Of a stretch of 37,297 nucleotides of DNA, positions 1-37,297 are shown piece by piece. Below the pieces are notes generated by a model that was given only the letters and a program-made list of their open reading frames with translations, ran no database searches and was not told the DNA's origin. The stretch is from Bacteroidia bacterium 43-41 (GTDB taxonomy: Bacteria > Bacteroidota > Bacteroidia > Bacteroidales > Dysgonomonadaceae): positions 1 through 37,297 of the forward strand of contig MKTD01000002.1 in NCBI GenBank assembly GCA_001898165.1, given 5' to 3'. How positions within the stretch are numbered: position 1 is the stretch's first letter; each line of letters opens with the position of its first letter. The translations under genes and the position numbers were made by a program.

Positions 1-90
1 TTCCGAAGCGTCTAACCATTGCCTTATCTGTTTTTCTTCATTAACAGAAGCGCTCCCCTCAAAAAAACGATATAAAAGCTCTTTATTCAT
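1..90 (-). CDS. FecR-like anti-sigma factor, N-terminal fragment
   Basis: A minus-strand reading frame begins with ATG at 88-90 and runs off the left edge. The 30 visible residues start MNKELLYRFFEGSASVNEEK and include the motif IRQWLDASE. Such a start, a short helical segment followed by an E-x-x-x-I-x-x-W-L signature, is typical of the cytoplasmic anti-sigma end of Bacteroidota FecR proteins. It lies 70 nt downstream of an ECF sigma gene on the same strand, the usual sigma/anti-sigma order. The rest of the gene (membrane helix, periplasmic FecR domain) and probably a TonB-dependent receptor should lie outside the window. The family call rests on 30 residues plus context. Confidence 0.7.
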   Translation of the reverse strand, partial: MNKELLYRFFEGSASVNEEKQIRQWLDASE

Positions 91-160
91 ACGATAATTT
101 TCTTTCCTCTCTATATATAACAGTTCAAAAGAGAGTTACCCTAATGGGAAATATGTTTTT

Positions 161-727
161 TTAATAAAAATAAAATAAAAAAAGTGATAAGCAGATGAAA
201 TCTTTTAAAGAAAAGCGGAGTTGAGCCAGGGCTTTTGATATATGAAACTCAATAGTTTTAATGCTCAGATCCATTTGGTTGGCAATGTCCTGGTAAGACA
301 GGCCCTGGTACCGGTTTAAAATAAATATCTGACGAGTTCTTGGGGGTAATTTATCAAGGGTAGATTCTACAATTTTTTGTATCTCGTCCGAAAAAATAAA
401 ATCCGGATCGCATGCTTGCAACGTATTTATTCTTGTAGATAAGAGCCACTCGGCGTGGTCGTTTATTTCTTTCTCGGCACGTTGACGTACTTGGATGTGC
501 TGTAAGTAATTCAGGCACTTGTTTTTAATGATGGTAAGGATATAGGCCTGGGCCTTGGTGTCCGGCAAAAGGTCCTCCCTGTTCTCCCAGTAGATGGTAA
601 ATGCTTCCGAAACGAAATCTTCCGCTACCTCTTTTTCTTTTACATAACCCCATGCAAAACGAATAAAACGATCGTAATATTCATTAAACAGATTATTGAA
701 ATTTTGCAAGGGGGAGAAAGAATTCAT
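161..727 (-). CDS. ECF RNA polymerase sigma factor (FecI-like, Bacteroidota type)
   Basis: A 188-residue protein with the two domains of a group-4 sigma factor. Residues about 16-53 (YYDRFIRFAWGYVKEKEVAE...) match region 2, which binds core polymerase and the -10 element. Residues about 126-172 (LPPRTRQIFILNRYQGLSYQ...) match the region 4 helix-turn-helix, with the usual LSYQDIA...TIEFHISKAL pattern. The tail (CLSLFLFYFY) is unusually hydrophobic. The FecR-like gene that follows suggests control by a surface-signalling cascade in which an outer-membrane receptor relieves anti-sigma inhibition, commonly for glycan or iron uptake; the substrate cannot be seen here. The start is the ATG at 725-727, and a TAnnTTTG box lies 20 nt upstream. 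Confidence 0.92.
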   Translation of the reverse strand: MNSFSPLQNFNNLFNEYYDRFIRFAWGYVKEKEVAEDFVSEAFTIYWENREDLLPDTKAQAYILTIIKNKCLNYLQHIQVRQRAEKEINDHAEWLLSTRINTLQACDPDFIFSDEIQKIVESTLDKLPPRTRQIFILNRYQGLSYQDIANQMDLSIKTIEFHISKALAQLRFSLKDFICLSLFLFYFY

Positions 728-746
728 TGTGCCTCAATTTTCGGAA

Positions 747-754
747 CAAATATA
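747..754 (-). promoter_or_regulatory. Possible -7 box of the ECF sigma gene
   Basis: On the minus strand this octamer reads TATATTTG, matching the Bacteroidota -7 consensus TAnnTTTG, about 20 nt upstream of the sigma gene start. There is no good TTG at the usual 19-20 nt upstream spacing, so the call is weak. Confidence 0.35.
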
Positions 755-926
755 GATACAAAACAGAGTCAATTGAAATTTTTTAACAAAAAAATTGTAA
801 GATTTAGTCGAAAGAGTGTCTAATTCGGTAAGGATCACGTATGATGATTATAATGACAGGCAAATAAAAAATCGCCCGGTTTCCCAGAGCGGCTATGTTG
901 ACCCTTTTGTTCAATGTCAATTAAAA

Positions 927-1331
927 CTAAAGCGCAACAACCTGTAATTCGTGAGCAAGCTTATGAAAAGCTTCCGATATTTTCCGCGCCTGTTCTGGCC
1001 TCGGTTTGGTTTCGCCGGTAGCATATCTCTGTAATTGCCGTTGATTAATACCCGTAAGCCTTTCCAATGCGGCATTGGTAAAAATACCCCGGTAATGAGT
1101 TAAAAGACTTTCCGGATCAAATTTATAAATCAAGTCAAAATCACTGGAAAAAACATCAGCAATTTCATCCCCAAATTCGCGCGAAGTATCCAAATGAAAA
1201 ATAATCGCATCTTTCATATTTTTCTGCAATTCCTCAAAAGTTGCACCTGTAGCTACACACCCGGGCAACGCATCTATGTATGCCGAATAATTGTTATTCG
1301 TAATTTCAACATTAACAGTTACTTTATTCAT
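927..1331 (-). CDS. hicB: HicB-family antitoxin with C-terminal helix-turn-helix
   Basis: A 134-residue protein. Residues 1-55 form the HicB partial RNase H-like fold: strand NKVTVNVEITNNNYSAYID, then the LPGCVATGATFEELQKNMKDAI segment that HicB proteins share. The C-terminal part (ALERLTGINQRQLQRYATGETKPRPEQARKI) is an Xre-like helix-turn-helix for DNA binding. It lies 37 nt downstream of hicA in the same orientation, so HicB should neutralise HicA and repress the shared promoter. A palindrome inside that promoter is a good candidate for the HTH target. Toxin first and antitoxin second is the common hicAB order. Confidence 0.9.
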   Translation of the reverse strand: MNKVTVNVEITNNNYSAYIDALPGCVATGATFEELQKNMKDAIIFHLDTSREFGDEIADVFSSDFDLIYKFDPESLLTHYRGIFTNAALERLTGINQRQLQRYATGETKPRPEQARKISEAFHKLAHELQVVAL

Positions 1332-1368
1332 ATTATCAAGTTTTAAAAGTGAGAATAAAAGGCGGGAA

Positions 1369-1563
1369 TCATATAAGCCCTGTCTGTTTTAAAATGCTTT
1401 TTGCCGTGTTTGGTGGCAAATCATCGCTAAACTTTCCAGGTATTGTCACCGTTCCGCTCTTTGTTGGATGTCTGTATTGTCTGTGGCTCCCTTTTTGTCG
1501 TATAAACATCCAGCCATCAGCTTTGATGTACGAAATCATTTCTTTTACTTTCCAAATTTTCAT
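1369..1563 (-). CDS. hicA: HicA-family mRNA interferase toxin
   Basis: A 64-residue protein with a double-stranded-RNA-binding-like fold, typical in size for HicA (about 55-85 residues). The segment GWMFIRQKGSHRQYRH contains the conserved G-S-H, where His is the catalytic residue of HicA ribonucleases, and VTIPGKFSDDLPPNTAKSIL matches the conserved V-x-(I/V)-P ... L-x-x-x-T-x-x-x-I-L-K end. HicA cleaves mRNA and halts growth when HicB is lost. The gene appears complete with its catalytic His intact, so the pair may be active. The start is the ATG at 1561-1563, 26 nt downstream of the -7 box. Confidence 0.9.
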   Translation of the reverse strand: MKIWKVKEMISYIKADGWMFIRQKGSHRQYRHPTKSGTVTIPGKFSDDLPPNTAKSILKQTGLI

Positions 1564-1588
1564 TGAGCGCTTGCTTTAATTGACGCCT

Positions 1589-1619
1589 CAAAGATAGTTG
1601 TAATATTACAATCATGCAA
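1589..1619 (-). promoter_or_regulatory. hicAB promoter with internal palindromic operator
   Basis: Read on the minus strand, TTG (1617-1619) is separated by exactly 20 nt from TATCTTTG (1589-1596), matching the Bacteroidota TTG-N20-TAnnTTTG promoter. The spacer holds a perfect 14-nt palindrome, TTGTAATATTACAA (1598-1611). A repressor bound there would block polymerase, which fits autoregulation by the HTH domain of HicB. That HicB is the ligand is inference. Confidence 0.75.
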
Positions 1620-1657
1620 GTAAGATCATAATTTAAATTTGTGTAATATGCCAAATA

Positions 1658-1846
1658 TTAAAATTGCGCTTCTCCTGAAAAATCATCACGCATGAGCGTG
1701 ATATCATTGAAAGATTGTTTATATTTGCGATACCCAAACAAGTTGAATATATGGCGAAGTCTCTCAGGCGTGTAATCCGTATAGTAATTGGGTTCCGGAA
1801 TCAACTCCGGTGGGCTCACGTCTGATTTTGAGACAGCTACAACCAA
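1658..1846 (-). CDS. Unrecognised 62-residue ORF, possibly a gene remnant
   Basis: A small minus-strand frame between hicAB and the DUF5009 gene. The predicted protein is rich in aromatic and charged residues (YYTDYTPERLRHIFNLFGYR) and has no signal peptide or recognisable domain. It lacks a visible promoter or strong ribosome binding site. It may be the degraded C-terminal end of a larger gene or chance coding. It is listed because it fills most of the 434 bases between hicA and the next gene. Confidence 0.2.
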   Translation of the reverse strand: MVVAVSKSDVSPPELIPEPNYYTDYTPERLRHIFNLFGYRKYKQSFNDITLMRDDFSGEAQF

Positions 1847-1997
1847 TCGGTTCCTTTGTCAAATGGGAATCGTTGTAGTTAAAGGTGGATAAATTATCGA
1901 AAAAAAGATATTTGATAAAGCTTCCAGATAATAAATACAGTCCAAGTTGCATTAGAGTACATGGCATCACACCTGATAAACAGTAAATAACAATAAT

Positions 1998-3119
1998 ATG
2001 GAGGAAAAATTGGAAAAACAACAACCGGAAAGGTTGAAATCATTGGATGCCCTTCGTGGGTTCGATATGTTTTGGATCATGGGAGCAGAGGAAGTTTTTA
2101 TTTTGCTCGGATCGCTAACCGGTCTCCCCGCATTGCAATGGTGGGCCAACCAAATGACGCACGTGGAGTGGCACGGATTCCACGCATACGATATGATTTT
2201 CCCGTTGTTTCTCTTTATTGCCGGCGTCTCTTTTCCGTTTTCGGCTAAAAAACGCTTGAGTGTCGATGGGGGGCGGAAATCACTATACAGGCATATTTTT
2301 AAAAGAGGATTACTCTTGGTTTTGATCGGGATTATCTACAACAACGGTTTCAGTTTTGATTTTGCAAATATGCGCTATGCAAGCGTCCTTGGGCGAATCG
2401 GATTGGCGTGGATGTTTGGAGCACTGCTGTTTATGAATACCAAAAATACGAAAATCCGGTTTCTCTGGTTCAGCGGGCTCCTGGTTTTCTATTGGTTATT
2501 GTTTGTCTTTTTCAAAGCGCCCGACTTCGGAGATCCGGATCATTATTCTATGAGAGGAAATATTTCCAGTTATATCGACCGGATTTTATTGCCGGGCAGA
2601 TTCTGTTGTTATGAAATAGGAGATAACGAAGGAGTGTTGCCGACCATCGCAGCTGTCGGCACAGCGCTTCTCGGCATGCTTACCGGAGAGTTCTTGATGA
2701 CTAAGCTGAAACCGATGAAGAAGGTGTTGTACCTTGTAGTAGCAGCCGTTTTGCTGATGATTGTCGGGCAGGTATGGAATCTTGCTTTCCCGATCAACAA
2801 GAACCTGTGGTCGAGCTCGTTCGTTTGCTGGGTAGGTGGATTGAGTATGCTGTTGCTCGCTGTTTTTTACCTGGTTATCGACGTGTGGAAGTTTCAGAAA
2901 TGGGCTTTTTTCTTTGTAGTGATAGGAATGAACCCCATAACCATTTATTTGGCAAACCGGATAATAGGGTGGGGCAACGCAAATAAATTTTTCTTCAGCG
3001 GGCTTGCCGGCCTGTTCCCCGAAGCTTGGGCACCTTTTATCATGGCCATCGGTTACGTGATTATTGGCTGGGCCTTCCTTTACGTTTTGTATAAAAAGAA
3101 GGTGTTTTTGAAAGTTTAA
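1998..3119 (+). CDS. DUF5009 / HGSNAT-like multi-pass membrane acyltransferase
   Basis: A 373-residue membrane protein. It begins with a short charged tail and then SLDALRGFDMFWIMGAEEV, the signature of the COG4299/DUF5009 family related to heparan-alpha-glucosaminide N-acetyltransferase. About ten hydrophobic helices follow, with a conserved short H-x-x-x-H-G-F-H region near residues 51-57 (THVEWHGFH) before the second helix, as expected for the catalytic His zone of this family. Relatives move acetyl groups across the membrane onto sugars. In Bacteroidota they often sit among glycan-use genes, but no such genes are adjacent here, so the substrate is unknown. A copy of the interspersed repeat begins 29 bases after its stop codon. 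Confidence 0.85.
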   Translation: MEEKLEKQQPERLKSLDALRGFDMFWIMGAEEVFILLGSLTGLPALQWWANQMTHVEWHGFHAYDMIFPLFLFIAGVSFPFSAKKRLSVDGGRKSLYRHIFKRGLLLVLIGIIYNNGFSFDFANMRYASVLGRIGLAWMFGALLFMNTKNTKIRFLWFSGLLVFYWLLFVFFKAPDFGDPDHYSMRGNISSYIDRILLPGRFCCYEIGDNEGVLPTIAAVGTALLGMLTGEFLMTKLKPMKKVLYLVVAAVLLMIVGQVWNLAFPINKNLWSSSFVCWVGGLSMLLLAVFYLVIDVWKFQKWAFFFVVIGMNPITIYLANRIIGWGNANKFFFSGLAGLFPEAWAPFIMAIGYVIIGWAFLYVLYKKKVFLKV

Positions 3120-3147
3120 TTTCCCAATTAATATATAATATATATTC

Positions 3148-3311
3148 AACTTTCGCATGTTTTCTTGGTTAGTGCATGCGGCTAAAGCAGAAGTTTATAG
3201 ATGTTTTACGGGGTACCCATAGCTCACGATAAACGTAAAAAAGAGTAGTTGTCCAAAGCGAAGCGAGTTCTACTCTTTCAGTGAACGATTTAGTTGCAAT
3301 CCTGCTCGCAT
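3148..3311 (+). repeat. Interspersed modular palindromic repeat, copy A
   Basis: It begins with AACTTTCGCA (3148-3157), identical to the left end of copies at 5677 and 8261. It shares blocks with them in order: GCATGCGGCTAAA, TTTTACGGGGTACCCATAG, CTCACGAT and GATTTAGTTGCAATC. A central hairpin AAAGAGTAG (3240-3248) / CTACTCTTT (3270-3278) is shared with copy B. The middle stem GCGGCTAAA (3178-3186) / TTTAGTTGC (3289-3297) pairs with two G-U pairs. The right terminal arm is degenerate, so the end coordinate is approximate. It lies immediately 3' of the DUF5009 gene. Confidence 0.85.
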
Positions 3312-3580
3312 TATCCGTTACCGGATATTCCCAATAAATTAATTTTTCATACCATTTTTCAGAAAAAACATTTTAATTGTAACTAGCACATATATAGTAT
3401 ATTGTGCATTTTATATGCTCGTATAGTTATAATTTAACATTAAAATCAATCCGAAAATACAAAAAAATGTTCATTTAGTCCTAACATCTCAACCGGGTTC
3501 CGTACTATTTTTACCGTCACGAAATGGCTGAAGGCTATTCATTGTTTAATTATTTTATAAATTCACTAAAAACTTATTTT
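3312..3580. other. AT-rich leader region upstream of the small acidic protein
   Basis: No gene is supported here. The stretch is strongly AT-rich and contains a -7-like TATTTTTA at 3506-3513 that could start transcription of the small protein and fimbrillin genes downstream. No convincing TTG partner is present at the usual distance. Confidence 0.35.
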
Positions 3581-3757
3581 ATGCACAAAAATTTGCGAAA
3601 AAAATCACAGATTATACAGAAAGGGGTTTCTCTTTCCGTACAAGACGTGTCGGGAACGTATATCGCACCCGATATCGAAGTTATCGATATTGAAATAGAG
3701 CAGAACTTCTTAGGAAGTGGCGGTAATGGCGGAGAGATGGGTCCGAGTGAACTTTAA
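3581..3757 (+). CDS. Small acidic protein upstream of a fimbrillin gene
   Basis: A 58-residue protein starting at ATG 3581 (an in-frame ATG at 3524 would add 19 residues that look unlike the rest). The N-terminus is basic (MHKNLRKKSQIIQKG) and the second half is acidic, YIAPDIEVIDIEIEQNFLGS followed by a glycine-rich GGNGGEMG tail. Short proteins with an APxIEVIDIExEQ block and Gly/Ser tail are common beside surface-protein genes in Bacteroidota, but I know of no established function. It has no signal peptide. The fimbrillin lipoprotein starts 25 nt downstream, so the two are probably cotranscribed. Confidence 0.65.
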   Translation: MHKNLRKKSQIIQKGVSLSVQDVSGTYIAPDIEVIDIEIEQNFLGSGGNGGEMGPSEL

Positions 3758-3782
3758 ACCTAACAGCAAAAACTATTTAATT

Positions 3783-4829
3783 ATGAAATTCAAATCTTTT
3801 TTCTTCGCAGCTATTGCTCTCATTGTAGCTGGCTGCACCGGCAACGATATAGTTGACTTAAGCGAGAACGTTCAAACGGTTGAGCCGGACAAGCCGTTGT
3901 TACACATTACAGCTTCATTTGATGAGCCGGCCGGGACGCGCGCCTTTCTCGAAGAATATGGAGCTACAGTAATGAAAACCATTGGATTCAGGTGGGAAGT
4001 GAATGATGAAATTCAATTTTGCTTTGAACAGGGTGAAATCAAGGTCAAAGGTAACACCCTTGTTTCCAGTGTAAGCGAGGATAAAAAAACGGCCTTTTTT
4101 GACGTAACTGTTCCCGGAGGAATTGATCCAGCCAACCCGTACACCCTTTACGCTTACCGAAGCGGCAGGAAAAGTGGAATATCTTCAGGAAGTGTATTGG
4201 ATAATACCACTCCGACCATAGCTATTCTTCCAACGCTACAGTATGAGTATAAAGCTACATTAGCTGATCAGGCCACTGTTTTCTCATTATGGACCAAAAA
4301 AAATATTACTCCTGAAACGACTTCTATATCGCTTTCTTTTCAGCATTTGGGATCGATGATGACCCTTCACCTGAAGAATGTAGGCGCCACCGAAATTGAC
4401 GACTTGCATTCACTTGCTCTCCAATCCAATCCGACTCAGAATTGGATCATTAATCGTTTAGAAGGGGGTGGCGGAGCACAATTTGATATGGCGACAGGTA
4501 ACTATGTAGACGGAAACGAAAAGTTTTCATATACATTGACGTTTTTCCTACCTTCGCCCACGCTTGCGTCGGGTAGTGTAGGGACATACTACCTTTGGTT
4601 TGTTCCAAAAACAGATATCTCTACATTCAATTTACTCTTGGTTTCGTTAGAAAGTCCGGGAAATATAATAACAGGTGTGACTAATGTCAGCAAGAATATC
4701 ACAAAAAGCCTCGAGCGCGGGAAAAACTATATATTGTTCGCCTCTATAGAAAAAGATGAGGCTGCTACTCCTCCTCGTAAATATAAAGTGAATTTTACAG
4801 ATTCATCTTACAATCCTCTAGCTCCTTAA
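3783..4829 (+). CDS. Fimbrillin-family surface lipoprotein
   Basis: A 348-residue protein when started at ATG 3783; the frame is open from 3717 but this start gives a proper lipoprotein signal. MKFKSFFFAAIALIVAGC has a basic start, a hydrophobic core and an LIVAGC lipobox with Cys at residue 18. The body has the fimbrillin (FimA/Mfa1-like) N-terminal pattern: ITASFDEPAGTRAF, then FRWEVNDEIQFCFE and a later FQHLGSMMTLHLKN segment. Members are exported as lipoproteins and often assemble into fimbriae after protease cleavage near the TR(A/S) site; GTRAF here could be such a site. No further fimbrial genes follow, so it may be an orphan or accessory subunit. The 3' end is abrupt (SSYNPLAP), and a C-terminal truncation is possible. 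Confidence 0.78.
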   Translation: MKFKSFFFAAIALIVAGCTGNDIVDLSENVQTVEPDKPLLHITASFDEPAGTRAFLEEYGATVMKTIGFRWEVNDEIQFCFEQGEIKVKGNTLVSSVSEDKKTAFFDVTVPGGIDPANPYTLYAYRSGRKSGISSGSVLDNTTPTIAILPTLQYEYKATLADQATVFSLWTKKNITPETTSISLSFQHLGSMMTLHLKNVGATEIDDLHSLALQSNPTQNWIINRLEGGGGAQFDMATGNYVDGNEKFSYTLTFFLPSPTLASGSVGTYYLWFVPKTDISTFNLLLVSLESPGNIITGVTNVSKNITKSLERGKNYILFASIEKDEAATPPRKYKVNFTDSSYNPLAP

Positions 4830-4845
4830 CCGGAGTTGGAGTTGA

Positions 4846-5394
4846 TTAGAAGTTGTTTACCCAAGAGGCATAAGCATCCATATAATTTTTGAGGAAATGG
4901 CGCGTATCTTCGCTAAGGAGATTTCCCTTTTCGTCGAAAAGAGTATGGGCGCTTCCTATATAAGCTTCCGGTTGCTGCATCATGGGAACATTCAGATGCA
5001 CCATCGATTGGCGTACGATATGATTGGCTCCGAAGGCACCGAGGGCGCCTATCGATACGCTGACAACCGCTCCAGGTTTTCCGTTCCAGACACTTTGTCC
5101 GTAAGGTCTTGAACCTACATCGAAAGCATTTTTCAGAGCACCGGGAATCGACCGGTTATATTCGGGTGTAACAAATAGAAATCCGTCGACAGATTTTATT
5201 TTTTTACGAAAATCAACATACTCCGTTGGAGGGTTTTGCTCGAGATCCTCATTGTAATAAGGTAATTGTCCTATTGGCACGATTTCCAGTTCTAAAGAAT
5301 CTGGAGCTAACTTGATCAGTTGGTTGGCTATCTTTTTGTTAAAAGATTCTTTTCTTAAGCTGCCTACCAAGACAGCGATTTTCTTCTTGCTCAT
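4846..5394 (-). CDS. NADPH-dependent FMN reductase (flavodoxin-like quinone/chromate reductase type)
   Basis: A 182-residue flavodoxin-fold protein. The N-terminal KIAVLVGSLRKESFNKKIAN gives the FMN phosphate loop (GSLRKxSxN), and TPEYNRSIPGALKNAFDVGS is the conserved P-E-Y-N-x-S-(I/V)-P-G-x-L-K-N-A-(I/L)-D motif that binds the flavin ring in the YieF/ChrR/ArsH-like family. Length is normal for the family. The likely role is soluble two-electron reduction of quinones or other electrophiles using NADPH. It converges with the fimbrillin gene, leaving 16 nt between stops. The upstream region holds inverted repeats and no clear promoter. Confidence 0.9.
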   Translation of the reverse strand: MSKKKIAVLVGSLRKESFNKKIANQLIKLAPDSLELEIVPIGQLPYYNEDLEQNPPTEYVDFRKKIKSVDGFLFVTPEYNRSIPGALKNAFDVGSRPYGQSVWNGKPGAVVSVSIGALGAFGANHIVRQSMVHLNVPMMQQPEAYIGSAHTLFDEKGNLLSEDTRHFLKNYMDAYASWVNNF

Positions 5395-5418
5395 AATAAT
5401 TTTTTAAAATGTTAGAAA

Positions 5419-5591
5419 GTGTTTTGAATTTTACGAATATGTTTTTACTTCTCTCTTTTATGCTGTTTTGTGCCCTTTTTCGCGTCCTTGAACTTTCCTT
5501 TCTTCCGTATAGCCCGCTATACGATGCAAAACGAAAATCCAAATCCATCAAAAAATGACTGAAGAACAGTACATAAAAAAATTCAAAACAC
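5419..5591. repeat. Inverted-repeat element with central palindrome
   Basis: Perfect 14-nt inverted ends, GTGTTTTGAATTTT (5419-5432) and AAAATTCAAAACAC (5578-5591), bracket 145 bases. Near the middle is a near-perfect palindrome, CGTATAGCCCGCTATACG (5506-5523), with 8-bp arms and a 2-base centre. The intermediate arms do not pair well. No gene is evident inside. It could be a small non-autonomous element or a regulatory structure upstream of the FMN reductase. Only one copy is visible in the window. Confidence 0.5.
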
Positions 5592-5676
5592 ATTCTTAAT
5601 TCTCCCGTTTGAACAAGAAATTGAGCAGGAAAGTTTTTACGGATCGGCTATTTGGAAAAATTTAACTAAGAAATTT

Positions 5677-5886
5677 AACTTTCGCATATTTTTTTCGGAT
5701 AGCTCATGCGACTAAAGCAGAGGCCTTTTAGCTATTTTACGGGGTACCCATAGCTCACGATGAACGTAAAAAAGAGTAGCTGTCCAAAGCGAAGCGAGTT
5801 CTACTCTTTTAGTGACGTGAGCGAGGATGGGTCGTAAAATATCGTCAGACGATGATTTAGTCGCAATCATATAACTTGCGAAAGTT
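5677..5886 (+). repeat. Interspersed modular palindromic repeat, copy B (full length)
   Basis: The most complete copy, 210 bases. Ends are AACTTTCGCA (5677-5686) and TGCGAAAGTT (5877-5886), perfect inverted repeats. Inside, GCGACTAAA (5708-5716) pairs perfectly with TTTAGTCGC (5856-5864), and AAAGAGTAG (5771-5779) pairs with CTACTCTTT (5801-5809). A TTTTACG / CGTAAAA pair lies between these. The element can therefore fold as one long multi-level hairpin. It lies 3' of tadA (which runs the other way) in a gene-free stretch. Confidence 0.88.
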
Positions 5887-5892
5887 TAGTAA

Positions 5893-5953
5893 GAAACTGT
5901 TTAAAGGCGAAGATCTTTTATTTACGTCTTTCGTAAGAAAATTAAACAGTTTC
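5893..5953. terminator. Long inverted repeat 3' of tadA, possible terminator
   Basis: GAAACTGTTTAA (5893-5904) and TTAAACAGTTTC (5942-5953) form a perfect 12-bp stem, with a further CGAAGA / TCTTTCG pairing inside the 37-base loop. It starts 11 nt past the tadA stop and directly abuts repeat copy B. It could end tadA transcription, though there is no clean U-tract, or be a second repeat family. Confidence 0.45.
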
Positions 5954-5963
5954 CAAACAGGAC

Positions 5964-6404
5964 TTACGATTCCCTTTTCCTTTCAAAAAACTTTTTCATT
6001 AACGCAGCGCATTCCTCATCTAAAATCCCTGACGAAACGGTAGTTTTAGGATGCAAAACACCGGCTGCAAATTTAGAAAAACCGCGTTTTTCGTCGCCAG
6101 CGCCATAAACAATCCGGGAGAGTTGCGACCAGCCCAGGGCACCGGCGCACATCGGGCAGGGCTCAATGGTGACGAAAAGTGTACAACCGACCAGGTACTT
6201 TCCTCCCAAAACGTTGGCGGCTGCAGTTATTGCCTGCATTTCGGCATGTGCGGTAACATCGTTGAGCGTCTCCACTAAATTGTGTGCCCGGACGATAATC
6301 CGATTGTTGGCAACTATGACCGCACCAACCGGTACCTCGCCTTCGTTGAAGGCTTTTTGCGCTTCAATCAGCGCTTGCCGCATAAAATAAGTGTCGTCCG
6401 GCAT
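5964..6404 (-). CDS. tadA: tRNA-specific adenosine deaminase
   Basis: A 146-residue zinc-dependent deaminase. Residues about 53-59 (HAEMQAI) carry the H-A-E zinc ligand and proton shuttle, and PCPMCAGALGWSQLSRIVYG carries the P-C-x-x-C pair. The N-terminal DDTYFMRQALIEAQKAFNEG and GEVPVGAVIV are standard TadA. The enzyme converts A34 to inosine in the tRNA-Arg(ACG) anticodon, allowing decoding of three CGN codons. Length fits bacterial TadA. It starts 3 nt downstream of the stop of the preceding small gene, implying cotranscription. Confidence 0.95.
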   Translation of the reverse strand: MPDDTYFMRQALIEAQKAFNEGEVPVGAVIVANNRIIVRAHNLVETLNDVTAHAEMQAITAAANVLGGKYLVGCTLFVTIEPCPMCAGALGWSQLSRIVYGAGDEKRGFSKFAAGVLHPKTTVSSGILDEECAALMKKFFERKRES

Positions 6405-6407
6405 ATC

Positions 6408-6635
6408 TTACCTCCTCATTTCATTTTCTTCAAAAAGGGTGGGGTAGTCCATATCCATATTTTTGAGAATGTGATTAATAATGGTTTCCCTGAACCATCG
6501 GGAACGATTGGTAATTTTGTATTTCTTCAAATAGAAATTAATAACATCGTATTCTTCGTCGCTAAGCGTAAACTCAGCTTTTTTCGATCGTGGAGTGGGG
6601 TGCCCTTTTAATTTGTACATTTTAGTTGTTCTCAT
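6408..6635 (-). CDS. Small conserved-looking protein cotranscribed with tadA
   Basis: A 75-residue protein if started at ATG 6633-6635 (MRTTKMYKLKGHPTP...); the frame stays open to 6779 but those extra residues are low-complexity and overlap the divergent gene's promoter, and an ATG at 6618-6620 would be shorter still. The sequence is basic at the start, then KKAEFTLSDEEYDVINFYLK and RSRWFRETIINHILKNMD. The strand-helix-helix look resembles a ribbon-helix-helix fold, which would suggest DNA binding, but no family can be named with certainty. Its stop lies 3 nt from the tadA start. Confidence 0.62.
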   Translation of the reverse strand: MRTTKMYKLKGHPTPRSKKAEFTLSDEEYDVINFYLKKYKITNRSRWFRETIINHILKNMDMDYPTLFEENEMRR

Positions 6636-6732
6636 TCCTTCCTTGCTGAAGAATTTATTCGGAAAAATTCCGTAAATCCTTTCCAGATACAAAAAAACAA
6701 AATATTTTAACACGAAAGAAAAGAATATTGCA

Positions 6733-6740
6733 TAAATTTG
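6733..6740 (+). promoter_or_regulatory. Possible -7 box for yraN
   Basis: TAAATTTG matches TAnnTTTG and lies 27 nt before the yraN start. No TTG sits at the preferred spacing, so the support is one box only. Confidence 0.35.
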
Positions 6741-6767
6741 TATTTCTAAGTATCTTCGGGTTAAAAT

Positions 6768-7130
6768 ATGGCACAACATAATGAGTTAGGTAAAAGGGGC
6801 GAGGAGGAGGCCGTAAGATATCTGGAATCGAAAGATTACAAAATTGTCTGCCGGAACTGGAGGCTTTACGGCTATGAGATTGATATTATTGCAGAGGATG
6901 AAGAGTTCATCGTTTTTATTGAAGTGAAGACGAGAACGTCTGTACAATGGGGAGATCCGGTGGGTTTTGTGGATAAACGCCGGATGCGCAGAATGATGGA
7001 TGCTGCCGATCATTATCTGATTAAAAATGATATTGATAAACCCGCCCGGTTTGATATTATCGGCTTGGTTTGGAATGGAAGGAAATTTGAATTGGAGCAT
7101 ATCGATGACGCTTTTTTGCCCTTTTTGTAG
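6768..7130 (+). CDS. YraN/UPF0102 family nuclease-like protein
   Basis: A 120-residue protein with the UPF0102 pattern: MAQHNELGKRGEEEAVRYLE, then WRLYGYEIDIIAEDEEFIVF and IEVKTRTSVQWGDP. E-I-D and E-V-K form the PD-(D/E)XK-like catalytic core (Asp, Glu, Lys) of Holliday-junction-resolvase-like folds. The biological role of the family is not well settled; a nuclease role in DNA processing is inferred from the fold. Length is typical. It starts a plus-strand run of closely spaced genes with the YjbR-like gene and birA. Confidence 0.88.
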   Translation: MAQHNELGKRGEEEAVRYLESKDYKIVCRNWRLYGYEIDIIAEDEEFIVFIEVKTRTSVQWGDPVGFVDKRRMRRMMDAADHYLIKNDIDKPARFDIIGLVWNGRKFELEHIDDAFLPFL

Positions 7131-7160
7131 GTGTTGTCCGGTTCTGTTATCTAAATAAAT

Positions 7161-7523
7161 ATGAATATAGAAGAACTTTACAACTATTGTCTGTCCATTC
7201 CGGGTGCTGAAGCAACTACGCCGTTTGATGATGTTACGCTGGTGATGAAAGTATGCAACAAAATGTTCGCCCTTATCCCGCTGGATGCTGCAAGGCTGTC
7301 TGTCGCGCTTAAATGCGAACCGGAAAAAGCCGTTCAATTACGTGAAAAATATAGCTGTGTAGAGCCTGCTTTTCATATGAACAAAACGTATTGGAACACT
7401 ATTTATATAACAGGTGAAATGCCGGATGAGGAATTGAGAAAATGGATCCGGCATTCGGTGGAAGAAGTAGTAAAAAAACTACCCAAAATAAAGCAAAAAG
7501 AGTACTATGGAACAGTTGAGTAA
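7161..7523 (+). CDS. MmcQ/YjbR family protein
   Basis: A 120-residue protein. NIEELYNYCLSIPGAEATTPFDD and VCNKMFALIPLD fit the MmcQ/YjbR fold (CyaY-like, described as DNA-binding in the E. coli member). HMNKTYWNTIYITGEMPDEE near residues 73-92 is the conserved H-(M/L)-N-K-x-H/Y-W-x-(S/T) block, followed by the DSY-like end VVKKLPKIKQ. Its exact function is unknown. It follows yraN by 30 nt and its last 17 nt overlap birA, indicating translational coupling. Confidence 0.85.
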   Translation: MNIEELYNYCLSIPGAEATTPFDDVTLVMKVCNKMFALIPLDAARLSVALKCEPEKAVQLREKYSCVEPAFHMNKTYWNTIYITGEMPDEELRKWIRHSVEEVVKKLPKIKQKEYYGTVE

Positions 7524-8256
7524 CGACAGGCAAATTATACGGTTGGAGGAAACGGAATCGACAAATTCTTACCTGAGGGATCTTCTAAAATCACAGCATC
7601 TGGAAGAGGGTTCCGTTGTGGTGGCTGATTTTCAGACGGCAGGCCGTGGGCAAGTGGGCAACAGCTGGTATTCGGACAAAGGGGATAATTTACTTTTCAG
7701 CCTTTTGATTTATCCGACAGGGATTCCTGCCAATGAGCAGTTTATAATCTCCCGGATGGTTTCGCTGGCCATAAAAAACACCTTGGACCAGTTTGCAGAT
7801 GATATCCGGATTAAATGGCCCAACGATATTTATTGGAAGGAGAGGAAAATTGCCGGCATTCTCATAGAAAACAGTTTGCAGGGAAAGATTATTGAAAATT
7901 CCATCATCGGAATCGGCTTGAATCTCAACCAACAAATCTTTCCGGTAGAACTGCCTAATCCTGTTTCGTTGAGGCAAATTACGGCAACTGAGCAGGATAA
8001 AAACTATATCCTGGATTTGCTGTTAAAAGAATTTTTCCTGTTGTACAGGAGTTTACAACAAGGAGAAAAGCAGGTTATCGAAGATGAATATATGCTCGAT
8101 CTGTATCGGGCGAACGGTTATTACTGGTACGAAGATGCCAACGGTAGGTTTCAGGCAGAAATCGACAACGTGCTTCCGTCGGGCCATCTGGTCTTAAGAA
8201 CACTCGACACAAACGAAGAACGAATATATGCGTTTAAAGAGGTGCAGTTTATATAA
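7507..8256 (+). CDS. birA: Biotin--[acetyl-CoA-carboxylase] ligase
   Basis: A 249-residue monofunctional biotin protein ligase. It lacks the N-terminal helix-turn-helix of E. coli BirA, so it is unlikely to be a repressor. Visible motifs are ETESTNSYL near residue 16, the biotin/AMP loop ADFQTAGRGQVGNSWYS at 40-56, LLFSLLIYP, IKWPNDIYWKERKIAGILIE (K-W-P-N-D and the catalytic Lys), and IIGIGLNLNQ. The enzyme makes biotinyl-AMP and attaches biotin to carboxylase carrier domains. It overlaps the preceding gene by 17 nt. Repeat copy C starts 5 bases after the stop. Confidence 0.94.
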   Translation: MEQLSNDRQIIRLEETESTNSYLRDLLKSQHLEEGSVVVADFQTAGRGQVGNSWYSDKGDNLLFSLLIYPTGIPANEQFIISRMVSLAIKNTLDQFADDIRIKWPNDIYWKERKIAGILIENSLQGKIIENSIIGIGLNLNQQIFPVELPNPVSLRQITATEQDKNYILDLLLKEFFLLYRSLQQGEKQVIEDEYMLDLYRANGYYWYEDANGRFQAEIDNVLPSGHLVLRTLDTNEERIYAFKEVQFI

Positions 8257-8260
8257 TTTC

Positions 8261-8380
8261 AACTTTCGCATGTTTTCTCAAACAGTGCATGCGGCTAAAA
8301 CAGATGCCTTTGGATGTTTTACGGGATATCCATAGCTCGCGATGAACGATTTAGTCACAATCTTATGACTTGCGAAAGTT
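8261..8380 (+). repeat. Interspersed modular palindromic repeat, copy C (short form)
   Basis: Perfect terminal inverted repeats AACTTTCGCA (8261-8270) and TGCGAAAGTT (8371-8380). The middle stem GCGGCTAAA (8291-8299) / TTTAGTCAC (8350-8358) is present with one G-U and one mismatch. Compared with copy B it lacks exactly the internal hairpin block between GATGAACG and GATTTAG, so it is 120 bases. It lies between birA and pyrH and probably in the pyrH leader if the genes are cotranscribed. Confidence 0.88.
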
Positions 8381-8413
8381 CAATAGTATTAGAAAATGGA
8401 TAGATTTTAAAAT

Positions 8414-9121
8414 ATGAAATACAACAGGATTTTATTGAAACTCAGTGGAGAATCGCTGACGGGAGAAAAGGGGTACGGGATAGATGAAGTCCGGCTGAAC
8501 GAATATGCCGGGCAAATAAAAGAGGCCGCACAAATGGGCGTGCAGATCGGGATAGTTATCGGCGGCGGGAACATCTTCCGGGGGTTGAGCGGCTTGCAAA
8601 AAGGGTTCGACCGGGTGAAAGGCGACCAGATGGGAATGCTGGCCACCGTTATCAATAGCCTGGCTTTGAGTTCTGCATTATCGGCCATCGGCCAGAAAAA
8701 CAGGGTTTACACCTCCATACGCATGGAACCCGTCGGCGAGCTTTATTCCAAATGGCGGGCGATTGAATCGATGCAAAACGGAGAGGTGGCTATCCTTTCC
8801 GGAGGAACGGGAAATCCGTTTTTTACAACCGATACCGCTTCCGCCCTGCGCGGAATAGAGATTGAAGCCGACGCCATGTTCAAGGGCACACGTGTTGACG
8901 GCGTTTACACTGCCGATCCCGAGAAAGACCCGTCGGCAACCAAATTCGATACGATCTCATTCGACGAAGTTTACGATCGGGGCCTTAAAGTGATGGATCT
9001 TACGGCAACTACAATGTGCAAGCAAAACAATCTCTCCATAGTTGTCTTCGATATGGATACCTACGGGAACCTGAAGAAGGTGCTCTCCGGAGAGAATATA
9101 GGAACTTTGGTGCACGTGTGA
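8414..9121 (+). CDS. pyrH: Uridylate kinase
   Basis: A 235-residue amino-acid-kinase-fold UMP kinase. Motifs: RILLKLSGESLTGEKGYGID (phosphate-binding Lys and Gly), IGIVIGGGNIFRGL (G-G-G-N), GDQMGMLATVINSLAL, then TGNPFFTTDTASALRGIEI and AMFKGTRVDGVYTADPEKDP. It phosphorylates UMP to UDP with ATP in pyrimidine nucleotide synthesis. Length is typical. It is followed by frr, the usual bacterial pyrH-frr order. Confidence 0.97.
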   Translation: MKYNRILLKLSGESLTGEKGYGIDEVRLNEYAGQIKEAAQMGVQIGIVIGGGNIFRGLSGLQKGFDRVKGDQMGMLATVINSLALSSALSAIGQKNRVYTSIRMEPVGELYSKWRAIESMQNGEVAILSGGTGNPFFTTDTASALRGIEIEADAMFKGTRVDGVYTADPEKDPSATKFDTISFDEVYDRGLKVMDLTATTMCKQNNLSIVVFDMDTYGNLKKVLSGENIGTLVHV

Positions 9122-9142
9122 TGAATTTACGATTATTTTCAC

Positions 9143-9150
9143 TATTTTTG
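9143..9150 (+). promoter_or_regulatory. Possible -7 box for frr
   Basis: TATTTTTG matches TAnnTTTG and lies 25 nt before the frr start in the 54-nt pyrH-frr gap. No TTG occurs 20 nt upstream, so frr may have a weak promoter of its own besides readthrough from pyrH. Confidence 0.35.
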
Positions 9151-9175
9151 CCTACATAACATCAAACAAAAAAAT

Positions 9176-9733
9176 ATGGATATCTCATCAATTAAAAAAG
9201 ATGCCGAGGAAAAGATGCAAATGACATTGGAATTCCTTGAAGAAACTTTTGCACGTATTCGTGCAGGAAGAGCTAATGTGCGTATTCTCGACGGAGTGAG
9301 GGTAGAGTATTACGGCAGCCACGTTCCTTTGTCGAACGTATCGTCGATCTCTACTCCCGATGCCAAAACCATCCTGGTTCAACCGTGGGAAAAAAATATG
9401 TTGAAAGTAGTTGAAAAAGCTATCATGGATTCCGATGTGGGAATTACTCCCGAAAACAACGGCGAGGTTATCCGTTTGGGAATCCCCCCGCTCACCGAAG
9501 AGCGCCGTAAGCAACTTGTGAAACAAACCAAGCAAGAATCGGAAGATGCCAAAATCAGTATCAGAAATTCACGCCGCGAAGGTATCGATGATGTGAAAAA
9601 GGCTGTGAAAGAGGGACTCCCGGAGGATGTGGGAAAAGACGTAGAAAACGAACTGCAAAAACTTCACGATAAATACATCAAAAAAATTGACGATAAATTT
9701 GCCGAGAAAGAGAAAGAAATACTTACCGTATAA
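9176..9733 (+). CDS. frr: Ribosome recycling factor
   Basis: A 185-residue protein with the full RRF pattern: [23 protein letters not shown] and [21 protein letters not shown], then [20 protein letters not shown] and [17 protein letters not shown]. Helical arms and a central small domain are as expected. With EF-G it splits post-termination 70S ribosomes. The stop codon is directly followed by the rsgA ATG with no gap, coupling the two ribosome-related genes. Confidence 0.97.
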
Positions 9734-10663
9734 ATGTGGGGGTTAGTTATCAGAAATACGGGCAATAACTATCTGGTAAGGACGGATGAGGGAACGGATA
9801 TGTCTTGCCTGGCAAAAGGAAATTTCCGCCTTAAAGGAATCCGGAGCACGAGCCCGGTGGTAGTGGGGGATAGGGTGAAAATCGATACAAATCCTGATGG
9901 GACGGCGTATATAACCGATATTGAAGACCGTAAAAATTATATTGTCCGTAGGGCGTCTAACCTTTCCAAACACTCGCATATTCTTGCGGCCAATATAGAT
10001 ATGGCCCTTCTGTGTGTAACGGTCCGGCTTCCGGAAACAACCACTGTGTTTATCGACCGGTTTTTGGTTACTGCAGAGGCGTACAGCGTTCCCGTTTATC
10101 TTGTTTTCAATAAAACGGATATTTACGATAATGAAGACCTGGAATATGTTGATGGTTTAATTCATTTGTATTCCACCATCGGGTATAAATGCATTAAAAC
10201 TTCGGTGATAACAGGAGAAGGGATGGATGAAGTGCGGGAGCTCGTTTGTGGAAAAAACACATTGCTCGCAGGGCATTCCGGTGTGGGAAAATCGAGTATG
10301 GTAAATATGTTACAACGAGACACGACCACAACGCGCAAAGTAGGAAAAATATCGGATTACCACAGTAAAGGGATGCATACCACTACTTTCTCGGAAATGA
10401 TTGAACTGGAAAATGGAGGTTTCGTTATCGACACACCGGGAATCAAGGGCTTTGGAACCATTGATATGACTACAGCAGAAGTTTCACACTATTTCCCCGA
10501 GATCTTCAGGATTTCGTCGAAATGCAAATTTTATAACTGCCTGCATCTGAACGAACCCGATTGTGCCGTGATAAAAGCGGTAGAAAACCGATATATCAGT
10601 CAGAGCCGGTACCAGTCTTACCTGAATATCCTGGAAGATATGAACGAAGGAAAATACCGATAA
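9734..10663 (+). CDS. rsgA: Ribosome small subunit-dependent GTPase A
   Basis: A 309-residue circularly permuted GTPase. An OB-fold N-terminus (to about residue 70) precedes the G4 motif FNKTD, followed by the G1 loop [15 protein letters not shown], then TTTF and G3 DTPGIKGFG: the G4-G1-G3 order that defines the family. The C-terminal zinc knuckle [14 protein letters not shown] shows Cys-Cys-His-Cys. It acts in late 30S maturation. Its ATG immediately follows the frr stop codon. Confidence 0.96.
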
Positions 10664-10676
10664 TTCGCTCACTAGC

Positions 10677-10691
10677 GTTGAACTGTTCAAC
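10677..10691. promoter_or_regulatory. 15-nt palindrome between rsgA and cls
   Basis: GTTGAAC-T-GTTCAAC is a perfect interrupted palindrome 14 nt after the rsgA stop. It may be a short hairpin at the rsgA 3' end or a repressor site before cls. No U-tract follows, so a terminator call is not supported. Confidence 0.3.
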
Positions 10692-10752
10692 TATACAACT
10701 GAATGTCTATTGAATTTCAATCGAATATCAACTAAATTACAATCGAATAATT

Positions 10753-12171
10753 ATGAACAGTGCCTTGATGCTTATTCTCGAAATTCTTTACGCTTTAACC
10801 ATCATCAGTGTGGTGATTGTGGTGATTTCTGAGAACAGAAACCCCATCAAAACACTTTCGTGGGTAATGGTGCTGGTGTTTTTGCCTTTTGTGGGATTGG
10901 TCTGGTACCTCATTTTTGGCCAGGATTTTACCAAAAAACAGTTCATCACCAAACGGATGTACAGCAAACTCAAGAAACGTCCGTTGGACGAAATAGGCAC
11001 GCTGGAGGAGTTTGTTTATCCTGAAGAACATGTGAGTTTAATCCGTTTGCTGAAAAACCTTGACCATACTCCGTTGCTCGGTGGAAACGATGTCCGGTTT
11101 TATACCAATGCCGTAGATAAATTCGAAGACTTGCTTCGCGATATTGAACAGGCCAGACAGCATATTCACGTGGAATATTATGTGTTTGGGGATGATAAAA
11201 TAGGCATAAAAGTCAGGGATGCACTGATTAAGAAATCGCTCGAAGGCGTTGAAGTACGGATTATTTACGATGGTTTTGGTTCGCGCAAAACGAAAAAGGC
11301 ATTCTTTGAGGAATTGCGTAAGGCCGGCATCGAAGCGGAACCTTTTCTCAAAGCAGCACTGCCCAAAATTACTTCGCGGTTGAATTACAGGAATCATCGA
11401 AAAATCATTGTCATTGACGGCCAGATCGGTTATGTGGGCGGCATGAACATTGCCGACAGGTATATTGAGGGCTTTAAATGGGGAATTTGGCGCGATACTC
11501 ATGCGCGTATTGAGGGTAAAGGGGTGCAGGGATTGCAGTCGATTTTTCTTATTGATTGGTTTGTGGTGAGCCAGACACTGATCACGTCGAGAAAATATTT
11601 TCCCGAGCTTCCCGGTTTCGGGAACATATGCATGCAAACGGTCAACAGCGGGCCGTTTCGTGAAGAAAGAGAGATTTCGCACGGTATCCTGCAAGCCATT
11701 TACGATGCGCAGAAAAGTATCTTCATACAAACACCCTATTTTATTCCGCCCGAATCAATGATAGAGGCCCTGCAGGCAGCTGCCATTCGCGGGTTGGACG
11801 TGCGGCTGATGATTTCAAAAAAATCGGATGTGCCTTTGGTGCAACTGGCATCGCGCTCATTCGTGAAGGAGATGCTGGAGAGTGGCGTGAAAGTGTATAT
11901 GTACGAAAAAGGATTTCTGCACTCTAAACTGATGGTTTTTGATGATTCACTTACGCTGATCGGATCGGTGAATTTCGATTCGCGCAGTTTTGAACACAAT
12001 TTTGAGGTGGAGGCTTTTATTTACGATCACGAGGTGGCAGAAAAAGCCATTGATATTTTTGTCGAAGATCAGCGCTTTTCTCAGATTATTTCCCTGCGTG
12101 AGTGGATGAAGAGGCCGAAGAGGCTCAGGTTTGTAGAATCGTTGATGCGCTTGTTTGCGCCTTTGTTGTAG
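10753..12171 (+). CDS. cls: Cardiolipin synthase (phospholipase D family)
   Basis: A 472-residue membrane enzyme. Two N-terminal hydrophobic helices (about residues 5-27 and 36-56, with the typical NPIKTLSWVMVLVFLPFVGL) are followed by two PLD domains. The HKD motifs are NHRKIIVIDGQIGYVGGMN and LHSKLMVFDDSLTLIGSVNF, both with His, Lys and Asp intact. The enzyme condenses phosphatidylglycerol molecules to cardiolipin at the inner membrane. Length is standard. aroK follows 18 nt downstream, likely in one transcript. Confidence 0.95.
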   Translation: MNSALMLILEILYALTIISVVIVVISENRNPIKTLSWVMVLVFLPFVGLVWYLIFGQDFTKKQFITKRMYSKLKKRPLDEIGTLEEFVYPEEHVSLIRLLKNLDHTPLLGGNDVRFYTNAVDKFEDLLRDIEQARQHIHVEYYVFGDDKIGIKVRDALIKKSLEGVEVRIIYDGFGSRKTKKAFFEELRKAGIEAEPFLKAALPKITSRLNYRNHRKIIVIDGQIGYVGGMNIADRYIEGFKWGIWRDTHARIEGKGVQGLQSIFLIDWFVVSQTLITSRKYFPELPGFGNICMQTVNSGPFREEREISHGILQAIYDAQKSIFIQTPYFIPPESMIEALQAAAIRGLDVRLMISKKSDVPLVQLASRSFVKEMLESGVKVYMYEKGFLHSKLMVFDDSLTLIGSVNFDSRSFEHNFEVEAFIYDHEVAEKAIDIFVEDQRFSQIISLREWMKRPKRLRFVESLMRLFAPLL

Positions 12172-12189
12172 AAAAATATTAAGGGTAAT

Positions 12190-12726
12190 ATGGTTAGGAT
12201 CTATTTGATTGGATATATGGGTGTGGGGAAAACTACTGTCGGTAAGAAACTGGCCAAGTCCTTCGATATCGGTTTTATCGATTTGGATAAGTTTATCGAA
12301 AGCAAATACCACAAAACCGTGCCTGAGATTTTTGCTGAATGGGGTGAAAGTGAATTCCGCTCAATTGAACAAAAATCGCTCAAAGAGGTTTCAGAGATAG
12401 AGAATGTGGTGATTTCCACAGGGGGGGGAGCTCCTTGTTTTTTTGATAATATCGGGTTAATGAACCGGACAGGAATTACCGTGTATATTCATGCTGAGCC
12501 CGAAGAACTGGCAGCCAGGTTACGAGCTTCGAAAACAGTCCGGCCCGTAGTCTCCGGAAAGTCCGGGGAGGAGCTGACATCATTTATTGCCAGCCATTTG
12601 TTGGAGAGGGAGAAGTTTTACAAACAGGCGCGGATTGTCTGCAAAACCGATCATTTGATCACAAGAGGAGATGTTTACCTGACAGTTGACAGGATTGCTA
12701 ACGAAATAAAAAAACTGCAAAAATGA
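12190..12726 (+). CDS. aroK: Shikimate kinase
   Basis: A 178-residue P-loop kinase. IYLIGYMGVGKTTVGKKLAK is the Walker A region, FIDLDKFIE holds the shikimate-binding Asp, GESEFRSIEQKSL holds the E-x-x-F-R motif, and STGGGAPC is the conserved G-G-G. The lid Arg is in KTVRPVV. It phosphorylates shikimate for aromatic amino acid synthesis. Its last four bases overlap the start of the alanine dehydrogenase gene (ATGA). Confidence 0.95.
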   Translation: MVRIYLIGYMGVGKTTVGKKLAKSFDIGFIDLDKFIESKYHKTVPEIFAEWGESEFRSIEQKSLKEVSEIENVVISTGGGAPCFFDNIGLMNRTGITVYIHAEPEELAARLRASKTVRPVVSGKSGEELTSFIASHLLEREKFYKQARIVCKTDHLITRGDVYLTVDRIANEIKKLQK

Positions 12727-13931
12727 TATACGAACCCTTAAGAAGCACGCAATTTGTTGTTCGTGAATTGCTGTTGAAAGCAGACAGACAGAACGTATCG
12801 CTCGTTATCGGTATTCCGAAAGAGAATCAGAAAGTGGAAAAGAGGCTCGCGATCACCCCGGAAGCAACTGCTTTGCTCGTTGAGTCTGGTTATGAGGTGG
12901 TTATTGAGTCTGGTGCAGGGCTGGCCATTAATTATTCCGACCGGTATTATGCCGATTCAGGAGCTCAGGTTGTAGAATCGAAAGCAGACGTTTTTCAGGC
13001 CGACATCATTCTGAAGATCTCGCCGCCTACCTTCGATGAAGTATCGATGATGAAACCGCGCAGCAGTGTATTTTCGTTTTTGCAGCTGCACCTGATTTCA
13101 TCGGAAACGCTTGAACTAATGCAAGAGAAACGTATAAACGCGTTGGCCTATGAATTGATTCATGACGATAACCAGATTTCACCTTTTGTGACCGCTATCA
13201 GTGAAATTGAAGGAGCATACTCCATTTCTGTTGCATCCGAGTTGCTCAGCAGTGCGCACGGCGGAAAAGGTATTTTACTGGGCGGTGTCCCGGGAATTTC
13301 ACCTACCGAGGTGGTAATTATCGGGGCCGGCGTTGCGGGAACTGTAGCTGCACGTGCGGCACTGGCATTGGGTGCTACGGTGAAGGTCTTTGATAACGAT
13401 ATTAATAAACTCAGAAAAATCCAGCATGAATTGGGACGGATGGTGTTTACTTCCACCTTGCAACCGAATGTGTTGCGCAATGTTTTTCGTTCTGCCGATG
13501 TGGTAATCGGTGCCATGCAATATATAAATAAAACGCATTTGTACCGCATTTCCGCCGATCTAATCCGCGAAATGAAAAAAGGGTCGCTCATTATCGATCT
13601 AAGGATGTCGCACGGAGGCTGTTTCGAAACTACGATGGAGGCGTGTCTGCCCGACCACCCCCAGATTTTTGAACGGTTCGGTATTTTGCATTTTTGTGAA
13701 TTGAGCGTGAGTTCGCGCGTGGCACGTACGGCATCCATTGCATTGAGCAATATTTTTATTTCGATGTTCACGGCAATGGCCGATACCGGGGGAGTAGGAC
13801 AGTTTGCCCGTTTCGACAGGGGATTTGCCTCCGGATTTTATATATTTTCCGGAAAAATGGTCAATTCTTATGTGGCCAACCATTTTAATCTGCCGGTAAA
13901 CGATATAGGGTTGTTTTTACCGGGACTATGA
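12723..13931 (+). CDS. ald: Alanine dehydrogenase
   Basis: A 402-residue NAD-dependent dehydrogenase of the alanine dehydrogenase / PNT N-terminal family. IGIPKENQKVEKRLAITPEA has the pyruvate-binding Arg, ILKISPP the Lys and FLQLHLISS the His of the active site. VVIIGAGVAGTVAARAALAL with a downstream VFD is the Rossmann motif. About 26 residues precede the usual IGIPKE start; the ATGA overlap with aroK supports this long form. It interconverts alanine with pyruvate and ammonia. The substrate is inferred from similarity; other PNT-like family members are a less likely alternative. Confidence 0.85.
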   Translation: MIYEPLRSTQFVVRELLLKADRQNVSLVIGIPKENQKVEKRLAITPEATALLVESGYEVVIESGAGLAINYSDRYYADSGAQVVESKADVFQADIILKISPPTFDEVSMMKPRSSVFSFLQLHLISSETLELMQEKRINALAYELIHDDNQISPFVTAISEIEGAYSISVASELLSSAHGGKGILLGGVPGISPTEVVIIGAGVAGTVAARAALALGATVKVFDNDINKLRKIQHELGRMVFTSTLQPNVLRNVFRSADVVIGAMQYINKTHLYRISADLIREMKKGSLIIDLRMSHGGCFETTMEACLPDHPQIFERFGILHFCELSVSSRVARTASIALSNIFISMFTAMADTGGVGQFARFDRGFASGFYIFSGKMVNSYVANHFNLPVNDIGLFLPGL

Positions 13932-13944
13932 TTCAATTGCGCGC

Positions 13945-14433
13945 TTATAGCTCCCTTGCCAGTTTCAACCATTGAAAACGGACGTTTTCCGGCGATATCT
14001 CTTCCCATGTTGAGGCGTCGAATTCCAGACAGGCAGCCGATGCTGTAGGCAGGTTATCAAGCCTTACGCCGAAGTGGTTGAGCAGGTGGGTCAATCCCGG
14101 ATTATGGCCAACGATAAGGCAATGGCTGATCTTGTTGGGGATTTTTGATATACATTGTGAAATTTCATCTACCCAGGCCAAATATAGTTCTTTGTCGGTC
14201 TCTATTTTCTCTTCCGGATAACCCATATTTTCGGCGGCAATAACGGCTGTTGTATATGCGCGTTTGGCCGGAGAAGAGAGGATCAGTTCCGGCATTCCGG
14301 ATTTCTGAAGCAGGAAAGCCCCCATCCCGGCAACATTTTTCTTACCCCCCTCGCTCAAGGGGCGGTCATAATCATCCAAATACTCATCGTCCCAGGATGA
14401 TTTGCCGTGCCGCATTATAATCAGTTTTTTCAT
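13945..14433 (-). CDS. SixA-like histidine phosphatase
   Basis: A 162-residue protein of the histidine phosphatase superfamily. LIIMRHGKSSWDDEYLDDYD holds the catalytic R-H-G and DRPLSEGGKKN the following conserved block. ILSSPAKRAYTTA supplies the second Arg and LIVGHNPGLTHLLN the second His. SixA in E. coli dephosphorylates phosphohistidine on signalling or PTS proteins; the substrate here is unknown. It converges with ald, with 13 nt between stops. Confidence 0.9.
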   Translation of the reverse strand: MKKLIIMRHGKSSWDDEYLDDYDRPLSEGGKKNVAGMGAFLLQKSGMPELILSSPAKRAYTTAVIAAENMGYPEEKIETDKELYLAWVDEISQCISKIPNKISHCLIVGHNPGLTHLLNHFGVRLDNLPTASAACLEFDASTWEEISPENVRFQWLKLAREL

Positions 14434-14547
14434 CTCTTCTGTTGTTATATCGTAGTTGATAAATCTATACGAAGAACGAAAATTACCCTAGTTTTGTTTA
14501 TTTTTATTCGATATTCTTTCCGGAGAGGCAGCTGGCCTCCCTGACGG

Positions 14548-14811
14548 TTAATTACAATTTTCCATTTCGTGAATATAATATCCTTTTTCCCGGATATCGG
14601 CTTCCCACCGGAGTTTTATTTTTTCCGTATGGCAATACTTGCTTTCTTTGGATGTGAGTGGTTGTCCTTCCTGTCCCTTTGTTTTAAGGTATTCTTTCCC
14701 GTAATTGTAAATCACGTTTTCATCTTTTAAATCCGCCGGAACAATGATATCGAAATGCATTACTTTTCCGTCTCTTTTTGTTACATAAGTGTCCCAAACA
14801 GCTACTTCCAT
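14548..14811 (-). CDS. DUF2024 family protein
   Basis: An 87-residue protein starting at ATG 14809-14811 (MEVAVWDTYVTKRDGKVMHF); the upstream frame extension looks non-coding. The conserved VWDTYV start, HFDIIVP and the Cys-His/EKI segment YCHTEKIKLRWEADIREKGY fit DUF2024, a small alpha-beta domain of unknown function. Nothing in its position, downstream of the MATE gene by 91 nt on the same strand, points to a role. Confidence 0.75.
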   Translation of the reverse strand: MEVAVWDTYVTKRDGKVMHFDIIVPADLKDENVIYNYGKEYLKTKGQEGQPLTSKESKYCHTEKIKLRWEADIREKGYYIHEMENCN

Positions 14812-14902
14812 GATTTTATGTTTTAAGCCGGTTGTCCTGGCACTATTGCCATCCGCAAATATAGTCAGGATAGCTGAATAAAACAAATCTCTTTACCACA
14901 GG

Positions 14903-16261
14903 TTACCTCTGTTTTCGCTGTGAAAAATAATACCACATTGCCGAGCAAATCCCTTTTATCACAGATGTGATAGAGATGGCCCACCAAACGCCGTTGACGC
15001 CGATGACTGAAGCCAGGAATATAGCAAGCGGAACGCGTAAAGTGTTGAAAACGATGCTTACAACGGCTGGAGGAGAAGTCTTGCCAATCCCGTTGAACAT
15101 CCCTTGCGTGGTAAGCTCCAGCATCATAAAAATCTGTGATATGCCAATAATAAACAGATAATCGCCGCCGGCCAGATAGGCGGCTCTCTCGGGGATGAAA
15201 ACCGAGAAGATCTCACTGCCAAACAACATGAACGATGCGGTTACAATAAGTCCCAAAGAGACCATAGTCATCAGGGTATATCGATAAGCATACCGTGCCC
15301 TCTCCATCTTGCCTGCGGCAAAGTTTTGCGCCACAAAACTTCCCAGCGCCGTTGCAAATCCCTGCGATGTGTTCCACGTAATTCCTTCTATTTGTCCGCC
15401 TGTGGTTTGGCTGGTAACGCCCAAATGTCCTCCGTGGATGGAAGCTATGCGGGTGAGGTTCATATTGATGATGGAAAAATAAACATTCATGGCGGCTACG
15501 GGAACTCCAAGCTTCAGAATATTGAGCGTGTAGCTTTTCCGGAGTTTTATCCAGAATGCAAACTGCCCTAAAACGCCGTTCTTCCTTCGTAAGTGGCGGA
15601 TAAACAGGATAGATACCACTACCTGCGAAAGTGTGGTGGCTAACGCCGCGCCTTGCGATCCCATTCTTGGAATGAATCCGAAACCGAAAATAAAAAGCGG
15701 GTCGAGCATAATATTTAAAATTAACCCTGTTGCATTAAAATAGAAAGGAATATCGCTTCTCCCTGTGCCGATATAAATTCCCGAAAAATTCAGGATCAGA
15801 AACATAAAAGGCACACAAAAAGAAATAATTCTCAGGTAATTGATCGCCTCCAACGTAATATCGGCTTCCAGCCGGAAAAACGAAAGGATGAGTTGGGGAA
15901 AAAGGAAAAAGAAAATGGCAAAAAACAAACCCAAAATAATGGCTATAGTGGTGGTATGTGAAGCATAAAGCATAGCCTTATCCATCCTTTTTACACCGAT
16001 GGATTGTCCGATGGAAACTTCGGCGCTCACCTTGGAAAGGAGCGCGAAAGAGTTCATCATCCACATCAGCATTCCCACCGTCCCCACGGCCGCAACCGAT
16101 TTACTGCCCAGACGGCCAATCCAGATGATGTCAACCATGTTATAGGTCATCTGGATAAAGCTGACAGCCATCAACGGCATCGCCAAGGTGATAAGTTGAC
16201 GAAAAATACCACCCTGCGTAAAATCGCGGATCGCAGGCATATGTTGCTTATCGGTTGTCAC
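14903..16261 (-). CDS. MATE family multidrug efflux transporter
   Basis: A 452-residue membrane protein with about 12 predicted helices in two homologous halves. The start FRQLITLAMPLMAVSFIQMT and YNMVDIIWIGRLGSKSVAAV are the classic MATE helix 1-2 pattern, and the second half repeats it around LKLGVPVAAMNVYFSIINMN. NorM/DinF-like transporters use Na+ or H+ gradients to export cationic drugs or metabolites; the substrate is not predictable. The start is ATG 16259-16261; an internal Met at residue 8 is an alternative. A tRNA terminator lies just upstream. Confidence 0.93.
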   Translation of the reverse strand: MTTDKQHMPAIRDFTQGGIFRQLITLAMPLMAVSFIQMTYNMVDIIWIGRLGSKSVAAVGTVGMLMWMMNSFALLSKVSAEVSIGQSIGVKRMDKAMLYASHTTTIAIILGLFFAIFFFLFPQLILSFFRLEADITLEAINYLRIISFCVPFMFLILNFSGIYIGTGRSDIPFYFNATGLILNIMLDPLFIFGFGFIPRMGSQGAALATTLSQVVVSILFIRHLRRKNGVLGQFAFWIKLRKSYTLNILKLGVPVAAMNVYFSIINMNLTRIASIHGGHLGVTSQTTGGQIEGITWNTSQGFATALGSFVAQNFAAGKMERARYAYRYTLMTMVSLGLIVTASFMLFGSEIFSVFIPERAAYLAGGDYLFIIGISQIFMMLELTTQGMFNGIGKTSPPAVVSIVFNTLRVPLAIFLASVIGVNGVWWAISITSVIKGICSAMWYYFSQRKQR

Positions 16262-16275
16262 TGTTACCTTGAGAG

Positions 16276-16311
16276 AAAAAAAGAAGTAACTATTTGACAG
16301 CTACTTCTTTT
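16276..16311 (-). terminator. Rho-independent terminator after tRNA-Gly
   Basis: On the minus strand AAAAGAAGTA (16302-16311) pairs with TACTTCTTTT (16279-16288) around a 13-base loop, and a run of T follows. It lies 4 bases past the tRNA-Gly 3' end and before the MATE start. Confidence 0.8.
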
Positions 16312-16314
16312 TAG

Positions 16315-16387
16315 AGCGGAAGACGGGACTCAAACCCGCGACCCTCAGCTTGGAAGGCTAATGCTCTATCGACTGAGCTACTTCCGC
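16315..16387 (-). tRNA. tRNA-Gly (anticodon TCC)
   Basis: Minus-strand cloverleaf of 73 nt. The acceptor stem GCGGAAG pairs with CTTCCGC, the D-arm has AGCTCAGTCGATAGAGC, the anticodon loop CTTCCAA gives TCC, and the T-arm is GCGGGTTTGAGTCCCGT. CCA is not encoded. Confidence 0.95.
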
Positions 16388-16399
16388 AAAAATCAATTC

Positions 16400-16449
16400 A
16401 TAATTCTACATTCATAATTCTGCATTCTTAATTATGAATGTAGAATTAT
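16400..16449. repeat. Perfect 20-bp hairpin between two tRNA genes
   Basis: The arm at 16400-16419 is the exact reverse complement of the arm at 16430-16449, AATTATGAATGTAGAATTAT, around a 10-base loop. It sits in the 68-base spacer between tRNA-Tyr and tRNA-Gly. Arms are AT-rich and internally repetitive (ATAATTCT/CATAATTC). It could direct processing of a two-tRNA transcript or be an interspersed palindrome. Confidence 0.85.
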
Positions 16450-16455
16450 TTTGTG

Positions 16456-16538
16456 TGGGCAGTGATGGATTCGAACCACCGAAGGCGTAAGCCAGCTGAG
16501 TTACAGTCAGCCCCATTTGGCCACTCTGGTAACTGCCC
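16456..16538 (-). tRNA. tRNA-Tyr (anticodon GTA)
   Basis: Minus-strand class II tRNA of 83 nt. The acceptor stem GGGCAGT pairs with ACTGCCC, the anticodon loop CTGTAAC gives GTA, a long variable arm follows (CTGGCTTACGCC), and the T-arm is GGTGGTTCGAATCCATC. It lies 5 nt downstream of ribH on the same strand. Confidence 0.95.
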
Positions 16539-16543
16539 CCGGA

Positions 16544-17035
16544 TTATTTGTATTTTTCGTTGAGTGCAATCATCTTTAATGCGGTGATTGCAGCTTCATC
16601 GCCTTTGTTCCCGTGTCTTCCTCCCGCGCGCGCTTTCGCTTGCTCCAACGTGTTGGTTGTCAGTAATCCGAAGATCACGGGAATGTTGTGAAGAATATTT
16701 AAATCGGTAACCCCTTGTGTGACGCTGTTGCAAACGAACGTGAAGTGAGGCGTTTCGCCCTGGATAACGCATCCGATTACGATAACGCTGTCAAGGTTAT
16801 TTTTTTCTATCAATTTTTTCGCTCCGAAGGTGAGTTCAAAACTTCCGGGAACATGTTCAACCACGATGTCGCTCCGTTTAACGCCAAATTTCAGCAATGT
16901 TCCAATGGCGCCATCCAGTAAATTCCCGGTAACGGGTTTGTTCCATTCCGAAACAACAATACCAATCTTTTTCCCTTCACCACTTGGTGTGGCCCCGGGA
17001 TCGTATGACGACAGATTTTGTAATTCAGTAGCCAT
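16544..17035 (-). CDS. ribH: 6,7-dimethyl-8-ribityllumazine synthase
   Basis: A 163-residue lumazine synthase. [20 protein letters not shown] is the N-terminal substrate-binding segment with Trp, [17 protein letters not shown] holds the P-G-S/A-F-E motif, [20 protein letters not shown] holds the catalytic His, and [14 protein letters not shown] the conserved Arg. It makes the riboflavin precursor in the penultimate step of the pathway. No other rib gene is nearby. It starts 5 nt after the stop of the TPR gene, so the two are cotranscribed. Confidence 0.96.
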
Positions 17036-17040
17036 GTCAA

Positions 17041-17742
17041 TTAATTTCCTGATTCTTGAAGCTTGGCAGCTTCGATGTATTTATCTGCTTCCTGTCCCTG
17101 GGGAGAGTTGATGTATTTCTCCTTGATCATCCGGAATGTTTCGATGGCCTTGGTGTAGTTTTTGGCGGACAAGTATGCGAATCCTGCTTTATTGTAATAA
17201 ATGGGACTTAACATTTCGTCGTTAGCTTCTTTTGCCGCGTTGTTGAAGTGAGAAATGGCTTTATCGGTATTGCCCATATTCATATAAACATCACCTATGG
17301 CGCCTTCAATAGCCGGAGTGATCAACAAATCGCTGCCTTTGAATTCATTTAGGTATTTCAACGCCTTTTCGTTGTTCCCCAACCTGCTGTAACTGATTCC
17401 GGCGTAAGCACGGGCAAGGTTAGCTGTTTTGGTGCCGCTGAACTCTTTCATTATGTTTTCGAAACCGATATAATCGTTGCCGTTTCCGAAAAGTGCGATA
17501 GAGTCTTCCTGGTTCTGAAAGAATCGTTCACCTTTGAAGATAGCTGCCTGCGCTTTTTCGTTTCTTGGGTTTTTATACATGTAGTTGAAGGCAATGATCC
17601 CTCCAACCACTGCAACAATTGCTAAAAGCGCCCATAGAATGGTCTTTTGATTTTTTTCGATGAAGTGTTCTGATGAAGATAATGCTTCTCCAATATTTTC
17701 AAAACCCTTCTCAGCCGTAGCTTTCTTATGTTCTTTTGACAT
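17041..17742 (-). CDS. Membrane-anchored tetratricopeptide repeat protein (YfgM-like)
   Basis: A 233-residue protein with a short cytoplasmic tail, one membrane helix at about residues 39-55 ([20 protein letters not shown]), and a periplasmic TPR domain. Several TPR-like helix pairs are visible: [39 protein letters not shown] and [19 protein letters not shown]. The layout resembles YfgM, a partner of the SecYEG/PpiD translocon in E. coli; that role is only inferred here. It leads the ribH transcript and is divergent from the DUF4468 gene. Confidence 0.82.
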
Positions 17743-17780
17743 TATTTATCCTAAAATTATGTTATCAAAATTTCGAGATG

Positions 17781-17788
17781 CAAAAGTA
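17781..17788 (-). promoter_or_regulatory. -7 box for the TPR-ribH transcript
   Basis: On the minus strand this reads TACTTTTG, matching TAnnTTTG, 38 nt upstream of the TPR gene start. The TTG partner is not clear. Confidence 0.45.
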
Positions 17789-17840
17789 ATGGTTTTTGAG
17801 CGATAAATAAAATAAATTGGATAATTTTTCTACAAACCGC

Positions 17841-17871
17841 TTGCTGCTCATTAATCTTTTCCTTAAGTTTG
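17841..17871 (+). promoter_or_regulatory. Promoter of the DUF4468 gene
   Basis: TTG (17841-17843), a 20-nt spacer and TAAGTTTG (17864-17871) match the Bacteroidota promoter exactly. It lies 54 nt before the start codon. Confidence 0.75.
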
Positions 17872-17925
17872 TAGTCATATACATTGTTTAAAGTGAAATT
17901 TATACAAAAAACTAAAGCTTAAGTA

Positions 17926-18495
17926 ATGAGGAAAATTATTTTTACAGTATTGATATTCGCTTCTGCGCTGATCCAGGTAAAGGCCCAATCTGTTTTCACT
18001 ACTGTTCCGGTTGTGAATGGAAAGGTTGTGTTTCAACAATTTATACATATCGATCAGGGACTTACTGCTGATCAACGATATGCTTTGCTCTACAAATGGG
18101 GGAAAGACAACTATGCGGGTAATCCTTTATTGTCGGGCATACGCTTTGACGATAAGGCAAAAAGCATAACTGTAGGATCCAAAATAGAGCTTTTGTTGCC
18201 TCAGGACAGCAATGGGGTGCGTGAAAAGGTGATTATGAATTATCGTTTCGATGCTACCATAACCAATGCCGGCTGTATGTTAGTGGTGAGGGATATTACT
18301 TATCAAAACGACCAGTCTCCAAAATCTTCGCTTTTCCCCAAAACATTTACTGCGGAAGAAACAATTACCTCTACAGCAATTTCTGCCGTATCGGGCCTCG
18401 ATAAAGAGTTTAAGACGAACACTCAGAAAAGTACATTGTTTTACCTGAATGAGTTGTATAATAATTTGAGTAAAATTTTTAATCTCGACAAATAA
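17926..18495 (+). CDS. Exported DUF4468 domain protein
   Basis: A 189-residue protein. Residues 1-20 (MRKIIFTVLIFASALIQVKA) form a signal peptide with an A-x-A-like cleavage before QSVFTT. The domain FTTVPVVNGKVVFQQFI, the LTADQRYALLYKWGKDNY helix and later MNYRFDATITNAGCMLVVRD match DUF4468, a TBP-like-fold domain common in Bacteroidota periplasmic proteins. Function is unknown. It is a single gene with its own promoter, followed by a 217-base gap before rpmB. Confidence 0.82.
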   Translation: MRKIIFTVLIFASALIQVKAQSVFTTVPVVNGKVVFQQFIHIDQGLTADQRYALLYKWGKDNYAGNPLLSGIRFDDKAKSITVGSKIELLLPQDSNGVREKVIMNYRFDATITNAGCMLVVRDITYQNDQSPKSSLFPKTFTAEETITSTAISAVSGLDKEFKTNTQKSTLFYLNELYNNLSKIFNLDK

Positions 18496-18619
18496 AAAAT
18501 AGGTACCTCACAAAACATTTATATGTCTTACATTTGGCTGTATATGTTGGTGATCGTAACTTATGAAGGTTGAGCGAAAAAACTGATCGGATTTATGCGA
18601 AATTTATTTTCCGGAATTT

Positions 18620-18650
18620 TTGGTAAATACATTTTTTATGGTTAATTTTG
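18620..18650 (+). promoter_or_regulatory. Promoter of the rpmB-rpmG operon
   Basis: TTG (18620-18622), 20 nt, then TAATTTTG (18643-18650). This is a consensus-quality promoter 62 nt before rpmB. Confidence 0.78.
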
Positions 18651-18712
18651 CGCCCTGATTTGTCGGAAATACAGCTGAATATTCATAGAAATCAATAAAA
18701 TACTATATAGCA

Positions 18713-18952
18713 ATGTCTAAGATTTGTCAAATAACCGGAAAAAGAGCAATGGTTGGAAACAACGTTTCTCACTCCAACAGAAGAACAAAACGTAAATTCA
18801 ACGTTAATTTGTTCAGAAAGAAATTCTATTGGGTAGAAGAGGATTGCTGGATTAGCCTGAATATTTCTGCTTCAGGTTTACGCACCGTTAATAAAATAGG
18901 ATTGGATGCCGCTTTGAAACAGGCAGCTGAAAAGGGGTATTTAAACGCTTAA
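18713..18952 (+). CDS. rpmB: 50S ribosomal protein L28 (bL28)
   Basis: A 79-residue protein: [20 protein letters not shown] and [19 protein letters not shown], then the [20 protein letters not shown] end are standard bL28. It heads a three-gene ribosomal cluster with short gaps. Confidence 0.96.
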
Positions 18953-18971
18953 TTATCAGGAGAAAAGAACA

Positions 18972-19160
18972 ATGTCGAAAAAAGCAAAAGGAAACAGGGT
19001 TCAGGTAATTTTAGAATGTACCGAACATAAAGAAAGCGGAATGCCCGGAACTTCGAGATATATTACTACGAAGAACAGGAAGAATACGACCGAAAGATTG
19101 GAGTTGAAAAAATACAACCCCATCCTGAAGAAAATGACCGTTCATAAAGAAATTAAATAA
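18972..19160 (+). CDS. rpmG: 50S ribosomal protein L33 (bL33)
   Basis: A 62-residue protein with [37 protein letters not shown] and [15 protein letters not shown], the conserved bL33 signature. Most zinc-ribbon cysteines are missing (one Cys remains), as in zinc-independent L33 forms. It starts 19 nt after rpmB. Confidence 0.96.
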
Positions 19161-19172
19161 AAGGAGTGAATT

Positions 19173-19334
19173 ATGGCAAAGAAAGCAGTCGCAGGATTCC
19201 GCGATAAAACTTCAACAACAGGACGCAGCCACACGAAAGTGATCAAAATGGTGAAATCTGAAAAAACAGGAGCTTATACTTTCAAGGAAGAAATGGTCCT
19301 GAACGATCGAGTACAAGATTTTTTTAAAAAATAA
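19173..19334 (+). CDS. DUF4295 small basic protein, probably ribosome-associated
   Basis: A 53-residue protein starting at ATG 19173, 12 nt after rpmG. The sequence MAKKAVAGFRDKTSTTGRSH ends in RVQDFFKK and is Lys/Arg-rich. It matches DUF4295, which in Bacteroidota regularly follows rpmB-rpmG. Size, charge and position suggest a lineage-specific ribosomal protein; a link to the protein named bL38 in a published Bacteroidota ribosome structure is possible but I cannot confirm it here. A strong terminator follows 18 nt downstream. Confidence 0.88.
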   Translation: MAKKAVAGFRDKTSTTGRSHTKVIKMVKSEKTGAYTFKEEMVLNDRVQDFFKK

Positions 19335-19352
19335 ATCCGTTAAAAATATGTA

Positions 19353-19390
19353 AAAACTTCCCTGCAAGAACTTGTGGGGAAGTTTTTTAT
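19353..19390 (+). terminator. Rho-independent terminator of the rpmB operon
   Basis: AAAACTTCCC (19353-19362) pairs with GGGAAGTTTT (19377-19386), continued inward by TGCAAG/CTTGTG, and a T-run follows. Confidence 0.92.
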
Positions 19391-19476
19391 TGACTATTTT
19401 GTAGATTTGTACGATATTGCGGGAGTTTGGGAATATGCTTCCGTAAGGGAATTGAAAAAGTAAAAATTACGCAATT

Positions 19477-20430
19477 ATGGGATTGTTCGATATATTTTCG
19501 AAGAAAAAGAAAGAGACGTTAGATCAGGGACTGGAAAAAACCAAGGAAAATATTTTTTCTAAATTAACCCGCGCCGTTACCGGAAAATCGAGGGTGGACG
19601 ACGATGTACTTGATGAACTGGAAGAGATACTTGTTACTTCGGATGTAGGCGTGGACACTACACTGAAAATAATTGACCGGATAGAAGAACGTGTTGCCCG
19701 CGACAAGTATGTGGGAACGGATGAACTTACGAGAATCCTTCGTGAAGAGATAGCCGAGCTGCTTACCGAGAACAATTCGGACGATACGGCCGAGTTTACC
19801 GTTCCTGAGGATAAAAAGCCATACGTTATTATGGTTGTCGGGGTGAACGGGGTGGGGAAGACTACTACCATCGGAAAGCTGGCCTACCAATTCAAACAAA
19901 ATGGGCTGTCGGTATATCTTGGTGCAGCCGATACCTTCCGTGCTGCAGCTGTGGAACAGCTTGATATCTGGGGTAAACGTGTGGGAGTGCCCGTGGTAAA
20001 ACAAAAGATGGGTGCCGATCCCGCATCGGTAGCTTTTGATACGCTGAGTTCGGCAAAAGCAAACAATGCCGATGTGGTAATCATAGATACTGCCGGTCGT
20101 TTGCACAACAAAATCAACCTGATGAACGAGCTTACCAAAATTAAGAACGTGATGAGTAAAGTTATTCCCGACACCCCGGACGAAGTTCTTTTGATACTTG
20201 ACGGCTCTACCGGGCAAAACGCGTTTGAACAGGCCAAACAATTTACGGCTGCCACAGAAGTGACGGCGTTAGCCATTACTAAGTTAGACGGAACGGCAAA
20301 AGGCGGAGTAGTTATTGGTATTTCGGACCAATTTAAAATTCCCGTAAAGTATATCGGGTTGGGTGAAGGAATGGAAGACCTACAGGTTTTCCGAAGAAAA
20401 GAATTCGTGGATTCGTTGTTTGGGGAATGA
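19477..20430 (+). CDS. ftsY: Signal recognition particle receptor FtsY
   Basis: A 317-residue SRP GTPase. A short basic start (MGLFDIFSKKKKETLDQGLE) replaces the long acidic A domain of E. coli FtsY. The N domain runs to about residue 100. The G domain has the P-loop VVGVNGVGKTTTIGKLA (G1 at 122-129), DTFRAAAVEQL, DTAGRLHNK (G3) and TKLDGTAKGG (G4). It docks SRP-ribosome complexes at the membrane. Its final bases overlap the rimO start by 4 nt. Confidence 0.96.
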   Translation: MGLFDIFSKKKKETLDQGLEKTKENIFSKLTRAVTGKSRVDDDVLDELEEILVTSDVGVDTTLKIIDRIEERVARDKYVGTDELTRILREEIAELLTENNSDDTAEFTVPEDKKPYVIMVVGVNGVGKTTTIGKLAYQFKQNGLSVYLGAADTFRAAAVEQLDIWGKRVGVPVVKQKMGADPASVAFDTLSSAKANNADVVIIDTAGRLHNKINLMNELTKIKNVMSKVIPDTPDEVLLILDGSTGQNAFEQAKQFTAATEVTALAITKLDGTAKGGVVIGISDQFKIPVKYIGLGEGMEDLQVFRRKEFVDSLFGE

Positions 20431-21722
20431 AGAACAGAATAGATGTTATAACGCTGGGATGCTCCAAAAATCTGGTGGACTCCGAACTGTTGATGCGGCA
20501 ACTTGTTGCAAACGGATATACGGTGGAGCATGACCCTAAAGATCCCAAAGGCGATATTGCCGTAATAAATACGTGCGGTTTTATTGGCGATGCCAAAGAA
20601 GAGTCCATCAATATGATTCTTGAATTTGCCGAAGCCAAAAAGGCAAAAAGAGTGAAAAAGCTTCTCGTGATGGGATGTTTGTCGGAGCGGTACATGAACG
20701 AACTGCAGGCTGAAATCCCCGAAGTGGACAGGTTTTACGGCAAATTTGCCTGGAAAAGCCTGATTTCCGATTTAGGCAAATCGTATTACAAAGACCTTGA
20801 GTTTGACCGTTCGCTCTCCACACCTCCACATTATGCGTATGTGAAAATATCCGAAGGGTGCGACCGCACATGCTCCTATTGCTCCATCCCTATCATAACG
20901 GGCAAGTACAAATCGCGGCCTATAGAAGAAATAGAAGAGGAAGTACGCCGTTTGGTTTCACAAGGCGTCCGGGAATTTCAGTTTATCGCACAAGACCTTA
21001 CTTATTACGGGCTCGACAGGTATAAACAGATGAAGCTCCCCGAGCTGGTTGAGCGGGTTGCGGACATAAAAGGCGCCGATTGGATTCGCCTTCATTACGC
21101 CTATCCGGCACATTTCCCAACCGACTTACTCCGCGTAATGCGCGAACGCGAAAATGTTTGTAATTATCTCGATATTGCCTTGCAACACATCAGCGACCAT
21201 ATGTTGGAGAAAATGAGGAGAAACATTACAAAACAGCAAACGATCGATCTGATTGCAAAGTTCCGGGAAGAGGTACCCGGAATTCATCTGCGTACGACAA
21301 TGATGGTGGGGCATCCGGGTGAAACCGAACAGGATTTTGAAGAGCTTCTCGAATTTGTAAAACAGACCCGATTCGAGCGTTTAGGCGCTTTCCCATACTC
21401 GCACGAAGAGGATACGTATTGCGATAAAAATTATACGGACGATGTTCCTGCCGGCGTAAAACAGGAGAGGATGAACGTCTTGATGGAGGTGCAGGAGTCC
21501 ATTGCAGCGGCTATTAACGAGTCGAAAGTGGGAAAAACCCTGAAAGTAATTATCGACCGGGAAGATCCTGAATATTATGTAGGGCGTACCGAATTCGATT
21601 CTCCCGAAGTAGATGGGGAAGTGTTGATTGAAAAACAAACTCCACTGAAAACAGGTGAATTTTATGATGTGAAAATTACATCGGCAATGCCGTTTGACTT
21701 AATTGGAATTGTTTCACTATGA
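20427..21722 (+). CDS. rimO: Ribosomal protein S12 methylthiotransferase RimO
   Basis: A 431-residue radical SAM methylthiotransferase. The N-terminal MTTase domain has ITLGCSKNLVDSELLMRQL with the first Cys, NTCGFI with the second and VMGCLSERY with the third. The radical SAM cluster motif is EGCDRTCSYCSIPIITGKYK (C-x3-C-x2-C). The end (GKTLKVIIDREDPEYYVGRT...) is a TRAM domain. It adds a methylthio group to the conserved Asp of S12. GCSKN and S12-type length favour RimO over MiaB. ATGA overlaps link it to ftsY and to the next gene. Confidence 0.95.
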   Translation: MKNRIDVITLGCSKNLVDSELLMRQLVANGYTVEHDPKDPKGDIAVINTCGFIGDAKEESINMILEFAEAKKAKRVKKLLVMGCLSERYMNELQAEIPEVDRFYGKFAWKSLISDLGKSYYKDLEFDRSLSTPPHYAYVKISEGCDRTCSYCSIPIITGKYKSRPIEEIEEEVRRLVSQGVREFQFIAQDLTYYGLDRYKQMKLPELVERVADIKGADWIRLHYAYPAHFPTDLLRVMRERENVCNYLDIALQHISDHMLEKMRRNITKQQTIDLIAKFREEVPGIHLRTTMMVGHPGETEQDFEELLEFVKQTRFERLGAFPYSHEEDTYCDKNYTDDVPAGVKQERMNVLMEVQESIAAAINESKVGKTLKVIIDREDPEYYVGRTEFDSPEVDGEVLIEKQTPLKTGEFYDVKITSAMPFDLIGIVSL

Positions 21723-22816
21723 CACACAAAGAACTTATTTCTGAAATGGCGCAGCGGCTCGGCTTTACTCAATCGAAAGTATCGGATTTGCTGGATGCTG
21801 CGGTATCTGTACTCAGTGAAAAACTGTCGGAAAATGTTCCGGTTCTTATTCAGAACTTTGGAGTTTTCGAGACCGGGAAGAGAGCGGAACATATCTCCGT
21901 GAATCTTCAAACGCAACAGCGACATTTGGTCCCGCCATCCATTGAGGTAAACTTTAAACCGGCGTCAGACATTAAAGAACAACCGGAAACCTTCTTAAAT
22001 CCGGCCGATTTGCTGGCCAACCAGGCCAACATCCCCAATGCAGAGTCGGAAGCTTTTTTAAAATCGTTGTTCGATCTCATCACGGAAACTCTCTCCGAAG
22101 ACGAAGAGATCAAAATTAAAGATTTCGGGACTTTCAGGCTTATCCCGATTCAAGAGCGTGAAAGGGGGAATGTAAATTCGTTGGACTTCGTTCCGGCAGC
22201 GGCTCTGAAAGAACTTGTAAATAAGCCGTTTTCTCACTTTGAGACGATTTTACTGAATGAGGGAGTTACTTTTGAAGGAGTAGAAGAGGTGGTTGAGGGC
22301 AAAACACGACCAACTACTCCAACCGCTCTAATTACTGAACCTGTTCAGCGAACAAAGATACCCCCCGTGTGGATACCTATTTTGGGAGGTGTTGCCATTG
22401 CCTTGGCAAGTCTTTTTTTTTTCATGCAGTGGCAAGTCGGAAAACAGCCGGTAAAAGACAGTCTAAATCGTAACAGGCCTTCTTCGCAGACTTCACCTGC
22501 GACCATGACTTCTTCTGTAGAAAGAGTGCGAACAAAGGAGTTGCCGGAAAGTTTAGAAAAAGTTGTTTTGCAAGAGGGTAAAACTCTTAGGTTGATAGCC
22601 GAAGATAAGCTCGGGAATCGGGAGTTCTGGATCTATATCTTTCTGAAAAACAAAAATAAAATCAAAAACCCAAACATCGTCTCCGTGGGTACCGAACTGA
22701 TAATTCCCGATCCATCGGAATATAACATTGATGCATCCGACCCTCAATCCATTGCCAAAGCCAAAGCATTAGGCGATGATGAACTGAAAAAATTTTTACA
22801 ACCTGCTCTTCAATAA
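21719..22816 (+). CDS. Tandem HU-like domains, one membrane helix and C-terminal LysM
   Basis: A 365-residue protein. Residues 1-85 are an HU-like domain ([46 protein letters not shown]). Residues about 105-185 look like a second one ([32 protein letters not shown]). A membrane helix at about 217-238 ([20 protein letters not shown]) follows, then a Ser/Thr/Pro linker and a LysM-like domain at about 281-331 ([20 protein letters not shown] ... VGTELIIPD). Two HU-like domains would be cytoplasmic and the LysM periplasmic, where it could bind peptidoglycan. HU-like plus SPOR proteins are known in Bacteroidota; the LysM version may be a parallel form. It overlaps rimO by 4 nt and the convergent sucD 3' end by 21 nt. 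Confidence 0.85.
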
Positions 22817-23662
22817 GTCCGGTATTTGGCTCGGTTCTTTGGCTACCGGAACCCCTACGGCCTCGAATGCGGCTATCTTTTCTGCTGCAGTACCCGAACC
22901 GCTGGAGATGATGGCCCCTGCGTGCCCCATCTGTTTCCCGGGAGGCGCTTGTTGTCCGGCAATAAATACAGCTACCGGTTTAGTCACGTGTTTTTTGATG
23001 TATTCGGCGGCACGCTCTTCGGCATCCCCGCCAATTTCGCCGATAAGGGCTATGGAGTCTGTTTCCGGATCGTTCTGAAACATTTCCAGCAGTTCCTGAT
23101 AGTACAGTCCTACAATGGGGTCTCCCCCCACACCCACGGCTGTGGATTGCCCCAACCCTTTGGATGTAAGGTTGTAAACTACTTCGTAGGTGAGCGTTCC
23201 GCTCCGGCTGATCACCCCTGTTGACCCTTGCTTGAAAATCATAGTGGGCATTATACCCACCGTACTTTTAGCGGGAGAGATTAAACCCGGACAATTGGGG
23301 CCGATAAGGTCGGCGCCTTTTTGTTTGATGTAATGGTAGGCTTCAACTACATCGAGGGTAGGAACACCTTCGGTGATGCAGATGATGAGTTTTACCCCGG
23401 CATCGGCGGCTTCCATCATGGCATCTTTGGCAAATGGCGCAGGGACGAAGATTACCGATGTGTTGGCTTCCGTTTCTTTCACGGCATCGCGCACCGTATT
23501 AAAAACAGGGATTCCCTCCACATTTTCTCCGCCCTTTCCGGGTGATGTTCCGCCAACGACGTTTGTACCGTAAGCTTTCATTTTTGCTGTGTGAAATCCA
23601 CCGTCGCGGCCAGTGATTCCCTGAACGATCAGTCGTGTATTTTTATCGATTAGAATACTCAT
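22796..23662 (-). CDS. sucD: Succinyl-CoA synthetase, alpha subunit
   Basis: A 288-residue subunit. [20 protein letters not shown] is the CoA-binding Rossmann start, [19 protein letters not shown] the conserved P-G segment, and [20 protein letters not shown] contains the phospho-His. With SucC it couples succinyl-CoA cleavage to nucleotide triphosphate formation. In an anaerobe the reaction may run either way in the succinate/propionate route. It follows sucC by 25 nt, and its 3' end overlaps the opposing HU/LysM gene by 21 nt. Confidence 0.96.
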
Positions 23663-23687
23663 ATTTTTAAAACTAAAAATTAAAAAC

Positions 23688-24821
23688 TTAATTTGCTAAC
23701 CCGACGGCTATTTTACCCGCTTCACCCATTGTTTCCGCTACGTGGAACTTAGTGCCTTTCAATAATGCACGGCCCTCTTTTTCGTTAGTTCCGGTTAATC
23801 GGATTACAATAGGAATATCGGTTCTTATCTGGCTGAAAGCTTCCAATAATCCTTTTGCCACATCGTCGCAACGGGTAATCCCTCCAAATATATTGATGAG
23901 CACTACCTTTACATTTTTGTCACTCAGCAAAAGTTTCATCGCTTCAATTACTTTGGTGGGGTTTGAGCTTCCGCCGATATCCAGGAAATTGGCAGGCTCT
24001 CCGCCGTACAGCTTTATCATGTCCATAGTGGCCATTGCCAATCCGGCGCCGTTTACCATGCACCCGATTTCTCCGCCTAAATGCACGTAACTGAATCCTT
24101 TACTTTTAGCGTTCTGCTCTTTCTTTTCTTCTTCCGTAGGTTCGAAAAGCGCGGCAATTTTGGGATGACGGTAAAGGGCATTATCATCGAAAGTCATTTT
24201 AGCATCGACGACTTTAATCTGGCCTTCATCGGTAAGTACCAACGGATTGATTTCTGCCAGTGATGCGTCGGTATCCACAAATAACTTATACAGCTTTTGG
24301 AAAATTGTTGCTGCTTCACGAACCAGTTTGATGTCGTCAAATAGTTTGAAAGCAGCCTCACGAGCCAGGTAGTCGGGTACACCGATAAGCGGATCGATAA
24401 CTATCTTATGGATTTTTTCGGGTGTGTTGCGCGCTACTTCTTCGATCTCCATTCCACCTTCGCGGCTCAACATCAGGATGGTAGATTTCGATTTCCTGTC
24501 GATCACATAGCTGACATAATATTCCGAAGCGATGTTCACCGCTTTACCTATAAGTACTCTGTCAACGATAAATCCTTTGATATCCATCCATAAAATATTG
24601 GCAACATGCTGCCGAAGTTCTATTTCGTCTTTAGCGAGTTTCACGCCGCCCGCTTTTCCACGTCCTCCGGTATGGACCTGCGCTTTCACCACCACTAACG
24701 GAGCATCCAGTTCCTGGTATGCCCGCACTGCATCCTCAACGTTACGACAGATATATGCTTTGTCCACCGGCAGCCCGTACGATGCTAATAATTCTCTTGC
24801 CTGATATTCATGAATTTTCAT
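23688..24821 (-). CDS. sucC: Succinyl-CoA synthetase, beta subunit
   Basis: A 377-residue subunit. The ATP-grasp start [60 protein letters not shown] and [19 protein letters not shown] are diagnostic. It binds the nucleotide and Mg2+ and forms the active complex with SucD. Length is slightly short of the E. coli protein but without a missing motif. It is first in the sucCD transcript; a weak -7-like box (TACTTTTA, minus strand, 24864-24871) precedes it. Confidence 0.96.
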
Positions 24822-24997
24822 GGGCTTTTCAATTTTTTTTTAAGTTTTGAATTAATATTTTCGTAAAAGTAGAAATTTTTTCCTGATAAAAGAAAATTTT
24901 TTACATAAAAGCAGCCGTAGGGAGTTCCGTTGTTACAATTCCCCGGTTCGTGTCCCGGATGATTTAATTGCCAATCGGCTGTTTTGGAGTATCTTGT

Positions 24998-25606
24998 TCA
25001 GTGATTTTGTAAATCTATATCTTCAATTGAAATAATCCGTTTGGAGATGGCGTAAATGGTTAATCCGGACTGGCTGCGGATACCTGTTTTGGAGGTTATG
25101 TTTTTCCGGTGCGTAACTACCGTGTGAATACTGATATTGAGCGAATCGGCAATTTCCTTATTGGAATAACCGTGAACCAATTGGGTGAGTACATCGAGTT
25201 CTCTGTCGGTCAGGTTATCGTCATTCGACGGAGCTTTTAATTCACTATCGATCCCTATTCTTTGCAGTTTGGACAAAACCTGCTCTACGGTGTCGAAAAT
25301 GGTAAACGATGAGTCGAGCAACGCTAACGAATGATTATCGACAATGCTTAAGTTAATTCCCACGATGGAGAGGCCGGGATGATTTTTACGAATTTTTCTT
25401 GCTTCCTTCTCCCTGTTTACCAATAAAAGCGGGTTGATGATCAGCAGATCCACTTTTTTTGAATGAAGGATATCTGCCAGGTCGTCTAATGAGTCCACTT
25501 TACAAATTATGCAATCGATCTCCGATTGAGAGAGGACCGTGTGCAATCCTTCATAAATAATCTGCGAATGCACCATAATGGCGATATGTAACCGATGCCT
25601 GCTCAT
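24998..25606 (-). CDS. LuxR-type regulator with a degenerate receiver domain
   Basis: A 202-residue protein shaped like a NarL/FixJ response regulator. The C-terminal helix-turn-helix is clear at about 143-195 (LTDRELDVLTQLVHGYSNKE, then IADSLNISIHTVVTHRKNI). The N-terminal half has the receiver outline (LHIAIMVHSQIIYEGLHTVL) but the acidic pair is replaced by V-H, and the phosphoacceptor position in DLLIINPLLL is Asn. It is therefore probably not phosphorylated. Its first bases overlap the hemerythrin gene by 4 nt, so the two proteins should work together, with the hemerythrin a likely sensor or partner. Confidence 0.88.
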   Translation of the reverse strand: MSRHRLHIAIMVHSQIIYEGLHTVLSQSEIDCIICKVDSLDDLADILHSKKVDLLIINPLLLVNREKEARKIRKNHPGLSIVGINLSIVDNHSLALLDSSFTIFDTVEQVLSKLQRIGIDSELKAPSNDDNLTDRELDVLTQLVHGYSNKEIADSLNISIHTVVTHRKNITSKTGIRSQSGLTIYAISKRIISIEDIDLQNH

Positions 25607-26304
25607 ACTCTCTCCATGTTGTATCCGAATGGAATTAAGATGGTCTCTTCAATCAGCGAATGAATATAAAGATCATATTCCAGCTCAAACAACGAGAAAA
25701 GCAATTTACGGCGTAAATTCAGGTCATCGTTGATTATTACATATTTCAATAACAGGTTTTTTATGTCTTTTATTTTCAGCTCTATATCGGTGTGATGTTC
25801 ACTGTACTCCTTGGCCGAATACAAATTGTTTTTGTTGTTTGGCTTGTGGCTTATAAGTTCTATAAAATAGGGGAAAGCCACAGTGTCTTCGTAATAGAGA
25901 TGGTCGATAACCTCGGCGAAGTATTCATTAAAAAACTTCTCGAGCAGTTTTAATTCCTTCTCGGGATGATTTTCTTGCAACTGCTTTATATATGCACTTA
26001 TTTGCGGGTATTTATCGTTGCGATAGTAATCGTGGCTGTTTTTTAAAAAGCGCACAATCTGCTTCACATCATCAACAGAATCAATGGGGTTCTCTTTGGG
26101 CTTAAAGCCGTTGTACAGGTTAGCTATCGAAGTAAACAGTTTTTCGTTGATGCCTTTCTCCTTACACAACTGGCTCATGGTGAGATCGCCGACCCGGAAA
26201 TCGATATCGAAATGCTGCATCATCAGCAGAAGCAACGGATTTTCTTCGATCAAGTCAAACAATTTCATCCCCGATTTAATATATGTCCGAGAAACGTTAT
26301 ACAT
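25603..26304 (-). CDS. Hemerythrin-domain protein, RIC/ScdA-like
   Basis: A 233-residue protein. Residues about 8-62 (IKSGMKLFDLIEENPLLLLM, HFDIDFRVGDLTMSQLC) resemble the DUF542 domain of RIC/ScdA iron-centre repair proteins, but the usual Cys-Cys after I-D-F is Arg-Val. The rest is a four-helix hemerythrin-like bundle with candidate di-iron ligands in HDYYRNDKYPQ, HLYYEDTVAFPYF, SEHHTDIELK and HSLIEETILIPFG. RIC proteins protect or repair Fe-S enzymes under nitrosative or oxidative stress. Coupling to a LuxR regulator by a 4-nt overlap suggests that this one senses O2, NO or iron rather than repairs. Confidence 0.82.
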   Translation of the reverse strand: MYNVSRTYIKSGMKLFDLIEENPLLLLMMQHFDIDFRVGDLTMSQLCKEKGINEKLFTSIANLYNGFKPKENPIDSVDDVKQIVRFLKNSHDYYRNDKYPQISAYIKQLQENHPEKELKLLEKFFNEYFAEVIDHLYYEDTVAFPYFIELISHKPNNKNNLYSAKEYSEHHTDIELKIKDIKNLLLKYVIINDDLNLRRKLLFSLFELEYDLYIHSLIEETILIPFGYNMERV

Positions 26305-26413
26305 GAAATTAAGTTTAGAACGTAAAGATAACTGTTTTGTTTGTTCAACGGGAGAACAATGCCTTAAAATAAAATTACAATTTAACTTTTTTCGGAATCT
26401 TGATTTTTATGGT

Positions 26414-26421
26414 TATTTTTG
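26414..26421 (+). promoter_or_regulatory. -7 box for the nitroreductase gene
   Basis: TATTTTTG matches TAnnTTTG, 22 nt before the ATG at 26444. TTC instead of TTG lies 20 nt upstream (26391-26393), a one-base mismatch to the -33 element. Confidence 0.5.
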
Positions 26422-26443
26422 TACATCGAAAGAGATAGAAACT

Positions 26444-26974
26444 ATGCAGGATTTTAACGCGCTTCTGATCAATAGGAGAAGCTATCGGAAATATTTAGAC
26501 GAACCCTTATCCGGAGATGCTGTCCGGCTTATTATGGAAGCTGCTTTGCTTTCTCCGACATCCAAAAACAGACATTCCTGGGAATTTGTATTGGTGGAAG
26601 ACAAGGAAATGCTTGCCAAACTTTCCACATGCAAGCCCAACACCGCCGCTTTTGTTGCCCATGCGGCATTAGCGGTTGTCGTTCTCGGAAACCCTCTGGA
26701 AAGCGATGTCTGGATAGAAGACGCATCTATTGCCGCCATCAACATGCAACTACAGGCCGAAGAACTGGGTATCGGCAGCTGCTGGGTCCAGGTTCGCGGC
26801 CACGAATTTTCGGAAACCGTCACATCGGGAGAATACATTAACGACATGCTGCAAATTCCGATGCCACTGGAAGTGCTCTGCATCATCTCTTTCGGGAAAA
26901 AGGAAAAACAACGTTCACCCAACAACGTTGATAATTTGTTGTGGGAAAAGGTACATGTGGGGAGTTATAAATAG
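26444..26974 (+). CDS. Nitroreductase family flavoprotein
   Basis: A 176-residue protein started at ATG 26444; the frame is open to 26084 but overlaps the hemerythrin gene on the other strand, and the promoter box lies between. LINRRSYRKYLDEPLSGDAV is the conserved N-terminal FMN-binding Arg cluster (R-R-S-x-R-x-(Y/F)), ALLSPTSKNRHSWEFVLVED holds the S-P-(T/S)-x-x-N-x-Q/H-x-W motif, and EELGIGSCWVQVRG the helix-Gly segment. It is a dimeric NAD(P)H-dependent oxidoreductase; substrate unknown. It is divergent from the hemerythrin/LuxR pair, which could regulate it. Confidence 0.88.
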   Translation: MQDFNALLINRRSYRKYLDEPLSGDAVRLIMEAALLSPTSKNRHSWEFVLVEDKEMLAKLSTCKPNTAAFVAHAALAVVVLGNPLESDVWIEDASIAAINMQLQAEELGIGSCWVQVRGHEFSETVTSGEYINDMLQIPMPLEVLCIISFGKKEKQRSPNNVDNLLWEKVHVGSYK

Positions 26975-27177
26975 ATGATGAATAGCGCATTCTATTGGTG
27001 AAATAAAATATTTATCAAAGTTATATTTCGATTTTTTTTATGTTGGTTCAGTTCTTGTTTCTAATTTTTTTATAAGATTTATACTTTTTTGTTGCGAAAA
27101 AATGAAGTTTAGTTATAATCCGGCTCTTATCAGAGTAGTATTAAATAACTTATGGCGTAAATTTTAACATAGAAAAG

Positions 27178-27208
27178 TTGAAAACATTTGAAACATCTAC
27201 TAATTTTG
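27178..27208 (+). promoter_or_regulatory. Promoter of the 2-oxoacid oxidoreductase operon
   Basis: TTG (27178-27180), 20 nt, TAATTTTG (27201-27208): a full consensus, 31 nt before the first start codon. Confidence 0.78.
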
Positions 27209-27239
27209 CAGAAACCAACAAAAACCACAAATAAATAAC

Positions 27240-27473
27240 ATGGCAAAAGTACAAGGGTATGTAGTTGTTAATACGCAACGTTGCAAGGGTTGTGATCTTT
27301 GCGTTGTGTCGTGTCCTACGGATGTGCTGGAATTGCAGCCGCGGGAAGTGAATGATCGTGGATATCATTACGTTTATATGAAAAATCCTGAAGAATGCAT
27401 CGGTTGCTTCAACTGCGGAACCGTCTGCCCCGAAGGATGTTTGACCGTTTATCGTAAACGGTTGGACAAATAA
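27240..27473 (+). CDS. 2-oxoacid:ferredoxin oxidoreductase, ferredoxin-like delta subunit
   Basis: A 77-residue dicluster ferredoxin. Two C-x2-C-x2-C-x3-C-P motifs, RCKGCDLCVVSCP and ECIGCFNCGTVCP, bind two 4Fe-4S clusters. As first gene of the operon it is the electron-transfer subunit of a KorABCD/VorABCD-type complex. The second cysteine set is complete. It is 62 nt ahead of the alpha subunit. Confidence 0.93.
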   Translation: MAKVQGYVVVNTQRCKGCDLCVVSCPTDVLELQPREVNDRGYHYVYMKNPEECIGCFNCGTVCPEGCLTVYRKRLDK

Positions 27474-27535
27474 GTAAACGTATTGTTTCTTAAGTCTTAT
27501 ACTAATTAGGAAATCAAAAAACTGAATTTTAAATT

Positions 27536-28618
27536 ATGACAGAAGATGTAACATTAATGAAGGGAAACGAGGCTGTCGCATATGCGGCAATCCGCTACGG
27601 CGTAGATGGATACTTCGGATATCCCATTACCCCGCAATCCGAAATTATAGAAACACTTATGGAAGCCGCTCCATGGAAAACAACAGGAATGGTAGTCCTT
27701 CAGGCAGAGAGCGAAGTGGCAGCCATCAACATGGTATATGGCGGTGCCGCCTGCGGAAAATATTCCATGACTTCGTCATCGAGTCCGGGAATCAGCCTTA
27801 AACAGGAAGGAATTTCCTATCTTGCCGGCGCGGAACTGCCTTGCCTTATCGTAAACGTGCAACGCGGAGGCCCGGGATTAGGCACTATTCAACCTTCACA
27901 ATCCGATTATTTCCAAACCGTAAAGGGTGGGGGGCACGGCGACTACAGGCTGATCACGCTTGCACCCAATTCCGTTCAGGAAATGGCCGACTTTGTATCG
28001 TTGGGCTTCGATTTAGCGTTCAAATACCGCAATCCGGCCATGATACTTACTGACGGTGTTATCGGGCAAATGATGGAGAAAGTGAAACTGCCCGAATATC
28101 AACGCCGCCGTACCGAACAGGAAATACGTGAACAATGCCCGTGGGCAACACTCGGAAAAACAAAAGAGAGAGGGCCCAATATCATTACATCGCTGGAACT
28201 GGATGCGGCGCTTATGGAAAAAAACAACGAGCGCTTCCAGGCAAAATACCGGGTAATTGAGCAGGAAGAGGTTCGTTATCAGGAGATAGAATGCGAAGAT
28301 GCTGATTATTTGCTGGTGGCTTTTGGATCAGCTGCCCGTATCTGTCAGAAGGCAAAAGACCTGGCAAGAGAGGAAGGGATAAAAGTCGGCCTCCTCCGGC
28401 CCATCACCTTGTGGCCTTTCCCGGGCAAAATACTCAATGAGTATGCCGGTAAGGTGAAAGGTATGCTCACTGTGGAGCTCAATGCGGGACAAATGGTGGA
28501 GGATGTCCGGTTGGCAGTAAACGGGAAGGTTCCCGTGGAACATTATGGACGCTTAGGCGGAATTGTCCCCACTCCCGACGGAGTACTGGATGCATTAAAA
28601 GAAAAAATAGTAAAATAA
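27536..28618 (+). CDS. 2-oxoacid:ferredoxin oxidoreductase, alpha subunit (VorB/KorA type)
   Basis: A 360-residue subunit. VTLMKGNEAVAYAAIRYGVD and YFGYPITPQSEIIETLMEAA match the pyrimidine-binding domain, SSSPGISLKQEGISYLAG the following conserved block, and LLRPITLWPFPGKIL with VELNAGQMVEDVRLAV the C-terminal transketolase-like end. Members oxidise 2-oxoglutarate, branched-chain 2-oxoacids or pyruvate to acyl-CoA using ferredoxin. The alpha length and separate gamma gene fit Vor/Kor rather than fused Por; the substrate is unresolved. sucCD nearby makes 2-oxoglutarate attractive. Confidence 0.93.
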   Translation: MTEDVTLMKGNEAVAYAAIRYGVDGYFGYPITPQSEIIETLMEAAPWKTTGMVVLQAESEVAAINMVYGGAACGKYSMTSSSSPGISLKQEGISYLAGAELPCLIVNVQRGGPGLGTIQPSQSDYFQTVKGGGHGDYRLITLAPNSVQEMADFVSLGFDLAFKYRNPAMILTDGVIGQMMEKVKLPEYQRRRTEQEIREQCPWATLGKTKERGPNIITSLELDAALMEKNNERFQAKYRVIEQEEVRYQEIECEDADYLLVAFGSAARICQKAKDLAREEGIKVGLLRPITLWPFPGKILNEYAGKVKGMLTVELNAGQMVEDVRLAVNGKVPVEHYGRLGGIVPTPDGVLDALKEKIVK

Positions 28619-28630
28619 AAACCTACAGCC

Positions 28631-28792
28631 GTGAGCCCAAAATTACAACAATTATTTTCGATACTGTTCTTGCTTTTCTTTCTAGCAACAGTAGTTGTCT
28701 ATTTCGTTTCTGACAAAAATATGAAACTTACTTGGATTGCAGGGGCTTGCGCCGTTGTTTGTTATTTCTTATACCGATTCTCAAAAAGATAA
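28631..28792 (+). CDS. Small two-helix membrane protein inside the oxidoreductase operon
   Basis: A 53-residue frame with a GTG start at 28631, 12 nt after the alpha stop and 4 nt before the beta start. Two hydrophobic helices are evident, FSILFLLFFLATVVVYFV and LTWIAGACAVVCYFLY, separated by a short SDKNMK turn and ending in basic RFSKR. Tight placement between two subunit genes and a clean two-helix pattern argue that it is real. It may anchor the complex to the membrane, which is inference. Confidence 0.72.
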   Translation: MSPKLQQLFSILFLLFFLATVVVYFVSDKNMKLTWIAGACAVVCYFLYRFSKR

Positions 28793-28796
28793 AATT

Positions 28797-29558
28797 ATGG
28801 ATATTAGCAGTATAGTTAGCCCTGAAAATCTGGTTTATGCCAAACCGGAAATTATGAACGACAACCACATGCACTATTGTCCGGGTTGTTCACACGGCGT
28901 TGTCCACAAAATAATTGCCGAAGTTATTAAAGAACTTGACCTACAGGAAAAAACCATCGGGATCGCGCCGGTTGGATGCGCAGTTTTCGCATATAAATAC
29001 CTCGATATCGACTGGCAGGAAGCCGCCCACGGGCGTGCACCCGCTTTAGCAACGGCCGTAAAGCGGCTGAACCCCGACAAGATGGTTTTCACTTACCAGG
29101 GCGACGGTGACCTGGCCGCTATCGGAACCGCAGAGACCATCCACGCAGCCAATCGCGGGGAGAATATCGCTATTGTTTTCATCAATAACGGGATTTACGG
29201 GATGACAGGCGGACAAATGGCTCCAACAACACTCAGTAAAATGGTAACATCTACCAGCCCCGATGGACGCGATGTGCAAATGATGGGTAATCCGCTCAAG
29301 ATTCTGGATCTGCTGGCGTTGCTCGACGGAGTTTGTTTGGCAACCCGTGTAAGCGTGCATACCGCGGCAGCCGTCAAGAAAGCCAGGCGAATGGTGAAAC
29401 AGGCATTCGAAAACGCTATGGCTGGCAAAGGCACTTCCATCGTTGAGGTTGTATCAACCTGTAACTCCGGATGGAAAATGACGCCTGCCGATGCCAACAA
29501 CTGGATGGTGGAAAATATGTTCCCTGTATTCCCGATAGGAGATTTAAAAAATATTTAA
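28797..29558 (+). CDS. 2-oxoacid:ferredoxin oxidoreductase, beta subunit (TPP-binding)
   Basis: A 253-residue subunit from ATG 28797 (MDISSIVSPENLVYAKPEIM); the open frame upstream overlaps the small membrane gene. HYCPGCSHGVVHKIIAEVIK and YQGDGDLAAIGTAETIHAAN with INNGIYGMTGGQM give the TPP- and Mg-binding G-D-G-x(~25)-N-N motif, and AHGRAPALATAVKRLNPDK the conserved H-G-R-A. It carries the catalytic thiamine diphosphate and pairs with the alpha subunit. The gamma subunit gene follows 13 nt downstream. Confidence 0.94.
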   Translation: MDISSIVSPENLVYAKPEIMNDNHMHYCPGCSHGVVHKIIAEVIKELDLQEKTIGIAPVGCAVFAYKYLDIDWQEAAHGRAPALATAVKRLNPDKMVFTYQGDGDLAAIGTAETIHAANRGENIAIVFINNGIYGMTGGQMAPTTLSKMVTSTSPDGRDVQMMGNPLKILDLLALLDGVCLATRVSVHTAAAVKKARRMVKQAFENAMAGKGTSIVEVVSTCNSGWKMTPADANNWMVENMFPVFPIGDLKNI

Positions 29559-29571
29559 TGCTTAAAAACAG

Positions 29572-30129
29572 ATGTTACAAGAAATAGTTATCTCAGGATT
29601 TGGCGGCCAGGGAGTTTTATCAATGGGTAAAATTCTTGCCTTTTCCGGTATTATGGAAGACAAAGAGGTATCCTGGTTCCCTGCTTACGGGCCCGAACAA
29701 CGCGGCGGGACGGCCAATGTTACCGTTATTATCAGTGATAAACCCATCAGTTCGCCGGTTGTTAACCAGTATGATGTGGCCATAGTGTTGAATCAACCGT
29801 CGCTGGACAAGTTTGAAGAAAAAGTAAAACCGGGCGGAGCGCTCATTTACGACGACTACGGAATTCGTCACAAAGTGAAGCGTAAAGATATCAACGTTTA
29901 CAGGATTAAAGCCATGGATGAATCCTTGAAGATGAACAACACCAAGGTATTCAATATGATCGTATTAGGTGGATTACTGAAGATATCGCCTATGGTTCAA
30001 TTAGAAAATGTAATGGAAGGGCTGAAGAAGACGTTGCCCGAACGCCATCACAAGCTCTTGCCGATGAATGAACAGGCCATCATGAAAGGAATGGATATCA
30101 TTCAACTGGAGCAGGAAGCGGATTATTAA
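29572..30129 (+). CDS. 2-oxoacid:ferredoxin oxidoreductase, gamma subunit
   Basis: A 185-residue subunit. EIVISGFGGQGVLSMGKILA is the diagnostic G-x-G-G-Q-G start, followed by AYGPEQRGGTANVTVIISDK and VVNQYDVAIVLNQPSLDKFE. It binds CoA in the assembled complex. It is last in the operon; a hairpin terminator follows within 60 bases. Confidence 0.94.
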   Translation: MLQEIVISGFGGQGVLSMGKILAFSGIMEDKEVSWFPAYGPEQRGGTANVTVIISDKPISSPVVNQYDVAIVLNQPSLDKFEEKVKPGGALIYDDYGIRHKVKRKDINVYRIKAMDESLKMNNTKVFNMIVLGGLLKISPMVQLENVMEGLKKTLPERHHKLLPMNEQAIMKGMDIIQLEQEADY

Positions 30130-30145
30130 TAACTTTGAATTCGGG

Positions 30146-30187
30146 AGCCGGTTTGATCTTTTGTCAGGCCGGCTTCACTATTTTTTG
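30146..30187 (+). terminator. Terminator of the oxidoreductase operon
   Basis: AGCCGG (30146-30151) pairs with CCGGCT (30169-30174) with a loop of 17 bases, followed by a T-run at 30181-30186. The second arm lies in a 17-nt direct repeat TTTTGTCAGGCCGGCTT (30159-30175 and 30183-30199), the latter copy encoding the end of the opposing helicase. Confidence 0.6.
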
Positions 30188-31446
30188 TCAGGCCGGCTTT
30201 TGCGTTTTTTCTCCGGTGATTTTTGAGCATATTTTTTGCCCGGGTTCTTTTTGGGTTTGTCGGAATGTTTTCTGCTCTCCTTTCGCGATTTCTCGGGATT
30301 GTATTCGGGTACGTCGCCCAATTCAGGGGGAACGGGTATTTTGTAGATATTTTTTTGCAGGAACTTCTCTATTCTCGAAAAACGGAACTGTTCGTCGGGC
30401 GAGACAAACGTAATGGCCATTCCCGAATCGCCGGCACGAGCCGTGCGGCCGATACGGTGAACGTAATCTTCAACATCGTAGGGTACATCAAAGTTAATGA
30501 TAAGTGATATGTCGTCGATATCGATACCGCGGGAGACAATGTCGGTGGCTACCAGAATATCTACTCTTTCGTTTCGGAATTCGTGCATTACTTTATTGCG
30601 TTCCGTTTGTTCCAGATCGGAATGCATGGCGTCAGCCGACAATCCCATTTTACAAAGCGTTTTGGCAATCTCCTTAACTTTTTGTTTCTTTCCTGAAAAA
30701 AGAATGACCTTGTTGGGCTTTTTATCGGAAAACAGTTGTTTCACGATTTCTATCTTCTGAGGTTCGTAACAGATATAGGCCGATTGTAAAATAGTTTCGG
30801 GCGGACGGGCAATAGCGATGGCAATTTCTTCGGGATCGTGTAAAATGGTTTTTGCCAATTGTTGAATTTTTGGGGGCATTGTTGCCGAAAACATGATCGT
30901 TTGCCGTTCCTTGGGAAGGAGTTTCTCGATTTTCATAATGTCATCGTAAAAACCCATATCGAGCATTCTGTCCGCTTCATCCAGAATAAAATACTTCACT
31001 CCGGAAAAATCGATTTTGTACAGGTTGATGTGCGAAAGCAACCTGCCGGGAGTAGCAATTACCACATCGGCGCCGTTGATCAAGCCCCGTTTCTGAACCT
31101 CCCAGGCCTCGCCGTCGTTGCCGCCATAAACAGCTACCGACGAAAATGATGTGAAGTATGAAAATCCTTCCATCTGTTGGTCTATTTGTTGTGCCAACTC
31201 TCTTGTGGGAGCCATGATAATGGCATTCACCTTGTGCCCTTCGTGCGGTTCGGTTTGAAGGTTGTTGAGCAGTGGAAGCAGAAAGGCTGCCGTTTTACCT
31301 GTCCCCGTCTGTGCACAAGCAATAACATCTTTTTTCTGGAGAATAATGGGTATGGCCTGCTCCTGGACAGGCGTGGTTTCCTTAAAGTTCATTGCCTGTA
31401 AGCCATCTAAAAGAGCATCGCACAGCGGAAGTTCGGTAAATAACAT
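30178..31446 (-). CDS. DEAD-box RNA helicase (RhlE-like)
   Basis: A 422-residue helicase with all core motifs: Q motif KETTPVQEQAIPIIL, Walker A AQTGTGKTAAF, motif Ia PTRELA, motif II LDEADRMLDMGF (D-E-A-D), motif III FSATMP, motif V DIVSRGIDI and motif VI HRIGRTARAG. The tail after about residue 370 is basic and low-complexity (KESRKHSDKPKKNPGKKYAQ), typical of RhlE-like RNA-binding ends. It probably remodels rRNA or mRNA duplexes. It converges with the oxidoreductase operon. Confidence 0.94.
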   Translation of the reverse strand: MLFTELPLCDALLDGLQAMNFKETTPVQEQAIPIILQKKDVIACAQTGTGKTAAFLLPLLNNLQTEPHEGHKVNAIIMAPTRELAQQIDQQMEGFSYFTSFSSVAVYGGNDGEAWEVQKRGLINGADVVIATPGRLLSHINLYKIDFSGVKYFILDEADRMLDMGFYDDIMKIEKLLPKERQTIMFSATMPPKIQQLAKTILHDPEEIAIAIARPPETILQSAYICYEPQKIEIVKQLFSDKKPNKVILFSGKKQKVKEIAKTLCKMGLSADAMHSDLEQTERNKVMHEFRNERVDILVATDIVSRGIDIDDISLIINFDVPYDVEDYVHRIGRTARAGDSGMAITFVSPDEQFRFSRIEKFLQKNIYKIPVPPELGDVPEYNPEKSRKESRKHSDKPKKNPGKKYAQKSPEKKRKSRPDKK

Positions 31447-31560
31447 TTCGATTTTCTAAAATTTCAACAAAGATAGTGTTTATTTTCTTCTTTGATACCG
31501 GCAATTACCGTTCCGACAAATAAATTTCGACAGAACCTTTTTTGTTTTCGAAAATAATTA

Positions 31561-31568
31561 TACCTTTG
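31561..31568 (+). promoter_or_regulatory. -7 box of the tRNA-Ser gene
   Basis: TACCTTTG fits TAnnTTTG, 34 nt before the tRNA. TTT rather than TTG is at the preferred upstream spacing. Confidence 0.5.
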
Positions 31569-31602
31569 CACTCGCTTTTTTAGAGAAATTTGCAATTTGC
31601 AA

Positions 31603-31687
31603 GGAGAGATGGCAGAGTGGTCGATCGCGGCGGTCTTGAAAACCGTTGAAGTGAGAGCTTCCGGGGGTTCGAATCCCTCTCTCTCCG
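31603..31687 (+). tRNA. tRNA-Ser (anticodon TGA)
   Basis: 85-nt class II tRNA. GGAGAGA pairs with TCTCTCC, the anticodon stem CGGTC/AACCG holds the loop with TGA, a long variable arm follows, and the T-arm is GGGGGTTCGAATCCCTC. The region to its right looks accessory, so it is a candidate integration site. Confidence 0.95.
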
Positions 31688-31726
31688 CTGATAGGTTCAG
31701 ACAGAACTAAGACAAAATCAGACAAG

Positions 31727-31758
31727 TCCCGTAAAATGAAGGTTTTACGGGATTTTTT
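31727..31758 (+). terminator. Rho-independent terminator after tRNA-Ser
   Basis: TCCCGTAAAA (31727-31736) and TTTTACGGGA (31743-31752) form a perfect 10-bp stem with a 6-base loop and a T-run. Confidence 0.92.
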
Positions 31759-31810
31759 CTTTACCCGCCAAAGACATTTTGAGGACGAAAAAAGGGATCA
31801 ACCCTAAAAG

Positions 31811-31841
31811 TTGTGGAGAGATTCTAAATGTTTTACCTTTG
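31811..31841 (+). promoter_or_regulatory. Transposase promoter with its -33 box in the terminal repeat
   Basis: TTG (31811-31813), inside the inner part of the left terminal repeat, is followed after exactly 20 nt by TACCTTTG (31834-31841). The downstream ATG at 31846 begins only 4 bases later, so the transcript would be nearly leaderless. Confidence 0.65.
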
Positions 31842-31845
31842 TAGC

Positions 31846-32187
31846 ATGAAAACAGGCTATGAGTTATTGTTGCCGCAGGGCATGACAGATTACTTTGAGG
31901 TAATAGAGGTTGAAGAGATCGACAAAATTATCATTTTACATCTGGAAGAGAAAAGTTTATCGCCATCAGAGGTGCCGGGAAGAAGCTTTATATCCAAAGG
32001 TTTTTACCCGTCTGTCGACATTCATGATTTTCCCATCCGGGACAAGGGTTGTATCCTGCGGGTGCGTCGCCGTCGCTGGCAGGACAAGCGAACGGGTGAT
32101 CCCTACATGCGTGACTGGGATGTGATAGCCGACGGCACTCGCCTGACCCGTGAGTTCGTCGCTTTTTTAAAAGCATTATCTCGATAG
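31846..32187 (+). CDS. ISAon1-type transposase, N-terminal region protein
   Basis: A 113-residue frame when started at ATG 31846; the alternative ATG at 31828 would lie upstream of the -7 box. The sequence starts MKTGYELLLPQGMTDYFEVI, has a basic strip GCILRVRRRRWQDKRTGDPY and ends EFVAFLKALSR. This matches the N-terminal region protein annotated as a separate family upstream of ISAon1-type transposases and should provide DNA binding, likely terminal-repeat recognition. Its 3' end overlaps the transposase frame by 17 nt. Confidence 0.82.
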   Translation: MKTGYELLLPQGMTDYFEVIEVEEIDKIIILHLEEKSLSPSEVPGRSFISKGFYPSVDIHDFPIRDKGCILRVRRRRWQDKRTGDPYMRDWDVIADGTRLTREFVAFLKALSR

Positions 32188-33163
32188 CGAGCCGGTCAAC
32201 TGTACCACCCTGGGTAAATTCTTCCATCTGGACGGCAAGAGGCTTGAAGAGTGGTACAGATGCTATCTTTCAGGTTTTCACCAATGGAAGGCACGCGAAC
32301 ACGCCGCAGACTATCTGCTTTTTCCCGAGAATATAGGCCCCTACCTGAGCATCGATGAGACTGCATTGAGTTATGACGAGCTCTATACGATTGTCACCAA
32401 CAAGGAGGCAAAGGGTCGCAAAGGTTCCGTGGTGGCCATTATCAAGGGAACATCGGCGGAAACGGTAATAAAGCATCTGGGGAAGATTCCTGCCAGCAAA
32501 CGCAGGAAAGTAAGGGAGGTAACCCTGGATATGGCTGCCAACATGGAACTGATTGCCCGGCGGTGTTTCCCCGCGGCAAGTCTTGTCACAGACCGTTTCC
32601 ATGTCCAGAAGCTGGCTGTCGAAGCCCTGCAGGAGATGCGTGTTGCCTACCGCTGGGAAGCCCTTGACCTGGAGAACAGGGAAATGGAACTGGCCAGGGA
32701 AACCGGGCAAAGTTACAAACCCATACAGCTCGGGAATGGGGATACGCATAAACAACTGCTGGCCAGGAGCCGGTATTTGCTTTTCAAGGCAGACGACAAA
32801 TGGACTCCTTCACAGCGTGTACGGGCTGAAATCCTGTTCCACTATTACCCCAACCTTGAAACAGCTTACAAGCTGACAATGCAACTCAAAGGCATTTACG
32901 AACATACTACGGACAAAAGGTTTGCCCTGGGGCGGCTTGCCCGGTGGTATGAAGCCGTGGAACAGTCAGCATTCAAGACCTTCAATACTGCCAAAAGAAG
33001 TATAGCGGCCCATTACACAACTATTATCAATTATTTTGACAGACGAGCCACAAATGCTTCGGCGGAATCTTTCAATGCTAAGATCAAAGCTTTCAGGGCT
33101 ACATTAAGGGGTGTAAAACATATTCCCTATTTTTTATTCAGGCTTACCAATATTTATGCCTAG
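32171..33163 (+). CDS. ISAon1-type DDE transposase, in +1 frame without its own start
   Basis: The frame opens after TAA at 32168-32170 and runs to 33163 (330 codons). Catalytic residues are D in LSIDETALS (codon at 32354), D in LVTDRFHVQ and E in NASAESFNAKIK, as in ISL3-like DDE transposases. No ATG, GTG or TTG occurs in this frame before the first catalytic Asp; the first (TTG 32366) would omit it. An active protein therefore needs a +1 frameshift from the upstream frame within the 17-nt overlap (for example at AAA-G, 32170-32173) or an unusual start. The coordinates give the open frame, not a proven start. Confidence 0.82.
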   Translation, partial: KHYLDSEPVNCTTLGKFFHLDGKRLEEWYRCYLSGFHQWKAREHAADYLLFPENIGPYLSIDETALSYDELYTIVTNKEAKGRKGSVVAIIKGTSAETVIKHLGKIPASKRRKVREVTLDMAANMELIARRCFPAASLVTDRFHVQKLAVEALQEMRVAYRWEALDLENREMELARETGQSYKPIQLGNGDTHKQLLARSRYLLFKADDKWTPSQRVRAEILFHYYPNLETAYKLTMQLKGIYEHTTDKRFALGRLARWYEAVEQSAFKTFNTAKRSIAAHYTTIINYFDRRATNASAESFNAKIKAFRATLRGVKHIPYFLFRLTNIYA

Positions 33164-33202
33164 TCCACAAGAATTCGGGTTGATCCGTGGAACCCACACA
33201 CT

Positions 33203-33323
33203 TCAATGTAGAGGCACTGGTATGCCCGAAAAGGAAGATGTGCAAGCCCACGCCATACTTTTGTATAGCATGAACAATGCGCCATCGTCTCCTTTTCTAA
33301 AAATTACCAGTTTTCTACATTGA
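33203..33323. other. Possible element relic between the IS and the phosphoesterase gene
   Basis: TCAATGTAGA (33203-33212) and TCTACATTGA (33314-33323) form a perfect 10-bp inverted repeat around 101 bases. The minus strand has an open frame across this span into the IS end, but no family is recognised and no start or promoter is seen. A short palindrome ACGTTC-AGC-GAACGT lies just outside at 33326-33340. It may be a non-autonomous element or a degraded gene. Confidence 0.3.
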
Positions 33324-33406
33324 GACGTTCAGCGAACGTTATGTCTATATATCAAACGAGACTACTCCCGTTGTCTTTTCTATTTTACAAAGCAAAGATA
33401 CAAATT

Positions 33407-34171
33407 TTAGCCGATTTCAATTGTTTTTTCAGGATTAAATGTGTGATGTTCATTGTGAGAAACATATCCCAACTGGTTGCTTACACATTTCGTTTTTCTG
33501 ATTATCTTATCAATATTCCGGTGCGAATGTCCGTAAATCCAGTATTCTATCGGACTACTCTTGATGTATTGTTCCAATTCAACTGTAAAAGCGCCGTTTA
33601 TTTTACTTCCGGCAAAATCGGGCGAAGCCAACTGAAACGACGGAACATGATGCGTTACAACAATAATATGTTCCGCTGTGCTCTTCGTCACTTCGTCCTG
33701 AATAAAGCGGAAACATTCGTCGTGTTCACGATTGAAGTTGTCCCATGTCAACAGCTCACCATTGTATAAAATCCGATGAAAGTCGCTAACGCCACGTTCG
33801 GTAATGTAGGCTTCTTCCAATGAAATTTTCGCCCATAAGGTTGAAATGATAAAGTCAACGTTTTCTATCCGGATAACAGCATCGTAATAACATTTCACAT
33901 TGTCCCGAATCGAACAAACCAAACCATGCGGCATGTTGGCCAAATCGTAGTATTTGTATAGTTCGTGGTTTCCAACAGCGACAATCACTTGCTTATAATT
34001 TTCCGAAGCCCAATCCCAAAACGGATGCTTGCCGTAATTGTCATCATTCAGATAACCGATATCGCCTGCAAGAACGAGAATATCGCCCACAGGTTTCAAT
34101 GGATTCCGTTTCAGGTAGCTGTAATTATCCGAAAATTCCAAGTGTAAATCCGATGCATATTGAATTTTCAT
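33407..34171 (-). CDS. Calcineurin-like metallophosphoesterase
   Basis: A 254-residue protein from MKIQYASDLHLEF (ATG 34169-34171); an ATG 15 nt upstream (MESNKMK) would overlap the previous gene by 14 nt. All metallophosphoesterase motifs are present: SDLHLEF (D-x-H), LAGDIG (G-D), VGNHELY (G-N-H-E), VTHHVPS and YGHSHRN (G-H-S-H). It should hydrolyse a phosphodiester or phosphomonoester with two metal ions. It is third in an overlapping operon with a nucleotidyltransferase and a regulator, so its substrate may be a product or target of the transferase. That link is inference. Confidence 0.87.
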   Translation of the reverse strand: MKIQYASDLHLEFSDNYSYLKRNPLKPVGDILVLAGDIGYLNDDNYGKHPFWDWASENYKQVIVAVGNHELYKYYDLANMPHGLVCSIRDNVKCYYDAVIRIENVDFIISTLWAKISLEEAYITERGVSDFHRILYNGELLTWDNFNREHDECFRFIQDEVTKSTAEHIIVVTHHVPSFQLASPDFAGSKINGAFTVELEQYIKSSPIEYWIYGHSHRNIDKIIRKTKCVSNQLGYVSHNEHHTFNPEKTIEIG

Positions 34172-34172
34172 T

Positions 34173-34952
34173 TTATTCGATTCCAAATATTTCTTTCATA
34201 ATACCGAGAAAACCACGAATATCATCATCGGTACGCTGTAAACTGTCTCGCAAAGACTGATTCGGTAAAGATTCTTCCATTGTGCTAATGAAAACGCTTA
34301 CTTCATCTTTCATCGTAGCCGATAATTCAACAGGTGTAAGCGGGTCGATACGCATGGCAAAGAGTTTGAAAACATCATCCCTGTGCTTTTTGATGTCGGC
34401 GCTGCGAACGTTCGGATTGATTTTCTTTTCTTCCGTCAAGTTCAGAAATGCCTTTACTTTCAAGCACAGAAGGGACAACGGGTCGGCAATACGAATGCCT
34501 TCTTCAATGATACTGCTATCAATGGTGTGACAATAATATTCTTCATCCAACAGAATAGCCGAAAGGCTTGGAATTTCTTCACCAACAGGAATGGGTGTTA
34601 AGTGAAAGCCTGTTGGTTCACCCAACACGTCAGGATATTTAGATAGCAATTCTATTTGTACCGGATAGCCGTTCTTTGGGTCGCTAAACCGGAACAACTC
34701 GGTCACAGGTTCTTTGTCTTCCCGCTTACGTTGACGGGTTTCGTATTCGCCATCAACAATAAAATCCCAAAAGCGTTGACCAAATTCAGGTGTCATCTTT
34801 TCAATGACCAATATCATATCAATATCGTCGGTTGCACGCGGACGCATATCGGTGTCCCGTAATGCAATATCGCAGGCCGTTCCCCCAATGATAACATAGT
34901 TATCTTCAAATCCGGCGAAGTATTCTTTGAATTTTTCCAGTCCTTTTACCAT
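34173..34952 (-). CDS. Nucleotidyltransferase-fold protein, AbiEii-like toxin candidate
   Basis: A 259-residue protein. NYVIIGGTACDIALRDTDMR holds the G-G motif at residues 23-24, RATDDIDMILVIE the D-x-D metal pair at 43-45, and PVQIELLSKYPD a later acidic position, the pattern of pol-beta-like nucleotidyltransferases such as AbiEii/MenA-type toxins. The C-terminal part (PLSLLCLKVKAFLN, KKHRDDVFKLF) also matches this group, which has K-x-x-A-x-x-x-R-x-K-x-x-D-x-x-D. The start overlaps the regulator by 7 nt and the stop lies 1 nt before the phosphoesterase start. Toxin action, for example tRNA nucleotide addition, is inferred. Confidence 0.8.
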   Translation of the reverse strand: MVKGLEKFKEYFAGFEDNYVIIGGTACDIALRDTDMRPRATDDIDMILVIEKMTPEFGQRFWDFIVDGEYETRQRKREDKEPVTELFRFSDPKNGYPVQIELLSKYPDVLGEPTGFHLTPIPVGEEIPSLSAILLDEEYYCHTIDSSIIEEGIRIADPLSLLCLKVKAFLNLTEEKKINPNVRSADIKKHRDDVFKLFAMRIDPLTPVELSATMKDEVSVFISTMEESLPNQSLRDSLQRTDDDIRGFLGIMKEIFGIE

Positions 34953-35902
34953 TTTATTTCCTCTATCATTATTTCCAATTCTTTTTCAATTCGTGAATCC
35001 GGGTCGCCTTTCATCGACAAGTACAACGAAAGTTTATCGACGATACCACCATTCAGCTGATAAGGTATCGTTACCGGATATTTCCATATTTCGATTTTGT
35101 GCAAACCTTCTATCTCGTTGTATCGACCATTTGTTGGATTGAATTGCTTTTCCCATATTGCAAATGTTCCATTTTGCTCTGGATTCAAGTGCGAGTAATG
35201 CGATAAAGCATTTATGCCGCTTATGCTGAAATTACCTTTGGGCACAACATCACAATATAAGGTTTTCTTGACAGGCGATGACAAATAACTTTGGGCTTTT
35301 GTCCACAATTCACGCTTGGAAATGCTAAAACGAATGAATTTAATTCCTGTATCATCTTGAATTTCGGTATCGCACAACTGACAGTTTTCAAGGCTCATGA
35401 CGGCACGCGCCAGCGTTACATAGTTGTAAGGCACAATTTCTTCCAACTTCTTAATCGTGAATTCATTTTCGTTTTTCTCATCCAATAGATAATATAGCAG
35501 CACATATTGTGCGGCAGGGGTTAATCTCATTGGGTTCTTATCTCGTTTTTTAGCCTGAACATTCACAATTAAAGATGGCAGAAAAGCGTATTTATCCGAA
35601 ATGATAAAATACACCTCTTGATTTATGAGGCGTTCTCGTTCATAATAGGTCAACGAATCCAGTAGGACAACAACTGGCATATTCATAACCGCTTCAACCT
35701 GCTTCGTAATTCGTTTATAGTTCAAAGGGGTTATGGATTCCTGTGTGTTTTTGGCTCGAATAACACATAAAATCTGATTATTGAAGTCTATCGTATAAAA
35801 CGAAAACCTTAAAAGCATATCAGCATTAAGGCCGCGCAGCTTATCCCGTTTTATCGGAATCAACTCTTTTTGAACGCCTAATATTGAAACTATATTATTC
35901 AT
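34946..35902 (-). CDS. Winged-helix regulator, AbiEi-like antitoxin candidate
   Basis: A 318-residue protein. Residues about 40-120 form an alpha-beta domain (MPVVVLLDSLTYYERERLIN, then VYFIISDKYAFLPSLIVNVQ). Residues about 128-185 fit a winged helix (LTPAAQYVLLYYLLDEKNEN, then LEEIVPYNYVTLARAVMSLE). The C-terminal part (KKTLYCDVVPKGNFSISGIN, ALSHYSHLNPEQNG) resembles the AbiEi-type C-terminal half. It is first in the operon behind a repeated operator, as expected for an autoregulating antitoxin. The family name is not certain; a MarR-like predicted regulator is the alternative. Confidence 0.65.
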   Translation of the reverse strand: MNNIVSILGVQKELIPIKRDKLRGLNADMLLRFSFYTIDFNNQILCVIRAKNTQESITPLNYKRITKQVEAVMNMPVVVLLDSLTYYERERLINQEVYFIISDKYAFLPSLIVNVQAKKRDKNPMRLTPAAQYVLLYYLLDEKNENEFTIKKLEEIVPYNYVTLARAVMSLENCQLCDTEIQDDTGIKFIRFSISKRELWTKAQSYLSSPVKKTLYCDVVPKGNFSISGINALSHYSHLNPEQNGTFAIWEKQFNPTNGRYNEIEGLHKIEIWKYPVTIPYQLNGGIVDKLSLYLSMKGDPDSRIEKELEIMIEEIKW

Positions 35903-35910
35903 AATCAGTT

Positions 35911-35986
35911 ATTATCACTTATTTTTGCACTGTTATCATACATAGTGATAATGATGCAAAAATAGTGATAATAGTTGAATCGGCAA
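35911..35986 (-). promoter_or_regulatory. Operator-promoter of the regulator-NTase-phosphoesterase operon
   Basis: Minus-strand promoter: TTG (35984-35986), 19 nt, TATTTTTG (35957-35964). An inverted repeat surrounds it, with arms 35911-35929 (ATTATCACTTATTTTTGCA) and 35955-35972 that match apart from one extra T. A second inner pair TTATCA / TGATAA (35933-35950) makes four related half-sites of TTATCACT type. The -7 box lies inside the right arm, so repressor binding would block initiation. Confidence 0.75.
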
Positions 35987-36403
35987 ACTCATGACTATAA
36001 CTTTTTTTACTTTCTTTGTTTTTAGGCGGATAGCAAAAAAGTGCAGATTTAGGCAGTTAAAACCTGCAAAATCGCTAACATAAGATTCTTTCCAACCAGC
36101 AATTGGATGATGCAATACTGAATGAAGCCATACAGGAACCTTCAATAACAGATCTACTGTTTACCAGGATACCCATCCTTTATTCACAGATTCCTTTATG
36201 AAAGAAGATGATCGAAATGCGCAATGGAAACGGTTTTTGAAAAAGATAAAATATACAAGCAAATACGCTATCGTTGTGGCCTTGATTTTTATTTTCATGA
36301 CTTGAAATCCAACGTTAAGATAAGCATTTTCAGTGACATATTAGCTAAATATGCTGCTTTTTTTAACTGCGAAACATAAATAATTATTTACCTTATAAAT
36401 AAG
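35987..36403. other. Gene-poor AT-rich stretch between the operon and the DUF1835 gene
   Basis: No supported gene of normal size. A short open run before 36197 (reading ...LDDAILNEAIQEPSITDLLF...) lacks a start and may be a coding relic. A 35-codon frame at 36198-36305 is listed separately. No consensus promoter is seen ahead of 36404. Confidence 0.35.
36198..36305 (+). CDS. Tiny membrane peptide ORF, tentative
   Basis: A 35-residue frame: a basic start MKEDDRNAQWKRFLKKIKYT and a single hydrophobic stretch YAIVVALIFIFMT at the C-terminal end. The shape resembles small toxic or regulatory membrane peptides, but it could also be the remnant of a larger gene together with the open run just upstream. 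Confidence 0.3.
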   Translation: MKEDDRNAQWKRFLKKIKYTSKYAIVVALIFIFMT

Positions 36404-37201
36404 ATGGATATTCACATTGTTTTCGGTCGATGTGCAAAAGGCATTTTAGTTAATAGTGGAGTATTTCTGCCGAATGAAATAAAGCTTATTTGCTTAGAAG
36501 ATATTCTCAATATAGGACCAATTTGTGATTTGGACGATTCTCCTCAGGAAAGAGAAGAATGGTTGGTTAACGTATATGAAATTAACACATTGGAAGAAAG
36601 GGGGGTTAGGAAAATAGTGACCGAAGATATTGAAAAAATAAAGACTCTGCTTGAAAGTATTAATGAAAACAATAAGGTGTTTCTATGGACAGGCATTGAT
36701 CCTATAGATATTATAAGTACAGCCAGATTACTTTCCCATTTTCCGAAATCACACAATAATGTTTATATCGTAGACTACTCTAACATCGCTGTAAAGAACG
36801 AATATGGAAACACTGTATTTCCCCGCTCCTTAGTAACTACATCTTTAGAACAAGTCAAAGTTATTGCAAAAAAATTTAAAAAGATGAGTAATGAAGAGTT
36901 CATAAAATGGAATAAATTGTGGAGAGAAATCAAAAAAGATACATCTCAATTAAGAATCCTTGATAAAAAAGGCAACATAAAAGGGAAGGAAGAATCGTAT
37001 TTTGACTCTCTTTTAGAATCTTATTGTACAAAAGAATTTCAAAAACCTGCCAGAATCATAGGAGCTGTCTTGTGTGATATTGACTTTAATGTCGGAGATG
37101 GTTATTTAAATTGGCGTTTAAAACAGCTTGTTGGCAAGAAAAAGATAGAAGCAAGAGGAGAATTAAATGAAATGAGAGATTATGAAGTAAAGCTACGGTA
37201 A
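36404..37201 (+). CDS. DUF1835/DUF3658-type protein
   Basis: A 265-residue protein. The N-terminal MDIHIVFGRCAKGILVNSGV and LICLEDILNIGPICDLDD match the DUF1835 pattern (H-x-V-F-G-x-S/C-x-x-G-x-L ... D-x-x-x-x-G-P), and VFLWTGIDPIDIISTARLLS follows. The C-terminal RIIGAVLCDIDFNVGDGYLN and WRLKQLVGKKKIEARGELNE fit the DUF3658-like helical domain with a repetitive G-D-x-x-L-x-x-R-L-x-x-L-V. Function is unknown. Codon use is more AT-rich than in the housekeeping part, in line with accessory origin. Confidence 0.8.
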   Translation: MDIHIVFGRCAKGILVNSGVFLPNEIKLICLEDILNIGPICDLDDSPQEREEWLVNVYEINTLEERGVRKIVTEDIEKIKTLLESINENNKVFLWTGIDPIDIISTARLLSHFPKSHNNVYIVDYSNIAVKNEYGNTVFPRSLVTTSLEQVKVIAKKFKKMSNEEFIKWNKLWREIKKDTSQLRILDKKGNIKGKEESYFDSLLESYCTKEFQKPARIIGAVLCDIDFNVGDGYLNWRLKQLVGKKKIEARGELNEMRDYEVKLR

Positions 37202-37209
37202 TAACTCTT

Positions 37210-37297
37210 GACACTATCCCAATAAGTGTGTAAGTAGTAATTGAAGGGTCTTTACTTATAGCTTAACCCTGTCTGCAAAGATAATCAAAAATTGATT
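37210..37297. mobile_element. Possible end of another insertion sequence at the right edge
   Basis: Nine bases after the DUF1835 gene the sequence GACACTATCCCAATAAGTGT (37210-37229) followed by GTAAG looks like an IS256-type terminal repeat. Nothing coding is visible in the remaining bases and the partner end is outside the window, so the call is tentative. Confidence 0.25.

Follow-up and report, generated by a model that had tools for sequence, protein, structure and literature searches.

A regulator-nucleotidyltransferase-metallophosphoesterase operon as a probable toxin-like module with a phosphoesterase acting in the same pathway

According to excerpts of PMC11375011, AbiE ranks fourth in abundance among the phage defence systems of prokaryotes, the MenT nucleotidyltransferases are relatives of AbiEii, and auto-phosphorylation occurs at a Ser/Thr two residues before the DxD motif (T39 in MenT1, S78 in MenT3); MenT1 T39A is less active. 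For TglT, an unidentified phosphatase was postulated to reactivate the phosphorylated, silenced toxin, and the host phosphatase PstP was named as a possible candidate (PMC7205606, excerpt). RNase PH partly mitigates MenT3 and gives no protection against AbiEii (PMC7725324, excerpt), and one metallophosphoesterase from a phage breaks down DNA and counteracts defence (PMC12287305, excerpt). Here we analysed a 37,297-nt stretch of DNA from Bacteroidia bacterium 43-41 (the window) and confirmed on its minus strand the ORFs of a regulator (REG), a nucleotidyltransferase (NT) and a metallophosphoesterase (MPE). We consider REG-NT-MPE to be, more likely than not, a nucleotidyltransferase toxin-like module whose phosphoesterase would act in the same pathway.

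Table 1. Coordinates of the operon, its promoter region and the neighbouring tRNA gene in the window.
Feature	Positions	Strand	Description
REG	34946..35902	-	318 aa, ATG start; regulator with central MarR/SarA-like winged helix; candidate antitoxin and autorepressor
NT	34173..34952	-	259 aa, ATG start; nucleotidyltransferase; candidate toxin
MPE	33407..34171	-	254 aa from ATG; calcineurin-like metallophosphoesterase with all metal-binding motifs
Operator	35911..35972	-	nested inverted repeats, TTATCA/TGATAA half-sites and TTGCA/TGCAA arms; directly upstream of REG
-7 box	35957..35964	-	TATTTTTG, fits Bacteroides TAnnTTTG; within operator; mostly conserved columns
-33 box	35984..35987	-	TTTG, fits Bacteroides -33 box; 19 nt ahead of -7 box
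tRNA-Ser(TGA)	31603..31688	+	at about the limit of the synteny that the window shares with three same-genus genomes

Among the ORFs of the window, none that sits between these genes or next to them encodes a small partner. The reading frames of REG and NT overlap by 7 nt, and the ATG of MPE lies 1 nt past the NT stop codon, with an alternative TTG start (33407-34186) that would create a 14-nt overlap with NT. These overlapping or abutting genes form one operon, with ORFs and spacings as the original prediction had given them. The arrangement exceeds chance, since the overlap of REG with NT and the phosphoesterase next to them are seen again in many genomes and PF00149 is scarce in the genome itself (14 matches in 3.6 Mb, MPE of the window counted). 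A HEPN/MNT-type system was also weighed as a reading of the three-gene operon and is weakened by the lack of a small partner gene.

NT has the nucleotidyltransferase fold of the MenT/AbiEii type, with a helical C-terminal part like that of MenT3, and carries the motifs GG24, R39-x-T41-x-D43-x-D45, E101, K165, K189-H190 and D193; R39, T41, D43, D45, K165 and K189-H190 are invariant in our alignment of NT relatives (A3). By sequence, NT had no Pfam-A match up to E = 1, no NCBIfam match above the curated cut-off and no match to any solved structure, solved MenT chains included; nor was AbiEii matched in Pfam or PADLOC (E up to 1 in each). One of 33 aligned NT relatives gave a weak PADLOC AbiEii match (0.0011), and a plasmid relative (L003) is annotated as AbiEii/AbiGii family. 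NT was damaged or shortened beside an intact REG in 13 of 102 REG loci and the reverse was seen once, a count that retains duplicates, draws its broken copies partly from draft assemblies and omits L051 and L084, which lie at contig ends, L040, whose REG is truncated by one, the divergent L088, whose REG the profile split, and L149, where both genes are partial. Among the broken copies, L079 has been shortened in frame, and two others, L123 and L150, could simply be divergent. Together, the fold, the invariant catalytic residues and the loss of NT with REG kept suggest that NT is toxin-like.

REG likewise had no Pfam-A match up to E = 1, no NCBIfam match above the curated cut-off, no AbiEi family match (Pfam, PADLOC) and no MenA-like match. 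Its winged helix occupies about residues 121-207, while that of AbiEi lies at the N terminus; we therefore rejected REG as an AbiEi on the missing match and the different domain order. Upstream of REG, the operator could be aligned across 11 loci, the window among them, with an identity of 67-86% in 11 of 12 other loci versus 38-54% for the DNA just upstream, and its core pattern occurs once in the genome. The -7 and -33 boxes were placed by their fit to the Bacteroides promoter consensus. A nested palindrome lying over a promoter is operator-like and suggests autoregulation of the operon. This promoter/operator region (35911-35987) falls within the upper limit of the original prediction (35986), which did not describe it.

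The location also bears out what had been proposed from the tRNA-Ser gene and an insertion sequence nearby: the limit of synteny gives the site the look of an integration hotspot, and tRNA-Ser(TGA) is likely to be one. The neighbouring element carries a transposase of the ISL3 type whose coding sequence is divided between two frames (PF01610, 4e-49). Elsewhere, an integrase in genome G825 and a HipA-like gene at L168 were recognised by eye.

MPE matched PF00149 (4.5e-11), phrog_1649 (3.3e-41) and the PADLOC candidate PDC-S10 (model PDLC04908, 1e-8, the best stretch covering residues 1-110 only), and the PDC-S10 model matched all 21 aligned members of the MPE family. It carries the DxH, GD, GNH, H and GHxH metal-binding motifs, and D8, H10, D37, N68, H69, H174, H175, H215 and H217 are kept in 21/21 aligned sequences.

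We looked for a lack of conservation of this third gene beside the pair, which would have counted against the original prediction, and found the phosphoesterase conserved beside REG-NT elsewhere. In an NT tree of 75 rows, which are mutually dependent and of which L098 and L044 were set as "downstream" by hand, it adjoins NT, on one side of the well-supported 99/96 branch, in 34 of the 43 rows that could be determined, and in 0 of 27 rows on the other side, where two phosphoesterase profiles were tested. Altogether 36/75 rows had no detected phosphoesterase, meaning that neither profile, the second of them built from three members, matched near the pair. Four configurations were observed: MPE downstream (24 rows), MPE upstream (7), and a second phosphoesterase subfamily placed either downstream (2) or divergently (1).

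The MPE family also accompanies a second regulator-nucleotidyltransferase pair (WH2-NT2). It lies downstream of this pair in L171, in L205/L223 it is found upstream of WH2 where a remnant of NT2 is present, and in L172 (one genome) it forms a 492-aa nucleotidyltransferase-MPE fusion with both motif sets intact. A candidate fusion within the NT family of the window (G856, L163/L221), joining NT 1-112 to the C-terminal part of MPE (148-252), was instead read as a deletion remnant. NT and NT2 are similar at the profile level (probability 82%, E 1e-5). PADLOC PDC-M21 matched WH2 of L172 (2.2e-46) and NT2 of L172 (3.1e-49) and L171 (9.6e-48), while REG and NT of the window matched neither PDC-M21A nor PDC-M21B. 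In an MPE tree made by a quick method, with no bootstraps and partner labels entered by hand, NT2-linked MPE falls inside or next to the downstream- and upstream-type branches, which suggests partner swaps between nucleotidyltransferase pairs. Phosphoesterases thus appear to have been recruited repeatedly to nucleotidyltransferase modules: downstream, upstream, as a second subfamily and fused. Only 2 of 26 NT2 places have MPE, and MPE is facultative in both REG-NT and NT2 modules.

MPE relatives also occur apart from either pair. Within the order this holds for 37 of the 50 MPE places inspected, of which contig ends truncate some; a few of the 37 sit in type I restriction loci, and L198 and L201 adjoin HsdM or HsdS (Pfam). 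Among viral MPE loci (80 kept of 203 found), 72 have neither nucleotidyltransferase pair, and the eight with REG or NT all rank within the top nine by similarity, the remaining one of which starts at a contig end. With only 8/80 kept viral loci carrying REG or NT, MPE as a constant nucleotidyltransferase partner was rejected. Of nine inspected viral loci, two contain RNA-repair genes: in L267, Thg1 (4.9e-29) and T4 RNA ligase 2 (2.6e-23) flank the MPE relative, and in L269 an RNA ligase (3.2e-8) does. Given the many places with neither pair, MPE may have a wider role outside nucleotidyltransferase modules.

Taken together, the original interpretation stands for the operon, the fold, the conserved phosphoesterase and the location, and falls away for the AbiE likeness at the level of sequence families. 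Judged from sequence, the module is most likely mobile, autoregulated and toxin-antitoxin-like, with MPE undoing what NT does. REG would repress the operon and restrain NT; free NT would extend RNA by added nucleotides, with tRNA 3' ends as the most likely target, and growth would stop, as in the precedent set by others for MenT; MPE would be the reset enzyme of the module, reversing an NT reaction.

As the target of MPE we rank first, tentatively, the nucleotide or phosphate that NT would leave on an RNA end, making a writer/eraser pair. MPE could accordingly act as a second antitoxin that erases or repairs the altered end, a proposal we advance with similar reserve: the viral relatives beside Thg1 and RNA ligases, the writer/eraser logic of the L172 fusion and the partial mitigation of MenT3 by RNase PH (PMC7725324, excerpt) point this way, but RNA-repair genes occur in few of the inspected viral loci, RNase PH does not protect against AbiEii in the same excerpt, and the substrate specificity of MPE is unreadable from sequence. 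We rank second, as somewhat doubtful, a phospho-threonine at T41 of auto-phosphorylated NT. MPE would then be a phosphatase, possible if rather unlikely: REG would induce T41 phosphorylation and turn NT off, and MPE would strip the phosphate and free NT. The auto-phosphorylation of MenT1 and MenT3 (PMC11375011, excerpt), the phosphatase postulated for TglT and the toxin-phosphoesterase fusion of L172 are consistent with this, as is the invariance of T41 in 41/41 NT sequences and of the matching Thr in 14/14 NT2 sequences. However, T41 is equally invariant in NT members without MPE and thus no proof of a phosphatase; the reduced activity of MenT1 T39A suggests that the Thr may be catalytic; REG is not MenA-like by match; the authors' own candidate PstP, in the excerpt of PMC7205606, means that the need for a dedicated phosphatase is not a given; and MPE relatives beside RNA ligases are left unexplained.

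It is unlikely that MPE works independently of NT as an effector of defence or toxicity, a nuclease or nucleotide-signal hydrolase merely found in the same defence loci. The PDC-S10 match throughout the aligned family, the many MPE places with no nucleotidyltransferase pair, those beside HsdM or HsdS, and the DNA-degrading, counter-defence phage enzyme (PMC12287305, excerpt) would fit such an effector, but the overlapping frames, four configurations and fusion exceed a shared neighbourhood. An ordinary AbiE-like pair with a passenger phosphoesterase, for which the rows with no detected phosphoesterase could speak, is very improbable and disfavoured by the L172 fusion and by the NT tree, where 34/43 rows on one side have the gene in several arrangements versus about 1% of loci by chance (14 PF00149 per genome, ~3000 genes estimated).

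Returning to MPE as a reset enzyme, REG-NT, PDC-M21 and PDC-S10 might equally well prove or fail to be one modular nucleotidyltransferase toxin class, in which a dedicated phosphoesterase (separate, in swapped order, of an alternative subfamily or fused) would be the missing enzyme that reactivates auto-phosphorylated toxins or erases a tRNA mark. MPE is a candidate for the enzyme that resets this toxin class, and a co-operonic, once-fused phosphoesterase makes the question of the TglT-reactivating phosphatase (raised in the excerpt of PMC7205606) directly testable. Two defence-catalogue entries, PDC-M21 and PDC-S10, are tied together, and a nucleotidyltransferase family with no Pfam match gains a testable role. 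If MPE erases an RNA mark, a writer/eraser pair could explain the viral relatives near RNA ligases.

Like AbiE, REG-NT combines an HTH regulator and a nucleotidyltransferase in one operon, and the palindrome of its operator points to autoregulation of the kind for which PMC7725324 (excerpt) cites a report on AbiEi; unlike AbiE, the window has no AbiEi/AbiEii family match, a central winged helix in REG and MPE as a third gene. NT shares with MenT/TglT of MenAT and TglT-TakA (AbiEii/DUF1814 superfamily) the fold and active-site residues, including the Thr phosphoacceptor position two before DxD, the correspondence with the residues that PMC11375011 (excerpt) names being drawn from motif order rather than residue-level superposition; the window differs in lacking a sequence match to solved MenT chains, in a REG that is not MenA-like and in the extra MPE. 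PDC-M21 (WH2-NT2) likewise has a winged-helix regulator, a nucleotidyltransferase with R-x-T-x-D-x-D and sometimes the same MPE, but its regulator and nucleotidyltransferase belong to other families and it is usually without MPE. PDC-S10, whose name presumably marks a single-gene candidate, is the model matched by MPE, which is an operon partner in the window and elsewhere fused to a nucleotidyltransferase. From enzyme families unrelated to NT and MPE, DarTG and the tRNA-modifying toxSAS with hydrolase antitoxins follow a writer/eraser logic, and the equally unrelated kinase-kinase-phosphatase module KKP resembles REG-NT-MPE in its kinase/phosphatase logic.

We found the three overlapping or closely spaced genes as originally predicted: REG, a winged-helix regulator (318 aa), NT, a nucleotidyltransferase (NTase; 259 aa) whose reading frame shares 7 nt with that of REG, and MPE, a calcineurin-like metallophosphoesterase whose ATG start lies 1 nt past the NT stop codon. 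MPE belongs to PF00149 (4.5e-11) and matches phrog_1649 (3.3e-41). REG and NT had no Pfam-A family match up to E = 1, no NCBIfam family above its cut-off and no PHROG match up to 0.01, and a sequence search of solved structures with NT, as a single query or a 41-row profile, returned no relative up to E = 1.

We then built an NT tree of 75 rows, starting from the 98 loci with both REG and NT and removing 12 near-duplicates and 11 loci whose NT was short. MPE was downstream in 24 rows and upstream in 7, a second phosphoesterase subfamily was downstream in 2 and divergent in 1, 36 rows gave no hit to either phosphoesterase profile, and 5 near contig ends were not determinable. Carriers were confined to one side of a branch (support 99/96), making up 34 of the 43 determinable rows there; the 27 across the branch included none. 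Within the order sample, 14 of the 25 genomes with NT had a phosphoesterase adjoining it (6 downstream, 5 upstream, 3 second subfamily). The second subfamily (PF00149: L062, 2.5e-10; L073, 3.1e-8; L079, 4.2e-10) carries GDIHGE close to its start and is only distantly similar to MPE (L079 against the MPE profile, 5e-6); two of its three members occupy the same slot as MPE (gaps of -4 and -1 nt). Since the window's own genome has 14 PF00149 matches among ~3000 genes (our estimate), chance would place a neighbouring phosphoesterase at roughly 1% of loci. By gene neighbourhood, we consider the phosphoesterase a real partner of REG-NT, and this third gene, the most important element of the original observation, has stronger support than the sequence alone could show.

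A search of the order for MPE located it at 51 places, spread over 44 of 295 genomes. Among the 50 examined, 9 were beside REG/NT, 4 beside a second winged-helix and NTase pair (WH2-NT2) or its remains, and 37 showed neither pair, some being cut by contig ends; 7 of the 10 full-length places at least 54% identical to the window MPE adjoin an NTase gene or remains. In an NT2-MPE fusion (L172), the GG, V-T-F-D-V-D and MPE motifs are all intact. PADLOC assigned its WH2 to PDC-M21A (2.2e-46), NT2 to PDC-M21B (L172, 3.1e-49; L171, 9.6e-48) and MPE to PDC-S10; the L172 protein unites PDC-M21B with PDC-S10, linking the catalogued candidates PDC-M21 and PDC-S10. A profile comparison relates NT to NT2 (probability 82%, E 1e-5), and R-x-T-x-D-x-D is kept in 14 of 14 NT2 sequences. 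NT2 is itself frequent (25 of 295 order genomes, 26 places), and MPE is rare beside it (2 of the 26). A quickly computed MPE tree (86 rows) placed L171 within the downstream-type branch, L205 within the upstream-type branch and the L172 fusion beside the downstream-type branch; these positions suggest transfer of phosphoesterases between the NT and NT2 families. NTase-less MPE genes were interspersed (14 with/without changes).

Features at and around the compared loci
Locus	Position	Feature
Window	31828-33163	ISL3-type transposase in two frames, between tRNA-Ser and operon
Window	36404-37201	DUF1835/DUF3658 protein adjoining operon; no tie to module seen
L055	4421-5768	Parabacteroides plasmid; tandem phosphoesterase genes, one of two MPE-family
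L056	4995-6559	Microscilla plasmid; tandem phosphoesterase genes, both MPE-family
L163/L221 (G856:C85)		Decayed operon; deletion fuses first 112 NT residues to C-terminal part of MPE
L168/L218 (G019:C75)		MPE 71% identical to window MPE, C-terminal extension (352 aa), then HTH and HipA-like genes (by eye); no NTase detected at locus
L171		WH2-NT2-MPE order, -4 nt
L172 (G185:C7)	802-2280 and 213-818	492-aa NT2-MPE fusion behind WH2 winged-helix gene
L197/L226		WH2 and NT2 remnant joined to MPE
L205/L223		MPE-WH2 and 50-aa NT2 fragment
L240 (own genome, C52)	31395-32066	WH2-NT2 (PDC-M21-like) pair; no MPE detected within 1.5 kb either side
L267	2121-4832	Viral contig; MPE relative between Thg1 and Rnl2-type RNA ligase
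L269	2306-3765	Viral contig; MPE relative after RNA ligase

As a pair, REG-NT is mobile and wide-ranging, with plasmid records from Bacteroidota, Pseudomonadota, Bacillota, Campylobacterota and Actinomycetota, phage records and viral contigs all carrying it. NT distribution is patchy, with matches in the order (25/393 genomes, counting fragments), phylum (7/395, counting the own genome; three of the seven weak and partial) and family samples (7/101) and none in the 9 other same-genus genomes listed. DNA similarity to three same-genus genomes runs through the same tRNA-Ser(TGA), with little or nothing beyond; in the only one with ORFs listed (G825), a 380-aa tyrosine-recombinase-like ORF, recognised by eye, comes next. 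In 5 of the 25 order genomes with NT, the module has flanking type I restriction genes (L066, L069, L071, L075 and L078, the last starting inside NT at a contig end).

Among 102 REG loci from draft assemblies (duplicates kept), NT was truncated, frameshifted or shortened with REG intact and the contig continuing past the damage in 13 (L043, L044, L049, L052, L079, L080, L081, L082, L083, L123, L150, L163, L164), including an in-frame shortening (L079) and two that may be merely divergent (L123, L150); MPE was intact in L043, L044 and L080. The reverse, damaged REG with intact NT, occurred once (L033), a bias that suits NT as the costly part of the module.

MPE may act as an eraser of what the NTase adds, which we rank slightly above a phosphatase role because it also covers the RNA-ligase neighbours of viral MPE relatives (2 of 9 non-NTase viral loci inspected; L267 with Thg1, L269), possibly phage tRNA-repair cassettes. 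According to PMC7725324, MenT3 puts pyrimidines onto tRNA 3' ends; its effect is partly relieved by RNase PH, an enzyme that does not protect against AbiEii. A phosphatase would also fit: PMC7205606 postulates an unidentified phosphatase for the NTase toxin TglT, whose phosphorylated form is restored neither by its partner TakA nor by itself and, under the first conditions, only slightly by PstP, which is named there as a candidate. A free-standing effector or nuclease ranks third, with MPE genes existing without an NTase, two of them adjoining HsdM or HsdS by Pfam (L198, L201), and a phage metallophosphoesterase that degrades DNA according to PMC12287305.

We assign the module, as a candidate by sequence, to the NTase toxin-antitoxin kind as a new variant. 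The proposed likeness to AbiEi/AbiEii stood only in part: the module differs from AbiE in family models and regulator layout, whereas NT is like MenT in its NTase fold.
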